This document shows positions 1 to 64,000 of a stretch of DNA of 64,000 nt, piece by piece. Positions within the stretch are counted from its first letter, which is position 1; each line of letters opens with the position of its first letter. Under the pieces are notes generated by a model. It worked only from the letters and a program-made list of their open reading frames with translations. It made no database searches and was not told the origin of the DNA. Position numbers and translations under genes: made by a program. Source of the stretch: Candidatus Fermentithermobacillaceae bacterium (GTDB taxonomy: Bacteria; Bacillota; Sulfobacillia; Fermentithermobacillales; Fermentithermobacillaceae). The DNA is taken from the NCBI GenBank assembly GCA_018052475.1, contig JAGPNG010000006.1:11071-75070 (forward strand), given 5' to 3'.

Positions 1-7
1 ACTTTCG

Positions 8-1456
8 CTATCGAACTTTTCTAATGAGCCTAAGCCCATGCCGCATTGCCCAGACATTGCCCTTTGCGTCAAACAAGAAGTACAAATCGGTGCTATCTTC
101 ATCATCCTCGAGGTCAATATCTCTATCTACACGTATAGAACTGTAACTGGTCGGTATTGCGGGGTACGCGATGTTTCTGTTTTTGCCGTGTACAATATAG
201 TAGAGGTTCTTGCCATCGAAGGCGATAGAAACCTCGGTACCTTCTCCCGATGCGTAAAGCCCTGCAAACTTTGCTGCATGCTCAGGAGGAATGCTCGCTG
301 CAGGTACTCTTGGTTCGTGATAGTTGCGTGGGAGATTCAGAATTCCGTTTATAGCAGCAAAAAACACCTTCGAAGCGGGAAAGCCGCTCAGATTTGACAA
401 TACACAGACAGAGAGTTTCTTCTCGGGTATGAACCCAATATATGAGGCCACTCCGACTATGTTCCCACCGTGATGTACTAAAGTGACCCCATCGCAGTAT
501 CTGGGTTCTACCTGGAATCCATAGCCATAGTAACTTCCTGTTTCGATGGAATAATAAGGCGATGTTATTCTATCTGTGGTTGCCGTTTCGCAGATCCTAT
601 TACTTCCGCAGAAGCCCTTTTCAATATATAAACTGGTGTATCTAAGCAGATCCCTAGTAGATGATTTCAACGATCCTGACGATACGAACGTCTCTCTGTG
701 TTTCCAAGGCGCTTTGGCTAAGTTACCTTTTTCGTCGCGATAGTATAGCCCTTGAAATTCGAAATTCGACAGAGCGGCTACGTCAATGAAGGTATGGTCC
801 ATTCCCAATGGCTCCAGGACATTTTTCTTCAAATACTGTTCAAACGAGACACCCGAAACCCTTTCGATTACCTCGCCTAATAAGGAGAAGCAATCATTGG
901 AATAACTCATGTATTGTCCCGGTCGGCCAAGCGGTTCGAAACTGTAATTTGCGATAAATCGCAGCAGATCTTTGTTGGTTCGAATCACAGGTTTCCCCTG
1001 CAAGCTATCGTCAGGCTTGTTTCTCAAAGCCATCGGATCGGCCAAGTACTCTTCTACAGTAATGCTGAGTTCGTTTACGTAATCGAGGGATGGAAGAGGT
1101 GGTATTCCCGAGGTATGTGTCAAGAAAGAGTGAATCGTCATCTTGTCGGCTGTGTTCGATCGCAGGATGCTGAATTCGGGAAGATATTGCTTTACAGGGT
1201 GGGATACCGACAGTTTCTTCTCTTCGGCCAAAAGGTTTATGCAAAGAGCCGTAAAGGATTTGGTTACAGAGGCGAGACCGAATACTGTGTCTTTCGTTAC
1301 CGGCTGGTTCTTTTCTATATCTGATACGCCAAAACCCTTGAAGTATTCCATATTGCCATCAACGCTGATCCCTACAGCGATACCGGGGACCTTGGTCTTT
1401 TCCATCAATTTGCTAACATAGTCTTCAAATTCTCTAACACTGAAATCTTTTATCAA
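8..1456 (-). CDS. Serine hydrolase, beta-lactamase/PBP4* (S12) family
   Basis: The 482-residue protein belongs to the class C beta-lactamase / S12 serine hydrolase fold. S63-V-T-K66 is the SxxK nucleophile motif, Y185-S-N187 is the YxN motif, and H329-G-G331 replaces the usual KTG. These three in order with correct spacing make the family secure, but the substrate (D-amino-acid peptide, ester or other) cannot be told. No signal peptide is visible, so it is probably cytoplasmic. A C-terminal beta-rich extension follows residue 385, as in many family members of unknown role. The start is a TTG with a GGAGGGGG ribosome site about 9 bases upstream. It stands alone, transcribed away from acpS, and its stop lies at the window edge. 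Confidence 0.85.
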   Translation of the reverse strand: MIKDFSVREFEDYVSKLMEKTKVPGIAVGISVDGNMEYFKGFGVSDIEKNQPVTKDTVFGLASVTKSFTALCINLLAEEKKLSVSHPVKQYLPEFSILRSNTADKMTIHSFLTHTSGIPPLPSLDYVNELSITVEEYLADPMALRNKPDDSLQGKPVIRTNKDLLRFIANYSFEPLGRPGQYMSYSNDCFSLLGEVIERVSGVSFEQYLKKNVLEPLGMDHTFIDVAALSNFEFQGLYYRDEKGNLAKAPWKHRETFVSSGSLKSSTRDLLRYTSLYIEKGFCGSNRICETATTDRITSPYYSIETGSYYGYGFQVEPRYCDGVTLVHHGGNIVGVASYIGFIPEKKLSVCVLSNLSGFPASKVFFAAINGILNLPRNYHEPRVPAASIPPEHAAKFAGLYASGEGTEVSIAFDGKNLYYIVHGKNRNIAYPAIPTSYSSIRVDRDIDLEDDEDSTDLYFLFDAKGNVWAMRHGLRLIRKVR

Positions 1457-1642
1457 ATGACTAACCCCCTCCTACTTACTCATACTGCAATCAGAGGTGC
1501 AATTGCAACATAAAAGTAATCAAGAACGAGGTGATGCCGGAGAAGGGATAGCGGCGGCATGTATGGAATGTAGAAACGCCTTCTTATATGATCTGTGGGC
1601 AAAGGAAGGCGTGATCTTGGTTTTTTGAAAGGGGCAATGCCG

Positions 1643-2041
1643 ATGGACTCGTGTGGTTTCAGCATAGGACTGGACTTGGTGTCGTTTGCTCGAGTCGAAG
1701 AGATGTATAGCGCAAGGCAAAATCTCTTTCTCGAAAGGTTCTTTACGTGCGATGAAATCAGGTTTTGCTTTCAGAGTCCTAGCCCTAGGAGACAGATAGA
1801 AAGCATGGCGGGCTCTATTGCTGCCAAGGAAGCGGTTATGAAGGTTTTGGGGGAAGGGTGGCCAAAGATCCCGTGGACCGATATTGAGATCGTACGTACG
1901 GAAAAAGGGCGTCCGATCGCTTGTCTGAAAGGTAATGCGTCTCACCTGATGGAAGAAGAAAACCTAGAATCCATACAGATTTCGATTACTCACGATGGCC
2001 AGATGGCAGCTGCAGTTGCCATTGGAGTACCTAGGCAGTAA
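1643..2041 (+). CDS. acpS: Holo-[acyl-carrier-protein] synthase
   Basis: AcpS transfers 4'-phosphopantetheine from CoA to the serine of acyl carrier protein. The N-terminal IGLDLVSFARVE carries the metal-binding Asp, and AAKEAVMKVLG is the second signature with the catalytic Glu. At 132 residues it has the family's normal length. I chose the ATG at 1643 because GAAAGGGG (1627-1634) lies 8 bases upstream; an ATG at 1637 is also in frame, while longer readings add a tail not typical of AcpS. It heads a run of same-strand genes, followed after 37 bases by the NAD(P)H-hydrate repair gene. This acpS-nnr-ndoAI-ndoA order is familiar from Bacillota, but alanine racemase, often in the same run, is missing. 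Confidence 0.95.
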   Translation: MDSCGFSIGLDLVSFARVEEMYSARQNLFLERFFTCDEIRFCFQSPSPRRQIESMAGSIAAKEAVMKVLGEGWPKIPWTDIEIVRTEKGRPIACLKGNASHLMEEENLESIQISITHDGQMAAAVAIGVPRQ

Positions 2042-2078
2042 ACTTCAGCATTAGCCTAGGCGAAGGAGGTTTTGAGAA

Positions 2079-3776
2079 GTGGTCCTGGTATCTTCACAAC
2101 AAATGCGCGAGATAGACCGCATGGTTCAGAAAATGGGCGTTCCGGCTCTTCTGCTTATGGAAAATGCGGGGAGAGCCCTGGCTTATCATTCCATGGTTCT
2201 TCTAGATGGGGGAGACATCCCTAAGCCCAGACGATCATGCGGGTTATATGGCTCTTCGCATGAATCGACATGCCGTCCTCATAGAGGTACCATAGTTGTT
2301 CTCTCGGGTCCCGGGCAAAACGGTGGCGATGGCTTCTGCGCTGCAAGGCATCTAGCCGCGCATGGATATGAAGTTAAAGTGGGCTTTTTTGGGAAAGAAT
2401 CAGGTCTGCCTTACGAAGCGTCTGCCAACTATGAGATGCTCAAATCCTATCCAATCAAAGTGCATTCTCTTGACTACTATGAGAATCCGCAAGCGATCCT
2501 CGATCAGCTAGACTCGCCTGACCTTATAATTGATGCTCTTTTGGGAATTGGGGCAAAAGAGGGTCCTAGATATCCCCTCGATCTCGCCACGAAATGGGCA
2601 AATTCTCAAGAAGCGCCAATTGTCGCTTGCGATATACCTACAGGCGTATCTGCGGACACAGGAGAAGTATATGAGCCGTGCATAAGGGCTACTGTCACTG
2701 TAACTATGGGCTATGCCAAAATAGGTCTCTTATCTTACCCCGGCAGGATGTTTGCAGGTGATGTGATAGTGGAGAACCTGGGTTTTCCGCCTGATCGTGT
2801 AGTTAGCACCGTTGGACCGTTAAAACAGCATAACACTTCCGAAAATGCCCAGGATTTGCTTCCGAGTCCAATTGAGGTCTCGACACAGGCTGTATTCTCC
2901 CAAGATGTGCGGCCGCTTTTGCCCGTGAGACAAGCAGATCACCACAAGGGGATATCAGGCCATGTTACGGTGATAGCAGGCTCATTGGGGATGGCAGGCG
3001 CGTCTGTTTTGTGTGCAAAGGGTGCTCTTAGAGCAGGCGCCGGGACTGTTACTCTTATCTGCCCCGGCAAGATTTACGAAGTCTGTGCGTCGGCGGTACC
3101 AGAGGTGATGGTGCTTCCTTGCGGGGATTCCAAGGTCTTTACGCCCGATCCCATATCATTTAGAATGATAAAAGACAACATACAAAAAAGCGACGCGGTA
3201 GCTATAGGGCCAGGATGGGGCAGGGGACTTTCTCAGACAGGATTCTTGAAGGAAATGTTGCCGCACGTGTTGAACATACCTTGTGTAATAGATGCAGATG
3301 CGCTCTTTGGTCTGGCGGAATTGGGCGGATTGCCATATCTTGCGAAACTCCACGGCGAGTTCATACTTACGCCTCATCCCGGAGAGATGGCAACACTATG
3401 TAATATGGGTGTGTCAGAATTGAACCGGGATAGGCCGCGTGTTGCGTTAAAGGCAGCCATGGAATCTAAGAGCGTTGTCTGTCTCAAAGGCGCCGGAACA
3501 TGTACGGCCGGGCCAGAAGGTCAACTGTTTATTAATACTTCAGGTACTGCTGCCATGGCTACAGCGGGGGCCGGAGACGTTTTGACAGGGGTAATTGCAG
3601 GTCTAGGAGCTCAGGGTTTGGCTCCTCTAGACAGTGCCGTTGTTGGGGTGTTTTGGCATGGAACTGCAGGCGAGATAGCATATGAGAACAAGGGTTCTTA
3701 TGGGATACTCGCCGGAGACATCGTAGAATGCTTGCCTCAGAGTAGGGCAGCGATAGAACGCGGCCAGAGGCAATGA
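2079..3776 (+). CDS. nnr: Bifunctional NAD(P)H-hydrate epimerase / ADP-dependent dehydratase
   Basis: This enzyme repairs hydrated NAD(P)H. The N-terminal YjeF_N domain (about 1-235) epimerises the R and S hydrates; the C-terminal ribokinase-like domain (about 275-560) dehydrates the S form using ADP. GPGQNGGDG at 77-85 marks the epimerase. HPGEMATL and GAGDVLTG (from 497) mark the dehydratase nucleotide site. Length 565 is slightly above the usual ~500-520. Part of the excess is a Cys/Arg/His-containing insert at about 45-70 between the first helices and the epimerase core. Start is GTG with AAGGAGGT at 2063-2070, 8 bases away. The EndoAI gene follows after 36 bases, so they are probably co-transcribed. 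Confidence 0.95.
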   Translation: MVLVSSQQMREIDRMVQKMGVPALLLMENAGRALAYHSMVLLDGGDIPKPRRSCGLYGSSHESTCRPHRGTIVVLSGPGQNGGDGFCAARHLAAHGYEVKVGFFGKESGLPYEASANYEMLKSYPIKVHSLDYYENPQAILDQLDSPDLIIDALLGIGAKEGPRYPLDLATKWANSQEAPIVACDIPTGVSADTGEVYEPCIRATVTVTMGYAKIGLLSYPGRMFAGDVIVENLGFPPDRVVSTVGPLKQHNTSENAQDLLPSPIEVSTQAVFSQDVRPLLPVRQADHHKGISGHVTVIAGSLGMAGASVLCAKGALRAGAGTVTLICPGKIYEVCASAVPEVMVLPCGDSKVFTPDPISFRMIKDNIQKSDAVAIGPGWGRGLSQTGFLKEMLPHVLNIPCVIDADALFGLAELGGLPYLAKLHGEFILTPHPGEMATLCNMGVSELNRDRPRVALKAAMESKSVVCLKGAGTCTAGPEGQLFINTSGTAAMATAGAGDVLTGVIAGLGAQGLAPLDSAVVGVFWHGTAGEIAYENKGSYGILAGDIVECLPQSRAAIERGQRQ

Positions 3777-3812
3777 AAACTCTGCGAAGAGAGGTGAAGG
3801 GCCTGCCAAAGG

Positions 3813-4151
3813 GTGGGCTTAGATTTGGACAGGATGAAAGAGTTTGTGACAAAACTTCCCGAAGGTGTACTTGCAGATATAGATGACATTGCAAGGAGAA
3901 TGAGCAAGACCCGGTCTTTGTTTATTGAAGAGGCATGTTGTTTTTATATTGAGAAGATAAAACGGGACAATATGCTTGAATCCATGAAAACCGGATACCT
4001 AGAAATGGCGGAGATAAACCAAGTGCTTGCTGAGGAGATATGGTGCGATTTTGCTTGTTTTCCTCGCAATGATTACGAGGACGAGTACTACTCCGAGGTG
4101 GTAGGAAGGATCGTGCGTACCGAGAACTTAGACAAATGGAGGAAGACCTGA
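3813..4151 (+). CDS. ndoAI: Antitoxin of EndoA/MazF, ribbon-helix-helix type
   Basis: A 112-residue protein whose first half (LPEGVLADIDDIARRMSKTR, then FIEEACCFYI) has the pattern of a ribbon-helix-helix DNA-binding domain. The acidic C-terminal half would be the toxin-binding tail. Identification rests on this fold plus position: the MazF-type toxin begins on the base right after its stop codon. It would neutralise the toxin and repress the pair. The start is uncertain. GTG 3813 gives the longest reading; TTG 3825 (with AAAGGGTGGG upstream) and ATG 3834 are in frame and nearer the conserved start. Linkage downstream of acpS/nnr matches the chromosomal EndoAI/EndoA pair of Bacillus relatives, which argues for a resident rather than a recently acquired module. 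Confidence 0.85.
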   Translation: MGLDLDRMKEFVTKLPEGVLADIDDIARRMSKTRSLFIEEACCFYIEKIKRDNMLESMKTGYLEMAEINQVLAEEIWCDFACFPRNDYEDEYYSEVVGRIVRTENLDKWRKT

Positions 4152-4502
4152 TTGGAGCCTTCTCGAGGAGATATCTATTTCGCAGACTTGAATCCTGTGC
4201 TTGGTTCAGAACAAGGCGGATTCAGACCCGTTTTAATTGTGCAAAACGATATAGGGAATAAATACAGTCCTACGGTCATTGTTTCGGCCATAAGTTCGCA
4301 GATCCAAAAAGCAAAGCTTCCCACTCATGTTGAGCTGCCTGCAAGCGTCTCTAATCTCGAAAAGGACTCTGTCATTTTACTTGAGCAGATTAGGACCATA
4401 GACAAAAGGCGGCTGAAGAAATGGGTGGCGCACCTCGACAAGGACATAATGGATAGAGTTGATGAAGGCTTATCCATCTCATTGGGACTTAAGGAAATAT
4501 AG
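4152..4502 (+). CDS. ndoA: mRNA interferase EndoA/MazF toxin
   Basis: This 116-residue protein shows the full MazF/PemK pattern: [19 protein letters not shown] at the N-terminus, then [19 protein letters not shown], a central THVELP segment and [10 protein letters not shown] containing the conserved Gln-Arg. Family members cut single-stranded mRNA at short motifs; Bacillus EndoA cuts within UACAU, but the specificity here cannot be read. Start is a TTG immediately after the antitoxin TGA, so translation is coupled. No key residue is missing and the length is normal, so it should be active. It is followed after 36 bases by a PLP enzyme on the same strand. Confidence 0.95.
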
Positions 4503-4538
4503 ATACATCATGATTTCTTGTATGAAGGGGGTTTTGAA

Positions 4539-5618
4539 ATGCAGAAAAACACTTTGGGATTCCCCAGGGTGCATCTCGCCGATTTGCCCACTCCTTTTGA
4601 GGGAACTCCGCGGTTTAGCCGGGTATTAGGAGGACCACAGATATTCATCAAACGAGATGATGCTACCGCGCTTGCTCTAGGCGGAAACAAGGCAAGGAAA
4701 CTGGAGTTTCTTCTTGGAGATGCGCTTGCAAAACAATGCGACACAGTGATTACAGCGGGAGGGCCCCAGTCGAACCATGCTAGGATGACGGCAGCTGCTT
4801 CTGTGAAGCTTGGTATGCAGCCGGTTCTTGTTCTAGACGGCGACGATCCCGGTACCAGGCAGGGTAACTTACTGTTGGATCATATCTTAGGAGCGCGGTT
4901 AGTTTTTACCGGGCAAAGACTTTCCGAAGATGTAATAGAAGAAACAGCGGCAGATCTAGAACGGGAGGGCAAAAAGCCCTATGTTATTCCAGTAGGCGGC
5001 TCCAACTGCATAGGAACGCTAGGTTACATAGGTTGTGCTGCAGAACTCGCGCGTGATTTTGCGGACGCGGGGGTTTCCCCTAGCACCGTGTATGTTGCGA
5101 CCGGTTCGTCAGGCACTTTGGCGGGTCTATTGCTTGGCAAACTCATATATCAACTTTCTTTTTCAATAAAGGGAGTTGCGGTAAGCCCTGGTGCGGCTAA
5201 GAAAGAAGCTAGAGTCTTAGAACTGGTAATGGAAGCTATTGGACTGATAAAACAAAAGTTAGAGTGCCTAGATGCCGAGACCGAAACGGAGGTTGGCTCG
5301 TGTGACCTTCGTGAAATAAAGAATCGGATTCTTAATATCACCAAGGACGATGTGAAATCCAACATAAGCATTACAGAGGACTATGTTGGCCCCGGGTATG
5401 CTGTGCCAACTCCTGAAGGCATAGAAGCTATACTTACTCTTGCGCGAAGCGAGGGAATAATCACCGACCCGGTTTATACAGGTAAGGCACTTGCATGTCT
5501 TATAGGCGATGTGCGAAACGGACTATATGACAAAGATGAGGCGATAGTTTTTCTCCATACAGGAGGAGCGCCTGCGAATTTCGCGTATGTAGATGCTTTC
5601 TTGAAAGAAGGGATTTAG
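4539..5618 (+). CDS. D-cysteine desulfhydrase / ACC deaminase family PLP enzyme
   Basis: A fold-type II PLP enzyme of 359 residues. K51 in GGNKARKLEF is the Schiff-base lysine, and GGPQSNHAR places S78, N79 and H80 exactly where D-cysteine desulfhydrase and ACC deaminase have their substrate-contact residues. TGSSGTLAGL binds the PLP phosphate. The family makes pyruvate, sulfide and ammonia from D-cysteine, or 2-oxobutyrate and ammonia from ACC. Reading alone does not separate them, though D-cysteine desulfhydrase is likelier in an anaerobe. The ATG at 4539 is preferred over 4518 because GAAGGGGG lies 7 bases upstream. It is followed within 2 bases by a glutamine-amidotransferase-like peptidase, so the two are surely one operon. 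Confidence 0.85.
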   Translation: MQKNTLGFPRVHLADLPTPFEGTPRFSRVLGGPQIFIKRDDATALALGGNKARKLEFLLGDALAKQCDTVITAGGPQSNHARMTAAASVKLGMQPVLVLDGDDPGTRQGNLLLDHILGARLVFTGQRLSEDVIEETAADLEREGKKPYVIPVGGSNCIGTLGYIGCAAELARDFADAGVSPSTVYVATGSSGTLAGLLLGKLIYQLSFSIKGVAVSPGAAKKEARVLELVMEAIGLIKQKLECLDAETETEVGSCDLREIKNRILNITKDDVKSNISITEDYVGPGYAVPTPEGIEAILTLARSEGIITDPVYTGKALACLIGDVRNGLYDKDEAIVFLHTGGAPANFAYVDAFLKEGI

Positions 5619-5619
5619 G

Positions 5620-6327
5620 TTGAAACCAATTATTGGCATAACGGCTAGCTGGGATGAAGAAAGACAGGCTTCGGTGTTGCAGCACACTTATGTTGACGCA
5701 GTGTTAGAAGCAGGTGGCATACCTGTTTCGATCCCGATGGTAGGCAAATCGGAAGCTGAGGAACTTGTGTCGAAGGTAGATGGAGTAGTATTCCCGGGAG
5801 GAGCGGATATAGATCCTCAGAGGTATATGGAACGTCCGCACCAAAAGCTCGGTGCCATAAACCCCAGGCTCGACGAATTGGAACTTAATATTGCCAGATT
5901 GGCCCTTGAACGCAGGTTGCCCATTCTCGGCATTTGCAGAGGATGCCAGGTGGTTAACGTAGCTGCAGGAGGTTCGCTGGTACAGGATATACCGTCCCAG
6001 GTTGGGGGAGCAATGAAACACAATCAAGACGCCCCGAGATGGTACGGGACTCATGAGGTAATTCTAGAGGAAGGCTCTATGGCGGCAAACATCTTTGAAA
6101 CCCGCCGTTTGGTCGTTAATTCGTATCACCATCAGTCGGTTAGGGATCCGGGAGACGGTTTGACTGTATCGGGTAGAGCCCTTGACGGTGTGGTAGAAGC
6201 AGTGGAAGGTAGACAAGGATTTGTATTGCTTATTCAGTGGCATCCGGAGGGAATGTGGAGACATAATCCTTTGTTTGTCAAACCGTTTAGGGCATTTATC
6301 GAAGCTGCAAAAGAGTTTAGTCGTTGA
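5620..6327 (+). CDS. Gamma-glutamyl-gamma-aminobutyrate hydrolase-like peptidase (C26)
   Basis: A free-standing class I glutamine-amidotransferase fold of 235 residues. C106 in LGICRGCQ is the nucleophile, and H208/E210 in QWHPEG complete the triad. FPGGADIDPQRY is typical of the PuuD/C26 branch, which hydrolyses gamma-glutamyl amides. Start is a TTG one base after the stop of the upstream PLP enzyme; its ribosome site GAAAGAAGGGA lies inside that gene. A P1-family peptidase follows after 21 bases. The three together suggest catabolism of unusual amino-acid or gamma-glutamyl conjugates, which is inference from neighbourhood only. Confidence 0.88.
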   Translation: MKPIIGITASWDEERQASVLQHTYVDAVLEAGGIPVSIPMVGKSEAEELVSKVDGVVFPGGADIDPQRYMERPHQKLGAINPRLDELELNIARLALERRLPILGICRGCQVVNVAAGGSLVQDIPSQVGGAMKHNQDAPRWYGTHEVILEEGSMAANIFETRRLVVNSYHHQSVRDPGDGLTVSGRALDGVVEAVEGRQGFVLLIQWHPEGMWRHNPLFVKPFRAFIEAAKEFSR

Positions 6328-6348
6328 TTTGGAGGGTATTAGCCATCA

Positions 6349-7485
6349 ATGAGAGATGAGATTTCAGTAGGGTCTATCGAGTTTCCTCGACGCAGGTTTC
6401 GAGAATGCAAGTTATCAACAGGGATTTTGCCAACCGGTCCTTTGAATTCCATAACGGATGTTCTGGGAGTTCTTGTAGGGCATTGCACGATAGTTGAAGG
6501 CGAAGGCGCACTTGATCCGGGAAATGGCCCGGTTCGAACGGGAGTTACCGCGATTTTGCCTCACGGGGGCAATTTGTTTAAGGACAAAGTAAGAGGTGCC
6601 ATACACGTAATCAACGGTTTTGGTAAGGCCACAGGCATTGCACAGATACAGGAACTCGGCACCATAGAAACACCTATTATTCTTACAAACACCCTTAGCG
6701 TGGGTTTGGCTTGGGATAGTCTTTGCGAGTATATGTTGGAAGGTAACCCGGAGATAGGTGTATCTGCGGGAACGGTTAATCCATGCGTATTGGAATGTAA
6801 TGACGGATATCTCAACGACATAAGAGGCAGACATGTAAAGAAGGAACACGTGTTTTCTGCACTTTATAATGCTACAGATGGTCCTGTACCTGAAGGCAAT
6901 GTCGGCGGAGGGACCGGTATGTCATGCCTAGGATTCAAGGGGGGAATTGGTACCTCTTCGAGAGTTTTGGAGATAGATGAACGATGGACATTGGGTGTTT
7001 TGGTGATGTCTAACTTTGGCAGACTCGAAGATTTGCTGATTTGTGGTATCCCCGTAGGAATAGAACTCAAGAGGTCTATCGGAGCGCAATCTCAGGCGCC
7101 TCCGGGTTCAATCATAGTTATTGTGGGAACTGATGCTCCTTTATCAGACAGGCAGCTGTTGCGGATCGCGCGGCGCTGTCAGGGTGGCCTAGCTCGCACT
7201 GGGTCTGTGTTCTCCAATGGTAGCGGCGATTTCGCATTAGCCTTTTCAACGGCCAATAAGGTGTCAGATTCTGATACCTCCGAATTATCTGAGCAGAGGT
7301 ACATAAGCGATGACTCTCCGGACTTAGGCCTGTTGTTCAGAGCCTGCGTAGAGGCGGTTGAAGAAAGTGTGCTCAACTCATTGTTCATGGCGGAGACTAT
7401 GGTAGGCCGCGATGGACATACAAGGTTAGGTCTACCTATTGACACAGTGCTCGAGATCTTGGCAAGGCATCAGGTTATCGGTTGA
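6349..7485 (+). CDS. P1 (DmpA, S58) family aminopeptidase
   Basis: A 378-residue member of the DmpA/P1 N-terminal nucleophile hydrolases. These cleave themselves before a serine, which becomes the nucleophile of the beta chain. NSITDVLGVLVGH opens the protein, GNVGGGTGMSCLGFKGGIG forms the core, and PPGSIIVIVGTDAPL contains the probable Gly|Ser self-cleavage site. NGSGDFALAFSTAN follows, as in DmpA. Known members remove N-terminal D- or L-residues or cut beta-peptides. GGAGGG lies about 12 bases upstream of the ATG, a slightly long spacing, with no better in-frame start. It ends the catabolic trio; a 133-base gap then precedes the next gene. Confidence 0.9.
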   Translation: MRDEISVGSIEFPRRRFRECKLSTGILPTGPLNSITDVLGVLVGHCTIVEGEGALDPGNGPVRTGVTAILPHGGNLFKDKVRGAIHVINGFGKATGIAQIQELGTIETPIILTNTLSVGLAWDSLCEYMLEGNPEIGVSAGTVNPCVLECNDGYLNDIRGRHVKKEHVFSALYNATDGPVPEGNVGGGTGMSCLGFKGGIGTSSRVLEIDERWTLGVLVMSNFGRLEDLLICGIPVGIELKRSIGAQSQAPPGSIIVIVGTDAPLSDRQLLRIARRCQGGLARTGSVFSNGSGDFALAFSTANKVSDSDTSELSEQRYISDDSPDLGLLFRACVEAVEESVLNSLFMAETMVGRDGHTRLGLPIDTVLEILARHQVIG

Positions 7486-7618
7486 GCATGGTCCGGCTAT
7501 TGTCCGAATGGCAATCATCAAGTAGCAGGATATTTCTAAGGGCCGTAGAATCAGGTACGAAATGCCCGGGGCATAGGATACAAAGTGGCAATAAACGTGT
7601 TCATTGGGGAGGTTTACC

Positions 7619-8326
7619 ATGACGGAAGCAAAAGATGAGTCGAAGGGCACTGACAAGCATACTCCTGATGCAAGCAGACCTTCATATCTCAGAGGTCCGC
7701 TGCCCAAAAAAGGCGATGCTGAAGCGAAAAGCGAATCTGAGAGCAAGACAGGTAAGGAGATTACCGGAGAGAGCATCCCCCAAGCAGCAAAACAAGAAAG
7801 AGAAGATGTTGAGTTGTACTCGTGGAAGGTTTGGCTCCTTCCGCTCCGTCCGGGCGTCTCTGCCCTAGTGGTAGCATCTGTAGCGGGTTGTATAGGGCTT
7901 GCTTACTGGGCGTTTCCCCAGTTCTTCTTCGTAGCTGTGATGACCCTTATACTTTTGAATAGGTTGGCCGTTTACTTGTTCCCGGTAAAATATGTGATTA
8001 CAGAGCAAACGGTTGGGTATAGGACCTTTTTGGCAAGGGATATCCGCCCTTGGGATAAATTCTTGACTTACTACCAGTTCCACGACGGCGTGCTCCTTTC
8101 ACACGATACGCGTACGGTGAGGGGACGAATGAAGCAGGGCATGTTCCTTTATTACTACCCCGATGGTTCAAACAAAGACAGGGTACTCGAGATAGTTTCC
8201 TCAAAACTCGCCATGCCTGAACGGGCGTTTAGTGAGAAAGATGAGCTCGTCAAAAAAGAGAAGAAGGAAAGAGGAGGGATCCGGGCCGCGATTGAGCGAA
8301 TTCGCAACATCAAACCCAAAGAATGA
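7619..8326 (+). CDS. Two-helix membrane protein with PH-like cytoplasmic domain, function unknown
   Basis: I do not recognise a named family. The 235-residue protein has a charged, low-complexity N-terminal tail (1-68, rich in K/E/S), two closely spaced hydrophobic helices (about 80-98 and 101-121), then a beta-rich segment (122-200). In that segment YVITEQTVGYRTFLARDIRPWDKF resembles bacterial PH-like domains that follow a membrane hairpin. The C-terminus is Lys/Arg-rich. Both tails should be cytoplasmic. GGGGAGG lies 6 bases before ATG 7619. It precedes the MutL-family gene by 96 bases on the same strand, so it may belong to that locus and could tether it to the membrane, which is inference. 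Confidence 0.75.
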   Translation: MTEAKDESKGTDKHTPDASRPSYLRGPLPKKGDAEAKSESESKTGKEITGESIPQAAKQEREDVELYSWKVWLLPLRPGVSALVVASVAGCIGLAYWAFPQFFFVAVMTLILLNRLAVYLFPVKYVITEQTVGYRTFLARDIRPWDKFLTYYQFHDGVLLSHDTRTVRGRMKQGMFLYYYPDGSNKDRVLEIVSSKLAMPERAFSEKDELVKKEKKERGGIRAAIERIRNIKPKE

Positions 8327-8422
8327 TGTGTGCAAATGTCAAAGTAGAATTATGGCGCAATAAAGAATGCGCCGGTCTAGATTGTCTGTTGGATGAACAA
8401 AGGACTTTGAGGAGGGAATCGG

Positions 8423-10354
8423 ATGGAAGAAATCCAGCGAAAGGAAGGCGTTGATAAAAAACCAGTAGAGTCTATCCTTGCCACCGACGTCGGGTCGACC
8501 ACTACTAAAGCCATACTTATCGAGAAACGTGGCGATGAATACCGATTGGTAACTCGTGGAGAAATGCCGACCACAGTTGAGGAACCATGGGAAGATGTCA
8601 TGATCGGCGTCAAGAAAGCAATTCGGCGCATCGAGGAGCTTATCGATAGGCCAATTCTGGATGAGTCAGGCAATTTGATTCGGCCCAAAGAAGGTGACAA
8701 GGGGGTAGATATCTACGTTTCGACATCATCCGCAGGTGGAGGATTGCAGATGATGGTTGCAGGATTGGTAAAGACAATAAGTGCTAGTTCAGCCCACCGT
8801 GCTGCCTTAGGTGCAGGTGCGGTTGTGTTGGATGTAATCTCGGTAGATGACGGTAGATCACAGTCGGAGCAGATCACCAGGATTACAGAATTGCGGCCTG
8901 ACATTATCCTCATGTCAGGTGGTGTAGATGGCGGCTCAGTTGCTTATATAGCGTCAATTGCCGAGATTATAAAACAAGCGAACCCGCAGCCGAGGTTTGG
9001 TGCGACGTACAAACTGCCACTAATATACGCAGGCAATAAAGACGCCCAAGACCTTGTCATGGAAATATGCGGGGCGGACATGGACGTGCACATAGTCGAG
9101 AATTTGAGGCCGCGGCACGATATTGAAAACTTGGGACCTGCCAGAGAAGCCATTCATGAGATTTTCATGAATCACGTCATGGCTCAGGCTCCGGGGTACG
9201 GAACTCTTATGGAATGGGTTGATACGACGATTATGCCCACTCCTGGTGCAGTGGGTAAACTTATTATGCTCCTTGCAGAACGGAATAATGAGAACATCAT
9301 AGGTGTAGACATTGGCGGCGCTACTACTGACGTGTTTTCAAACTTCGAGGACACTTTCACCAGGACGGTATCTGCTAACCTAGGTATGAGCTATTCTATT
9401 TGCAACGTTTTGGAAGAAGCAGGTTTCGATAACATTATGCGATGGGTACCTTTCGAGGTCGACCATTCTCGCATCTCTGACTGGGTTGCAAACAAGATGA
9501 TAAGACCTACTACAATTCCACAAACAATGTACCACCTAATAGTTGAACAGGCTATTGCCAGGGAAGCGCTTCGCCTTAGTTTTGAACACCACAAGAGTCT
9601 CGCCAAGAAGGTAGAAAAAGAAGAGGTAGGACTTCAGATTGCGGGTCGAAGCAAGGTAGCATCGGCCACCGGCCGCGACATAATAGACATGCTCCATCTT
9701 GATATGCTAGTCGGTTCAGGCGGAGCTCTTTCGCATGCTCCGCGACGACAACAGGCTGCTTTGATGCTCATCGATGCATTTGAGCCTTCAGGGGTAACCT
9801 ATCTAGCCGTAGACTCGATATTCATGATGCCCCACCTTGGTGTTCTTTCCTCGGTATACCCAGACATAGCTGCCGAGGTTTTCGACAAAGACTGTCTTGT
9901 AAGACTAGGGACCGTAATAGCCCCGGTTGGATCGTTCAAACGTGGTCAGGTGGCAGCTACGGTTAAGATGACCATGGAAGATGGCACTGTAGTGGAGCAC
10001 AAGGTTACAGGAGGAGAGCTCCAGGTTATACCGTTAGGGGTCGGTGAAACTGCCGTCTGCAGGATACAACCTCACGGCGGGAACATAGATGTAGGCGCTG
10101 GAAAAGGCAGGGCATTGGAGAAAGAGATCCACGGCGGTCTGGTCGGTGTCATCCTAGATGGTAGAGGACGTCCCCTGGAGTTACCCGAAGATAACGTGGA
10201 ACGAATCAATTTGCTCACATCTTGGATTCAAGGTATGAACGCGTACCCAATGGATGCAATTCGTGAGCTGCAAGAAAAGTATCCGGCAAAGAGCTCGGAA
10301 GGTGGAAAGGGAGGGAAGAAGCGTGGCGGACTTTTTAGCAGATTTGCCGACTAA
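8423..10354 (+). CDS. MutL/GlmL-family (PF13941-like) ASKHA ATPase, copy 1
   Basis: A 643-residue protein of the family annotated as glutamate mutase accessory protein GlmL/MutL. It has an actin/Hsp70-type ATPase fold: phosphate-1 loop TDVGSTTTKA (21-30), STSSAGGGLQMMVAGL, the MSGGVDGG segment, phosphate-2 loop GVDIGGATTDVF (294-305) and adenosine motif VGSGGALSHAPRR (about 430-443). In glutamate fermenters GlmL is a chaperone beside a B12-dependent mutase, but no mutase subunit occurs anywhere in this window. The C-terminus ends in a Gly/Lys-rich tail. The next gene starts inside this one (32-base overlap), so the partner is made with it. A close paralogue lies at 12333-14195. The actual client is unknown. 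Confidence 0.85.
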   Translation: MEEIQRKEGVDKKPVESILATDVGSTTTKAILIEKRGDEYRLVTRGEMPTTVEEPWEDVMIGVKKAIRRIEELIDRPILDESGNLIRPKEGDKGVDIYVSTSSAGGGLQMMVAGLVKTISASSAHRAALGAGAVVLDVISVDDGRSQSEQITRITELRPDIILMSGGVDGGSVAYIASIAEIIKQANPQPRFGATYKLPLIYAGNKDAQDLVMEICGADMDVHIVENLRPRHDIENLGPAREAIHEIFMNHVMAQAPGYGTLMEWVDTTIMPTPGAVGKLIMLLAERNNENIIGVDIGGATTDVFSNFEDTFTRTVSANLGMSYSICNVLEEAGFDNIMRWVPFEVDHSRISDWVANKMIRPTTIPQTMYHLIVEQAIAREALRLSFEHHKSLAKKVEKEEVGLQIAGRSKVASATGRDIIDMLHLDMLVGSGGALSHAPRRQQAALMLIDAFEPSGVTYLAVDSIFMMPHLGVLSSVYPDIAAEVFDKDCLVRLGTVIAPVGSFKRGQVAATVKMTMEDGTVVEHKVTGGELQVIPLGVGETAVCRIQPHGGNIDVGAGKGRALEKEIHGGLVGVILDGRGRPLELPEDNVERINLLTSWIQGMNAYPMDAIRELQEKYPAKSSEGGKGGKKRGGLFSRFAD

Positions 10355-11681
10355 CGTTAAAAACCAGATTACACTTGTTAGAAAAACTCGCAAGCTGCCT
10401 CTCCCAGGAGAAGTGCTTGTTAAAGTGGGGGATATAGTAAAACCTGATACACCGATAGCCAAGATAGCTGTGAAGCCTGGGATTCCCTGGGTCATACCTG
10501 CCGCTAGACTGTTGGGAGTCGAGCCGGCTCAGCTTTCGAAGAGTATGTTGAAAGAAATAGGCGATTCGGTTAAGACGAAAGAAGTCTTTGCCAGGGCGGA
10601 GCAGGGGCTATATGGTAGAAAAGAACTGGAATCTCCTACAGATGGCGTTATAGAGTCGATATCCGACCGGTCTGGAAGGGTAACTATACGCGAGGAATTT
10701 GGCAAAGAGGAGCCTCCTGTCACCTTCGATGTCGCCTTTGAGATTAAGTGTAAGCCCGAGGAATTGCCGCAACACATGCTAAGGACAGTGGGACAAGAGG
10801 TAAAGAAAGACCAGATGATCGCAAAAAAGGGCGAGGCTCAGGCTTTCTTTACTAAGACAGCGCTTGCGCCTGTATCCGGAATAATATCTGATATCGATAC
10901 CAAAACCGGAAAAGTCACCATTTCGCGTCCCTTCAGAGAAGTCATAGTCAACGCTTATATTGAGGGACGTGTTTCAGAAGTAATGGAAACGCGTGGATGT
11001 GTCATTGAGACGCCGGGGATCAAAATCAACGGTATTTTTGGCCTTGGCCGTGAGACCCATGGTGAGATCAGAGTGCTTGTAAATGGACCGGACCAAGTTC
11101 TAGAAGCTGACATGATAACCAGTGACTGCAAAGACAAGATAATCATCGGCGGCTCTTTTGCCACGAATGACGCCCTTTCAAAAGCCATAGAGGTTGGAGC
11201 CAAAGGAGTTGTAACAGGCACGGCGAACTACTTCAATCTCACTCAGTCGTTGGGCGTAAAACTCGGAATAGGCATTACGGGCCAAGAAGACATACCTCTA
11301 ACCGTAATTCTCATGGAAGGCTTTGGGCACCTAAACATGAGAAGGGAAGTATGGGAAACCCTGGCGGCTCTTGAGGGAATGACGGCGTCTATGAATGGTG
11401 CAACTCAGATCAGAGCGGGAGCTATAAGACCCGAGATAATCGTTTCGTTCTTTGGTTATGAAGGCGAATTAGCTAAGCCGGTGCGGTACGATATCGATCT
11501 GAAGCAAGGTGCAGAAATACGGATCGTAAGCGAGCCTTACTTTGGTGCGGTAGGGACTATTGCGGAAATTACAAAAGAGCCCATGATGATAGAGACCGAA
11601 GCAAAAGTGCCGGTCGTCAAAGTACTGCTTGCAAATGGCGAACAAGTTGTGGTGCCAAGGGCAAACGTAGAGATGTTGTAA
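10323..11681 (+). CDS. Barrel-sandwich/KOW protein partner of MutL-family ATPase, copy 1 (duplicated barrel)
   Basis: No named family is recognised. The 452-residue protein starts KTRKLPLPGEVLVKVGD, a lipoyl/barrel-sandwich-like strand pattern with the usual valine-gly-asp turn. It has a second such unit (about 65-145: SPTDGVIESISDRSG) and a third (about 150-225: APVSGIISDIDTKTG), then a conserved core (GIFGLGRETHGE, GGSFATNDAL, GQEDIPLTVILMEGFG, NGATQIRAG). A KOW-like C-terminus ends VVVPRANVEML. No biotin/lipoyl-type Met-Lys is present. Compared with copy 2 it carries one extra barrel unit of about 78 residues. Start GTG 10323 has AAAGGGAGGG 7 bases upstream; the longer frame reading has no such site. 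It overlaps the ATPase gene by 32 bases. Confidence 0.8.
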   Translation: MADFLADLPTNVKNQITLVRKTRKLPLPGEVLVKVGDIVKPDTPIAKIAVKPGIPWVIPAARLLGVEPAQLSKSMLKEIGDSVKTKEVFARAEQGLYGRKELESPTDGVIESISDRSGRVTIREEFGKEEPPVTFDVAFEIKCKPEELPQHMLRTVGQEVKKDQMIAKKGEAQAFFTKTALAPVSGIISDIDTKTGKVTISRPFREVIVNAYIEGRVSEVMETRGCVIETPGIKINGIFGLGRETHGEIRVLVNGPDQVLEADMITSDCKDKIIIGGSFATNDALSKAIEVGAKGVVTGTANYFNLTQSLGVKLGIGITGQEDIPLTVILMEGFGHLNMRREVWETLAALEGMTASMNGATQIRAGAIRPEIIVSFFGYEGELAKPVRYDIDLKQGAEIRIVSEPYFGAVGTIAEITKEPMMIETEAKVPVVKVLLANGEQVVVPRANVEML

Positions 11682-11746
11682 GATGGCGCAAAAAAGAGTT
11701 CTACTTGCCAGGCTAGCTCCCAACTATATTGCGGTGCCACATTGGA

Positions 11747-11776
11747 TTGGCCAACTTGACAAAAGTGATGTACAAT
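11747..11776 (+). promoter_or_regulatory. Possible promoter before the small gene at 11820
   Basis: TACAAT (11771-11776) is a good -10 box and TTGGCC (11747-11752) an acceptable -35 at 18 bases. A perfect TTGACA at 11756 lies only 9 bases from the -10, too close to be its partner. The transcript would start about 35 bases before ATG 11820. This would give the second half of the locus its own promoter. Confidence 0.35.
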
Positions 11777-11819
11777 ATGAGGGTTACAAGCTATCCGGAA
11801 CCAGGAGGAGGTGTCATAG

Positions 11820-12242
11820 ATGCTGAAATTTCATGAGCCAATTGACGAATCTAGACGGGATGAGATCATAGAAGCTATTGCGGCTCGGATTGTGCAGTTC
11901 GGAATGACAGTTCCTGCGATCTTCTTTCTCGAGATGAACAAGCCCCTCAGTTATTTTGGAGGACAGGCCATGCACTTTTTTGCGCCTATCGTTGGCGTGT
12001 TTTTTGAGACTTTCGAAGACTATGCCTACTTTTTCGATCAGCGAGATAATGTGGAACTTTTGATTCAGCGCCTTGAACTCGCAGCTATGGAGGAAGAAGC
12101 TGAACGCAAAGCGGAAAAGGAAAGCAAAAAGAAAGCAAAGCAATTAAGGAGAGCTAAGAAGGGTTCCATGATAGACGAGGCCTTGAAAATGGATAGCGAT
12201 AAGAGTAGCGGATCCAAACCAGAGGAAACAATTGAAAATTAG
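11820..12242 (+). CDS. Small conserved-looking protein between the two ATPase modules, function unknown
   Basis: The 140-residue protein is not assigned to a named family. Residues 1-25 form an acidic/basic helix (MLKFHEPIDESRRDEIIEAI). Residues 27-70 are rich in Phe, Pro and Gly with short hydrophobic runs (VPAIFFLEMNKPLSYFGG, HFFAPIVGVFF), too broken for an ordinary transmembrane helix but suited to membrane or protein contact. Residues 75-125 form a strongly charged Lys/Glu helix. GGAGGAGGT sits about 7 bases before the ATG, an excellent ribosome site. Placement exactly between two copies of the ATPase/barrel pair, all on one strand, suggests a shared role. Confidence 0.8.
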   Translation: MLKFHEPIDESRRDEIIEAIAARIVQFGMTVPAIFFLEMNKPLSYFGGQAMHFFAPIVGVFFETFEDYAYFFDQRDNVELLIQRLELAAMEEEAERKAEKESKKKAKQLRRAKKGSMIDEALKMDSDKSSGSKPEETIEN

Positions 12243-12332
12243 TCGAAGACTAAGAGGATTTAAAGACCAGATGTCGTAGTTTATATGTTAGGTATTTACG
12301 CTACATGTGGCAGCGAGGGAGGGGAAGAGTTC

Positions 12333-14195
12333 GTGCAGGAAGAAAAAACTGCGTTCACGCCAGATACAGAAATCAATACTGTTCTGGCCACCGACTGCGG
12401 TTCGACTACAACAAAAGCTATCCTCATCGAGAAGGTTGAAGACGAGTATCGCCTTATTGTAAGGGGAGAGGCACCAACCACAGTAGAGGCACCTTTTGAA
12501 GATGTTACAATGGGTGCGAGAAACGCCATCAGAGAGATCGAGGAACTTACGGGTAGGCGTTTTTTGAGTGACACAGGAGTTATTACTCCTAGACAACCGG
12601 ATGGGTCAGGTGCCGACATCTTCATGTCAACGTCTTCTGCAGGCGGAGGATTGCAGATGATGGTAGCTGGCGTTGTCAAGACTATGACCGCAGAATCGGC
12701 AGCGAGAGCCGCTCTTGGAGCAGGCGCAATAGTAATGGATGTTATTTCAGTCGATGACGGAAGAAAACCTCACGAGAAAATCCAAAGAATCCGGCATCTG
12801 AGACCGGATATGATCCTTCTTTCCGGGGGGATCGACGGGGGCACAATAACACACGTTGTTGAGATTGCAGAGCTTATTTCTGCCGCCGAACCCAAGCCGA
12901 GACTTGGGATAGGGTATAAGCTACCTGTAATCTATGCCGGGAATAAACATGCGAGAAAGCATATCGAAGAGATCCTTGGCGAAAAAACAGACCTCAGGGT
13001 AGTAGATAACCTAAGACCTGTTTTGGAGAGAGAGGTCCTTGGGCCTGCCAGGGAAGCTATCCACAATCTTTTCATGGAACACGTTATGGCGCAGGCACCT
13101 GGGTATAATAAGCTTATGACCTGGACGCCTGTTCCTATAATGCCGACTCCTGGTGCTGTGGGTAACTGCATGCAAACAGCAGCCAAAGAGTATGACATGA
13201 GCGTTATAGGTGTCGATATCGGAGGAGCCACTACTGACGTGTTTTCAGTGTTTGGAGACTTCTTCAATAGAACCGTATCGGCAAACCTAGGGATGAGTTA
13301 TTCGATTTGCAACGTGCTTCTCGAGGCGGGAATGGCTAATATTTCGAGATGGATCCCGTTTTCCATTGATGAAGCAGACCTCAGAAATAGGATCAGGAAT
13401 AAGATGATCCGTCCTACCACGATTCCACAGACTCTAGACGACCTTATACTCGAGCAAGGAATTGCCCGTGAGGCCCTTCGCCTTGCATTTGTTCACCACA
13501 AGAGCCTTGCTGTAGGCTTGAGAGGTGTTCACAAGGAAAGGACCATTGGCGATACGTTTGAGCAATCGGGTTCAGGAGAAACATACATCAACATGGCAGA
13601 TCTGGGCATGTTGATTGGATCGGGAGGGACGCTTTCTCACGCACCTAGGCGTGCACAAGCTGCAATGATGCTGTTGGATGCGTTCCAACCAGAAGCTGAG
13701 ACCATGCTGGCAGTTGACTCCATTTTCATGATGCCGCAACTGGGGATTCTTGCTTCGGTTCATCCTAAAGCAGCGATGCAAGTCTTTGACAGAGACTGTC
13801 TGGTAAAACTAGGCACCTCCATTGCTCCAATAGGTCCTAGCGGCAACCTGCAATTCGGAGAGCCATGTGTCACAGTGACAATTGACTACAACGGTGAGAC
13901 TATCGAGGAATCTGTTCCTTACGGTTCAATGAAAGTCGTAAAGATTCCTGAAAACGTCACGGTTGATGCAGTTATTCATCCTACAAGGCAGTTTGATGTA
14001 GGCAAGGGGCACGGGCGTGTTGTTGAAACCAAGGTAAACGGCGGCGTAGTTGGAGTAGTGATAGACTGCCGTGGACGTCCTCTCGCCCTTCCCGATGATC
14101 CGATTTTGAGAAGTCAGAAACTGTTAGAGTGGTTTACGGCTATGGACATGTATCCGGCAGATGTACTTAAGAAATATGCGGACAAAGGCATATAG
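12333..14195 (+). CDS. MutL/GlmL-family (PF13941-like) ASKHA ATPase, copy 2
   Basis: A 620-residue paralogue of the gene at 8423, readily alignable over its whole length. It has phosphate-1 TDCGSTTTKA near the N-terminus, MSTSSAGGGLQMMVAGVVK, SGGIDGG, GVDIGGATTDVF (293-304) and IGSGGTLSHAPRR. Both copies keep every nucleotide-binding loop, so both should bind ATP. Copy 2 has an insert at about 400-415 and lacks the Gly/Lys tail. GTG 12333 is chosen over ATG 12285 because GGGAGGGGAAG lies just upstream and it gives the same N-terminal length as copy 1. The barrel partner begins 17 bases after the stop. No mutase subunit accompanies it. Confidence 0.85.
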   Translation: MQEEKTAFTPDTEINTVLATDCGSTTTKAILIEKVEDEYRLIVRGEAPTTVEAPFEDVTMGARNAIREIEELTGRRFLSDTGVITPRQPDGSGADIFMSTSSAGGGLQMMVAGVVKTMTAESAARAALGAGAIVMDVISVDDGRKPHEKIQRIRHLRPDMILLSGGIDGGTITHVVEIAELISAAEPKPRLGIGYKLPVIYAGNKHARKHIEEILGEKTDLRVVDNLRPVLEREVLGPAREAIHNLFMEHVMAQAPGYNKLMTWTPVPIMPTPGAVGNCMQTAAKEYDMSVIGVDIGGATTDVFSVFGDFFNRTVSANLGMSYSICNVLLEAGMANISRWIPFSIDEADLRNRIRNKMIRPTTIPQTLDDLILEQGIAREALRLAFVHHKSLAVGLRGVHKERTIGDTFEQSGSGETYINMADLGMLIGSGGTLSHAPRRAQAAMMLLDAFQPEAETMLAVDSIFMMPQLGILASVHPKAAMQVFDRDCLVKLGTSIAPIGPSGNLQFGEPCVTVTIDYNGETIEESVPYGSMKVVKIPENVTVDAVIHPTRQFDVGKGHGRVVETKVNGGVVGVVIDCRGRPLALPDDPILRSQKLLEWFTAMDMYPADVLKKYADKGI

Positions 14196-14212
14196 AGGGG
14201 AGGAAGGAGTAA

Positions 14213-15337
14213 ATGGCACACGCATATACACCAGGGCTAAAAGTTACGGAAAAGGCGGTTATTAGAAAGACCCGGCGCCTTCCTATCCTCGGCGAAGTTT
14301 TGGTTGAAAAGGGGCAGAAAGTTTCGCCCAGCACAGTTGTAGCGAGAACCAGTATTCCGGGCAATCCGCAGACTGTTAATGTCGCCAATATTCTAGGTGT
14401 AGAACCCGAAGATGTTGTGGAATACATGCTAAAAAAAGAAGGCGACTATGTTCACCAAGGAGAGATCTTGGCACAGTATAGTTCTTTCTTTGGTCTTTTC
14501 AAGCGTGAGGCAAGGTCGCCGGTAGAGGGCACAATAGAGATGATCTCGAAGGTTACCGGGCAGGTAACCCTCAGAGAACCTCCGATTCCCGTTGAGGTCG
14601 ACGCCTATATCGAAGGCGTGGTCGAGGAAGTGTTGCCAAGAGAGGGCGTAGTCGTTCTCACAGAGGGTGCCTTTATACAGGGGATTTTCGGTGTAGGCGG
14701 CGAGACGAATGGGGTAGTACGGGTGGCAGTCGAGTCTCCTAGCGATGTACTTGAAGCTTCCCACATAAAGAGCGACGATGCAGATAAAGTGTTGGTCGGT
14801 GGTTCGCTCGTGACAGCAGATGCAATTAAAAAGGCGGGCGAGGTAGGGGCTCGAGGTATTGTGGCAGGTGGTATCATAGACCATGACTTAGTTGAGTATC
14901 TGGGCTTCGATATTGGAGTCGCCATTACAGGTCACGAGGATGTTCCTGTTACTGTCATCATCACCGAAGGTTTCGGACAAATGAGGATGGCAGATAGGAC
15001 TTTTTCTCTTCTCCAAAAACTCAGCGGATTCAAAGCCTGTATCAACGGTGCTACACAGATTAGGGCGGGGGTCATGCGACCCGAGATAATAGTCCCAGGA
15101 TATCAGGCAAGCTCCTCAGGAGCTGATGACCAGGATTTGGCTCAAGGGTTGGTTGTCGGAACGCCAATAAGGATTATTAGAGAGCCCTACTTTGGTCTGT
15201 TGGCTGAGGTTGTCGAATTGCCGCCTGAGCTTCAGGTTATTGAGTCTGAGTCTAAAGTCAGAATTCTCAAAGCTAAGCTGGAGGATGGAACCATAGTTAC
15301 TGTTCCACGGGCAAACGTTGAGATAATCGAAGCTTAA
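14213..15337 (+). CDS. Barrel-sandwich/KOW protein partner of MutL-family ATPase, copy 2
   Basis: A 374-residue paralogue of the protein at 10323. It has the first barrel segment (KTRRLPILGEVLVEKGQ), one further barrel unit (ARSPVEGTIEMISKVTG), the conserved core (GIFGVGGETNG, GGSLVTADAIKKAGEVGARG, TGHEDVPVTVIITEGFG, NGATQIRAG) and the KOW-like end (VVPRANVEII equivalent, here TVPRANVEII). It lacks the extra barrel of copy 1, which may be the ancestral state. No signal peptide or membrane helix is seen, so it should be cytoplasmic unless recruited by the upstream membrane protein. GGAAGGAG lies 5 bases before ATG. It is the last gene of the locus; a strong terminator follows. Confidence 0.8.
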   Translation: MAHAYTPGLKVTEKAVIRKTRRLPILGEVLVEKGQKVSPSTVVARTSIPGNPQTVNVANILGVEPEDVVEYMLKKEGDYVHQGEILAQYSSFFGLFKREARSPVEGTIEMISKVTGQVTLREPPIPVEVDAYIEGVVEEVLPREGVVVLTEGAFIQGIFGVGGETNGVVRVAVESPSDVLEASHIKSDDADKVLVGGSLVTADAIKKAGEVGARGIVAGGIIDHDLVEYLGFDIGVAITGHEDVPVTVIITEGFGQMRMADRTFSLLQKLSGFKACINGATQIRAGVMRPEIIVPGYQASSSGADDQDLAQGLVVGTPIRIIREPYFGLLAEVVELPPELQVIESESKVRILKAKLEDGTIVTVPRANVEIIEA

Positions 15338-15391
15338 GGCTATTTTGGCGAATGTAGAAGATAAAAAGGAACAGTAATGCGCTGAAAAACT

Positions 15392-15430
15392 AAGGGACGA
15401 CAGAGCCAAAACGGCTCTATCGTCCCTTTC
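15392..15430 (+). terminator. Rho-independent terminator after the duplicated module locus
   Basis: AAGGGACGA-c-AGAGCC, loop AAAAC, then GGCTCT-a-TCGTCCCTT forms a 15-pair hairpin with one C/A mismatch, followed by a short T run. It lies 54 bases after the stop of the copy 2 barrel protein and separates this locus from the DUF483/UDG operon. Confidence 0.85.
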
Positions 15431-15520
15431 AAATTTGTGAGGTGCATCTTTCTTTTTTTGCTCTGCGACTTAGAGGGTTACATTATAAAGGCGCAGAACC
15501 ATTTTAAGTGGCGATGACTG

Positions 15521-15526
15521 TATAAT
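15521..15526 (+). promoter_or_regulatory. Probable -10 box of the DUF483-like/udg/tsa operon
   Basis: A consensus TATAAT lies about 85 bases before the first gene of the operon and downstream of the terminator. ACTGTATAAT here is also found at the pcrA promoter. No convincing -35 box lies at 16-18 bases, so the call rests on the -10 and the position between operons. Confidence 0.4.
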
Positions 15527-15611
15527 ATATGATGAGAGCGCGCAGATGGCCTAGATCCAATCGGAAGGAGGATCAAAGGGCAGGTGAGTGTAACTAGAGC
15601 CTGCCGGAGAC

Positions 15612-16562
15612 ATGGAATACCAAATTGTGCAGGAGTTTATGGAGGAATCTGCAATACCTCTGGGATGCAAGTTTGACGACTTCTTGCCCGTTGTTTTAGA
15701 TGTGCGTAAGGCTGCACAGATCATAGTACCTGCTGAATTACCAGATGCCGCCATTCTTGGTGCTACCATAGATAGTCGATTTCGCAACGAAATAGAAGGC
15801 AAGAAGAGTTTCGGGGAGTCTTTTAGCAACTACGTGAAAAAGAAAGCAGGAAGACTTGGACGAGACGACAAAGTGAAAGAAGCTCGAATGAAGACCGAAC
15901 TTTTGAGAGAACTCTATACAAAGGTGGTCGAGGGTTCGGTTTCCTACAACCTATATATGGACTGGATCGACAGACTGGGACTTCAGAAAAAGATACTAGA
16001 ATCTCGGCCGACTATACGGGAAGTGTACATTTTCAAGGATGATTCAGTATCGGTTGAATTAGAAGAATTGCAGGACATGCGCAAGGATATAAGGTGGGAA
16101 GCGTGGCGATACCCAAATATCTCCGCGCCTGTGTCATTGCGAGCGTTCCCTGAAGAAAGCAACCCTGCATTTTTAAGAAAGATCGGAGACATACTTGGCT
16201 TTCCTGCCTGTTGCATAGATAGGTATATCTTCGATAGGGGTTCTGCGGTCCTGAGTCCCGAAGTAAGGGCTGCCAACCAGATAATACATGCTGAGAGCCC
16301 CGAAGAAGTGAACAAGTTTGCTTACTTTACGAAAGATTTCTTCCCGTGCCAGCCAGACTGCGAGTCAGCTGTACAAATAGGAAAGGCTATGTATGAGAAA
16401 CTCAAAGATATTAGTCCAGAATTAGGGGAACTATATTTGAAGCACCTAAGTGACAACTTAGAACTGGTCAGAAGATATCCTGAAATCATAGAAGAGAGAA
16501 TAAGGAGCCTGGAAAGCCAGAGTCATAGAGAAGAAGGGGATCACGTTGACGACAAAGAGTGA
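15612..16562 (+). CDS. DUF483-like cysteine-motif protein
   Basis: The 316-residue protein is best matched, from memory, to DUF483-type proteins. It has LGFPACCIDRY near residues 197-207 and FFPCQPDCESA near 245-255, two cysteine pairs that could bind a metal or Fe-S cluster. The rest is helical and charged, with no signal peptide or membrane helix. The function is not known. Its stop lies 17 bases inside the uracil-DNA glycosylase reading frame start, so the two are translationally coupled, which hints at a nucleic-acid role; this is inference. It opens the operon that runs through tsaE, tsaB and rimI. ATG 15612 is the first start; its ribosome site is weak. Confidence 0.65.
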   Translation: MEYQIVQEFMEESAIPLGCKFDDFLPVVLDVRKAAQIIVPAELPDAAILGATIDSRFRNEIEGKKSFGESFSNYVKKKAGRLGRDDKVKEARMKTELLRELYTKVVEGSVSYNLYMDWIDRLGLQKKILESRPTIREVYIFKDDSVSVELEELQDMRKDIRWEAWRYPNISAPVSLRAFPEESNPAFLRKIGDILGFPACCIDRYIFDRGSAVLSPEVRAANQIIHAESPEEVNKFAYFTKDFFPCQPDCESAVQIGKAMYEKLKDISPELGELYLKHLSDNLELVRRYPEIIEERIRSLESQSHREEGDHVDDKE

Positions 16563-17238
16563 GTGGCTTCAACGTCCTCTTTTCGACTATCCCGATAAGA
16601 TTGAAAGAAGCGACTTAGAGGAACGAGTTTCGGCAGTTGAACTGACCCCTGCTAAGGGACCTACGAGTATAGGCGACTTGGGGGCTTTGAGAGAGCGCGT
16701 ACTTCAGTGTAAAAAGTGCCAGCTTAGACAAGGAGCAAAAGGTGTCGTCTTTGGTGAAGGCAACCGCCAAGCACGCATAATGTTCATAGGAGAAGCACCG
16801 GGGAAAACAGAGGACGACACAGGGAAGCCTTTTGTCGGGCGGGCAGGACAGCTTCTAGACTCCATGTTGGAAGGTCATGGGTTCGCAAGAAGCGATGTTT
16901 TCATAACGAATATAGTCAAGTGCCGTCCGCCGGGAAACAGGATGCCGACCGACGAAGAAGTCAAGGCGTGTCTTCCTAATCTCACAGCCCAGATTCACCT
17001 GGTTAAACCTTGGATAATCGTTCTTCTCGGGGCTCTTTCTTGTCAAACTCTTATAGATCCGGGTTTGAGAGTTACGAGAGATAGAGGTAAGTGGTTTGAA
17101 AAAGATGGAATCAACTATTTGGTTACATTTCATCCCGCGGCAGTCTTGCGGGATGAGGCTGGCAAGAAACCTCTTATGCTGGATGATATGAAGAGTCTCA
17201 AAATGAAATATGATGAACTAGCCAACCAACGTACTTAA
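16546..17238 (+). CDS. Family 4 uracil-DNA glycosylase (Fe-S)
   Basis: A 230-residue thermostable-type UDG that removes uracil arising from cytosine deamination. C55, C58, C126 and C142 are the four [4Fe-4S] ligands with family spacing (CKKC, then KCRPPGNR and ACLPNL). GEAPG (82-86) is the active-site motif and TFHPAAVLR holds the conserved HPA segment. The N-terminal 45 residues are a longer leader than in many homologues. The TTG start at 16546 lies inside the preceding gene, with GAAGGGGA 5 bases upstream. tsaE follows after 19 bases. Confidence 0.92.
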   Translation: MTTKSEWLQRPLFDYPDKIERSDLEERVSAVELTPAKGPTSIGDLGALRERVLQCKKCQLRQGAKGVVFGEGNRQARIMFIGEAPGKTEDDTGKPFVGRAGQLLDSMLEGHGFARSDVFITNIVKCRPPGNRMPTDEEVKACLPNLTAQIHLVKPWIIVLLGALSCQTLIDPGLRVTRDRGKWFEKDGINYLVTFHPAAVLRDEAGKKPLMLDDMKSLKMKYDELANQRT

Positions 17239-17257
17239 GAGAGACTATAACGCACAA

Positions 17258-17785
17258 ATGGTGAGATTATTGAGCGAGAGATCCTTTAGTGTAACAACAC
17301 GATCGTCTGAAGAAACTAAGAAACTAGGGAAATTGATAGGGAAACACCTCAAAGGTGGAGAGGTGATCCTGTTAGAGGGGCCGTTAGGCGCTGGCAAGAC
17401 TACTATGGTTCAAGGAATTGCACAAGGATTGGGCATTAGAAAACCTGTGAATAGTCCTAGTTTCGTCTTGGAGAAGATCTATGAGGGTAGGTGCTATCTT
17501 CATCACTTTGATTTCTACCGCTTGGACGAGAAAGAGATAGAAGACGCGGGACTTCTCTTGGATTTGGACCCGGAGGCAGTAGTGGTTATCGAATGGGCCG
17601 ACCGGTTGAGCGGCGAACTAGATAAGGTCACCCTCAGAATTCGTATACACTTTTCTGACAGGCACTTTAGTGAAGGGTCTGTGCTAATAACGGATGACCG
17701 TACCATTGATATTGCTACAGAAGACGAGTCATGGGCTCGGCTAATAGAAGAGTTTGTTGAAAGAGGAAACGAAGAGGATGAATAA
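17258..17785 (+). CDS. tsaE: tRNA t6A biosynthesis ATPase TsaE
   Basis: TsaE is the ATPase of the TsaB-TsaD-TsaE complex that makes threonylcarbamoyladenosine at tRNA position 37. Walker A GPLGAGKTT is at 41-49; NSPSFVLEKIYEG, LHHFDFYRLD and VIEWADR are the family signatures. Length 175 is slightly above the usual 150-160 because of an acidic C-terminal tail. Start ATG 17258 has only a weak ribosome site (GAGAG). The gene overlaps tsaB by 8 bases, so the order tsaE-tsaB-rimI is tightly coupled. Confidence 0.95.
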   Translation: MVRLLSERSFSVTTRSSEETKKLGKLIGKHLKGGEVILLEGPLGAGKTTMVQGIAQGLGIRKPVNSPSFVLEKIYEGRCYLHHFDFYRLDEKEIEDAGLLLDLDPEAVVVIEWADRLSGELDKVTLRIRIHFSDRHFSEGSVLITDDRTIDIATEDESWARLIEEFVERGNEEDE

Positions 17786-18539
17786 CGCAATACTTGCTGT
17801 AGAAACAAGCACAGACTTGCTCGGGGTATCTGTGGTTAACTCAAAGGGCGTGCTCTCTGAGGTTACTACGTCTAGGCCAAGAGTACATTCGGCTATGCTT
17901 TTACCTCTATCTGTAGAGGCCCTAAAGATGGCCGATTTGAGCATTGAAGATATAGATTGTTTTGCGGTATCACATGGGCCCGGTTCGTTTACCGGGTTGA
18001 GAATAGGTTGCGCGAGCGTGCAAGGGATGTCTCTGGCTCTTGGGAAGGGCGTAGTTAAAGTGCCAACTTTTGAAGTGTACCTGAGGCAGTGCAAGGCATA
18101 TGACAAGATAGCAATTGTTCAAGGGAGAGCCAGAGGGCAAACAGTATGCGCTTACTTCGAACGCAGAGAAGTGCTTCCTGAAGATAACCACGCGTTTCCG
18201 TCTAGTTACGGGTATGAAGAGAAGATAAGAATTGGGCCCAGGACTTATGCTGATTTTTGCGGAGAACTGAGAAGAAAGTTAATCGATGGCCCTATTTGGA
18301 TTACGGGAGATGCGGCTCACGATTTCATCGCATATGCTTCAGGGCTTTTACCATATGATATACGTCCCGTAGATGAGTACCTGTTATTGCCAAAGCCCGG
18401 AATAGTTGGGCTGATCGGGCGACAAATGTTTGAGCAAGGGCTGCAAGTTCATCCGTCACTTGCTACTCCAGAGTATTACAGGCGGTCTCAAGCCGAAGTT
18501 TTGTTTTCAGAACGAAGAGACGAAGGTGAAATGTTATGA
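17778..18539 (+). CDS. tsaB: tRNA t6A biosynthesis protein TsaB
   Basis: TsaB is the inactive TsaD-like partner that scaffolds t6A formation. AILAVETSTDLLGVSV opens the ASKHA fold, VSHGPGSFTGLRIGCASVQGM is the hallmark, and the C-terminus is more variable, as usual. The 253-residue product starts at ATG 17778, which lies inside the end of tsaE with AAGAGGAAA upstream; the earlier in-frame ATG would add eight unneeded residues. It overlaps rimI by ATGA. tsaD itself is about 1.6 kb downstream, beyond the convergent pyrF. Confidence 0.93.
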   Translation: MNNAILAVETSTDLLGVSVVNSKGVLSEVTTSRPRVHSAMLLPLSVEALKMADLSIEDIDCFAVSHGPGSFTGLRIGCASVQGMSLALGKGVVKVPTFEVYLRQCKAYDKIAIVQGRARGQTVCAYFERREVLPEDNHAFPSSYGYEEKIRIGPRTYADFCGELRRKLIDGPIWITGDAAHDFIAYASGLLPYDIRPVDEYLLLPKPGIVGLIGRQMFEQGLQVHPSLATPEYYRRSQAEVLFSERRDEGEML

Positions 18540-19036
18540 AGGATTCTTTGAATGTTGCGATAAGAGAGATGACTCTTCACGACCTTGATGGGGTTCTTGC
18601 CATAGAGAGTCAATCATATCCAACACCGTGGTCCAGGAGAGCATTTGAATCAGAACTTCGGGACAACGTCTACGCCCATTACTTCGTAGCTGAGTACGAA
18701 GACCAGATCGTAGGCTACTTTGGCATGTGGATCATACTGGACGAAGCCCACATCACTAATATAGCTGTAAGCCCTAAGATGAGACGTCAAGGAATAGGAG
18801 AAAAGATGCTAAGATTTGCCTTTGAAAAAGCCAGAGAACTCGGTGCTTCTAAAATGACCTTGGAAGTCAGAGTTTCTAACCATCAGGCACAAAACCTATA
18901 TAGAAAGCTGGGCTTCGTAGAACGAGGGATCAGGAAAGGATACTATACTGACACCAATGAAGATGCCCTTATAATGTGGAAGGATGATCTTGGGCCGTCA
19001 ACCCCTCAGTCAGAGCAGTTAAAGTGGATGGTGTAA
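18536..19036 (+). CDS. rimI: Ribosomal protein S18 alanine N-acetyltransferase
   Basis: A GNAT-family acetyltransferase of 166 residues. IREMTLHDLDGVLAIE, the acetyl-CoA loop RRQGIGEKML (about 83-92) and NLYRKLGFVERGIRKGYY identify RimI, which acetylates the N-terminus of S18; some RimI also act on other proteins. The ATGA overlap with tsaB fits the common tsaE-tsaB-rimI-tsaD cluster, here interrupted by pyrF on the other strand. The gene converges on pyrF with a 36-base gap and no clear hairpin. Confidence 0.93.
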   Translation: MKDSLNVAIREMTLHDLDGVLAIESQSYPTPWSRRAFESELRDNVYAHYFVAEYEDQIVGYFGMWIILDEAHITNIAVSPKMRRQGIGEKMLRFAFEKARELGASKMTLEVRVSNHQAQNLYRKLGFVERGIRKGYYTDTNEDALIMWKDDLGPSTPQSEQLKWMV

Positions 19037-19072
19037 AGGGTGCAATATACAATCCTATGGCTGCAAACAGGG

Positions 19073-19996
19073 TTAGATTAGTGAAATTGCCGAGTTTATA
19101 TCGTCGCGTGCTTTCAAAGCAGCTCCTTCGATTGCGCGGGTCACTTGTTCCGCCGTGGGACGTGAGTTTTCCAGTTTCTCGTAGGCAAATATGATTTGCC
19201 TTGATGAAGACACTATTGCACCTTTTCCGTCAGAAGTAAAGGCTGCTCTTACATCGGCGGCCGTGCCCCCTTGTGCTCCATAACCAGGAAGAAGGAAGAT
19301 TGTTCGGGGCATGATCTGTCTCAAACGAACCATACTTTCGGGGTGCGTAGCGCCAACCACCGCTCCAATATTGGATAATCCGCAGGCACCTAGGTTTTTG
19401 TCCCCGAGAGTGGCGATTTCTGCGCCGATTATCTCAGATACTGTGGCAACCTGTCTTTGGCCTGTATTTAAGACCCTGAGGTCTTGAAACGCCGAAGACC
19501 CAGGGTTGGATGTTTTTACGAGCACAAACAGCCCGCAGTTGTTCTTGTCTGCGGTCTCGACAAATGGGGCAAGCGTATCGGGGCCCAGAAAAGGATTAAC
19601 GGTTAAAGCATCTGCGAAGAAATCAGATCCGGACTCTAGATATGCAGCACTGTAAGCGGAGGCTGTATTGCCAATATCGCCTCTTTTGGCGTCAAGAATA
19701 ACTGGGATGTCAAACGAACGGGCATAAGTGATCACTCGTGAAAGAACTGAAAGACCCATGATGCCCATGCACTCGAAAAAGGCGGCTTGAGGTTTTATGG
19801 CGCATGCGTAGTCTTTGGCTACATCCACTATGGTGCGGCAGAAAGCCTCCAAAACGTATTCTGAAGACTTGCCCCCAAAGGCCTGTTTGAGCCCTGACTG
19901 GGGAGAAAAAACGCGCTTGGGATCAGGATCAATACCGATTACAATCCTGGAGCCTACTTTGTCAATCCTGTCCTGGAGTCTGTCTGCAAAGTGCAT
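19073..19996 (-). CDS. pyrF: Orotidine 5'-phosphate decarboxylase (long form)
   Basis: This enzyme decarboxylates OMP to UMP in pyrimidine synthesis. RIVIGIDPDPKR at the N-terminus and VILDAKRGDIGNTASAYS, with the Lys of DAKRGD, form the active site. FLLPGYGAQGG is the C-terminal phosphate site. At 307 residues it is the long PyrF type found in Clostridia, actinobacteria and others. AAGGTGGG lies 9 bases before the ATG. It is transcribed against its neighbours, inserted between rimI and tsaD, and no other pyrimidine gene is near. Confidence 0.95.
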   Translation of the reverse strand: MHFADRLQDRIDKVGSRIVIGIDPDPKRVFSPQSGLKQAFGGKSSEYVLEAFCRTIVDVAKDYACAIKPQAAFFECMGIMGLSVLSRVITYARSFDIPVILDAKRGDIGNTASAYSAAYLESGSDFFADALTVNPFLGPDTLAPFVETADKNNCGLFVLVKTSNPGSSAFQDLRVLNTGQRQVATVSEIIGAEIATLGDKNLGACGLSNIGAVVGATHPESMVRLRQIMPRTIFLLPGYGAQGGTAADVRAAFTSDGKGAIVSSSRQIIFAYEKLENSRPTAEQVTRAIEGAALKARDDINSAISLI

Positions 19997-20136
19997 CTTT
20001 GGTATCCCACCTTATGCGACCTATTTGGCACTGTAATCTCGGGATCATAGAAAAGATTATCAATACAAGCGCAAGCTTTCAATAGCAGATAAGTCTATCG
20101 TCCTGACGAAATTCTGGTAAAGCCTTCGGATCACAG

Positions 20137-20142
20137 TATAAT
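20137..20142 (+). promoter_or_regulatory. Probable -10 box of tsaD
   Basis: TATAAT lies 28 bases before ATG 20171, in the divergent gap with pyrF. The best -35 (TCTGGT at 20113) is poor. It would give a leader of about 20 bases containing the ribosome site AAGAGGTG. Confidence 0.4.
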
Positions 20143-20170
20143 TGTTGTAGACTTCTAAGAGGTGATAGAA

Positions 20171-21199
20171 ATGCTTATCCTTGGGATCGACACATCCTGC
20201 GACGATACTTCATGTGCCGTGGTCGAAAATGGGACGAAGATACTGTCTAACGTGGTTTCTTCGCAAACAGACATTCATTCAAAATACGGAGGCGTTGTTC
20301 CCGAAATAGCTTCAAGGCGCCACATCGAGATGATGGTACCGGTTACGGAACGGTGCCTTGCCGAAGCGGGAATAGAACTTTCGGATGTTAATGCCGTGTC
20401 AGTAACTCACGGGCCCGGCTTAATAGGGGCACTTCTTGTAGGGACATCCTTTGCAAAGTCCTTAGCCTATACGCTTGGCGTTCCTCTTGTGCCTGTGCAC
20501 CATCTGGTAGGGCACATCTATGCCAATTTTCTGCGGGAAGATCAACCCGCATTCCCGGTTCTAAACCTTGTGGTTTCAGGTGGTCACTCAGAACTCATCT
20601 TGATGAAAGGCCATGGACAATTTGATATCATCTCGCAGACCTTAGATGACGCCGCAGGAGAAGTTTTTGATAAGGTTGCTCGAGAATTGGGCTTGCCATT
20701 TCCTGGGGGGCCTCATTTGGATGAACTCGCCGAAATGGGAGATCCAGAGAGCATATTCTTTCCTCTGCCAAAAATCCAAGGAGTGAAGCACGCATATAGT
20801 TTCTCCGGCATAAAGACTCGTGCTATTTTGGAGTTTGAGGCGAGGGGGAGAAGTCAAGAGGTCATTCCGGACCTATGCGCAAGTTTCAGGAAAGCGGTTG
20901 TAGAGCAGTTGCTCCATCCTGTGGATGAGGTTATGAAGGATATAAAGGCAAACAGTTTTGCAATCTCAGGTGGAGTCGCAGCCAATAGGTTGTTGAGAAA
21001 GGAAGCCAAACTTCTATGCGACAGGCTTGGAGTTCCTCTTTACATCCCGCAGATAGAACTATGCACAGATAATGGGGCCATGATATCTGCCGCAGGTTTC
21101 TTTAAGTATCATTGCACTGGCAGTGACATTGCAGATTGGTTGTACCTAAGCCCTTCCGCAGGGCTTGAATTGGAGTCGTGGAGGGAAAGCAACTCATGA
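20171..21199 (+). CDS. tsaD: tRNA N6-adenosine threonylcarbamoyltransferase TsaD
   Basis: TsaD transfers the threonylcarbamoyl group to A37 of ANN-decoding tRNAs. ILGIDTSCDDTSCAVV starts the ASKHA fold. H111 and H115 in VHHLVGHIYANF bind the metal, VVSGGHSELI and DDAAGEVFDKVARELGL follow, and FSGIKTR and SGGVAANRLLR complete the pattern. Length 342 is normal. ATG 20171 is preferred over GTG 20162 because AAGAGGTG ends about 6 bases before it. It overlaps the following radical SAM gene by ATGA. Confidence 0.97.
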   Translation: MLILGIDTSCDDTSCAVVENGTKILSNVVSSQTDIHSKYGGVVPEIASRRHIEMMVPVTERCLAEAGIELSDVNAVSVTHGPGLIGALLVGTSFAKSLAYTLGVPLVPVHHLVGHIYANFLREDQPAFPVLNLVVSGGHSELILMKGHGQFDIISQTLDDAAGEVFDKVARELGLPFPGGPHLDELAEMGDPESIFFPLPKIQGVKHAYSFSGIKTRAILEFEARGRSQEVIPDLCASFRKAVVEQLLHPVDEVMKDIKANSFAISGGVAANRLLRKEAKLLCDRLGVPLYIPQIELCTDNGAMISAAGFFKYHCTGSDIADWLYLSPSAGLELESWRESNS

Positions 21200-22536
21200 T
21201 TCTTACACCTACGCCTACACCATCTATAGATGCGCTTTTGTATCACGCGGAAAAAGAGGGAATATTGCCTATCACCTCGGTGTGCAATATGAACTGCGTT
21301 TTTTGTTCCAACAAATATAATCCGAAAGGGTGCGAGGTCTTGAGCATCCCTTCTCGGTCTTTGAGGGAGATCGAGGAAACAATCCTTTGGCTAGGTAGTA
21401 CCAGAGGCCCTATAGTCATCGGCGAGTCTGTCACAAGGATTAACGAAGGAGAACCTCTGACCCATCCGGAGTTTCTCGAAATCGTAAAGGCGGTGCGCCG
21501 GGCCTATCCGGATCGCACTATCAGCGTAACTACCAATGCCACCTTGTTCACAGAGGATCTGATTGAAGAGATTTCAGAAATAGGGGACGTTGAATTTGTT
21601 GTATCACTCAATACTGTAGGATACAGAAAAGAGGTAATGGGGGATACAGAGCCTGAAAAGACCCTTAGGAATGTGGCGTTATTAGGATCCAAGATCCCAT
21701 TCGAAGGTAGCATTGTTGCTTTGCCTTTCCTAACCGGTTGGCAGGACATTACTGAAACAGCTATGTTTCTTACGGAATCAGGCGCTACGACCATAAGATT
21801 GCTGGCACCGGGTTTTTCAAAACTCCATCCGCTGAGTTCAAAGGTTTCCGGGACCTTATGGGATGATCTCTTTGCGCTTAGTATCGAATTGACCAGGAAA
21901 ACGAAGACTCCCGTTCTCTTTGAGCCTCCGCGACTTAAAGACTTAGTGCCAGAGGTCATGGATGTTCTTCCGAGGTCTCCGGCGAGGAAAGCGGGCCTGA
22001 GATCCCAAGATGTGATCACCATGGTGCGCGGCGAAGAAGTGTTTTCCCGGACTCACGCGTTTACGACTTTGAGAGAATTCGAGAATCCTAAGCTAACATA
22101 TGAAAGAGATGGAGTGTTTTACGACACTGTCCTTTACAAAGAAAAATACGTTTCCCCCGGTCTTATAATGTATGATGACCTCGCTCCCGAAGATTGGTTC
22201 GAATGGGAACGCAAGGCTAGAGTGCGGCGAAGAAAAGCGCTAATCCTCACATCAAGGCTGGCAAAACCGCTCATAGAAAGTGCCCTCGTAAAGCGAGGAT
22301 TATCCGCGAGGGTAGAGGCAGTACCTTCTCTTTTCTTCGGGGGAAACATCCAAGCGGCAGGTTTGCTCACTGTGCGGGATTTTCTTTCGGTGTACGAGGA
22401 TGTTGCCTCGTCGGGTTTTTTGCCAGATGTCATCACCTTGCCTAAACGCGCATTTGATCCGTGGGGGAGAGACCTAGAAGGTGTCAGGTACAAGGAACTT
22501 GAGATGATAACTGGACGCCCGGTGGTTCTAGGGTAA
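21196..22536 (+). CDS. Radical SAM protein with internal PDZ-like and DUF512-like domains
   Basis: A 446-residue protein. C30, C34 and C37 (CNMNCVFC) are the radical SAM cluster ligands; SVTTNATLF and the following strands fit the SAM barrel. Residues about 250-290 (DVLPRSPARKAGLRSQDVITMVRGEEV) look like a PDZ domain, and the end (FFGGNIQAAGLLTVRDFL, then TLPKRAFDPWG) resembles the DUF512 C-terminus. In ordinary DUF512 proteins the PDZ comes first; here the SAM domain comes first. The substrate is unknown. The ATGA overlap with tsaD and a GAGGGAAAG ribosome site fix the start, and suggest, without proof, a tRNA or translation link. Confidence 0.8.
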   Translation: MILTPTPTPSIDALLYHAEKEGILPITSVCNMNCVFCSNKYNPKGCEVLSIPSRSLREIEETILWLGSTRGPIVIGESVTRINEGEPLTHPEFLEIVKAVRRAYPDRTISVTTNATLFTEDLIEEISEIGDVEFVVSLNTVGYRKEVMGDTEPEKTLRNVALLGSKIPFEGSIVALPFLTGWQDITETAMFLTESGATTIRLLAPGFSKLHPLSSKVSGTLWDDLFALSIELTRKTKTPVLFEPPRLKDLVPEVMDVLPRSPARKAGLRSQDVITMVRGEEVFSRTHAFTTLREFENPKLTYERDGVFYDTVLYKEKYVSPGLIMYDDLAPEDWFEWERKARVRRRKALILTSRLAKPLIESALVKRGLSARVEAVPSLFFGGNIQAAGLLTVRDFLSVYEDVASSGFLPDVITLPKRAFDPWGRDLEGVRYKELEMITGRPVVLG

Positions 22537-22548
22537 AGAAAAGGAGGA

Positions 22549-22596
22549 ATGGTTCCTATTATTGGAGAAGACTTACGGGTAGGGGAAACTATGTGA
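22549..22596 (+). other. 15-codon micro-ORF with perfect ribosome site
   Basis: AAAGGAGGA stands directly before ATG 22549, followed by an open reading frame MVPIIGEDLRVGETM and TGA. It lies between the radical SAM gene and the first M42 peptidase. The ribosome site is stronger than those of many real genes here, but spacing to the ATG is very short. It may be a leader peptide, a gene remnant or chance. Confidence 0.25.
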
Positions 22597-22637
22597 TGTT
22601 TCAGAAGGCAAAGTGTTTTTAGGAGGTTGAGAACAAA

Positions 22638-23699
22638 GTGGATGTGAAGCAATTCCTTAAAGAAGCATCCATGGCCCATGGGGTGAGCGGTTTCGAGTTT
22701 GCGAACATTGCAGACCTTGTCAAGGACGCAATGTCGGGACTGGTTGACGAAATTCGCGGAGATGCCCTTGGCAATGTTATTGGAGTGCGGTATGGAGAAG
22801 GCTCCGAACCAAGACCCAAGATAATGCTGGCCGGGCATATGGACGAAATCGGGCTTATCATCACCAAAATCGAAGAAGGCGGCTTCCTTAGGTTCTCCCA
22901 AGTAGGAGGAGTAGACCCTCGGATACTCCCAGGGCATGAAGTTGTTGTGTATGGAAAGAAGCCTCTGACCGGCGTCATCGGGGTAAAGCCTCCTCACTTG
23001 ACGTCCAGAGAGGAAGCAAGGAAAGCCCATAAGATGGAAGACCTGTTCGTCGACGTGGGTATTCCCGAAAACGAGGTTAGACAGCTAGTCAAGGTAGGCG
23101 ATGTTGTGACATTCAAGCGTCAGGTAACCGAGCTTTTGCAAGATGCTATGGCCGGGAAGTCTTTCGATGATCGGGCAGGTGTCGCCGTGATCCTTGTTTG
23201 TCTTGAGGAACTCGGGCGCTACAAAGTGAATGCTGATGTGTATGCTGTTGCTACCACACAGGAAGAGGTAGGTTTGAGAGGTGCGCTCGCATCTACATAC
23301 AATGTCGTTCCCGATATAGGCATAGCTATTGATGTTTGTCATGCAGAAACCCCGGGTGTTCCTGATTGGAAGACTTCATCTATGGGAAAAGGCCCATCTA
23401 TTACACAGGGTGGAAACATTCATCCCAAAGTGTATGCGGGACTCAGCAAGGCAGCAAAGGAACTGGGCATTGCGGTTCAGCCGGATGTGGCGCCTGCAGC
23501 GACCGGAACTGATGCATGGGCCATACAAGTGTCTCGTTCAGGTGTAGCTACAGGCTTGGTTTCAATCCCGGAAAGATACATGCATACTTCCGTGGAGACC
23601 CTCTCGTTAGGAGACGTAGATAAGGCCGGGAGACTCATTGCTAGGTTTATATCATCAGTCGACACGGCTTTTGTGAAGGAGTTGAAGACATGGACCTAA
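22638..23699 (+). CDS. M42 family metallo-aminopeptidase 1
   Basis: A 353-residue dinuclear-metal aminopeptidase of the M42 (tetrahedral TET-like) family. H67 in LAGHMDEIGL and the Asp of SFDDRAG are metal ligands, QEEVGLRGA holds the catalytic Glu pair, IAIDVCHAE the next Asp, and RYMHTSVE the last His. M42 enzymes trim peptides from the N-terminus in the cytoplasm as large complexes. Start is GTG, with AGGAGGT 10 bases upstream. It is the first of three M42 paralogues in a row, which overlap each other by 10 and 4 bases. Confidence 0.93.
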   Translation: MDVKQFLKEASMAHGVSGFEFANIADLVKDAMSGLVDEIRGDALGNVIGVRYGEGSEPRPKIMLAGHMDEIGLIITKIEEGGFLRFSQVGGVDPRILPGHEVVVYGKKPLTGVIGVKPPHLTSREEARKAHKMEDLFVDVGIPENEVRQLVKVGDVVTFKRQVTELLQDAMAGKSFDDRAGVAVILVCLEELGRYKVNADVYAVATTQEEVGLRGALASTYNVVPDIGIAIDVCHAETPGVPDWKTSSMGKGPSITQGGNIHPKVYAGLSKAAKELGIAVQPDVAPAATGTDAWAIQVSRSGVATGLVSIPERYMHTSVETLSLGDVDKAGRLIARFISSVDTAFVKELKTWT

Positions 23700-24709
23700 A
23701 GACCCTAACATCCCTCGCAGGTGTTTCAGGAAACGAATACGAAGTGCGGAATCAGATAATCGCAGAACTTGAACGGATGGGGATCTCATATGAGTGTGAT
23801 GTCTTGGGAAATGTAATAGCTAAGAAGGGTTCCAAGGGGCCCAAGGTAATTATAGATGCTCATATGGACGAAGTTGGGCTGGTAATTACATACATTGAGA
23901 AGAACGGGTTCCTCCGATTTGCAACAGTAGGCGGCATCGACCCCAGAGTATTAGTTTCCAAGCGTATTCTAATCGGAAAAGATAGAGTACCCGGAGTGAT
24001 AGGGGCTAAAGCCATACATCTTCAGGAACGCGATGAGCGTACCAGAGTAATACCTTTGGATCAGCTTTTCATCGATATCGGAGCAGGCTCACAGGAAGAA
24101 GCCCAGAAGAAAGTTGCCGTGGGCGACTATGCAGTTTTTGACACAGAATACGAGGAGATATCTTGTGGAATTGTAAAAGCCAAAGCTTTGGACGACAGAG
24201 TTGGTTGCGCCATATTGCTAGAGGTCCTCAAGGAGCCGTGGGAAGATATCCAGCTTAATGCTGTGTTTGCCGTGCAAGAAGAAGTAGGGCTAAGAGGAGC
24301 ACGAGTAGCAGCGTTTGATATAGAGCCTGACATGGGCTTGGCTATTGAGGGAACCGTCTGCGCCGATATTCCCGGTACGGACAAAGAGTTCCAAGCTACC
24401 CGGATTGGCAAAGGCGCTGCCCTTAGCATTATGGATGGTGGCTCCATACCGAATCAAGCGATGCTTAAGGAACTTATTAGACTCGCCGACGAAAACAACG
24501 TACCCATCCAGTTCAGGGAAGCTACCTCTGGTGGAAATGATGCAGGGGCAATTCAACAATCTAAGTCAGGATGTCCCGTTGCATCTGTTTCTGTGCCTTG
24601 CCGTTACATACACACGCCGTGTTCTATTATGTCGATGTCTGATTTTGAAGCAGCGAAGAAACTCGTGACCCTTTTCTTGAAAAGTGTTGAAGGAGGTTTT
24701 AGACCATGA
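23690..24709 (+). CDS. M42 family metallo-aminopeptidase 2
   Basis: A 339-residue paralogue of its neighbours, with all metal ligands present: DAHMDEVGL, ALDDRVGC, VQEEVGLRGARVAA, LAIEGTVCAD and RYIHTPCSI. The fourth ligand region reads AIEGT, with Glu where the flanking copies have Asp (AIDVC, AFDVT). This could alter metal preference. The ATG lies within the end of copy 1. Tandem M42 genes usually give hetero-oligomeric peptidases of complementary specificity; that is known from related families and inferred here. Confidence 0.93.
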   Translation: MDLKTLTSLAGVSGNEYEVRNQIIAELERMGISYECDVLGNVIAKKGSKGPKVIIDAHMDEVGLVITYIEKNGFLRFATVGGIDPRVLVSKRILIGKDRVPGVIGAKAIHLQERDERTRVIPLDQLFIDIGAGSQEEAQKKVAVGDYAVFDTEYEEISCGIVKAKALDDRVGCAILLEVLKEPWEDIQLNAVFAVQEEVGLRGARVAAFDIEPDMGLAIEGTVCADIPGTDKEFQATRIGKGAALSIMDGGSIPNQAMLKELIRLADENNVPIQFREATSGGNDAGAIQQSKSGCPVASVSVPCRYIHTPCSIMSMSDFEAAKKLVTLFLKSVEGGFRP

Positions 24710-25701
24710 AGGAACTTATAAAGAAACTTACCGAGGGCTTTGGGCCTTCCGGGTTTGAAGAACCAATCCGACAGATTATCCGCGAAGAAGTAGAGCCTTT
24801 TGTCGATGAGATTAGAGTAGATGCTCTTGGAAACCTGATCTGTTTCAAGAAAGGCAACGGCGGGAAGAAAATCTTGCTTGACGCGCACATGGATGAGATA
24901 GGCGTTATTGTGACCCATATTGATGAGAACGGGTTTCTGCGCTTTGGGAATATAGGCGGTGTGAATCCTGTGGTCGCTTTGGGCCAAAGGGTTTACTTCG
25001 AAAACGGTGTTTGCGGCGTCATCGGATGTGAGGCCTTAGAAGATCCGAAGGACCTTAAGCTGAACAAGTTTTTTATAGACATCGGCGCTAAGAGCCGAGA
25101 AGAGGCTTCGGAACAAGTCAGGGTAGGACAAAGCGCCGCTTTCCTTCAAAATGCGATCGATCTGGGCAACGGCAGGATGATGGCAAAAGCTATGGATGAT
25201 CGGATTGGATGCGTGGTAATAGTCGAAGTACTAAAGAAACTCAAGTCCGTAGAACATGACATCTATGCGGTTTTTGCCACGCAGGAAGAAGTTGGACTTA
25301 GAGGCGCGAGAGTCGCTGCTTTTGGCATAGAGCCGGACGTAGGCATCGCGTTTGATGTAACAGGTACGGGGGATACTCCAAAGGCTCGTACAATGGATGT
25401 TTCGCTTGGTAAAGGAGCCGCCATAAAGGTTAAGGATTCCAGTCTGATATGTCATCCGGGGTTGAGGGAGTATCTGGTCAAACTCGCTCAAGAGAATGGG
25501 ATTCCGTATCAATTAGAAGTGTTGGAATACGGAGGCACAAATGCGTCTGCCATACAAATGACCAAGGCTGGTATCCCGGCAGGTGTGATTTCAATACCAT
25601 CGCGGTACATCCATACTCCAGGAGAGGTTGTTGACCTTAATGATGTGACAGCTTGTATTGATCTTTGTGTAGCTGCATGCCATAGCTCCTTGGATTTCTA
25701 G
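24706..25701 (+). CDS. M42 family metallo-aminopeptidase 3
   Basis: A 331-residue M42 peptidase: LDAHMDEIGVI, AMDDRIGC, TQEEVGLRGARVAAFG, IAFDVTGTGDTP and RYIHTPGEVV. It starts in an ATGA overlap with copy 2, preceded by GAAGGAGGT. The three copies are clearly related throughout, so this is a local triplication rather than three independent acquisitions, although divergence is already considerable. tldD follows after 21 bases, so one transcript probably covers all five peptidase genes. Confidence 0.93.
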   Translation: MKELIKKLTEGFGPSGFEEPIRQIIREEVEPFVDEIRVDALGNLICFKKGNGGKKILLDAHMDEIGVIVTHIDENGFLRFGNIGGVNPVVALGQRVYFENGVCGVIGCEALEDPKDLKLNKFFIDIGAKSREEASEQVRVGQSAAFLQNAIDLGNGRMMAKAMDDRIGCVVIVEVLKKLKSVEHDIYAVFATQEEVGLRGARVAAFGIEPDVGIAFDVTGTGDTPKARTMDVSLGKGAAIKVKDSSLICHPGLREYLVKLAQENGIPYQLEVLEYGGTNASAIQMTKAGIPAGVISIPSRYIHTPGEVVDLNDVTACIDLCVAACHSSLDF

Positions 25702-25722
25702 CCGGGAAGGGGCGTTGCCACA

Positions 25723-27150
25723 ATGCTAGAGTTAGAAAACGTCATAGCACTGGCTCAGAAATGGGGCGCAGAATATGCTGACGCGCGTTACGTGTGCACT
25801 ACGAGAGAGCCTATATTCGTAGAAAGCGATGGGGCGGTCAGCGTATCAACTTCGAAAAGCACCGGCGTCGGGCTGCGGGTGCTCGTAGATGGTGCCTGGG
25901 GATTTGCTTCAACCCCCTATATTGACGACAGAAGCCTTGGTGAACTGGCCAAAGAGGCTGTAAGGATTGCCGGTGCTTCTAGTTTGCACAAGAAAGGGGA
26001 AGGGATCAAACTAGAGCCCTTGCCGTCTATTAGTGTCAAGTACAAGACTCCTTTCAAAACAGATCCGTTTAGCGTAAAACCTGAGGAAAAGCTGGAATAT
26101 CTGACCGATGCGATAAGCACCGCCAAAGATATGCCGGATGTTTCTCGTGCACGCGCTTCCATGGTTTCTTGCTCGGAGGAAAAGGAGTTCTTATCCACAG
26201 ACGGGCGGCAGATTGCGCAGAACCTTTGTTATACCGGAGCATCGATCGCAGTTACCGCAAGAGGTTTGGGCGATACGCAGGTGAGGTCCTTCGAGGACTA
26301 TGCTACTTCGGGATATGAGTTTGTTCTGGACTTAGATCTTAAGACAAGGATCCAAGAACTGGCAGAAGAAGCAAAGGAACTTTTGGATGCACCTGTTTGT
26401 CCTCAGGGTGTGACCGATCTTGTAATGGGTGGCTCAATGACGGCACTACAAATCCATGAATCATGCGGGCATCCTGTAGAACTTGACAGAGTAATGGGAT
26501 GGGAAACTACCTATGCCGGGACTTCATTTTTGACGCCGGAGAAGAAGGGTAGTTTTAGATACGGATCACCGTCAGTACACTTGGTGGCCGATGCTACGGT
26601 ACCGGGTGGCCTAGGGACTTTTGGGTACGATGATGAAGGGATTGAGGCTCAGAGGACAGACCTGATTGTTGACGGGATTTTCCAAAACTACCTAACTTCA
26701 AGGGAACTAGCTCCAATGTTCAATCAAGAATCAAACGGCAGCATGCGCGCGGTTGGCTGGGAAAACTTGCCTATGGTCCGTATGACTAATATTAACCTGG
26801 AGCCGGGCGATTGGACACTCGATGAAATCATACGCGACACGGAAAAGGGGATCTTTGTAGATACGCCCAAGAGCTGGAGCCTTGACGACAAAAGGCTTAA
26901 TTTTCACTTTGGTCAGGAAATAGCCTATGAGATTAAAGAGGGCTCGTTAGGTAAGATGCTCAAGAATCCGGCGTATACGGGCATGACCCCTGAATTCTGG
27001 AGATCGTGTGACGCTTGCGCAGGCAAGGACGAATGGAACGTGTGGGGTACGCCAGGTTGTGCAAAAGGAGAACCTGTACAGGTTATTCACGTAGGACATG
27101 GAGCAGCGCCTGCCCGATTTCGGAATATAAAGGTAGGTGTTGAGGAGTGA
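25723..27150 (+). CDS. tldD: Metalloprotease TldD
   Basis: TldD is the catalytic half of the TldD/TldE heterodimer, which degrades unfolded or peptide substrates and in some bacteria matures modified peptides. H245-E-S-C-G-H250 is the HExxxH zinc motif and the downstream GTPGCAKGEP region holds the further conserved Cys. Length 475 is normal. The ATG at 25723 has AAGGGGC upstream. tldE begins within its stop codon. Its operon partners, three M42 aminopeptidases, point to general peptide turnover; no modified-peptide precursor gene is seen nearby. Confidence 0.95.
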   Translation: MLELENVIALAQKWGAEYADARYVCTTREPIFVESDGAVSVSTSKSTGVGLRVLVDGAWGFASTPYIDDRSLGELAKEAVRIAGASSLHKKGEGIKLEPLPSISVKYKTPFKTDPFSVKPEEKLEYLTDAISTAKDMPDVSRARASMVSCSEEKEFLSTDGRQIAQNLCYTGASIAVTARGLGDTQVRSFEDYATSGYEFVLDLDLKTRIQELAEEAKELLDAPVCPQGVTDLVMGGSMTALQIHESCGHPVELDRVMGWETTYAGTSFLTPEKKGSFRYGSPSVHLVADATVPGGLGTFGYDDEGIEAQRTDLIVDGIFQNYLTSRELAPMFNQESNGSMRAVGWENLPMVRMTNINLEPGDWTLDEIIRDTEKGIFVDTPKSWSLDDKRLNFHFGQEIAYEIKEGSLGKMLKNPAYTGMTPEFWRSCDACAGKDEWNVWGTPGCAKGEPVQVIHVGHGAAPARFRNIKVGVEE

Positions 27151-28490
27151 TAGGTAAAGACGACGCGCTCAAAATGCTTGACAAGGTAGTTTCTCTTGGC
27201 AGGGGTTTTGACATTTGTGCGCATCTGGTTTCAGAGGACCTTAGCCTCACTAGATATGCAAGAAATCAGATCCATCAGAACCTCAGACGAAAGAACCACT
27301 CGCTGACGGTGACCACTGTGAAAGGGAAGAAAGTCGGTACGGCGACTACTAATTTGTTAGACGAGGGATCTCTTCGATGGGTGGTTCATAGAGCCGAGGA
27401 GAGTATGGAATTTGCCCAGGAGGATCCCGAACTTCCGTCTCTTTTCAAAGCCGAACCTGCTCCGTCTGTAAACACATACATTCCTCATACTGCTCAAATG
27501 ACGCCCGAAGATAGGGCTTTGGGCTGTGGAGTCCTCATCTCATCGGCAAACGAGAAAGGGATCTTAGCATCCGGAACCTATTCGACTTCGATGAAGGAAA
27601 CTGCCGTCGTAAATACTCCCGGTACAAGAGCCTACAACATGTCAACGGAGGCTTTCTTCAAGACAGTTGTGGAGTCGGGCGATAATACAGGTTATGCTGA
27701 CCGGCTTGTTAGAGACGTAAGAGATATTGACTATAAGGAAGTCGCCGAAGAAGCCATAGATCGGGCGCTTTGCTCCGGGGATCCCATCGCCATTGAACCG
27801 GGAAGGTACGATACGATTTTCACGGAGTATGCCGTAGCAGACCTAATCCGGTTTTTGGGGTATGTCGCTTTTAGCGCTGCAGCAAAGCAACGCGGCACGA
27901 GTTTTATGGCCACCAAGATGGGACAAAAGGTCATGGGCGACAATGTCACTATTTGGGACGACGGGATAGATGCAAAAGGGTTTGCGTCACCTTTTGATGC
28001 GGAGGGTGTTCCGAGGAAGAAAGTGGTGTTCATCGATAAAGGTATCGCCAGTGGTGTAGCATACGATACAAGGACAGCCGCCAAAGACGGGGTTACTTCA
28101 ACGGGACATGCTACTTCAGTTATGGGACGATCGCAACCTATGCCCCACAACATGTTCATGGCCACAGGAGATTCGTCTATACCAGATATGATAAGGTCTA
28201 CCGAGAACGGTATATTGGTGACCCGATTTCACTACACTCACTGTCCGGAGCCTATGAGGGTTGTTGCAACAGGTACTACCCGAGATGGCACATTTCTTAT
28301 ACGCAATGGAGAAATATGTGCTCGAGTCCGGAACCTCCGGTTTACTGAGTCGATGCTTGATGCTTTTTCCAATGTTGAGGCTATTTCAAGAGATTTCAGG
28401 GTAGTCAAGGATTGGTGGAGCACGTTTACCTCAGTGTTGCCTGCCGTCAAAATACGGGATTTCAATTTCACAGGTTCTACTACGTTTTGA
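27147..28490 (+). CDS. tldE: TldE/PmbA subunit of the TldD/E protease
   Basis: A 447-residue TldE/PmbA homologue lacking the HExxxH motif, as expected of the non-catalytic partner that shapes the cleft. N-terminal ARNQIHQNLRRKNHSLTVTTV and the C-terminal RVRNLRFTESMLDAFSNVEAI are typical. GTG start in a GTGA overlap with tldD, with GAGGA just upstream. The C-terminal part (CPEPMRVVATGTTRDGTFLIRNGEI) ends the peptidase operon; a bidirectional hairpin follows. Confidence 0.93.
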   Translation: MIGKDDALKMLDKVVSLGRGFDICAHLVSEDLSLTRYARNQIHQNLRRKNHSLTVTTVKGKKVGTATTNLLDEGSLRWVVHRAEESMEFAQEDPELPSLFKAEPAPSVNTYIPHTAQMTPEDRALGCGVLISSANEKGILASGTYSTSMKETAVVNTPGTRAYNMSTEAFFKTVVESGDNTGYADRLVRDVRDIDYKEVAEEAIDRALCSGDPIAIEPGRYDTIFTEYAVADLIRFLGYVAFSAAAKQRGTSFMATKMGQKVMGDNVTIWDDGIDAKGFASPFDAEGVPRKKVVFIDKGIASGVAYDTRTAAKDGVTSTGHATSVMGRSQPMPHNMFMATGDSSIPDMIRSTENGILVTRFHYTHCPEPMRVVATGTTRDGTFLIRNGEICARVRNLRFTESMLDAFSNVEAISRDFRVVKDWWSTFTSVLPAVKIRDFNFTGSTTF

Positions 28491-28494
28491 TTTC

Positions 28495-28528
28495 AAAGGG
28501 AAAGGCAGATATTTCTGCCCTTCCCTTT
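28495..28528. terminator. Bidirectional hairpin between tldE and the amidase gene
   Basis: AAAGGGAA-a-GGCAGA, loop TATT, TCTGCC-c-TTCCCTTT forms a 14-pair stem with one mismatch. It lies 5 bases after the tldE stop and 15 bases beyond the stop of the convergent amidase gene. A/T pairs at the base give a short T run on both strands, so it can serve both operons. Confidence 0.75.
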
Positions 28529-28542
28529 ACCACATACTCAAT

Positions 28543-30768
28543 TCATCTTGAGGTTCCGGGTGAAAAGTAGGTTTTAAGAGCATTGAAAATGCCCAGCGCC
28601 GCAGTATCTTGGATATGTGCTTGTTTCAACAGTTGCTCTTCTCTAGGATTTGAAAGGTACATTACTTCAACAAGGACTGAAGGGCATAAAGATTCTCTAT
28701 TTACGAAAAAGTTTGCAGTTCTGACGCCGCGGTCATAAGTGCCCAAATTCTTTGTTACCTCGCTCTGAATCAACTGAGCAAGTCTTTTAGATTCAGCTAC
28801 GTTTAACGTATTCTCACATATGTACGAGGTCGTGCCACCTATCGATCTGTCAGCATGGGCGTCGTTGTGTATAGATACGAAAGCATGTGCCTTTTGTGAC
28901 CATGCCGCTCTTTTTGCAAGGTCCCCTGAGTATTCATCTATGTCTGGATTCCAGTCCTCGGGAGGTGTCGCGCTTTCATAGATCCCTTGCCGTGTCATTA
29001 TGACGGTAGCTCCTGCCTGTTCGAGGAGGGCTTTGAGTTTCATCGCTATCTCGAAATTCGCTACGCGCTCAGTGTACCCTGTAGGTCCCGAAGCTCCCGG
29101 ATCGGTGCCGCCATGTCCGGGGTCAATTACGATGATTTTGCCTGAAAGACCCGGATTATGGAAGATAGCCTCTAAAGAGTTGGGGTTTTTTCTCAAAAGG
29201 TAAGAGCCGCTCTGAGACGCATCTAAAGAAAGTGTCACGCCATCTTGTTGAGGAGAAATGCTGGTTGCTTTCACCAAATTACCCTGAATCTCAGAAATCT
29301 GCCCCGAATACGACGCTCCGGGTAGAAACATGTTTATCGAAGAACCATTTCTGTGCATAGTCGGCCAGGCATAACCCAGAGTCTTGACTTCAAGAGTTTC
29401 GCCTTCTGTGCTTGGCTCGATAGTAACGGATGTGATTACAGGCGAGAAAACCAGTACCAACTTTCCTGGGGTTTGTTCCCTTATCACATACGAAGGTTTT
29501 TCTTGAAAACTAACTAAAACTTTGTTTCCTTCAATTCTTACGCTTTGAAACTCACAGAAATTAATGTCCAATCGACCCGAGGTTCCGAAAGAACTTGAGG
29601 TTGTAATCTCCAGTGTGTTATTGTCTTCGTCAGGTGTGATTGAAAAAGATTCGAACGGCCCTTGTACTGTGAATATGCGCACACTGGAACTTGTGTCCAA
29701 AGATACTGAGAAACCGGGGGCCTTTCCGGGTGTGCCGGCAGTCAGCCATGAGGCGATCCAGCCAACTATGCCTTTTGGCGAAATGCACTTTATCCATTGC
29801 CCCTCGGTCTCGAGGACTCTAAGCGCATCTCCTTTTTGTACCATCGATATCACGGGGTAGCTTGTGCCCGGGCCTGAACGAAAGTTGACGTCGGTCGCAT
29901 TCACTACGATGGTACTGTACTTGCCCATAGACCACGACGACTCCGAGACGCCAAACGACAGGGTTGGGTCGGTAAGGAGAGTGATGACCGTATCTGGGCC
30001 GTAGACCCATCCCCGTATACCCCCGGAAGTCTCCACGGCGATCCAAGCTCCTCTTGAAGTGATATACTTAGCCGAATTTCCGGGAGATATGGTTGCCATA
30101 GTGCCTGACCCTTTCAAAGGAGATTGATACACGGTTACTGAGCCGGTCCGAGGTCGAACTAACATGTCTCCTGCAGGCTTTTCTGTTTCTTCGATAGATG
30201 GTAGTTGGAGCTCCAAAAGATCGGCACGGACCCAACCTGATCTTCCTGTCCCCAAAGAAAACCTAATCCAGTCTCCCCTTTTTGCTTCTGCGTAATAGGA
30301 TTGTCCTTTCTGAGTGAGACCGGTTACAGGGTAATCAGTCCCGGGACCTTGTCTTATATTCACATCAGTCTTAGTTATGACTATTCTTATGTTGTGTGAA
30401 CTTAGGTCTATGTCCACGAGCCAGTCGGCTATCCATACTTCTTCGTTTTTGTATCTCACTTTCAGCCAATCATTTTCTTTTGTCACAATATCCAGCCACG
30501 TGCCTTGAAGGACCAGTCCTTTGGAAGCATAGTTAGTTCCCGGCCCAGTCCTCAGGTTGCATGCGTCGCCAACCACTATGGCTTTAAACCCTGCAAAATC
30601 TGCAGGGATGGATACTGCTTCGGATGCTAAAAGCGTCGGGGTTGCGCTTGAAAGGTAGGTAAGAATGAGACAAAGGGCCATGGCGAAAACGGCGGTCTTT
30701 AGTCCGAGTTCCCTTCGTTTTGTCTTTTTGTGCGCGTAAATACATGGCAACAGTTTGAGATTTTTCAT
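28543..30768 (-). CDS. Secreted N-acetylmuramoyl-L-alanine amidase with SH3b repeats and AMIN domain
   Basis: A 741-residue cell-wall hydrolase. It begins with a long basic N-terminus and a hydrophobic segment (TAVFAMALCLILTYLSS) as signal peptide. Four SH3b-like repeats follow, three with the RxGPGTxY signature (NLRTGPGTNY, NIRQGPGTDY, NFRSGPGTSY) and the third degenerate. An AMIN-like region leads to the Amidase_3 domain: IVIDPGHGGTDPGASGP, FVSIHNDAH and VEVMYLSN carry the zinc ligands and catalytic Glu. It cuts the amide bond between muramic acid and the stem peptide. ATG 30768 is preferred to GTG 30783 because GAGGT lies 9 bases away. A 13-base palindrome, ATGACGCTGTCAT (30835-30847), lies upstream. 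Confidence 0.92.
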   Translation of the reverse strand: MKNLKLLPCIYAHKKTKRRELGLKTAVFAMALCLILTYLSSATPTLLASEAVSIPADFAGFKAIVVGDACNLRTGPGTNYASKGLVLQGTWLDIVTKENDWLKVRYKNEEVWIADWLVDIDLSSHNIRIVITKTDVNIRQGPGTDYPVTGLTQKGQSYYAEAKRGDWIRFSLGTGRSGWVRADLLELQLPSIEETEKPAGDMLVRPRTGSVTVYQSPLKGSGTMATISPGNSAKYITSRGAWIAVETSGGIRGWVYGPDTVITLLTDPTLSFGVSESSWSMGKYSTIVVNATDVNFRSGPGTSYPVISMVQKGDALRVLETEGQWIKCISPKGIVGWIASWLTAGTPGKAPGFSVSLDTSSSVRIFTVQGPFESFSITPDEDNNTLEITTSSSFGTSGRLDINFCEFQSVRIEGNKVLVSFQEKPSYVIREQTPGKLVLVFSPVITSVTIEPSTEGETLEVKTLGYAWPTMHRNGSSINMFLPGASYSGQISEIQGNLVKATSISPQQDGVTLSLDASQSGSYLLRKNPNSLEAIFHNPGLSGKIIVIDPGHGGTDPGASGPTGYTERVANFEIAMKLKALLEQAGATVIMTRQGIYESATPPEDWNPDIDEYSGDLAKRAAWSQKAHAFVSIHNDAHADRSIGGTTSYICENTLNVAESKRLAQLIQSEVTKNLGTYDRGVRTANFFVNRESLCPSVLVEVMYLSNPREEQLLKQAHIQDTAALGIFNALKTYFSPGTSR

Positions 30769-30873
30769 ATGTATTAACCTCACATCAAAATTTGGGCCGA
30801 CAAATGGACAAAAGCATGGCTTATCTTGTATGTTATGACGCTGTCATTGCGTTAGGTGTTCCAATTAAGAAAC

Positions 30874-30910
30874 AGGCCACAGCCTGACTTTTTTCGTACG
30901 ACTGTGGCTC
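30874..30910 (-). terminator. Terminator of the isc operon
   Basis: On the minus strand, GCCACAG and CTGTGGC form a 7-pair stem around a 19-base loop, then CTGTTTCTT. It starts about 20 bases after the iscU stop. The large loop makes it weaker than the others here. Confidence 0.55.
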
Positions 30911-30929
30911 CATGTCCTTCCCGACCAAT

Positions 30930-31328
30930 CTAGGATTTATCCCCGTTAGATACCGGGTCTTTGCCTATCTTGCTATAGTAGTCTTGGATTGCCATGTGTA
31001 CCGCATCAGCAGCCAGATTTGAGCAGTGCAGTTTCTGGGGGGGCAGCCCATCCAGCGCTTCTGCAACCGTTCTATTGGAGATCTCTAGGGCTTCTTCCAA
31101 AGTGTGTCCCTTGACCAGTTCAGTAACCATGGAACTTGTGGCAATAGCTGCGCCACAGCCGAATGTCTTGAACTTTATATCTTCGATTCTATTATCCTTA
31201 ACTTTTATTGTAATCTTCATTACGTCTCCGCATACAGGATTCCCTACTAAGCCTACGCCGTCGGGGTTTTCGATTTCTCCTACATTTCGCGGATTCATGA
31301 AGTGGTCCATGACTTTCTCGTTGTACAT
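30930..31328 (-). CDS. iscU: Fe-S cluster scaffold IscU/NifU-like
   Basis: A 132-residue scaffold on which Fe-S clusters are built. C33 (NPVCGD, with D35), C58 (TFGCGAA) and C102 (LHCSNLAADA) are the three ligand cysteines. Length and spacing match the IscU type with no C-terminal NifU extension. ATG start with AAGGTGGG upstream. It is the last gene of iscR-iscS-iscU; no hscA, hscB, fdx or iscA follows, as is common in Clostridia. Confidence 0.94.
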   Translation of the reverse strand: MYNEKVMDHFMNPRNVGEIENPDGVGLVGNPVCGDVMKITIKVKDNRIEDIKFKTFGCGAAIATSSMVTELVKGHTLEEALEISNRTVAEALDGLPPQKLHCSNLAADAVHMAIQDYYSKIGKDPVSNGDKS

Positions 31329-31359
31329 GTATGATATCCCACCTTAGAGTTAGTATTAT

Positions 31360-32538
31360 CTAGCGCCCAAAAACAGACATTGCCCGTAGTTTCTCGACTA
31401 TAGGCGGTAGTGCTTCCAAGACATACTCTATGTCCTCTCCTGTGTTCGACTTCCCTAATGTCATCCTGAGCGAACCGTGCGCCAGTTCGTGCGGAATTCC
31501 CATGGCAAGGAGCACGTGTGAAGGCTCAAGCGAACCGGAAGTACAAGCCGATCCCGAGGAGGCTCCGATACCGAGCAGATCCATGTTAAGGAGCATAGCT
31601 TCTCCCTCGACGTACTTAACGCTCACATTTACATTGTGAGGCAGTCTCTTTTCGGGGTGACCATTTAGGACCGTGTCTGGGATGTTAGATAAAATACCGT
31701 TTATGAGCTTATCGCGAAGCGCTTGAAGTCTTTTTGACTCTTCGGGCATCTCTTCTTCTGCAAGTGCGCATGCAGCGCCGAAACCCACTATTCCGGGAAC
31801 GTTCTCGGTACCTGCCCTTAACCCCTTTTCGTGTATGCCGCCTGTAACTTGAGGTCTTATCCTGGTTCCTTTTCTTACGTAAAGCGCTCCTACACCTTTG
31901 GGACCGTATATCTTATGACTTGAGATAGTCAGTAGGTCGACTCCCATGGCATCTACTTTGACGGGGATTTTTCCAAGGCTTTGCACTGCATCCGAGTGAA
32001 ACAATATCCCGTGTTCCTTAGCGATCTTGCCAATTTCCTCGATCGGTTCGATAGTCCCCACCTCGTTATGTCCGTGAATGATGGATATGAGAATCGTATC
32101 TTTTCTAATGGATTTTCTCACATCGTCTGGATCGATTAGTCCGTACTTATCACAAGGAAGGTAAGTTACCTCATAGCCATCTTTGGCCAGAGACTCAAAT
32201 GTATTGATAACTGCGTGATGTTCGATTTGACTTGTAATGAGGTGCTTGCCTTTTGTCTGCATCGATTTGGCTACACCCCTTATTGCCAGGTTGTCAGATT
32301 CGGTTCCGCCGGATGTAAAGACTATCTCGGACGCGGTAGCACCTATAATTGAGGCTACCTGTTCGCGAGCCGAATCAACTGCGGTTCGGGCTTGGCGCCC
32401 CCAACTGTGGATGCTGGAAGGATTACCGAATTTATCGCCGAAATATGGCAACATTGCTGCAAGCACTTCAGGTCGTACCGGAGTTGTAGCAGAATGATCT
32501 AGGTATACGGATCTAGTAGCGTGTGGTCGACTACCCAT
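31360..32538 (-). CDS. iscS: Cysteine desulfurase IscS/NifS-like
   Basis: A 392-residue PLP enzyme that takes sulfur from cysteine for Fe-S assembly. VYLDHSATTPVRPEVL starts the protein, TISSHKIYGPKGVG holds the PLP lysine, and SSGSACTSG carries the persulfide cysteine in a long flexible loop, the group I (NifS/IscS) type. EHHAV is the ring-stacking His. ATG 32538 lies within the end of iscR (8-base overlap), with GAAGGGAG upstream. Its partner scaffold follows after 31 bases. Confidence 0.94.
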   Translation of the reverse strand: MGSRPHATRSVYLDHSATTPVRPEVLAAMLPYFGDKFGNPSSIHSWGRQARTAVDSAREQVASIIGATASEIVFTSGGTESDNLAIRGVAKSMQTKGKHLITSQIEHHAVINTFESLAKDGYEVTYLPCDKYGLIDPDDVRKSIRKDTILISIIHGHNEVGTIEPIEEIGKIAKEHGILFHSDAVQSLGKIPVKVDAMGVDLLTISSHKIYGPKGVGALYVRKGTRIRPQVTGGIHEKGLRAGTENVPGIVGFGAACALAEEEMPEESKRLQALRDKLINGILSNIPDTVLNGHPEKRLPHNVNVSVKYVEGEAMLLNMDLLGIGASSGSACTSGSLEPSHVLLAMGIPHELAHGSLRMTLGKSNTGEDIEYVLEALPPIVEKLRAMSVFGR

Positions 32539-32977
32539 GGTTGTTTTCTCCCTTCAAAGTATAAGAATCGTCTAATTCGAGTAAATCCTGAAGAGTTATC
32601 GAGTTCAAGACATTACTGATGGCGTCTCCTACCTTGCGCCATACCAGTTTGGCTTTGCAGTCCGAAGGACCTGCGCAAAAAGAAAAATCATCATTCACGC
32701 ATTGGACGGGAGCTACTGGGCCTTCTGATATCGTCACGATTTCTCCAATTGTGATTTGATCCGGCGGTTTTGCCAGTTTGTACCCGCCTCCAAAACCTCT
32801 TTTGCTGTCAACAAGGTTGCTTTCCTTAAGCGGCCTTACGATCTGTTCGAGGTAGCCCTGAGAGATGTTCTGGGTAGATGAAATCTCGGATAGCGATGTC
32901 AAAGTACCTTTTGACTGGGCCAGCTGATACATCAACAACACCGCGTAACATCCCTTTGTCGACAAGGAGAAAGCCAT
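32531..32977 (-). CDS. iscR: Rrf2-family Fe-S-sensing repressor (IscR-like)
   Basis: A 148-residue Rrf2 regulator. The N-terminal winged helix (LSTKGCYAVLLMYQLAQ, GYLEQIVRPLKESNLV, GFGGGYKLAKP) and C93, C101, C107 with IscR-like spacing mark it as a cluster-binding sensor. When loaded with a cluster it should repress its own operon; apo-protein would allow expression. A near-perfect inverted repeat overlaps the promoter just upstream, which is the likely binding site. First gene of iscR-iscS-iscU. Confidence 0.92.
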   Translation of the reverse strand: MAFSLSTKGCYAVLLMYQLAQSKGTLTSLSEISSTQNISQGYLEQIVRPLKESNLVDSKRGFGGGYKLAKPPDQITIGEIVTISEGPVAPVQCVNDDFSFCAGPSDCKAKLVWRKVGDAISNVLNSITLQDLLELDDSYTLKGENNHG

Positions 32978-33007
32978 TTACTTCACCTCGAATTTCTAAC
33001 AATACGA

Positions 33008-33043
33008 TAATCCTATTATTATACTAGGATTAATCGGAGTCAA
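33008..33043 (-). promoter_or_regulatory. iscR promoter with palindromic operator
   Basis: On the minus strand TTGACT (33043-33038) and AATAAT (33020-33015) are 17 bases apart; an overlapping TATAAT gives only 14. TAATCCTA and TAGGATTA (33008-33015 and 33025-33032) form a perfect 8-base inverted repeat with a 9-base spacer covering the -10 region, as expected of an Rrf2 repressor site. The start codon of iscR lies about 30 bases further. Confidence 0.75.
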
Positions 33044-33162
33044 TACAGTTTCCTATGACTTGCTGAAAATTTGCAGATTTCGACACAGAAGACAACATAA
33101 AGGTATTATATAAGGGAAGATAGAATATGTATAAGACTTCAATAGTATAGCGAGGGATTATT

Positions 33163-34611
33163 GTGGAGATTGACGAGAAGTCCTTAAGCGAGATAATAGA
33201 GCGGCTCGAAAAAGAAGTTTCTAAGAGGCCTAAGGATATATCTACTAGGCTTCAGCTTGCTTTGTCATACATGAGACTGGGAGAGACAGAGAAGGCAAAG
33301 GAGCAATTGTTGAAAGTTACCGAAATAGACAAGCGCAATGTAGACGCCTACTACTATTTGGGGATTACCATGGCTGATGCCGAGGAAATTGACGAAGCCA
33401 AAGCTGCATGGGAGAAAGTTCTATCCATAGACAAGAACCACAGCCCATCTTTGTACTTCCTGGGTAAGCTCTATGCACTAGAGGGGAACATTGATCAAGC
33501 GATATCTCTGACCGAGAGGGCACGAAATCTACAGCCAAGCAACGTGTTGGCTCATTCTCAGCTAGGCGAGCTTTACCTAGCAAAGGGGAGAGTAAAGGAC
33601 TCTTTGTTGGAGTGGCATGAGGTTCTCAAACTTGATCCGTCAAATGTGCAGGCGTTACACAATGTAGGCGCCATATATACAGACCTCCAGATGTATGATG
33701 AAGCGCTTGATACTCTCACAAGAGCAGAACGCTTGGGTTCGGAGGCACCTTTGCTCCATTTCAATAAAGGGTTGTCCTACTTAGGTAAGCAAGAATACGA
33801 TAAGGCAATTGAGTCTCTGGCGCGAGCTAAGGAGTTGGAACCCGAAAACATTCATACCGCGACCACTCTCGGGGAAGCCTATGCAATGTCAGGGGATCTT
33901 GACGCTGCCATAGAGCAATGGAAAGAGGTCCTATCGACAAATCCAGACGATCTGTTTGCTACTTATAATCTTGCACTCGGCCTGTTCCAGAAGGGTGAGA
34001 AGGACGAAGCGATCAAACTGTGGGAAAAGTGCATTTTGATAAACCCGAACTATGTCCCTGCACGTCAGAATCTTGCGACGTGTTTTTTGATGGACGACGA
34101 ATACGAAAAAGCTATTCATCAGTGGGAACAGATCCGCATGTTGGAACCGGGTTCGCCTCAGCCCATGCTGGTATTGGCGGAGCTGAATTACAGAGCGGGT
34201 GATCTTGTCAAAGCCAAAGAGATCGTCGAGGAAGTGTTGGAAGCCCAGAGGAAGGCTGAACCAACAAGCATTGAAGAAAGAAAGTTCAGGTCTGACTGCG
34301 AGTTTTTGTGTGGCACGGTTAATCTGGCATTGGGTAATGCCAGAGACGGTCTCAAAAACTGGGTAACTGCAATGAGGTACAATCCTAATTTCGCGCTCGA
34401 ATCGGGTGCATTCATATCGCGGGCAATTTGGCCGGAACTGATCGCTTTTGCAAAAGAAAGCGCAAAGACTGAGGATGAGAAGAGAGTTGTGAGTCTGGTT
34501 GGGAGTTTTGTGAAAGAAGATGCCGTACCCCCTCGGGGCGTAGATAGAATTCCTGGCACCAAGGGGACTGGAAAGGAAGGTCTCAAGTGGCGTCCATGGG
34601 AAAGGAAATAG
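33163..34611 (+). CDS. Tetratricopeptide-repeat protein
   Basis: A 482-residue protein made almost wholly of TPR units. Examples are LQLALSYMRLGETEKAKEQL, AYYYLGITMADAEEIDEAKA and the later TYNLALGLFQKGEKDEAIKL, each about 34 residues apart, with about ten repeats to residue 380. It has no signal peptide or membrane helix, so it is a cytoplasmic scaffold of unknown partner. GTG start with GAGGG 7 bases upstream. Its last 25 bases overlap the next gene, the P-loop/Asp23 protein, so those two products may act together. Confidence 0.85.
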   Translation: MEIDEKSLSEIIERLEKEVSKRPKDISTRLQLALSYMRLGETEKAKEQLLKVTEIDKRNVDAYYYLGITMADAEEIDEAKAAWEKVLSIDKNHSPSLYFLGKLYALEGNIDQAISLTERARNLQPSNVLAHSQLGELYLAKGRVKDSLLEWHEVLKLDPSNVQALHNVGAIYTDLQMYDEALDTLTRAERLGSEAPLLHFNKGLSYLGKQEYDKAIESLARAKELEPENIHTATTLGEAYAMSGDLDAAIEQWKEVLSTNPDDLFATYNLALGLFQKGEKDEAIKLWEKCILINPNYVPARQNLATCFLMDDEYEKAIHQWEQIRMLEPGSPQPMLVLAELNYRAGDLVKAKEIVEEVLEAQRKAEPTSIEERKFRSDCEFLCGTVNLALGNARDGLKNWVTAMRYNPNFALESGAFISRAIWPELIAFAKESAKTEDEKRVVSLVGSFVKEDAVPPRGVDRIPGTKGTGKEGLKWRPWERK

Positions 34612-35447
34612 TACCTAGCCCATTATTTCCTGATGTAGAGGTTGTCGCGCTTGTAGGGCCAAGCGGAACCGGCAAATCCCATCACGCGATGTGGGTTGCC
34701 CAAGAGCATGGATGCGAGGCAATCATAGACGACGGTCTTCTAATCTCCGGATCTAGGATCATTGCAGGAAGATCTGCAAAGAGAGAAGAAACAAAACTAG
34801 CTGCCGTCAGAAGGGCTGTCTTCACCGCCCCCTCTCATGCTTTTGAGGTTCGTGCTGCCATCGCAGAGATAAAGCCCAAGCGCGTCTTGGTCCTGGGCAC
34901 TTCTTTGTCCATGGTAGAGAGGATAGTAGAAAGACTAGGTCTGCCTAATCCTTCTTCTATCTTGGACATAGCAGATTTGCAGAGCGACGAGGATATTACG
35001 GAGGCTTTGAGGCATAGGAGACAGGAAGGTAAGCACGTTATTCCGGCTCCTACATTTGAGGTCAAAAAAACCTTCTCAGGGTACTTGGTGGACCCTTTGC
35101 AGATATTTGTCAGATCACGCGAGCAAAGGCCAACTATTCTTGAAAGAAGCGTTGTGCGGCCTACCTATAGTTATTTTGGGAATTTCTACATCGCCGACAA
35201 TGTAGTGATGTATATAGCGTCCCAGATTTGTTCCGAAATTCCGGGAGTAAATAAGGTATTGAGGACTATAGTTATAAATACAAGTGAAGGGACTATTTTG
35301 GAGGTCGAATTAGCACTGGCCTATGGTGTGCAGGTATTTTCTGTTATGAGTGAAGTGCAGGCTAAGTTGAAACAGAAGCTAGAATATCTTACCGGCATCT
35401 ACTTGGCTAGTGTGGATGTGGTAACAAGAAAAATCAGTTTGGACTAG
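34587..35447 (+). CDS. P-loop ATPase fused to an Asp23-like domain
   Basis: The 286-residue protein has a Walker A GPSGTGKS (24-31) in an HPr-kinase/small-kinase-like N-terminal domain (about 1-165). ALVGPSGTGKSHHAMWVA is followed by a basic region. The C-terminal 95 residues (NFYIADNVVMYIASQICSEIPGV, then a VELALAYGVQV segment and LTGIYLASVDVVTRKI) fit the Asp23/Gls24 (DUF322) pattern. Such a fusion is not one I know as named. Start GTG 34587 is inside the TPR gene with AAGGAAGG upstream. The next gene is sigma-54, 71 bases on, beyond a strong hairpin. Function is unknown; an ATP-dependent envelope-stress or scaffold role is a guess. Confidence 0.75.
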   Translation: MASMGKEIVPSPLFPDVEVVALVGPSGTGKSHHAMWVAQEHGCEAIIDDGLLISGSRIIAGRSAKREETKLAAVRRAVFTAPSHAFEVRAAIAEIKPKRVLVLGTSLSMVERIVERLGLPNPSSILDIADLQSDEDITEALRHRRQEGKHVIPAPTFEVKKTFSGYLVDPLQIFVRSREQRPTILERSVVRPTYSYFGNFYIADNVVMYIASQICSEIPGVNKVLRTIVINTSEGTILEVELALAYGVQVFSVMSEVQAKLKQKLEYLTGIYLASVDVVTRKISLD

Positions 35448-35467
35448 CTAAGTGGCCAATTGGAAAG

Positions 35468-35494
35468 CCAGGCATAGGGATAACCTGTGCCTGG
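35468..35494 (+). promoter_or_regulatory. Strong RNA hairpin before rpoN
   Basis: CCAGGCATAGG and CCTGTGCCTGG form an 11-pair stem (one T/G wobble) around the loop GATAA. It lies 20 bases after the Asp23-fusion stop and 9 bases before the rpoN ribosome site. There is no T run, so it is not a standard terminator. It could protect the upstream mRNA or tune rpoN translation. Confidence 0.6.
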
Positions 35495-35518
35495 GACAGT
35501 CCGCAGGAGAGTGGGAAT

Positions 35519-36892
35519 GTGGAACCTGGATATGGTCTTGAACTTTTGCAGACGCAAAAACTTATTCTGACGCCTGAACTTCGTCAGGCCATTATGGTTT
35601 TGCAGATGAATGTTCAGGAACTTTCCCAGTTTATACTGCAAGAAGTTGAAAATAATCCCCTTTTGGACATCGCAGACGATCAAAGTAACGAGGCGGAAGC
35701 GGATTTTCCAACTGAAGATGATTACGAAGAGTGGATGGACTACTTTTCGGATTCCTCAGATCTTGGAGTATCGCAGGTAAGTGCAAAAAAAAGCAAAGAG
35801 CAGAGCCTTCTTTTCTATCAAGATATTCCTGTAAGCAGCAACAGTATGTGGGATGCTCTTTTATCGCAATTGGCGCTTCTTCGGTTGAGCAGAAAAGAGC
35901 TTGAAGTTGCACGATTTGTAATTGGGAACATAGATGACAACGGATACCTAAGATGTTCGATTTCCGATATCACTTCAGCTGCTTCGTGTACGAAGCAGCT
36001 AGCAGAATCTGTGATTAGGGTGATCCAAGGTCTTGAACCTGTCGGTATCTGCTCGAGGGATTTGCGAGAATGTTTGGAACTTCAGGCAGTATCGAAAGGG
36101 TTAGGGGATCTGGAATTACGGATCATAAGGGCACATCTTGAGGATCTGGGTCAGGCCAGGTACACAAAAATAGCCGAAGAAGAGCAAGTATCGTTAGAAG
36201 ATGTGCTCCGGGCGAGGGATCTCATCGTGGGTCTGGATCCGAAACCGGGCGCGAGCTTGTCCTACACGAACATAACCTACATATTGCCGGATATTACCGT
36301 CAAGAGATTAGGGGACGAATTCGTTGTGATACTGAACGAAAATGCCCTGCCTCCCATAAGGTGGAATCCGTATTACCGGAGACTGCTTTCTGAGGGCGAG
36401 AAGGCGACCAAGGACTACCTTACGCAGCAGGCTAAAAGGGCATACTATTTGATGAAGAGTGTGGAGCAAAGACGGATGACTATAGCCAAGGTTATGGAAA
36501 GCATAGTTAAGCATCAAAAGCGTTTCTTCCTCGAAGGGCCCGGTCATCTTGACCCCCTCACGCTCGGCGACATCGCAGACGAACTTGGGATTCATGCGTC
36601 TACCGTATCAAGGGCGATATCGGGCAAATATGTAGATACTCCATTTGGCATTTTCCCATGCAAAATGTTCTTTGGGCCCGGAATAAAAGCTGTCGGCGAT
36701 GAGATTTCTCAATACAATGTAAAAAGAGCCATCTCAGAGATAGTTGACAAGGAAGACCCCGGAAATCCCCTGACCGATAGTCAGATCAGTGAACTTTTGC
36801 ACGAAAGTGGTGTTTTTGTTGCAAGACGTACTGTTGCCAAGTATCGTTCCCAGATGGGTATTCCCGCCTCAAACCGGAGGAAGCGGCTATGA
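35519..36892 (+). CDS. rpoN: RNA polymerase sigma-54 factor
   Basis: Sigma-54 is 457 residues here. The N-terminal activator-interacting region I (LLQTQKLILTPELRQAIMVLQ) is followed by an acidic stretch, then the core-binding and HTH parts. The RpoN box ARRTVAKYR is at 435-443. Its targets usually require an enhancer-binding ATPase, and none is in this window. GTG start with AGGAGAG 8 bases upstream. By eye I saw no clear TGGCAC-N5-TTGCA site in the main intergenic regions. Confidence 0.96.
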   Translation: MEPGYGLELLQTQKLILTPELRQAIMVLQMNVQELSQFILQEVENNPLLDIADDQSNEAEADFPTEDDYEEWMDYFSDSSDLGVSQVSAKKSKEQSLLFYQDIPVSSNSMWDALLSQLALLRLSRKELEVARFVIGNIDDNGYLRCSISDITSAASCTKQLAESVIRVIQGLEPVGICSRDLRECLELQAVSKGLGDLELRIIRAHLEDLGQARYTKIAEEEQVSLEDVLRARDLIVGLDPKPGASLSYTNITYILPDITVKRLGDEFVVILNENALPPIRWNPYYRRLLSEGEKATKDYLTQQAKRAYYLMKSVEQRRMTIAKVMESIVKHQKRFFLEGPGHLDPLTLGDIADELGIHASTVSRAISGKYVDTPFGIFPCKMFFGPGIKAVGDEISQYNVKRAISEIVDKEDPGNPLTDSQISELLHESGVFVARRTVAKYRSQMGIPASNRRKRL

Positions 36893-37020
36893 CTTCTCTT
36901 ACGTCCTCAAGCTACGGTCCGTCCAATCCCAACTTGTTTTTTACAAATGCGCGTCTACGATGTGTTAGAATCTAGAATAGGTTTTGTTGTTGACTAATGG
37001 TTGTAATCGAGGTGGTGTAA

Positions 37021-38364
37021 GTGATCACGATAAAGAAAGTTTCGGGAGGCGTTAGTGTTCCGGATAAAAAGCATTTATCTGAGGACTCTCCCATTGAGTT
37101 CCCTGGTATCCCTCAAGAATTGGTACTTTTTGTATCGCAGCACACGGGAGCTCCGTCAAGGCCTGTTGTGAAACCTAAGGATGCTGTCAAGAGGGGGCAG
37201 ATCATAGCGGAGCCTCAGGGCGCCATAAGTGCCGCTTTACACGCACCTACGTCGGGAGTCATAAAGAGCATCGAACCGAGGTTTCATCCGGTGCAGGGGC
37301 GAATGGTCGATGCAATCATCATGCAGCCCGACGGACTGAACGATGATTCGGGGGCTCTGGCTCCTATAGCCTCTAACCTGGATGAGATTGCACCCGAAAG
37401 GTTGAGAGAGACTGCTAGGCAGATGGGACTAGTGGGTCTGGGAGGAGCAGCGTTTCCAACAGATGTAAAACTCAGCCCGCCCAAGGATAAGCCAATAGAT
37501 ACCTACCTTCTGAATGGTGCTGAATGTGAGCCCTACTTGACAGCGGATTACAGGCTCATGGTTGAGGAGCCTGAGAAGGTCGTGTTCGGGTTTAGGGCGT
37601 TTATGAAAGCCTCTGGCGTTAGAAGGGGCATAGTATGCATAGAGGATAACAAGCCAAAAGCGATTGAAGCTGTGAAGCGTGCAATTGAGCCTTTCGACGG
37701 TATTGAACTGGCCGTGCTTACTTCGCGGTACCCTAGAGGAGGGGAAAAACAGCTCATTCAGGCAGTCCTCGGTAGAGAAGTGCCTCCGCCTCCAGGCCTG
37801 CCGCTAGATGTTGGGGTGATCGTATCGAATGTGGGTACTGCTTATGCCATGGCAGAGGGGATTTTGGAAGGTCTGCCGTTGGTAGAGAGGATTGTGAGCG
37901 TTACCGGTGAAGGTATAAAGAAACCGTCTAACTTCAGAACTCTTATAGGGACCCCTATTTCCTTCCTGATAGAGAAAGCAGGAGGGTATAACGGTACCCC
38001 TCGCAAAGTAATAATGGGTGGACCCATGATGGGCATGGCAGTTAAGGAACTGGAAGTACCTGTGTTAAAAGGCACGTCCGGTGTTTTGGTCTTGCGCAAA
38101 GAACAGGTGACAGAAGAGCCTATTTTGCCATGTGTACGTTGTGGAAAATGTGTTGATGCATGCCCGATGCGGTTACAGCCTTTATGGATAGCGGCATACT
38201 CTGAACGAGGTCTTATTGATCAAGCCGAAAATGCAAGAGCAATGGACTGCTGCGAGTGCGGAGCTTGTGCTTTTGTGTGTCCTGCAAAGAGGCCTTTAGT
38301 GCAATGGATAAAGATGGCAAAGAGTTCGATCAGCGCGAGAAGAAGGGCTCAGCGTAGTCAATAG
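37021..38364 (+). CDS. rnfC: Rnf complex NADH-binding subunit RnfC
   Basis: RnfC takes electrons from or gives them to NAD(H) in the ferredoxin:NAD oxidoreductase complex. Of 447 residues, about 40-95 form a barrel-sandwich domain (PVVKPKDAVKRGQII). GLGGAAFPTDVK and LLNGAECEPYLTADYRLM mark the FMN/NADH domain. Two [4Fe-4S] motifs lie at the C-terminus, CVRCGKCVDACP and CCECGACAFVCP. It is a normal length without the long C-terminal tail of some proteobacteria. GTG start with GAGGTGGT upstream. First gene of rnfC-D-E-A-B. Confidence 0.95.
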   Translation: MITIKKVSGGVSVPDKKHLSEDSPIEFPGIPQELVLFVSQHTGAPSRPVVKPKDAVKRGQIIAEPQGAISAALHAPTSGVIKSIEPRFHPVQGRMVDAIIMQPDGLNDDSGALAPIASNLDEIAPERLRETARQMGLVGLGGAAFPTDVKLSPPKDKPIDTYLLNGAECEPYLTADYRLMVEEPEKVVFGFRAFMKASGVRRGIVCIEDNKPKAIEAVKRAIEPFDGIELAVLTSRYPRGGEKQLIQAVLGREVPPPPGLPLDVGVIVSNVGTAYAMAEGILEGLPLVERIVSVTGEGIKKPSNFRTLIGTPISFLIEKAGGYNGTPRKVIMGGPMMGMAVKELEVPVLKGTSGVLVLRKEQVTEEPILPCVRCGKCVDACPMRLQPLWIAAYSERGLIDQAENARAMDCCECGACAFVCPAKRPLVQWIKMAKSSISARRRAQRSQ

Positions 38365-38392
38365 GCTGGCAAGAAGAGACGGAGGTATTACG

Positions 38393-39379
38393 ATGGAAGA
38401 CAGACTACTTGTAACGCCGGCGCCCCATATCACTAGCAGTAAAACGGTACGGGGGATAATGCTGGACGTGGTGGTTTCTCTTGTTCCCGCTAGTATCGCT
38501 GCGGTAGTCATATTCGGGGTCAGGTCGCTTTTGATAATACTTGCTTCTGTAGTTTCCGCAGTTGCAGCGGAAGCGATATATCAGAAACTTTTCAAGAAGC
38601 CGCTTACAATAAACGATATGTCCGCAACTGTAACCGGTCTTCTTTTGGCGCTTACGTTGCCGCCGAACGTTCCGATATGGATTCCAATTATCGGGTCTGT
38701 ATTTGCTATTGTGATTGCAAAGCAGATATTTGGCGGGCTGGGAACCAATTTTGTAAATCCGGCCCTCGCAGGAAGAGCATTTGTTTTGGCTGCTTGGCCT
38801 CTTCATATGACCCATGATTGGGTTACTCCATTGGGGTACGATGCGCTTACAGGTGCTACCCCCTTGGCAGCCTTCAATGGCACGGGTAAAACTGCGTTGA
38901 CGCTGAGAGACCTATTACTTGGCTTGAGAGCAGGTTCGTTGGGGGAGACGTGTATAATTGCTCTTTTGGCTGGGGGGATTTATCTAATTGCAAGAGATGT
39001 GATAGATTGGCGAATTCCTGTGGGGTATCTTGGAACTCTTGCACTCGGGACCTGGATCTTTGGGAGCCCAAACGGGTTTTTCATGGGAGATTGGATAAGT
39101 GGACTACTTCTTGGCGGGGCTGTTTTGGGTTCGTTTTTTATGGCTACAGACTATGTTACCTCTCCGGTTACTCGTCGAGGTCGACTATGTATGGGAATAG
39201 GAGCGGGTGTTGTCACGTTGTTAATCCGGCTTTGGGGCAGCTATCCTGAAGGAGTCACATATGCCATATTGTTTATGAATCTCGTCACGCCTCTGATAGA
39301 TAAGTACATAGTGCCCAAGTACTATGGTTATGCACATGATGTACAGGCAAGAAAAGCTGCAACAGGAGGTGCAAAATAA
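38393..39379 (+). CDS. rnfD: Rnf complex membrane subunit RnfD
   Basis: A 328-residue integral membrane protein with about eight to ten hydrophobic helices. T156 in LTGATPLAAF is the threonine expected to carry covalent FMN through phosphoester linkage. The adjacent FVNPALAGRAF is the family hallmark. GGAGGT lies 6 bases before the ATG. Its TAA overlaps the ATG of rnfE by one base, leaving no room for the rnfG gene that normally sits here. Confidence 0.95.
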   Translation: MEDRLLVTPAPHITSSKTVRGIMLDVVVSLVPASIAAVVIFGVRSLLIILASVVSAVAAEAIYQKLFKKPLTINDMSATVTGLLLALTLPPNVPIWIPIIGSVFAIVIAKQIFGGLGTNFVNPALAGRAFVLAAWPLHMTHDWVTPLGYDALTGATPLAAFNGTGKTALTLRDLLLGLRAGSLGETCIIALLAGGIYLIARDVIDWRIPVGYLGTLALGTWIFGSPNGFFMGDWISGLLLGGAVLGSFFMATDYVTSPVTRRGRLCMGIGAGVVTLLIRLWGSYPEGVTYAILFMNLVTPLIDKYIVPKYYGYAHDVQARKAATGGAK

Positions 39380-40023
39380 TGAGTGAGCCTAGGCGATCTC
39401 TTGGCTTTGATTTTATCAAGGGTTTTATACAAGAGAACCCCACTTTTGCCTTGGCCATTGGCATGTGCCCCACACTTGCAGTTACTACAAGCGTGGAAAA
39501 CGGCTTTTGGATGGGACTGGCAGTGGTGTTTGTGCTTACGTTTTCTAACGTGTTTGTATCGCTGTTGAGGAGGTTTATTCCTGATGCTATCAGGATTCCA
39601 ATATTCGTTATACTGATCGCAACTCCCGTCGTAATTGTTGAATTGGTGATGAGAGCTTACCTTCCGGCCATCTATGAAGTCATGGGGATCTTTGTTCCAC
39701 TTATAGTCGTAAACTGCATCATCATCGCGCGCGCTGAGGCGTTCGCATATAGATATCCTGTTATGAACTCCCTTATGGATGGGCTTGGCATAGGTGCTGC
39801 ATACACGGTTAATTTGATGGTCATAGGCGGGGTTCGTGAGTTTCTGGGCACTGGGCAGATCGCTTTGGGAAGCATTGTTTTTCCGTCAGCCCCGTTTTTT
39901 GAACCTGCCGCGGTTATGCTGACCCCTCCTGGAGGGTTCATAACGCTGGGGCTACTTATGGTCCTATTCAGGGTAACTTTGGGTTCTAAAGCGAAGGTGG
40001 AAGATCACAGCAAAACGTCGTGA
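39379..40023 (+). CDS. rnfE: Rnf complex membrane subunit RnfE
   Basis: A 214-residue protein with six hydrophobic helices, related to NqrD. C30 (GMCPTLAVT) and C113 (VVNCIIIARAEAFA) are at the positions that, in Nqr and Rnf, hold a membrane-embedded [2Fe-2S] cluster together with the sister subunit RnfA. It begins at a TAATG junction with rnfD, so translation is coupled. It is followed by rnfA after 27 bases. Confidence 0.94.
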   Translation: MSEPRRSLGFDFIKGFIQENPTFALAIGMCPTLAVTTSVENGFWMGLAVVFVLTFSNVFVSLLRRFIPDAIRIPIFVILIATPVVIVELVMRAYLPAIYEVMGIFVPLIVVNCIIIARAEAFAYRYPVMNSLMDGLGIGAAYTVNLMVIGGVREFLGTGQIALGSIVFPSAPFFEPAAVMLTPPGGFITLGLLMVLFRVTLGSKAKVEDHSKTS

Positions 40024-40050
40024 GAAACTCGCTAATGGGGAGGGATTTAT

Positions 40051-40635
40051 GTGTCTGTAATCGGAATCATAATAAGCGGAGTCCTTATTAACAACTTTAT
40101 TTTCATGCAGTATTTGGGGATATGCCCTTTTATTGGGGTATCTCAGACCCTTGAGACAGCGCTAGGGATGTCGGGCGCGGTCATATTTGTTATGACTATC
40201 GCGTCTGCGGTTACTGCTGCGTTTGAGCAGTTTGTGCTGGCTCAGCTTGGTTTAGAGTACCTAAGGACCATCGCCTATATACTGGTTATCGCCGCGTTTG
40301 TGCAGCTAGTGGAAATATTCATGAAAAAAGCATTACCTGGTCTATACAAGGCTTTGGGCATTTACCTTCCTCTCATCACAACGAACTGTGCTGTGTTAGG
40401 TGTTACTATGTTGAACGTAAGACACTCGTACAGTATCTTGATGAGTACGGTAAATGGGTTTGCCGGAGCCTTGGGATGGAGTCTCGCGATAATAATATTT
40501 GCCGGGATTCGAGAGAGATGGCAGCTTATGGACATTCCTCCCGCGCTTGAGGGTTTCCCGCTCGCTCTCATATCTACCGGGCTTATGTCGTTGGCCTTTT
40601 TGGGCTTCTCAGGATTGTTCAAAGGCTTGCTGTGA
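40051..40635 (+). CDS. rnfA: Rnf complex membrane subunit RnfA
   Basis: A 194-residue six-helix protein related to NqrE. C25 (YLGICPFIGVS) and C113 (TTNCAVLGV) are the matching Fe-S cluster ligands. NNFIFMQYLGICP opens the protein as usual. GTG start with GGGGAGGG 6 bases upstream. With RnfE it forms the transmembrane electron path that couples to Na+ or H+ pumping; which ion is used cannot be read with confidence. Confidence 0.95.
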   Translation: MSVIGIIISGVLINNFIFMQYLGICPFIGVSQTLETALGMSGAVIFVMTIASAVTAAFEQFVLAQLGLEYLRTIAYILVIAAFVQLVEIFMKKALPGLYKALGIYLPLITTNCAVLGVTMLNVRHSYSILMSTVNGFAGALGWSLAIIIFAGIRERWQLMDIPPALEGFPLALISTGLMSLAFLGFSGLFKGLL

Positions 40636-40654
40636 TCAAAAGGGGGAACTATTG

Positions 40655-41461
40655 TTGCTAAATGCGGTTCTTGCGTTAGGAATAGCTGGACTTGTGTTTG
40701 GTGCGATGTTGGCTATGGCCGCTGAGAAATTCAAGGTTGAACAAGATCCAAAGGTGCTCGAGGTCTTAGCTGCGTTGCCAGGGGCGAACTGTGGAGCGTG
40801 CGGGTTTCCAGGCTGTTCAGGTCTGGCTCAAGCGATAGTTAAAGGTGAAGCTCCTACCAATGCCTGTGTTCCCGGTGGGAAAGCGGTCGCTGAAGCAGTT
40901 TCTAAGATAATGGGAGTCGATGCTGAGGCTTCTGAACCTCAGGTTGCAGTGGTGTATTGTCAGGGGGATCAGGATAACGCCGAGAGCGTTGCAGACTATC
41001 ACGGATATGCGAGTTGTCAGGCTGTGAATCTCCTAGGCGGGCTCAAGGGTTGTCCCTATGGGTGTTTGGGATTTGGTGATTGTGTGAAAGCTTGTCCTTT
41101 TGGGGCAATGTATATGTCAAAAGAGGGATTGCCCATCGTTATTCCAGAGAAATGCACAGGTTGCGGGGCCTGCGTAAGAGCGTGTCCCAGAGGAGTAATA
41201 GCTCTTGCTCCTAGGGGTAAGAATGTCCACATTTTGTGCAGTTCGTACGACAAGGGGCCTTCGGTGCGAAAGTATTGCAAGGTCGGATGTATCGCGTGCC
41301 AGTTATGCGTCAAGGCATGTCCTCAGACTGCCATATCTATGGATAAAGGTACTTTGGCACGAATCGACTATGCTTTGTGCGACAATTGCGGAATTTGCGC
41401 TACCAAATGTCCGATGAAGACCATTCGAGATGAGAACAAAGATAAGAGTGTAACTGCCTGA
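40655..41461 (+). CDS. rnfB: Rnf complex ferredoxin-type subunit RnfB, extended
   Basis: RnfB accepts electrons from reduced ferredoxin. The 268-residue protein has an N-terminal anchor helix (about 2-22), a four-Cys domain (C46, C49, C54, C71: ANCGACGFPGC), then four more cysteine clusters: CPYGCLGFGDCVKACP, CTGCGACVRACP, CKVGCIACQLCVKACP and CDNCGICATKCP. That gives several [4Fe-4S] clusters, the multi-cluster type known from some anaerobes. Start is a TTG at 40655 with AAAGGGGG about 8 bases upstream; TTG 40652 is an alternative. Last gene of the rnf run. Confidence 0.93.
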   Translation: MLNAVLALGIAGLVFGAMLAMAAEKFKVEQDPKVLEVLAALPGANCGACGFPGCSGLAQAIVKGEAPTNACVPGGKAVAEAVSKIMGVDAEASEPQVAVVYCQGDQDNAESVADYHGYASCQAVNLLGGLKGCPYGCLGFGDCVKACPFGAMYMSKEGLPIVIPEKCTGCGACVRACPRGVIALAPRGKNVHILCSSYDKGPSVRKYCKVGCIACQLCVKACPQTAISMDKGTLARIDYALCDNCGICATKCPMKTIRDENKDKSVTA

Positions 41462-41498
41462 TGTATGCAGTCTTTGTATAGCGTTTGCGATTTTACTT

Positions 41499-41527
41499 TT
41501 GCGTGGGTGTCTATGATACCCTAGAAT
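41499..41527 (+). promoter_or_regulatory. Possible promoter before the DUF4321 gene
   Basis: TTGCGT (41499) and TAGAAT (41522-41527) are 17 bases apart. An alternative -10, TATGAT, is at 41512. The 15-base palindrome CCCTAGA-A-TCTAGGG (41518-41532) overlaps the -10. It shares TAGAATCTAG with the rnfC upstream region. Confidence 0.35.
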
Positions 41528-41545
41528 CTAGGGGGCGGACAAATC

Positions 41546-41791
41546 GTGAGGAGACAATCAAACACGTGGGTATGGGTGATAGCCCTTGTGGCCGGCGCCA
41601 TAGTAGGCAGTGTAATAGGCGAGGCCCTGTCAGAGGTAGTGCCTCTTCTGGCCAAAGGGTTTGCTGTTGGGATACAGCCGCCCTTTAATCTGGATCTGAA
41701 TGTAGTCTCACTTACATTGGGGTTTACTGTGCGACTTAACTTAGCCGGCGCGGTGATGGTTCTCATCCTCGTGTTGTTTCTTGGGCGGTGA
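41546..41791 (+). CDS. DUF4321 small membrane protein
   Basis: An 81-residue protein with two hydrophobic helices (about 8-28 and 63-80) and a short external-type loop between them. The pattern WVWVIALVAGAIVGSVIGEAL, a polar middle with FNLDLNVVSLTLGF, then NLAGAVMVLILVLFLGR matches the DUF4321 family placed next to maf in many Bacillota. Its role is unknown; association with maf, radC and mreBCD suggests the cell envelope. GTG start with GGGGGCGG upstream; it overlaps maf by GTGA. Confidence 0.8.
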   Translation: MRRQSNTWVWVIALVAGAIVGSVIGEALSEVVPLLAKGFAVGIQPPFNLDLNVVSLTLGFTVRLNLAGAVMVLILVLFLGR

Positions 41792-42387
41792 AAAGGTTGC
41801 AGTTAATTCTGGCTTCGGAGTCACCAAGACGTAAGGAACTTTTGGAATCTTTGGGCATACGGCCAATCGTTGTCCCTTCAGGTTTTGATGAAAACTCTGT
41901 CTTGGAAGAGGGGCTAGGTCCGGACAGTTTGGTCGAGGTCTTGGCTTGCCGAAAAGCGGAAACGGTGAGTCGTATCCATGCAGACCATTTGATATTGGGC
42001 GCGGATACACTTGTATATCTTAAAGGAGAGATCCTAGGCAAGCCCAAAAACCGAGACGAAGCATGGGAAATGCTCAAAAAGCTTTCAGGGAACACTCATA
42101 AGGTCTACACTGGCATTGCATTGTATGAGCCTAGAAGAAAGCAAGTGTTTTCGGATGTTGATTGTTCCTATGTTACATTCGTTGATATGAGTCCTTACGA
42201 GATCCAATGGTACGTAGAAACTGACGAACCAATAGGCAAAGCGGGTGGATATGCCATTCAAGGTAGAGCCGCGTTGTTTGTAAGTAGGATCATTGGTGAT
42301 TATACTAGCGTAATAGGGCTATCTTTGCCCAAGTTCTATAACCTGTTGAAACAAGCTGATATTTCTTTTGAGTCCTTGATCTCATAA
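41788..42387 (+). CDS. maf: Maf nucleotide pyrophosphatase
   Basis: Maf hydrolyses dTTP, UTP or modified nucleotides and is linked to septum inhibition in Bacillus. LILASESPRRKELLESLG is the N-terminal signature, LGADTLVYL holds the catalytic Asp, and GKAGGYAIQGRAALFV is the second motif. Length 199 is normal. The GTG start overlaps the preceding stop (GTGA). The maf-radC-mreBCD order is familiar. Confidence 0.95.
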   Translation: MKRLQLILASESPRRKELLESLGIRPIVVPSGFDENSVLEEGLGPDSLVEVLACRKAETVSRIHADHLILGADTLVYLKGEILGKPKNRDEAWEMLKKLSGNTHKVYTGIALYEPRRKQVFSDVDCSYVTFVDMSPYEIQWYVETDEPIGKAGGYAIQGRAALFVSRIIGDYTSVIGLSLPKFYNLLKQADISFESLIS

Positions 42388-42431
42388 AGAAGAACGGGGA
42401 TGGCTGCGAAGGAATATAGGAGGTATTTGCC

Positions 42432-43154
42432 ATTACCCTAGATAGATTGACCATTAAGGATTGGCCCGAGCAAGAGAAGCCACGCGAAAGGCTGTTTTCG
42501 TTAGGGCCGTCAGCGTTGTCGGATGCAGAACTTCTGGCCATTTTGCTGGGCACAGGTAATCCAGAAGAAACTGCTCTTGACTTGGCAAAAAGACTTTTGC
42601 TTTGGGGAACAGGTCAGTATGGGCCAGGGATGGGGTTTCTAAAGGAGAGCTCAATGGAAGAACTCATGTCTTTGCCCGGTATAGGGCCAGCCAAGGCAGC
42701 GAGACTAAAGGCGTGTCTTGAGATTTCGAAAAGGTTGCAGAAAGTTGATGACTGCAATCTCAAATCTGTGTGCCTAAGAAGCGGGCGAGATGTGTACGAG
42801 TTCATGAAAGGCGATGTAGAAGAACTAGACAGGGAACATTTTTGCGTGATCATGGTTAATGTAAGAAACCAGGTTATCGCTAAGGAAGTAGTGTCGGTAG
42901 GCGGGTTGAATGCAGCAATTGTACATCCCCGTGAGATATTCAAGAACTGCATAAAAAAGAGCGCTGCCGCTGTGATCCTTGTGCATAATCATCCCAGCGG
43001 AGAACCTGCTCCAAGCGATGAAGACGTTGCGGTGACTAAGAGGATCATAGAAGCGGGAAGGATAGTAGGTATAGATGTACTTGATCACGTGATAGTTGGG
43101 CATGGCCAGTATATTAGCTTAAGGGAGTCATTTAAGGGCTGGTTTACATGGTAG
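42432..43154 (+). CDS. radC: RadC-family JAB1/MPN protein, probable ATT start
   Basis: A RadC-type protein of about 240 residues. An N-terminal helix-hairpin-helix region (ALSDAELLAILLGTG, MSLPGIGPAKAARLKA) leads to the MPN+ metal motif: HNHPSGEPAPSDED. DNA-repair function was proposed from early genetics and is doubtful. The only in-frame ATG/GTG/TTG start after the upstream stop is TTG 42447, 22 bases from the TAGGAGGT ribosome site. An ATT at 42432 is 7 bases from that site and gives a better N-terminus, so ATT is the likelier start. Confidence 0.9.
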   Translation: MTLDRLTIKDWPEQEKPRERLFSLGPSALSDAELLAILLGTGNPEETALDLAKRLLLWGTGQYGPGMGFLKESSMEELMSLPGIGPAKAARLKACLEISKRLQKVDDCNLKSVCLRSGRDVYEFMKGDVEELDREHFCVIMVNVRNQVIAKEVVSVGGLNAAIVHPREIFKNCIKKSAAAVILVHNHPSGEPAPSDEDVAVTKRIIEAGRIVGIDVLDHVIVGHGQYISLRESFKGWFTW

Positions 43155-43194
43155 TAACTAGTCTTGTTTTCGACTGAGAGGGGAGTGGAAGAAG

Positions 43195-44220
43195 GTGCAA
43201 TGGCTTTACAACTATATTACTAGGGATATTGGTATGGATCTCGGCACAGCAAATACTCTGGTTCATGTGCGCGGTCAGGGTATAGTACTCGTCGAACCTT
43301 CCGTAGTGGCCATTCACGCTGACAGTAAGGAGATCCTTGCAGTTGGTACAGAAGCTAAGCAGATGATAGGGAGAACCCCTGGTAATATAATAGCGATAAG
43401 ACCAATGAAGGACGGAGTAATTGCCGACTTTGATGTAACCCAGGCAATGATGCACCATTTTATCAGAAAAGCTTATAGGAGAGGTCTGTTGAAACCTAGA
43501 GTCATTGTAGCAGTTCCTTCAGGCTGTACCGAAGTCGAACGAAGGGCAGTGCTAGATGCCGTGCTACGAGCTGGGGCCAGAGAAGCATATACAATTGAAG
43601 AGCCTATGGCAGCAGCAATCGGCGCGGGTCTTCCTGTAAACGAGCCTACCGGAAACATGATTGTAGACGTAGGTGGCGGAACGAGCGAGGTAGCTGTCAT
43701 ATCTTTGGATGGTATCGTGGCATCTCGGTCGATAAGAGTCGGCGGGGATGAAATGGATGAAGCTGTAATAAACTATCTTAAAAGGGCATACAACCTGCTT
43801 ATCGGTGAAAGAACAGCTGAAGAGATAAAGATCAATATCGGTTCTGCATACGAACTCAATCCCGAAGAGACAATGGAAATACGTGGTAGGGACTTGGTTA
43901 CCGGGTTGCCTAGGACAATCGCGATAGATTCACCTGAGATCCGTAAAGCTCTAGCCGAGCCGGTACGTGCGATCCTAGATAGCGTAAAAGAGACTTTGGA
44001 GAACACACCACCGGAACTTGCTGCAGACATCATGGATAGAGGAATAGTGATGACAGGCGGAGGTTCTATGCTAAAAGGTCTGGATAAGTTGGTTAGCGAT
44101 GAGACAGGAATGCCTGTACATACTGTCGATGAACCCATGTACGCAGTTGTTCGCGGAACAGGCAAAGCGCTCGAAGAGATTGAGACCTTGCGGAAAGTCT
44201 TGGCTTCTGCGAAACGGTAA
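43195..44220 (+). CDS. mreB: Rod-shape actin MreB
   Basis: MreB is the actin homologue that guides lateral wall growth. [30 protein letters not shown] is the N-terminal phosphate-binding part, [20 protein letters not shown] the second phosphate loop, and [14 protein letters not shown] the adenosine motif. Length 341 is normal. GTG start with GAGGGGAG 9 bases away. First of mreBCD, which continues into PBP2, minCDE and rodA as one gene run. Confidence 0.97.
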
Positions 44221-44238
44221 AAGGAAGGATGACACCAG

Positions 44239-45051
44239 TTGAGGCGGCTGTTTCCATATAAAAAAGTAGTACTTACCATATTACTAGTAGCCGCCTCGGT
44301 GTTTTTGATGAACATTACAGGCAGTTCAAACGACAGTCCCTCGTTTTGGGAGAGTCTCTTGCGCACCTGCATGGAGCCCTTTGTAAATTTGTTCTCCACG
44401 CTAATGGATAGAGCATCTGGTTACGCCGCCCTCTTAGAATCAAAACAAGAGCTCATGGACGAGAACAAGGATCTGAGGAAGAAACTCGGCTCCCTCGAGC
44501 TTCTTTTGGCACAGCTTAGAGATGTACAGCAGGAGAACCAAAGGTTAAGAGATCTTCTTGAGTTTAAGGAGCAGTCAACCGGTGAGTACAAGGGTGCTGA
44601 CGTGATAGGGCGAAACCCTAGCAAGTGGTTTTCCACGATTACCGTAAGATTGGGAGCTCAGGATGGTGTGCAAATTGATGATCCTGTGATTTCCAATAGC
44701 GGCCTTGTAGGACGGATTATGAAAGTCGACGAAGACCAGGCTGATGTTCTGCTACTTACCGATCCCGAAAGCGGGGTAGGGGCATTAGTCGTTAGGTCAC
44801 GCGACTACGGGGTAGTAGTAGGTGGAAGCGGTCCCGACGTATTGACTATGACGTTTTTCTCTAAGGATGCGGATGTAAAACAAGGAGATGTTATTGTTAC
44901 TTCGGGTATTGGCAGTTTGTATCCGGGAGGGCTTTTAATCGGTGAAGTGACCGACGTATATATACCTCAACCTGGTCTGGTCAAAGAGTGCCACGTAAGA
45001 CCGGTCACAGATTTTGACCACCTTGAAGAAGTACTGGTGATGATCAGATGA
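44239..45051 (+). CDS. mreC: Rod-shape protein MreC
   Basis: A bitopic protein of 270 residues: a helix at about 9-28 (VVLTILLVAASVFLMNITG), then a coiled coil at about 65-115 (KQELMDENKDLRKKLGSLELLLAQLRD). The extracytoplasmic beta domain carries GLVGRIMKVDEDQADVLLLTDPESGVGALV. It links MreB to PBP2 and RodA. TTG start with AAGGAAGG upstream. It ends in an ATGA overlap with mreD. Confidence 0.94.
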   Translation: MRRLFPYKKVVLTILLVAASVFLMNITGSSNDSPSFWESLLRTCMEPFVNLFSTLMDRASGYAALLESKQELMDENKDLRKKLGSLELLLAQLRDVQQENQRLRDLLEFKEQSTGEYKGADVIGRNPSKWFSTITVRLGAQDGVQIDDPVISNSGLVGRIMKVDEDQADVLLLTDPESGVGALVVRSRDYGVVVGGSGPDVLTMTFFSKDADVKQGDVIVTSGIGSLYPGGLLIGEVTDVYIPQPGLVKECHVRPVTDFDHLEEVLVMIR

Positions 45052-45596
45052 CCAAAAGAGAAACAGTTCTTATCATAATATGTGTCTTTTTTGGTTTTTT
45101 GGTCATGAGTGTTGAATATGTGTGCCTTGCGGGACCGGGTAAGCCGGATCTGACTCTTGGGTTAGTATGTGCAGTCGGCTGGGTGTGCTCCTTCCCGGTG
45201 GGTCTTATAACAGGCTTTTTACTGGGAATTATCAAAGATGTAATTGTAGGGCGGTTTATCGGTGTGTCTGCCTTGTCTATGTTGGCCGCCGCGATGACGA
45301 TGATGGGTATACGCCGACGTTTTAACCCTGATATGGTACTTTCGCCTGTTATAGCCGCGTTAGTTTCATCTATCGCTGGCGATCTGGTATCTTATCTGGC
45401 TCTTCTATCTTTGGGGGTACATATTCAATGGGAATTCTTCCTTAGAGGCATTTTGTACTACGATGCGATTTGGTCCGTTGTCATAATAGTGCCGTCTTTC
45501 TTGCTGGTTAGAGGTATCTCACGCTCATTGGAGAAACTCTGGCCCGAGAGCACGAATGAAAGGGTAGGTAGGTCAAGTTATGAGTCTAGGGTCTAG
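45048..45596 (+). CDS. mreD: Rod-shape protein MreD
   Basis: A 182-residue membrane protein with about five or six hydrophobic helices, in the expected place after mreC. Sequence conservation in MreD is low, so the call relies on position, size and PDLTLGLVCAVGWVCSFPVGLITGFLLGI, which fits the family pattern. ATGA overlap with mreC and a 17-base overlap with the PBP2 gene show tight coupling. Confidence 0.9.
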   Translation: MTKRETVLIIICVFFGFLVMSVEYVCLAGPGKPDLTLGLVCAVGWVCSFPVGLITGFLLGIIKDVIVGRFIGVSALSMLAAAMTMMGIRRRFNPDMVLSPVIAALVSSIAGDLVSYLALLSLGVHIQWEFFLRGILYYDAIWSVVIIVPSFLLVRGISRSLEKLWPESTNERVGRSSYESRV

Positions 45597-47463
45597 AGAT
45601 GTGAGGGAGACGTCCGAGAACCTACCCCGCAAAGACTTGAAGCGAATAAAGAGCGTGCTGGGGACTGCGATAATTGTGTGCTTCGGGATCTTGGCGCTGC
45701 AGCTTTTCAACCTGCAGATTGTAAACGGTGAAAAGTACAGAATTATGTCTCAGAACAACTATCTCAGAATTACCCCAATACAAGCACCACGCGGAGACAT
45801 CATAGACTGCAACGGCAATGTTCTGGCCACTTCGCGCCCTACTTTCACAGTCTTTTATTGGTATTTAGACGAGGCAAAAGCTCAAGAGGCACTACCTAGG
45901 CTGGCGGATATACTTGGCATGGAATTAGAGCAAATACAGACCAAAGTTAAACAGTATGCCGGCAGGTATTACCAGCCTATACCGATCGCCAAGGATATAT
46001 CGTCTGAGACGTATACCAGAATCATTGAAGATGCTCCAAATTTGCCTGGCGTATTCATTGAACCTCAGCCAATTCGGTATTACCCTGAAGGAGCGCTTCT
46101 TAGCACTACTCTCGGATATGTCGGAGAAATCAGCCAATCGCAATTAGACGACCCGCGTTGGGATGGGTACTCCATGGGTGATATTCTGGGACAAGAAGGT
46201 CTGGAGGCTTACTACGAAGATATTTTACGCGGCAAGGATGGTGGATACCAGGTAGAGGTCGATTACCGGGGCAGACCTACTGGAAGCGAGGTGGGCTCAG
46301 GTACTGAACCGGAGCCCGGCAAGTCTATACAAATTGAAGTTGATATAGAGTTTCAGCGAGCAGTGGAGGAGGCGCTTTATGAGGTTTTGAGGAATAGCAA
46401 GACGGCAAAAAGCGCTTCGGCTGTGGTATTGGATGTGAAAACAGGGGGCGTGCGTGCCATAGCTTCCGTACCCGGCTTTGATGCAAACGTGTTGATTTCA
46501 GGTATTTCTGCTAAAGAGTTGGATGACAAAATATCGCGAGGGGAGTGGCGTTTTGCCAATCTGGCTATAACTGGGCTTTATCCCCCGGGCTCAGCTTTTA
46601 AGGTTGTTACTGCGGTAGCTGCCTTGGCCGAAGGGAAGACCACAGAGTCCGAGCAGTTCTTCGATCCGGGCTATCACCCAATGGTCCCGACATTAGTGTG
46701 TCACAAACGCGGTGGGCACGGATATGTGAATGTGGTAGATGCTCTGGCGGTATCTTGCAATACCTACTTTTATGAGATGGGCAGGCGCTTAGGTGTAGAT
46801 ACTTTAGCGGAGTATTCAAGAGTCATGGGACTTGGGGCAAAGACAGGCATTGACCTCTTTGGAGAGAATTATGGTACAGTACCTAGTACCGAATGGAAAG
46901 AGAAAGCCTATAGCGAAGGTAGGGTGGCTGAACCCCAGTTTCTTTTGTCCGAGCATATGATGGCCGGAATGGGACAAGTTTTTCACCTGTACACCCCTAT
47001 TCAAATGGCGTCTGTGGTTCAGTGCATCGCAAATGACGGGGTTAGAATGAAACCTAGGCTGGCTGCCAACATCCTTGATTCCGACTACAATGTGATTGAA
47101 GAGATTAAACCCGAGATTTCGAGCGTCTTGGATGTGGAGTCTGAAGTGATCGATTTAGTAAAAAAGGGTATGCTAAAGGTAACTTCGGATCCAAAAGGGA
47201 CGGCCTATTGGGTTTTTTATGGTGTTCCGTTCGAAGTAGCAGGTAAAACCGGAACTGCCCAGAATCCTCTTGGTGAGGACCATGCATGGTTCATAGGTTT
47301 TGCGCCATATGAAGAGCCGGAGATCGCTTTGGCGGTAGTCGTAGACCAAGGAGGTTCCGGATCAACAGTTGCTGGGCCTGTCGCCAGGAAGATTTTCGAG
47401 TCGTATATGACGCTCAAGTATCCGCCGGAAGTCGAGACAGAAGCCGTGTTAGATTCAAACTAG
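45580..47463 (+). CDS. mrdA: Penicillin-binding protein 2 (elongation transpeptidase)
   Basis: A 627-residue class B PBP. One N-terminal helix (about 25-46) is followed by the pedestal domain (QAPRGDIIDCNGNVLATS). The transpeptidase domain has S338-A-F-K341 (SxxK), S393-C-N395 (SxN) and KTGTAQ. It crosslinks lateral-wall peptidoglycan with RodA, whose gene lies at the end of the same run. The ATG lies inside mreD. Length is within the usual range for PBP2 in Bacillota. Confidence 0.95.
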   Translation: MSLGSRDVRETSENLPRKDLKRIKSVLGTAIIVCFGILALQLFNLQIVNGEKYRIMSQNNYLRITPIQAPRGDIIDCNGNVLATSRPTFTVFYWYLDEAKAQEALPRLADILGMELEQIQTKVKQYAGRYYQPIPIAKDISSETYTRIIEDAPNLPGVFIEPQPIRYYPEGALLSTTLGYVGEISQSQLDDPRWDGYSMGDILGQEGLEAYYEDILRGKDGGYQVEVDYRGRPTGSEVGSGTEPEPGKSIQIEVDIEFQRAVEEALYEVLRNSKTAKSASAVVLDVKTGGVRAIASVPGFDANVLISGISAKELDDKISRGEWRFANLAITGLYPPGSAFKVVTAVAALAEGKTTESEQFFDPGYHPMVPTLVCHKRGGHGYVNVVDALAVSCNTYFYEMGRRLGVDTLAEYSRVMGLGAKTGIDLFGENYGTVPSTEWKEKAYSEGRVAEPQFLLSEHMMAGMGQVFHLYTPIQMASVVQCIANDGVRMKPRLAANILDSDYNVIEEIKPEISSVLDVESEVIDLVKKGMLKVTSDPKGTAYWVFYGVPFEVAGKTGTAQNPLGEDHAWFIGFAPYEEPEIALAVVVDQGGSGSTVAGPVARKIFESYMTLKYPPEVETEAVLDSN

Positions 47464-47477
47464 GGAGGAACACTGAG

Positions 47478-48215
47478 ATGGCCGACAAGCCAGACATAAT
47501 ATTCAGAGGGACGAAGAATGGCCTACATCTCATATTGAATGGAACTCGTGATTTTGATGTTTTGACAGAAAAACTCAAAAGTCACTTGGAGAAGGCGGAT
47601 AAGTTCTTTGAAGGGGCCGAGGTGACTCTAGATGCCGGAGACATGGAATTGTCTATCGATCAAATCTTGGCGATTCAGGAGATACTAGCATTTCCCTATG
47701 GTCTGCATTTAAAGAAAATCGTATATGGAAAAGACGATTCATTTAGGGCTGAAGGACGGTCTCGAGAAAGCGCCGATAGGACAGGAAAGGCCCTACGAAG
47801 CGGCTTGCGAGTCCAAGGACGTGGTCAAGGAGACATGGATTCGAAGGCGAAAGGCAGAAATACGCAGGGCGCGTTTTTGCACAAAGGTACTCTCAGATCA
47901 GGGCAGCGTATCTCATACGACGGAGATGTAGTGGTCGTTGGCGATGTAAATCCAGGGGCTGAGATAAGAGCGAGAGGCGATATTGTTGTGATGGGCACTC
48001 TAAGAGGCCTAGCCCACGCCGGTGCCGGCGGATCTTCAGACGCTGTTGTAGCAGCTTTTAAGTTAGAACCGACCCAGATTAGAATAGGAAATGTTATAGG
48101 GCGTCCACCGGAAGGCGATTCGGGTTCACGCAGGGTGCCTGAGGTGGCAAGGGTAAGGGATGGAGTGATCGTTATCGAGCCGCTAGATGAAAGCCGTTGG
48201 GAGGGAGATCGTTGA
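47478..48215 (+). CDS. minC: Septum-site inhibitor MinC
   Basis: MinC blocks FtsZ assembly away from midcell. Residues 1-85 fit the N-terminal FtsZ-binding domain (IIFRGTKNGLHLILN), then a basic Gly/Arg-rich linker. The C-terminal beta-helix has GTLRSGQRISYDGDVVVVGDVNPGAEIRARGDIVVMGTLRG, a classic signature. Length 245 is normal. GGAGG stands before the ATG. Its stop overlaps the TTG start of minD. Confidence 0.96.
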   Translation: MADKPDIIFRGTKNGLHLILNGTRDFDVLTEKLKSHLEKADKFFEGAEVTLDAGDMELSIDQILAIQEILAFPYGLHLKKIVYGKDDSFRAEGRSRESADRTGKALRSGLRVQGRGQGDMDSKAKGRNTQGAFLHKGTLRSGQRISYDGDVVVVGDVNPGAEIRARGDIVVMGTLRGLAHAGAGGSSDAVVAAFKLEPTQIRIGNVIGRPPEGDSGSRRVPEVARVRDGVIVIEPLDESRWEGDR

Positions 48216-49009
48216 GTGAAGCGATAGTAATTACGTCAGGAAAAGGCGGCGTGGGAAAAACCACAGCCTGTGCCAATTTAGGAGTAGCCTTAGCGTCTTT
48301 CGGTCACAAAGTGGTACTTGTTGACGCTGATATTGGTCTTAGGAATCTGGATGTGGTTTTGGGCCTTGAAAATCGAATAGTGTATGATCTCATAGACGTG
48401 GTTGAAGGGTCGTGTAGGTTGAGGCAGGCGCTCATCAAGGACAAGCGACTTGACGGGCTGTTCTTGCTGCCTGCGGCTCAGACGAGGGATAAATCGGCTG
48501 TCACTCCCGATCAAATGAAAGAACTCATGGATAAGCTCAGGGAGGATCACGATTATATCTTGGTTGACTGCCCGGCTGGTATCGAGCAGGGTTTTAGAAA
48601 CGCCATTGCGGGTGCCGACAGAGCGTTGATCGTAACTACGCCTGAAGTCGCCGCCGTCAGAGATGCCGATAGGATTATTGGTTTACTGGAATCTTCAGAG
48701 CTTCTAGATCCCGGGTTGATAGTCAACCGGATAAAGCCAAAGATGGTGGCCAAAGGCGATATGATGGATATATCGGATATAATGGACATCCTGGCAATAG
48801 ATTTGATTGGCGTGGTCCCCGATGATGAATATATAGTAGTTTCGACCAACCGTGGGGAACCTGCAGCTCTTGTGCCCAATAACTCTAAGGCGGGCGAAGC
48901 TTTCAGGAATATCGCTCGTAGGATCAAAGGCGAAGATATACCATTTATGGACTTGTCTAACAATGAGACAGTGTGGGAGAAGATCCTGAGTTTTTTCAGA
49001 GCAAAGTAA
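48212..49009 (+). CDS. minD: Septum-site ATPase MinD
   Basis: A 265-residue ParA/MinD ATPase. SGKGGVGKTTACANLG is the deviant Walker A, LVDADIGLRNLDVVLGLENR is Walker A' and DYILVDCPAGIEQGF is Walker B. The C-terminal amphipathic helix (ETVWEKILSFFRAK) is the membrane anchor. TTG 48212 is chosen because GGGAGGGAG lies about 5 bases upstream and SEAIVITSGKGG gives the usual N-terminus; the earlier in-frame start adds five residues. Confidence 0.97.
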   Translation: MSEAIVITSGKGGVGKTTACANLGVALASFGHKVVLVDADIGLRNLDVVLGLENRIVYDLIDVVEGSCRLRQALIKDKRLDGLFLLPAAQTRDKSAVTPDQMKELMDKLREDHDYILVDCPAGIEQGFRNAIAGADRALIVTTPEVAAVRDADRIIGLLESSELLDPGLIVNRIKPKMVAKGDMMDISDIMDILAIDLIGVVPDDEYIVVSTNRGEPAALVPNNSKAGEAFRNIARRIKGEDIPFMDLSNNETVWEKILSFFRAK

Positions 49010-49021
49010 GGGGGGATTGAC

Positions 49022-49300
49022 TTGTTCGGTTTTTTTAAAAAAAAGGAAAAGTCCAAGGAAGTTGCACGGGACCGGCTTAAAGTAGTCTTGATGCAAGATA
49101 GATTGGCTATTGCCCCCCAAACCATGGAGCGGATGCAGGATGCTGTCATTGTAGCTATATCTCAATTCGTTGAGATCGATGAGAAAGGGCTCGAGTTCGA
49201 ATGGGAAGACACTGATAGGAATAAAGTCTTGGTGGCTAGCATACCTATTCGGTCCATAAAGAGGGGTGCGAGCGAGACTCGTGGCGCTGCCAAACGTTAG
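49022..49300 (+). CDS. minE: Cell-division topological factor MinE
   Basis: MinE drives oscillation of MinD. The 92-residue protein has the N-terminal hydrophobic anchor (FGFFKKKEKSKEVARDRLKVVLMQDR) and the anti-MinCD segment. The C-terminal beta part is FVEIDEKGLEFEWEDTDRNKVLVASIPI. TTG start with AAGGGGGG upstream. Presence of minE implies pole-to-pole oscillation rather than DivIVA-only placement. It overlaps rodA. Confidence 0.95.
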   Translation: MFGFFKKKEKSKEVARDRLKVVLMQDRLAIAPQTMERMQDAVIVAISQFVEIDEKGLEFEWEDTDRNKVLVASIPIRSIKRGASETRGAAKR

Positions 49301-50420
49301 AATAGACCGAAAAGCGGTAAGACACATAGACTTTTGGTTGCTGGGCGCAATGATTGCCCTAGAGATACTATCTCTGCCTCTTATAGATAGCGCTACACAC
49401 GGAGCGGATGGGCACTACTATCTCAAGCGCCAGCTGGTCATGATCGCGGTTTCTTCGGTGGCCCTAGTGGTAGGGACCTTTGTCGATTATCGTGACTTGA
49501 TCCGTCTGTCTCCATGGCTATTCGGTGCCAATGTCGTTCTGCTTCTGTCGCTGCGTTTCATAGGTAAGACTGTAGGGGGTTCTACGCGTTGGATTCCTCT
49601 CGGGGTGTTTGATCTCCAACCTTCGGAGTTGCAAAAGATTGTGACAATCCTTTTCACAGCCAGGATGCTAAGGTCAAAAGAGACGTACCACGATTCCTGG
49701 TGGGATTTGCTCCCTATTTATGCATGGATGGTTGTACCAATTGTCCTGATACTGTGGCAACCGGACCTAGGAACAGCTATCTCGATTGCAGTCATCGGCA
49801 CCGGTGTCATCTATTTTTCGGGCACCCCCGGCAAAGTGATCCTGAGCCTTGTCGCGTTGGGTATGGTAGCGGTGCTTATCGTGCTTGGACTTTACTGGTT
49901 CGCTGGTTTGCCACTTCCTATCGAGCAACACTGGGTTGATAGAATTGTGTCGGCTTTTAATCCCGAGAAAGATCCTTTGGGTCTAGGCTATCAGGTATTG
50001 CAGTCGAAGATTGCCATAGGTTCAGGCGGTCTTTGGGGGAAAGGCCTTGGTCAAGGCACTCAGAATAGGTTGGACTTCATCCCTGAACAACAGACCGATT
50101 TTATCTTTTCTGTAGTTGGCGAGGAACTGGGGTTTGTTGGCACGCTATGTGTGCTCAGTTTGTATGCGCTTATAGTATATCGTTGCCTCATTGTCGCTAT
50201 TGGTTCTTTGGATAAGGAAGGGACCCTAGTTGCCGGAGGCGTGTTCACCATGCTTTTGTTTCAGGTTCTAGTGAATGTTGGGATGACAATGGGTATCATG
50301 CCCGTAACTGGAATTCCTCTTCCTTTTCTCAGTTACGGAGGGACCGCGTTGATCGTGAATGCTTTTTGTGTTGGATTGGTTCTAAACGTAAGCTGGAAGC
50401 GTCATAAGATTCTTTTCTGA
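49281..50420 (+). CDS. rodA: Rod-shape SEDS glycosyltransferase RodA
   Basis: A SEDS-family polymerase of peptidoglycan with about ten membrane helices, 379 residues from GTG 49281. IGKTVGGSTRWIPLG, QPSELQKI and the C-terminal GMTMGIMPVTGIPLPFLSYGGTALIVN are hallmarks. SEDS members include RodA, FtsW and SpoVE; the operon with mreBCD and PBP2 argues for RodA. The start is uncertain: GTG 49266 is also in frame, and neither has a well-spaced ribosome site. Either start lies within minE. Confidence 0.92.
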   Translation: MALPNVRIDRKAVRHIDFWLLGAMIALEILSLPLIDSATHGADGHYYLKRQLVMIAVSSVALVVGTFVDYRDLIRLSPWLFGANVVLLLSLRFIGKTVGGSTRWIPLGVFDLQPSELQKIVTILFTARMLRSKETYHDSWWDLLPIYAWMVVPIVLILWQPDLGTAISIAVIGTGVIYFSGTPGKVILSLVALGMVAVLIVLGLYWFAGLPLPIEQHWVDRIVSAFNPEKDPLGLGYQVLQSKIAIGSGGLWGKGLGQGTQNRLDFIPEQQTDFIFSVVGEELGFVGTLCVLSLYALIVYRCLIVAIGSLDKEGTLVAGGVFTMLLFQVLVNVGMTMGIMPVTGIPLPFLSYGGTALIVNAFCVGLVLNVSWKRHKILF

Positions 50421-50471
50421 GCGTTAGTTGGCAGTTTGTATCCAGGGCTGTATTGAAGCGAGGGGTTTCGG

Positions 50472-50897
50472 GTGAAAGAACTTGCAGTAGTAGTATCTGT
50501 ACAGGATACCTCAGTTGTAGTTGAGGTTAAGAGAAAAGCTGCTTGTGAAGGTTGCGGACGTTGCGGAGGTAGGATTTCCTCGGGAGGAGATTCTCTCATT
50601 GTTGAAGCTAGGCCAGTAGGCCAGATGAAACCTGGGGACCTGGTACAATTAGAATTACCGGATTCTGATTATGTCAGATTATCTTTTTTGGTGTACGGAC
50701 TACCACTTTTGTCTGCCGCTTTAGGTTATGGCATCGGATGGTCAATAGTCAGATTCCTTGGCGGCCCGCAAGTGTTTGAGTGGCTTTTAACTATCCTTGG
50801 CTTTGCCTTATCGTTCGTTTGGTTAAGGCGCTATGATAGACTGTCTACCCAATCTAAGAGGTATATGCCACTTGCAAGGCCCGTGGAAAGGTTCTAG
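50472..50897 (+). CDS. RseC/MucC-like membrane protein
   Basis: A 141-residue protein with a cysteine cluster (CEGCGRCGG, about 25-33) near the N-terminus and a small beta region (VGQMKPGDLVQLELPD). Two hydrophobic helices follow at about 70-90 and 98-115. The arrangement fits the RseC/SoxR-reducing family, often near rnf genes in Bacillota and implicated in redox control of SoxR or sigma-E. The rnf cluster is 9 kb upstream here. GTG start with GAGGGG upstream. It converges with the next gene with an 8-base gap. Confidence 0.85.
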   Translation: MKELAVVVSVQDTSVVVEVKRKAACEGCGRCGGRISSGGDSLIVEARPVGQMKPGDLVQLELPDSDYVRLSFLVYGLPLLSAALGYGIGWSIVRFLGGPQVFEWLLTILGFALSFVWLRRYDRLSTQSKRYMPLARPVERF

Positions 50898-50905
50898 ATT
50901 AGACC

Positions 50906-52498
50906 TTACTGGCTTGCTTCTTTTGGCACAAGTCTAGGGCTTCCCGCACTCACCTTAGGCATGTATCCTTCTTCCGACAGAGCAGCTACGAGCGATTCAT
51001 ACGACTCTCTGTCCACTACCAGATAGCAAGGACCGACTTTCTTTTTGAGGTAGACCCTAATCTTAGGAGACATCATGAGCTCATCGGCAAGTTCATCAGA
51101 GTCACATTTGAGCAAGATGACATCTTCAAATTCTATGCGCCCATAAGATGTTCCCCAATGAGATATAGAGTACATGACGTTTTGAGGCAGAGGCGTCTTA
51201 GAATGTTTTGCCAGAAAGCGCTGAATTGTCTCCGGGGTATATCCGTGCAGCATTGCTTTATACACCGAGTTCTTTGTGAGTTTATACACCATCATCTGGT
51301 CTACTTTGGTGTTTTGAGCGAAGCTGTCGATTGCCCAGAGAATTCTAGGTTCAATGGTGCACGGGACGAGTATCTCGAAGTTTGACTGCACATATATATA
51401 CGTATCAAAGACTTCTTCCGGCCAATCTTGTGTTCCGAACAAGGCTCTTCCCACAGGGGTGACACGTATGATCGTTTCGCCTCTGCTCTGAGCTACTTCG
51501 AGTCCTCCTAGGTACTCCATCATAAGGATAAGGTTTCTCTCTACGCGGAGGCTCAACCCGTGTGACGAATGGTTTGTAGACAAGGTATCCATTTCCTCAA
51601 GTAATTTGTCGACAGAGACAACCGAGTCTCTTGGAGAGTTCATTATTATCCAGTGCATTGTCTGAAGATCTGAATCTTGAGACACGAAGGTCTGCAACCA
51701 GTATTGGTAGAGGTCGATTCGCCATTTGGAATACGGTCCTTCAAGCCAGGAGGTGGCTTGGGAACCCAGTCTAAGAACGTCATTTCTCTCTTCACATAAG
51801 CTTTTCGACTTTGCGAAATACATGAGAAATGCGAGTCTAGGCGGATACCTCACCGGGAAGAAAGATTGCTCTATATCAGAGTCGGCTTCTTCTATCAAGA
51901 CTGAAAGGTCGTTCTGGGCCTTTTTGAATATGGTGCCTGCTTGAGTCAGGCGAACTTCATTCTTGCGCAAGTAGGATAGAAACAAGCAAACATGCCTCAA
52001 AGGCGCTGCATGATCAACTACGTGACGAGGATAGAATCGGGCAGGATCAGAGCCGATCTTGTCAAAGATCCTAGTGAGGAAGAAATCTGCCAGTATGTCT
52101 CTCAAATCCTGTGGTACGTAATACATTTGTCTATAGTCCTCGCGCTTCGAAAAAACAAGACCCCTGTTTATGAGAGCCTCTATGACTTTGAATCCATTTC
52201 GTCGCCACTTGCGCGACAGCTGATTCAGTTTTTGATGGCACTGTTCTACGACAACTCCGCTACCGCCTCCCGAAAGGGTTATGAGTCTTAGGGCTGTCAT
52301 TTCTTCTTCGTCTAATCCGTTCATCGCTACCAAGACGTTTGCGGGTACAAGGAGATGTTCGGATACCGACGATGCAAGACTGGACGCGAATTTGCTCTTG
52401 TCACATCCAGTATTGTTTGGCAGGGCAATGCCATAGAAGTTTGATATGGAAACAAGTCGTTCTATAGGGATATTCAAAAGCGCTTCTTCTAAGTTCAT
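50906..52498 (-). CDS. XPB-associated protein, PF13625 (Helicase_C_3)-like
   Basis: A 530-residue protein. The C-terminal half (about 365-510) matches the helicase C-terminal-like PF13625 pattern: FEILVPCTIEPRILWAIDSFAQ, YKLTKNSVYKAMLHGYTPETIQRFLAKHS and GPCYLVVDRESYESLVAALSEEGY. The N-terminal half is helical and reads like winged helices with no clear catalytic motif. It has no P-loop. ATGA overlap with the XPB helicase gene shows a tight pair, as seen for the mycobacterial XPB and its neighbour. It probably assists the helicase; mechanism unknown. Confidence 0.8.
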   Translation of the reverse strand: MNLEEALLNIPIERLVSISNFYGIALPNNTGCDKSKFASSLASSVSEHLLVPANVLVAMNGLDEEEMTALRLITLSGGGSGVVVEQCHQKLNQLSRKWRRNGFKVIEALINRGLVFSKREDYRQMYYVPQDLRDILADFFLTRIFDKIGSDPARFYPRHVVDHAAPLRHVCLFLSYLRKNEVRLTQAGTIFKKAQNDLSVLIEEADSDIEQSFFPVRYPPRLAFLMYFAKSKSLCEERNDVLRLGSQATSWLEGPYSKWRIDLYQYWLQTFVSQDSDLQTMHWIIMNSPRDSVVSVDKLLEEMDTLSTNHSSHGLSLRVERNLILMMEYLGGLEVAQSRGETIIRVTPVGRALFGTQDWPEEVFDTYIYVQSNFEILVPCTIEPRILWAIDSFAQNTKVDQMMVYKLTKNSVYKAMLHGYTPETIQRFLAKHSKTPLPQNVMYSISHWGTSYGRIEFEDVILLKCDSDELADELMMSPKIRVYLKKKVGPCYLVVDRESYESLVAALSEEGYMPKVSAGSPRLVPKEASQ

Positions 52499-54201
52499 GG
52501 CAATTTTCCTTTCTCTAATTCTGACATGAACCGGTCCTGCTCCCAGATCGTGTATTTATAGCCTTGTTCAGTAAGGAAGAGCTGCCGCTTTTGTGAAAAG
52601 TCCTGGTCCTTGGTATTTCTGGTTACAAGGGAATAGAACAAAGCGCTCTCGCCTTGAGGCTTCGGTCTCAAGATCCTTCCCAGCCGTTGGGCTTCCTCCT
52701 GTCTGGAACCAAAGGTACCTGACACCTGTATTGCGACGCTTGCATCTGGAAGGTCAACAGCAAAATTCGCTACCTTGGACACAACCAATACCTTGATTTC
52801 TCCTGACTTAAATTTGGAGTATAGTTCTTCTCTGACGCTGTTAGGTGTCTGTCCATAGATCATCGGGGCGTCTAGGAGATTTGCTATGATCTCTAACTGA
52901 TCTATATATTGTCCCAAGATCAGGATTTGGTCATCTTTGTGGTGCTCAACTATTCTTCTTACCAACTCGTACTTGGCAGGATTTGTAGCGGCAATCCTGT
53001 ACCTATCCCGTTCACTCGCGGTATGATAGTCTAGACGATTCTCCTGGTCCAAATCTACCCGTACCTCATAGCACTTGGCTGCTGCGATCCAGTTTTGCGC
53101 TTCCAGCTCTTTCCAAGGTTTGTCGAATCTTTTTGGGCCTATGAGGCTGAAGACGTCATCTTCTCGGCCGTCTTCTCTAACCAGAGTAGCTGTCAAACCT
53201 AGCCTTCTTCTGGCTTGAAGGTCCGCAGTGATCCTAAACACAGGCGCCGGGAGAAGATGGACTTCATCATAGATTATAAGACCCCAGTTCTTCTCATTGA
53301 ACAATGTAAAGTGGGGGAACTCCTCTTCAACTGTACCTCGCTTTTTGTACGTGAGTATTTGATAGGTAGTCACAGTAACCGGACCTACCTCTTTCCTTTC
53401 GCCGCTGTATTCTTTTACCATATCTTCGGTTAGTTCGGATTTGTCTAGAATTTCATTTATCCATTGCCTCAGCGCAACTACGTTGGTTGTGAGAATGAGC
53501 GTTTCGGCAGCAACTTTCTCCATAACCCCGAGTCCTACAATGGTTTTTCCAGCTCCGCATGGGAGGACAACAACGCCGCTTCCACCCCTTACGCTTCCTC
53601 CGGCCCAGAAGGCGTCTCTAGCCGCTTCTTGATAAGGTCTTAACGCAAAAGGTTCCCCGTTCAACGTCTTTTCTCTAAGTGGTACGTTTAGAGGATCGCC
53701 TACGACGTACCCCGCGAGGTCCTCGCATGGGTACCCCATCTTTACAAGTATCTGCTTAACCAATCCCCGGGAGTATGGTTTGATTATCACAGAATCCTTT
53801 CCCTTGACTTCTTGAATGTGAGGAGATAATCTGTCCGAACGACGTATTTCTTCCATTATGAATTCGTCGGATGATCTCAGGACAAAAGAATCGCCGTCTT
53901 TTGTAAGTTTGAGTATGCCAAACTTCGCCATTGTATCTCTTACATACACTTCGATGTTTTCAGGAACAGGATATCGCGAGTAACGGCGAAGGCCCTCGAT
54001 TACTTCTTCGGGGGTAAACCCGCATGATGCAGCATTCCATAGAGACAGTACCGACAGCCGATATGTATGCACATATTCTGGGCTCTTGACAAGGTCGGAA
54101 AACCGCATGATGGTGTCTCTGGCGTTTTCATACTCCGAATTATCTACTTCTAGCAAAATACTGCCATCGCTTTGCACTATGGCAGGACGATCTTTTCCCA
54201 A
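52495..54201 (-). CDS. XPB/Rad25-type DNA helicase
   Basis: A 568-residue superfamily 2 helicase of the XPB type. The N-terminal damage-recognition-like domain (1-185) is followed by LRPYQEAARDAF and Walker A PCGAGKT (214-220). Then come IIYDEVHLLPAP (DEVH), TATLVRED, and C-terminal motifs QYIDQLEIIANLL and GRILRPK. Eukaryotic XPB opens DNA in repair and transcription; bacterial ones are less studied. The start is reset to TTG 54201 because GGGAGG lies 7 bases upstream, whereas GTG 54225 has none. It is divergent from pcrA. Confidence 0.9.
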   Translation of the reverse strand: MGKDRPAIVQSDGSILLEVDNSEYENARDTIMRFSDLVKSPEYVHTYRLSVLSLWNAASCGFTPEEVIEGLRRYSRYPVPENIEVYVRDTMAKFGILKLTKDGDSFVLRSSDEFIMEEIRRSDRLSPHIQEVKGKDSVIIKPYSRGLVKQILVKMGYPCEDLAGYVVGDPLNVPLREKTLNGEPFALRPYQEAARDAFWAGGSVRGGSGVVVLPCGAGKTIVGLGVMEKVAAETLILTTNVVALRQWINEILDKSELTEDMVKEYSGERKEVGPVTVTTYQILTYKKRGTVEEEFPHFTLFNEKNWGLIIYDEVHLLPAPVFRITADLQARRRLGLTATLVREDGREDDVFSLIGPKRFDKPWKELEAQNWIAAAKCYEVRVDLDQENRLDYHTASERDRYRIAATNPAKYELVRRIVEHHKDDQILILGQYIDQLEIIANLLDAPMIYGQTPNSVREELYSKFKSGEIKVLVVSKVANFAVDLPDASVAIQVSGTFGSRQEEAQRLGRILRPKPQGESALFYSLVTRNTKDQDFSQKRQLFLTEQGYKYTIWEQDRFMSELEKGKLP

Positions 54202-54308
54202 CGATATTCCTCCCGGCAGATACACATAATTTTGCTACTACATAGTTAGGTATCCTGTATTATATTCTACCTTGCATAATAACTTCCCTTCAAGCGCTTC
54301 CGAGACTT

Positions 54309-54338
54309 TTGGCTACAGAGGGAATGATACTGTATAAT
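54309..54338 (+). promoter_or_regulatory. pcrA promoter
   Basis: TATAAT (54333-54338) is a perfect -10 and TTGGCT (54309-54314) a fair -35 at 18 bases. Transcription would start near 54345. This rules out the longer reading from TTG 54343 and sets the pcrA start downstream. A divergent ATTATA (TATAAT on the minus strand, 54259-54264) may serve the XPB operon. Confidence 0.7.
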
Positions 54339-54384
54339 TTACTTGTTCGAAAGGACCATCAAACTATATGGCGGTGTTTTTGCT

Positions 54385-58399
<4,015 letters not shown>

Positions 58400-58404
58400 A
58401 GGAA

Positions 58405-58692
58405 ATGGAACTTGACATAACGCGGCTCGCACATGATGCAGGGATTACGTTGCCGGAAGAATACAAAGACGATCTGGCTAACGATCTCACTTCGCTTTTA
58501 GAACATATGAAACACTTGTTAAAGGTTGACCTAGAAGGTTATGAGCCTACCTTCAGCATGGTAGAATCGCAGCAGCTCAGGTTGTTTGATGATGTGGTGG
58601 AGCAGACCTTGAGTTCGGAAGTTTTGTTCGAGACAGCTCCTTCAGTTGACGAAAGATATTTTAAGGTTCCTAGAGAATCCCAGGGGTCCTGA
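58405..58692 (+). CDS. gatC: Glu-tRNA(Gln) amidotransferase subunit C
   Basis: The small subunit that stabilises the GatCAB complex converting Glu-tRNA(Gln) or Asp-tRNA(Asn) to the amide form. 95 residues: LARLAHDAGI-like start ITRLAHDAGITLPEEY, a helical middle and the typical extended end. ATG begins 6 bases after the ligA stop, with AAGGAA overlapping. gatA follows after 20 bases. Confidence 0.92.
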   Translation: MELDITRLAHDAGITLPEEYKDDLANDLTSLLEHMKHLLKVDLEGYEPTFSMVESQQLRLFDDVVEQTLSSEVLFETAPSVDERYFKVPRESQGS

Positions 58693-58712
58693 CAAGGAAG
58701 GTGGCTTGGAGC

Positions 58713-60224
58713 ATGAAATTGTGGGAAATGACGGCCAAAGAGATATTGGCACATGTGCTGGCGCGGGATGTCTCTTCGGATCAGGTTCTTGATAGTTTTC
58801 TGGATAGAATATCCGAAGCTGAACCGCAGTTGAACGCTTTTATAGACGTTTTAGAGCCCAGTGCGAGGCTCTGCGCCTCGAGAGTTGACAAGAAGTTGGA
58901 GAAAGGAGAGAATCCTGGCTTACTTGCAGGTCTGCCTGTTGCCATCAAAGACAACATATGTGTGAAGGGGGCTCCATGCACCTGTGCGTCAAAGATGTTA
59001 GAAAACTGGATTGCCCCATACGATGCCACCTGTGTGAGTAAACTTGTAGAACAGGGAGCCATTATCATAGGCAAAACGAATCTTGACGAGTTTGCAATGG
59101 GTTCTTCCACTGAGACGTCGGCGTTTGGCATCACTAAGAACCCTTGGGATACGGAGCGAGTGCCGGGTGGATCTAGCGGAGGTTCGGCAGCTGCTGTTTC
59201 ATCGGGCATGGCTCCTATCGCTTTGGGCACAGATACCGGAGGGTCGATTCGTCAACCTGCAAGTTTTACCGGCGTGTGCGGGGTGAAGCCGACTTATGGA
59301 TTAGTATCAAGGTACGGTGTGACGGCATTCGCATCTTCGCTCGATGCTGTAGGGCCCATAGGAGAGACGGTTTGGGATTGCGCCTTGGTTTTAGACGCCA
59401 TTTCTGGTTTTGACGATATGGATCCAACTTCATCAGCGAGACCGGGACGATCTTATCGCGCAAACCTAGATAAAGAAGTGAAAGGGCTCAAAGTCGGGAT
59501 TGCCCAGGAATTTCTGGAAGGTGTTGAGCCCGACGTACTGGAGTGTTTTGAATCAAAAGTGGCGTGTTTGGAAGACCTTGGCATTGAGGTACAAGTTCTG
59601 ACGCTTCCCTCTCTATCTTATGCAATAGACATTTATTACATTATAGCTTCTGCGGAGGCTTCTTCCAATTTGGCGCGATTTGACGGAGTGAGGTTTGGAA
59701 GAAGGGCCGAGGCAGAAACACTAGATGAACTGTACGGATTATCACGGGGCACAGGGTTTGGCGAAGAGGTCATAAGGCGGATCATGATTGGCACATATGC
59801 TTTGAGCGCGGGAAACAAAGAGAAATACTATGTACGGGCTGCTAAGGCTCGCACTATGCTTATTGAGGATTTCAAGAAGAGTTTTGGAAAAGTAGACCTT
59901 ATCATCTCGCCTGCCACACCATATGTTGCCTTCAAGGTAGGCGAGAAGATTGAAGATTCTCTTGCCATGTACACCGGGGATCTCATAACCGTGCCGGTTA
60001 ACCTTGCCGGATTATGTGCGCTTTCGATGCCGATAGGGTTTTCTCATGCTCATGGTAAGATGCTTCCCTGCGGGTTACAGATAATCGGTAAGCCTTACGA
60101 TGAACACACAGTACTCCGGCTTGGATATGCTTTGGAGCAAGCGATGGGTGATGAAATACGCTCGAAACGGGTGACTATGCGACAGAGTTTGAAGCCTGTC
60201 AGGGAGGTTGAACTTGTTGACTGA
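58713..60224 (+). CDS. gatA: Glu-tRNA(Gln) amidotransferase subunit A
   Basis: The amidase subunit releases ammonia from glutamine and sends it to GatB. K79 (VAIKDNI), and the two serines of the amidase signature (GGSSGGSAAAV and TDTGGSIRQPA) form the Ser-Ser-Lys triad. 503 residues is usual. ATG 58713 is favoured over GTG 58701 because AAGGAAGGTGG sits about 8 bases upstream. It overlaps gatB by 11 bases. Confidence 0.96.
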   Translation: MKLWEMTAKEILAHVLARDVSSDQVLDSFLDRISEAEPQLNAFIDVLEPSARLCASRVDKKLEKGENPGLLAGLPVAIKDNICVKGAPCTCASKMLENWIAPYDATCVSKLVEQGAIIIGKTNLDEFAMGSSTETSAFGITKNPWDTERVPGGSSGGSAAAVSSGMAPIALGTDTGGSIRQPASFTGVCGVKPTYGLVSRYGVTAFASSLDAVGPIGETVWDCALVLDAISGFDDMDPTSSARPGRSYRANLDKEVKGLKVGIAQEFLEGVEPDVLECFESKVACLEDLGIEVQVLTLPSLSYAIDIYYIIASAEASSNLARFDGVRFGRRAEAETLDELYGLSRGTGFGEEVIRRIMIGTYALSAGNKEKYYVRAAKARTMLIEDFKKSFGKVDLIISPATPYVAFKVGEKIEDSLAMYTGDLITVPVNLAGLCALSMPIGFSHAHGKMLPCGLQIIGKPYDEHTVLRLGYALEQAMGDEIRSKRVTMRQSLKPVREVELVD

Positions 60225-61671
60225 GGTGCTAGATGACACATACGAGATGATGGTTGGGTTGGAAGTTCACGTGGAATTGGCTACGCAGACCAAGATGTTT
60301 TGTAGGTGCTCGTCTAGATTTGGCGACCCTCCAAACACGAATATTTGCCCTATCTGCATGGGGCTGCCCGGCACCCTTCCTCAAGCAAATATGGAAGCGG
60401 TAAGACTTGCGGTAAGAGCTGCGCTCGCCCTGAATTGTTCTTTAAACCTCACAAGTAGATTTGATAGAAAGCACTACTTCTATCCGGATCTTCCGAAAGG
60501 CTATCAAATATCGCAGTTCTACATACCGCTTGCACAGGCCGGTTACATAGAGATAGATAACCCGCGCAAGAAGATAAGGATAAACAGGGTCCATATCGAG
60601 GAGGATGCGGGGAAGTCTATTCACGCCGGTGACGAGATAACCACGGCCTCGTATTCTCTTCTCGATTTCAATAGATCAGGTGTGCCCCTGATTGAAATCG
60701 TCTCTGAGCCGGACATAGCCTCACCCGATGAGGCAAGGCAATACCTTGAAAAACTTCAACGCACGTTGGCTTTTTCCGCAGTATCTGACGTGAAGATGGA
60801 AGAAGGTTCTATGCGTGTAGACTGCAACATTTCTGTAAGGCCGAAAGGTGCAGAGGCCAAGGGAACTCCGTGCGAGATGAAGAACCTGAGTTCCTTTAGA
60901 GCTGTAACTAGGGCTTTGGCTTATGAGTTTGAGCGACAAAAAGAGATCTTGGCACACGGCGGAAAAATACAGCGGCAGACCAGGCACTGGGATGAAGTCC
61001 AGGAAGTTACGAAGCTTTTGCGGTTGAAGCAAACTAGCGACGACTACAGGTATTTTCCTGATCCCGATCTGCCACCTTTGCAGTTGAGTCAGGATTTTGT
61101 CGATGAGGTGCGCCGGAGCATGCCGCGATTGCCGGAGGAGATAATTGCTTACTATACCGAAGATTTGGGGCTGCCAAGATATGACGCAGAGGTGCTAACG
61201 CTCGATCCGGCAATTTCTGCGTTTTTCGAAGAATGCGTATCTCTTGGGGGAGAGCCCAAAACGGTATCTAACTGGATAATGGTAGAATTGCTTGGCTATA
61301 TGAAGAATAAGGGATTATCTTATGATAGCATTCCCGTAAGTCCGCAGTATTTTGTATCCATGCTAGACCTCATAAAAGAGGGAGTAATAAGTGGGAAGAT
61401 AGGGAAAGATGTGCTTATCACCATGATTGAGACTGGTAAGGAGCCAAAGATAATAGTCGAGGAACGTGGGCTACAACAAATCTCAGACGAAGAGAGTCTA
61501 TCTAGGATAGTGGACGAAATCATATCAAACAACCAGTCGGTTGTAGAAGAGATAAAAGCTGGCAAAGAGAAGGCACTAGGGTTTTTGGTCGGTCAAGTTA
61601 TGAAAGTCACGAAAGGAAAAGCAAATCCTGGGAAAGTCAACGAGCTTCTTAGGCAGAAACTTTCTGAATGA
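60214..61671 (+). CDS. gatB: Glu-tRNA(Gln) amidotransferase subunit B
   Basis: GatB phosphorylates the tRNA-bound glutamate and amidates it. MVGLEVHVELATQTKMFC opens the catalytic domain. CRCSS and ICPICMGLPG supply two zinc-ligand pairs, and RKHYFYPDLPKGYQISQF is a hallmark. A C-terminal tRNA-binding tail ends KVTKGKANPGKVNELLRQKL. 485 residues is normal. The first codons hold several TTG; 60214 is best placed 7 bases from CAGGGAGG. It overlaps gatA. Confidence 0.96.
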   Translation: MLTEVLDDTYEMMVGLEVHVELATQTKMFCRCSSRFGDPPNTNICPICMGLPGTLPQANMEAVRLAVRAALALNCSLNLTSRFDRKHYFYPDLPKGYQISQFYIPLAQAGYIEIDNPRKKIRINRVHIEEDAGKSIHAGDEITTASYSLLDFNRSGVPLIEIVSEPDIASPDEARQYLEKLQRTLAFSAVSDVKMEEGSMRVDCNISVRPKGAEAKGTPCEMKNLSSFRAVTRALAYEFERQKEILAHGGKIQRQTRHWDEVQEVTKLLRLKQTSDDYRYFPDPDLPPLQLSQDFVDEVRRSMPRLPEEIIAYYTEDLGLPRYDAEVLTLDPAISAFFEECVSLGGEPKTVSNWIMVELLGYMKNKGLSYDSIPVSPQYFVSMLDLIKEGVISGKIGKDVLITMIETGKEPKIIVEERGLQQISDEESLSRIVDEIISNNQSVVEEIKAGKEKALGFLVGQVMKVTKGKANPGKVNELLRQKLSE

Positions 61672-61706
61672 CTGTATGCTTTGAGTTTGGCGGGGAGGAA
61701 CGATTA

Positions 61707-62645
61707 GTGGCAGGCGATGCTGAAGAGAATATGGGCAGTGCGTGTGCTGAGATTGCTGCGGCGCTAGAAGACTCGCAAGTATTTTTGTCTGAGCCGATGA
61801 AGAACCATACTTCGTTTCGCATTGGGGGACCTTGTGATCTTCTTGTTGTCCCGAGGACTAAAGATGACGTGATAAAAGCATGGTCGATGTGCAGGAGCCT
61901 TGGCGTACCTTGCTATGTTGCCGGAAATTGCACCAATTTACTGGTGAAAGATGGTGGATTGAGAGGGTGCATGATCAAATTATCGCCGGGATTTAGCGGG
62001 ATAATGAAGGGCGACGGCAATAGGCTCAAGGTGTGGGCAGGAAGTCTCCTAGGGCAAGTAGTAGAAGCAAGCGCGACTCTGGGACTCTCGGGTTTGGAAT
62101 TTGCCGCGGGTATTCCCGGAAGTATGGGCGGAGCAGTTACGATGAACGCAGGTGCCTATGGGAGCGATATAAGCGCGTTGGTCACCAGAGTTCAGGTTGC
62201 CGCCTTGGATGGTAGCATCGATTTCATGAGTGCCAGCTCCCTTGATTTTTCATATAGGCACTCTTATTTCTCCAATAGGGATGATTTGCTCATACTCTCT
62301 GCCGAACTGGCTCTGGTCAAGGGAGATACTGCTCAGATACGCCAAACTATTTCCAAGCACCTGGAGGATAGGAGAGCCAAGCAGCCATTGGATCTACCGT
62401 CTGCAGGCAGCGTGTTTAAAAGACCTGATGGGAAATTTGTTGGTCAGATGATTGAAATGTTGGGATTAAAAGGGGTTTCATGTGGCGGAGCGATGGTTTC
62501 GCCCAAACATGCAGGGTTTATTGTAAACACCGGTAATGCTACGGCAAGAGATGTGCTTACGCTAATGGGGTTGATCCAGAAAAAGGTGTATGAGGAATTC
62601 GGGGTAATGCTGGAGCCTGAGATCGTAGTGATAGGAGAAGACTGA
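61707..62645 (+). CDS. murB: UDP-N-acetylenolpyruvoylglucosamine reductase
   Basis: MurB reduces enolpyruvyl-UDP-GlcNAc to UDP-MurNAc with FAD. NHTSFRIGGPCDLLV is the N-terminal FAD motif; GLEFAAGIPGSMGGAVTMNAGAYG, DFSYRHSYF, and PSAGSVFKRPDGKF with its conserved Ser follow. The end has the EPEIVVIGE Glu. It is the short (type II) form. Two starts compete: ATG 61668 in an ATGA overlap with gatB (325 residues), and GTG 61707 with GGGGAGG 8 bases away (312 residues). The latter fits the usual N-terminal length. Confidence 0.93.
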   Translation: MAGDAEENMGSACAEIAAALEDSQVFLSEPMKNHTSFRIGGPCDLLVVPRTKDDVIKAWSMCRSLGVPCYVAGNCTNLLVKDGGLRGCMIKLSPGFSGIMKGDGNRLKVWAGSLLGQVVEASATLGLSGLEFAAGIPGSMGGAVTMNAGAYGSDISALVTRVQVAALDGSIDFMSASSLDFSYRHSYFSNRDDLLILSAELALVKGDTAQIRQTISKHLEDRRAKQPLDLPSAGSVFKRPDGKFVGQMIEMLGLKGVSCGGAMVSPKHAGFIVNTGNATARDVLTLMGLIQKKVYEEFGVMLEPEIVVIGED

Positions 62646-62652
62646 TCGATAT

Positions 62653-64000
62653 ATGGATGGGTGCATAGTCAAAATCGAAAGCCTTAACCATAGAGGTGAG
62701 GGTGTAGGAAAGGTCGTCTCAGGTCCTTATGAGGGGCTCACTGTTTTTGTTCCGAGGACAGTCCCAGGCGATGTAGTTCATGCTTCTTTTGTCGAAAAGA
62801 AGAAGAGTTTTGCTCGTGCAGAGATGAAAAAGATATTGGAGCGGGGTAAAGGCCGCGTTACAGAGGCGTGCCCTGTGGCTTCAAGGTGCGGAGGATGTTC
62901 TTGGCAGCATATCGACTACGCTATCCAACTTGAATGGAAAACTAAGATAGTTGAAGAAGCGTTTCATAGGATTGCAAGGATACATGATTGCGTAGTCTAT
63001 CCGTGCCTCCCTTCAGAAAAAACCCTAGAATACAGGAATAAAGTGGAGGTGCCTGTTGCTTACAAAGATGGGCAAGTTGTAGCTGGGTTTTATGAAACCT
63101 ACACCCACAACATAGTTCCTTCGGAAGATTGTCCTGTTGAACATTTAGCAGTTCGCGATATGATAAGACGTCTTTTGGAGCAGGTTAGGAAGCGTAGGTA
63201 CAAAATATACGATGAAAAGACGCGCAGAGGATCTGTTCGTCATCTAGTTGCAAGAGTTGCTCCCGGTACAGATGAGGTAATGGCGGTTCTAGTTTCAACT
63301 ACTCGCAAACTTCCTGGTCTAGAGGTTATGGCGTCCGAGCTTATTGAGTCTGTAAATAACCTCAAGAGCGTGATTTTGAATATAAACGATAAAGCAACAA
63401 ATATAGTACTTGGCGATAGAGATTATCTTTTGGCAGGTAGACCCTATATCCGGGATGTACTGGGTTTCGGGGATCCAGAAGAAGGAGGATTGGGCCGCCT
63501 TTCTTTTCGAATTTCGCCTCAGTCTTTTTACCAAGTGAATTCATACCAAGCCTCGAATCTGTATGCTACGGCTCTTTCGTGGGCTGAATTGAAGCCTGAT
63601 GATGTTGTTTATGACATATACAGCGGGATTGGGACCATATCACTATTTGCCGCCCTCAGATCTTCTTTTGTCATTGGCATCGAAGAGGTAGAACCTGCAG
63701 TTAAGGATGCATATAAAAATGCCAAAGATAACCGCATCGAGAACGTAACCTTTGAAGTGGGTAAAGCGGCGAGGGTTATGCCCGGAGTCTTAGCCAAGTA
63801 TCCCAAACCCGACGTGGTAATTATGGACCCGCCGCGGGGAGGTGCTGAAAGAGAGACGTTGGCCGCCGTATCGGATGCAGAACCCAGAAGCATAGTGTAT
63901 GTGTCATGCAACCCGGCTACTTTAGCTAGAGACCTTGCTTTTCTAAAAGAAAAGGGTTGGAAAGCTGTTAGGTGCCAGCCTTTTGATATGTTCCCCATGA
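62653..64000 (+). CDS. 23S rRNA (uracil-5-)-methyltransferase RlmD/RumA-like, partial
   Basis: The reading frame runs off the window end after 449 codons. A TRAM-like domain (IVKIESLNHRGEGVGKVVSG) is at the N-terminus. CPVASRCGGCSWQH and a later EDCPVEH hold the [4Fe-4S] ligands. Then come ISPQSFYQVN, VYDIYSGIGTISLFAA (SAM site), MDPPRGG, and VYVSCNPATLARDL with the catalytic Cys. The last visible residues, QPFDMFPM, are typical of the C-terminal end, so only a few codons are missing. It modifies 23S rRNA uridine, most likely as in RumA/RlmCD. The ribosome site is weak; ATG 62653 follows 7 bases after murB. Confidence 0.9.
   Translation, partial: MDGCIVKIESLNHRGEGVGKVVSGPYEGLTVFVPRTVPGDVVHASFVEKKKSFARAEMKKILERGKGRVTEACPVASRCGGCSWQHIDYAIQLEWKTKIVEEAFHRIARIHDCVVYPCLPSEKTLEYRNKVEVPVAYKDGQVVAGFYETYTHNIVPSEDCPVEHLAVRDMIRRLLEQVRKRRYKIYDEKTRRGSVRHLVARVAPGTDEVMAVLVSTTRKLPGLEVMASELIESVNNLKSVILNINDKATNIVLGDRDYLLAGRPYIRDVLGFGDPEEGGLGRLSFRISPQSFYQVNSYQASNLYATALSWAELKPDDVVYDIYSGIGTISLFAALRSSFVIGIEEVEPAVKDAYKNAKDNRIENVTFEVGKAARVMPGVLAKYPKPDVVIMDPPRGGAERETLAAVSDAEPRSIVYVSCNPATLARDLAFLKEKGWKAVRCQPFDMFPM

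Follow-up and report, generated by a model that had tools for sequence, protein, structure and literature searches.

The window, i.e. the whole stretch of 64,000 nucleotides analysed here, carries on its plus strand two barrel-protein genes, each lying beside its own gene for a MutL-type (PF13941) putative ATPase. The first of these ATPase genes (8423..10354, +, 643 aa), whose product has about 150 residues outside the MutL domain, overlaps by 32 bases at its 3' end the start of the first barrel gene, hereafter copy 1 (10323..11681, +, 452 aa, GTG start). The start at 10323 is preferred over an ATG at 10254, because the stretch AGGGAGGG stands directly upstream of 10323 and the N-terminus read from there aligns with the N-termini of relatives. 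Downstream follow a small conserved protein to which no family could be assigned (11820..12242, +), relatives of which recur beside MutL-barrel pairs (a cluster of 27 loci), then the second MutL-type gene (12285..14195, +, 636 aa) and the second barrel gene, copy 2 (14213..15337, +, 374 aa), the product of which clusters with the form found in other phyla. Upstream of the first pair lies the gene for a protein with two transmembrane (TM) segments (7604..8326, +); its relatives are known in other genera of the class, where they stand directly before a DUF6754 membrane cassette and the copy-1 pair. Among named relatives of the window, a Candidatus Fermentithermobacillaceae genome comes closest, with 92% identity. 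An anti-phage defence system was considered and rejected, as PADLOC models gave 0 matches among 8 proteins.

Copy 1 exceeds copy 2 by exactly the 78 residues that the original prediction had estimated (452 vs. 374 aa), and this extra length is indeed a barrel unit, since both self-alignment and profile search find a tandem repeat of a unit of about 77 residues. Unit 1 covers residues about 60-136 (10500..10730, +) and the extra copy, unit 2, residues about 137-210 (10731..10952, +), the predicted motifs being present as SPTDG...DRSG and APVSG...DTKTG; the single unit of copy 2 lies at residues about 52-123 (14366..14581, +). A pairwise comparison shows the two proteins in agreement over the strand region at the N-terminus, over one unit and over all of the C-terminal part, the extra stretch of copy 1 sitting between the unit and the core. 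The two units of copy 1 were expected to resemble each other, and the self-alignment bears this out: residues 67-126 against 144-204 score 88, a value reached by none of 1000 shuffles of the second half (28.5±5.1, maximum 63). With a profile built from 55 one-unit proteins of other organisms, from which all window sequences were left out to prevent circularity, copy 1 is matched twice (residues 64-125, i-E 3.5e-17; residues 143-207, i-E 1.4e-13) and copy 2 once (residues 61-129, i-E 3.7e-35). Residues 135-212 of copy 1 taken alone reach 43.5 bits, the best shuffle reaching 9.8 (1894 scored of 2000 made). As 19 of 60 aligned residues are identical between the units and their DNA identity is 41%, the repeat is not recent; a recent duplication or an assembly artefact is thereby out, the more so as the two-unit form recurs in other genomes.

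Regarding the fold, the AlphaFold models of both proteins (copy 1: mean pLDDT 87.2, pTM 0.60, 41 rows; copy 2: pLDDT 87.2, pTM 0.69) agree with the extra segment being a repeat. The order of helices and strands predicted for unit 1 (H60-64, H68-74, E88-103, E108-113, E119-123) returns in unit 2 (H137-140, H145-151, E165-181, E186-192, E197-201) with an offset of 77-78 residues, the comparison being one of order and not of superposed coordinates, and it is present once in copy 2; a further strand is predicted in each unit of copy 1, at E133-136 and E205-210, respectively. Block means of pLDDT in unit 2 range from 74 to 96, in a model whose alignment has few rows spanning this unit completely since in most rows MAFFT spread the one unit over units 1 and 2. 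On its own, the single unit of copy 2 is enough to cover 3d4r, a DUF2118 structure (Z 8.2, 2.3 A, 63 aligned) of the barrel-sandwich, or biotinyl/lipoyl, fold. This suggests, as far as the models go, that one unit would be a complete small barrel and not half of one. Behind the units, copy 1 is predicted to comprise a central swivelling beta/beta/alpha domain (residues about 232-376; 11016..11450, +) with an RraA / phosphohistidine-swivel-like fold (RraA 1j3l_A: Z 10.2, 4.3 A, 132 aligned; 5fbu: Z 9.9, 2.6 A, 105 aligned), and a C-terminal KOW/Tudor-like domain (residues about 390-452; 11490..11678, +) with a fold like that of the NusG C-terminus (1m1g_D: Z 9.4, 1.3 A, 54 aligned).

The N-terminal barrel-sandwich domain of RnfC (PF13375) and biotinyl/lipoyl domains share the GDxV...SPxxG...G pattern and give weak profile matches to both copies, those of PF13375 (RnfC_N) lying below the gathering cut-off of 25.6 bits (24.6 for copy 1, 15.0 for copy 2); the barrel family protein differs from them in that, in copy 1, tandem units are followed by swivel and KOW-like domains. 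In biotinyl/lipoyl carriers the modifiable lysine sits in a hairpin, in an EAMKM-like motif; the barrel family has no such motif, and across the 92 one-unit rows the stretch from GDxV to SPxxG contains no fully conserved lysine, K reaching fractions of 0.54 and 0.71 in the best columns of the hairpin. Thermotoga maritima NusG (2xhc) is the top Foldseek match of both models (E 4.9e-6 and 8.6e-5), but the full-length matches do not amount to a single superposition (rmsd 28 and 20 A) and the resemblance holds per domain, so that no homology to NusG as a whole protein is claimed for copy 1. The Pfam KOW match in the sequence of copy 1 is weak (E 0.29), and Pfam gave no NGN domain in either copy, one with which the structure searches would still be compatible. 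The likeness to RraA and phosphohistidine-type swivelling domains is restricted to the central domain, at 13-16% identity, and a sequence search of the PDB returned no relative (best E 0.18).

The family was surveyed through 131 ORFs, which shrank to 114 non-redundant proteins once repeated loci and identical rows had been dropped; a single unit is present in 92 of these, and two units in 22. The one-unit form occurs in Planctomycetota, Elusimicrobiota, Gemmatimonadota, Latescibacterota, Poribacteria, Bathyarchaeota and others, and makes up 55 of the 56 proteins outside the class of the window. Two-unit proteins come from this class in 21 cases and from a WOR-3 genome in one. The 21 belong to two paralogous lineages in 13 genomes, full two-unit proteins being counted in 13 of the 36 barrel-bearing genomes of the class (G000, G002 as L011, and 11 others). 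That the duplication would be confined to copy 1 stands within the window but fails for the genome as a whole, as a third paralogue in the same genome (G000:C23, 477 aa, L068:10583-12016), preceded by its own MutL-type gene upstream, also carries two units.

When the units are omitted and a tree is drawn from the core (93 of the 114 sequences, unrooted), the number of units changes once, compared with a mean of 19.9 after shuffling, on a branch whose support is only 31, and five one-unit sequences from the class are strongly diverged. An unrooted tree of this kind does not distinguish the gain of a unit from its loss. In a tree of the units themselves (88 of 136), a branch supported at 92.7 has every one of the 22 second units on the same side, and a clade of the first units is not rejected (p-AU 0.758). 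Unit 1 is nearer than unit 2 to the one-unit proteins in 20 of the 22 rows (0.42 vs. 0.29 for the window). The tree of the partner ATPases, for which 56 of 102 pairs and one outgroup were retained after thinning out close kin and rows under 500 aa, needs three changes of unit number, of which its starred branches force only one. Judging from the sequences, the simplest reading would be one old tandem duplication, prior to the split between the lineages of copy 1 and of the third paralogue; its direction would presumably be from the one-unit to the two-unit form.

What became of the second unit can be read from 20 positions at which conservation reaches 80% or more across the 92 one-unit rows. 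In the copy-1 group, unit 1 retains on average 70% of these positions and unit 2 47%; in the group of the third paralogue, with the WOR-3 row included, the means are 65 and 52%, respectively. Five polar positions of the unit profile (E24, S42, E49, S52 and R61), each conserved in 85-98% of the one-unit proteins, are present in 60-100% of the first units of the copy-1 group and in 0-10% of the second ones; in unit 2 of the third-paralogue group they are found in 0, 50, 58, 8 and 8% of the rows. The frame of glycine, proline and alanine (G17, A27, P43, G46 and G56) is retained by both units, T55 follows the opposite trend by being retained in unit 2 and not in unit 1, and P64 and P66 are absent from both units of copy 1. 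Besides, unit 2 of the copy-1 group has invariant columns of its own, e.g. K28, K29, G30, A34 and T37, each at 100% of ten rows.

The original prediction had proposed that the paralogues differ in how many sites they offer. They do differ by one unit, but an extra equal site is not favoured since the polar residues are lost. That unit 2 doubles an equivalent site, with copy 1 holding two clients or ATPase contacts at once and copy 2 only one, would fit two tandem units of a single predicted fold that share the G, P and A frame; it is nevertheless decidedly unlikely, because unit 2 of the copy-1 lineage is mostly devoid of the polar residues that one-unit proteins have and unit 1 keeps, and because so few residues (the 19 of 60) are common to both units. 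At the level of residues, unit 2 is seemingly a changed copy and not a second equal site. The same loss of functional-looking polar residues, with those determining the fold remaining, could be expected of a neutral spacer, i.e. an old harmless insertion with no contact of its own. While less readily dismissed, this too is unlikely, given that the two-unit proteins of the class span two paralogous lineages and 13 genomes and that the second unit of the copy-1 lineage has the fully conserved positions listed above. Having its own conserved columns without the polar residues of the family, unit 2 looks neither like a free copy nor plainly like a neutral spacer.

Of the 110 barrel genes with enough upstream DNA, 102 are immediately preceded, in the same orientation, by a MutL-type gene. 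The two ATPases of the window score 415.8 and 417.6 bits against PF13941 (cut-off 27), and their best NCBIfam matches are the models of GlmL and Or-4, accessory proteins with which they have the PF13941 domain in common. Based on these scores, the MutL-barrel pairs might be chaperones of B12 mutases like GlmL or Or-4, the barrel copies then serving to discriminate between mutase clients. However, the scores fall far under the cut-offs of these models, with 236.2 vs. 475 (GlmL) and 228.7 vs. 600 (Or-4) for the partner of copy 1, and 222.9 and 206.5 against the same cut-offs for that of copy 2. The genome has three complete MutL-barrel pairs and, at a contig edge, one further ATPase that is partial. 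No B12 mutase was recognised by reading among the ORFs beside the three pairs, whereas the aminomutase-like cluster of the genome, located elsewhere and with its genes likewise recognised by reading, comes with a short MutL gene of its own and no barrel. The partner ATPases are longer than this short MutL (636-643 vs. 453 aa) and, unlike GlmL and Or-4, they travel with the barrel gene and DUF6754 and not with mutase genes. As the barrel tracks DUF6754 instead, a role as B12-mutase chaperones of the GlmL or Or-4 type appears highly improbable. A literature search gave nothing on PF20539, DUF6754 or PF13941 by name, and the papers listed for GlmL/MutL, glutamate mutase and the barrel-sandwich fold included none on a MutL-barrel pair.

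The DUF6754 cassette consists of four genes, encoding the DUF6754 protein (PF20539), two multi-TM proteins and a TM-soluble-TM protein. The MutL-barrel pair adjoins it in several genera of the class as well as in other phyla; all four genes lie within the fetched flanks at 16 of the 56 out-of-class loci, and in three genomes (G040, G058 and G059) the copy-1 pair is immediately preceded by the cassette. Among 61 genomes of the class, 33 have both barrel and DUF6754, three the barrel only, none DUF6754 only and 25 neither, a co-occurrence with a Fisher value of 3.7e-14, or 1.5e-8 by family, both of which ignore kinship. Outside the class, DUF6754 is present in 19 of the 20 barrel genomes examined and in 0 of 14 control genomes. 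In the genome of the window, none of the MutL-barrel pairs has a DUF6754 cassette closer than 10 kb.

On balance, we lean slightly towards the view that an old duplication gave a two-barrel adaptor with a changed second unit, that the ATPase encoded upstream is its partner and that the pair acts on the DUF6754 cassette. Copy 1 would then be a soluble adaptor in which small barrel-sandwich (lipoyl-like) domains, arranged in tandem, are combined with a swivelling and a KOW-like domain, and it would be the fixed partner of the MutL-type ATPase encoded directly upstream. A single old tandem duplication of a complete barrel domain may have turned the widespread one-unit form into the two-unit form, before the class diversified and before the lineages of copy 1 and of the third paralogue parted. 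Unit 1 would have retained the conserved surface of the ancestor, with which it probably touches the ATPase or the core, and unit 2 would have kept the fold with a different surface; such a unit most likely lengthens the adaptor and offers a second, different contact instead of a second equal site. As operons and genomes are shared, the most likely target of the MutL-barrel pair is the DUF6754 membrane cassette, on which it would presumably act as an assembly or energising factor.

While the repeat itself is an ordinary evolutionary event, it provides a clean natural comparison, with one- and two-barrel paralogous adaptors standing each beside its own ATPase at a single locus. More interesting than the duplication is the surrounding ATPase-membrane system, and this wider setting is the more important, as MutL-type ATPase, adaptor and DUF6754 cassette occur together from Bathyarchaeota to Planctomycetota, which gives this protein pair, with an ATPase named for a mutase accessory protein, a first role that can be tested. 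A bolder extension, which we consider unlikely though worth stating, is that the pairs might be shared cytosolic drive or assembly units for undescribed four-subunit DUF6754 machines, the extra barrel letting a few pairs serve many different complexes, in a manner loosely comparable to the energising module that group II ECF transporters share. The genome of the window has 11 DUF6754 cassettes. No dedicated substrate-binding protein was seen among the 20 flanking proteins scanned beside them, and these 20 are mutually unrelated, including TldD/PmbA, a member of a tRNA methyl transferase family, GH4, radical SAM, PurD-type and LytR-type proteins and others.

In the window, the gene of the two-unit barrel protein (10323-11681, + strand), hereafter copy 1, shares its first 32 bases with the 3' end of its MutL-type ATPase gene, and on the basis of this overlap (10323-10354) translation of copy 1 may be coupled to that of the MutL-type gene. 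Barrel proteins stopping short of the KOW-like domain, which is C-terminal in copy 1, are encoded in Bathyarchaeota and WOR-3 (loci L047:5941-7101, L056, L058 and L061); those of Bathyarchaeota, of about 293-308 residues, have their C-terminus before this domain, and the two-unit protein of WOR-3 also ends ahead of it.

Elsewhere in the same genome, a third MutL-barrel pair of the two-unit form is present on contig C23 (L068:8778-12016). It is adjoined by guaB-like and purine-synthesis-like genes, and a similar setting is seen again in other genomes of the family. A further MutL-type gene, of which only the start is present at a contig edge (L070:3-449, contig C12), is adjoined by ABC transporter genes, whose relatives likewise adjoin MutL-barrel pairs in two other genomes, G003 and G009.

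The four-gene membrane cassette with DUF6754 (PF20539) occurs as eleven scattered copies in this 1.4 Mb genome (contigs C4, C5, C9, C11, C14, C16 and C23; loci L140-L149), with flanking genes unrelated to each other. Back in the window, the gene at 15612-16562 encodes a conserved protein, present in five of the clustered loci, whose profile match to DUF483 is just below the cut-off (24.5 bits vs. 25).
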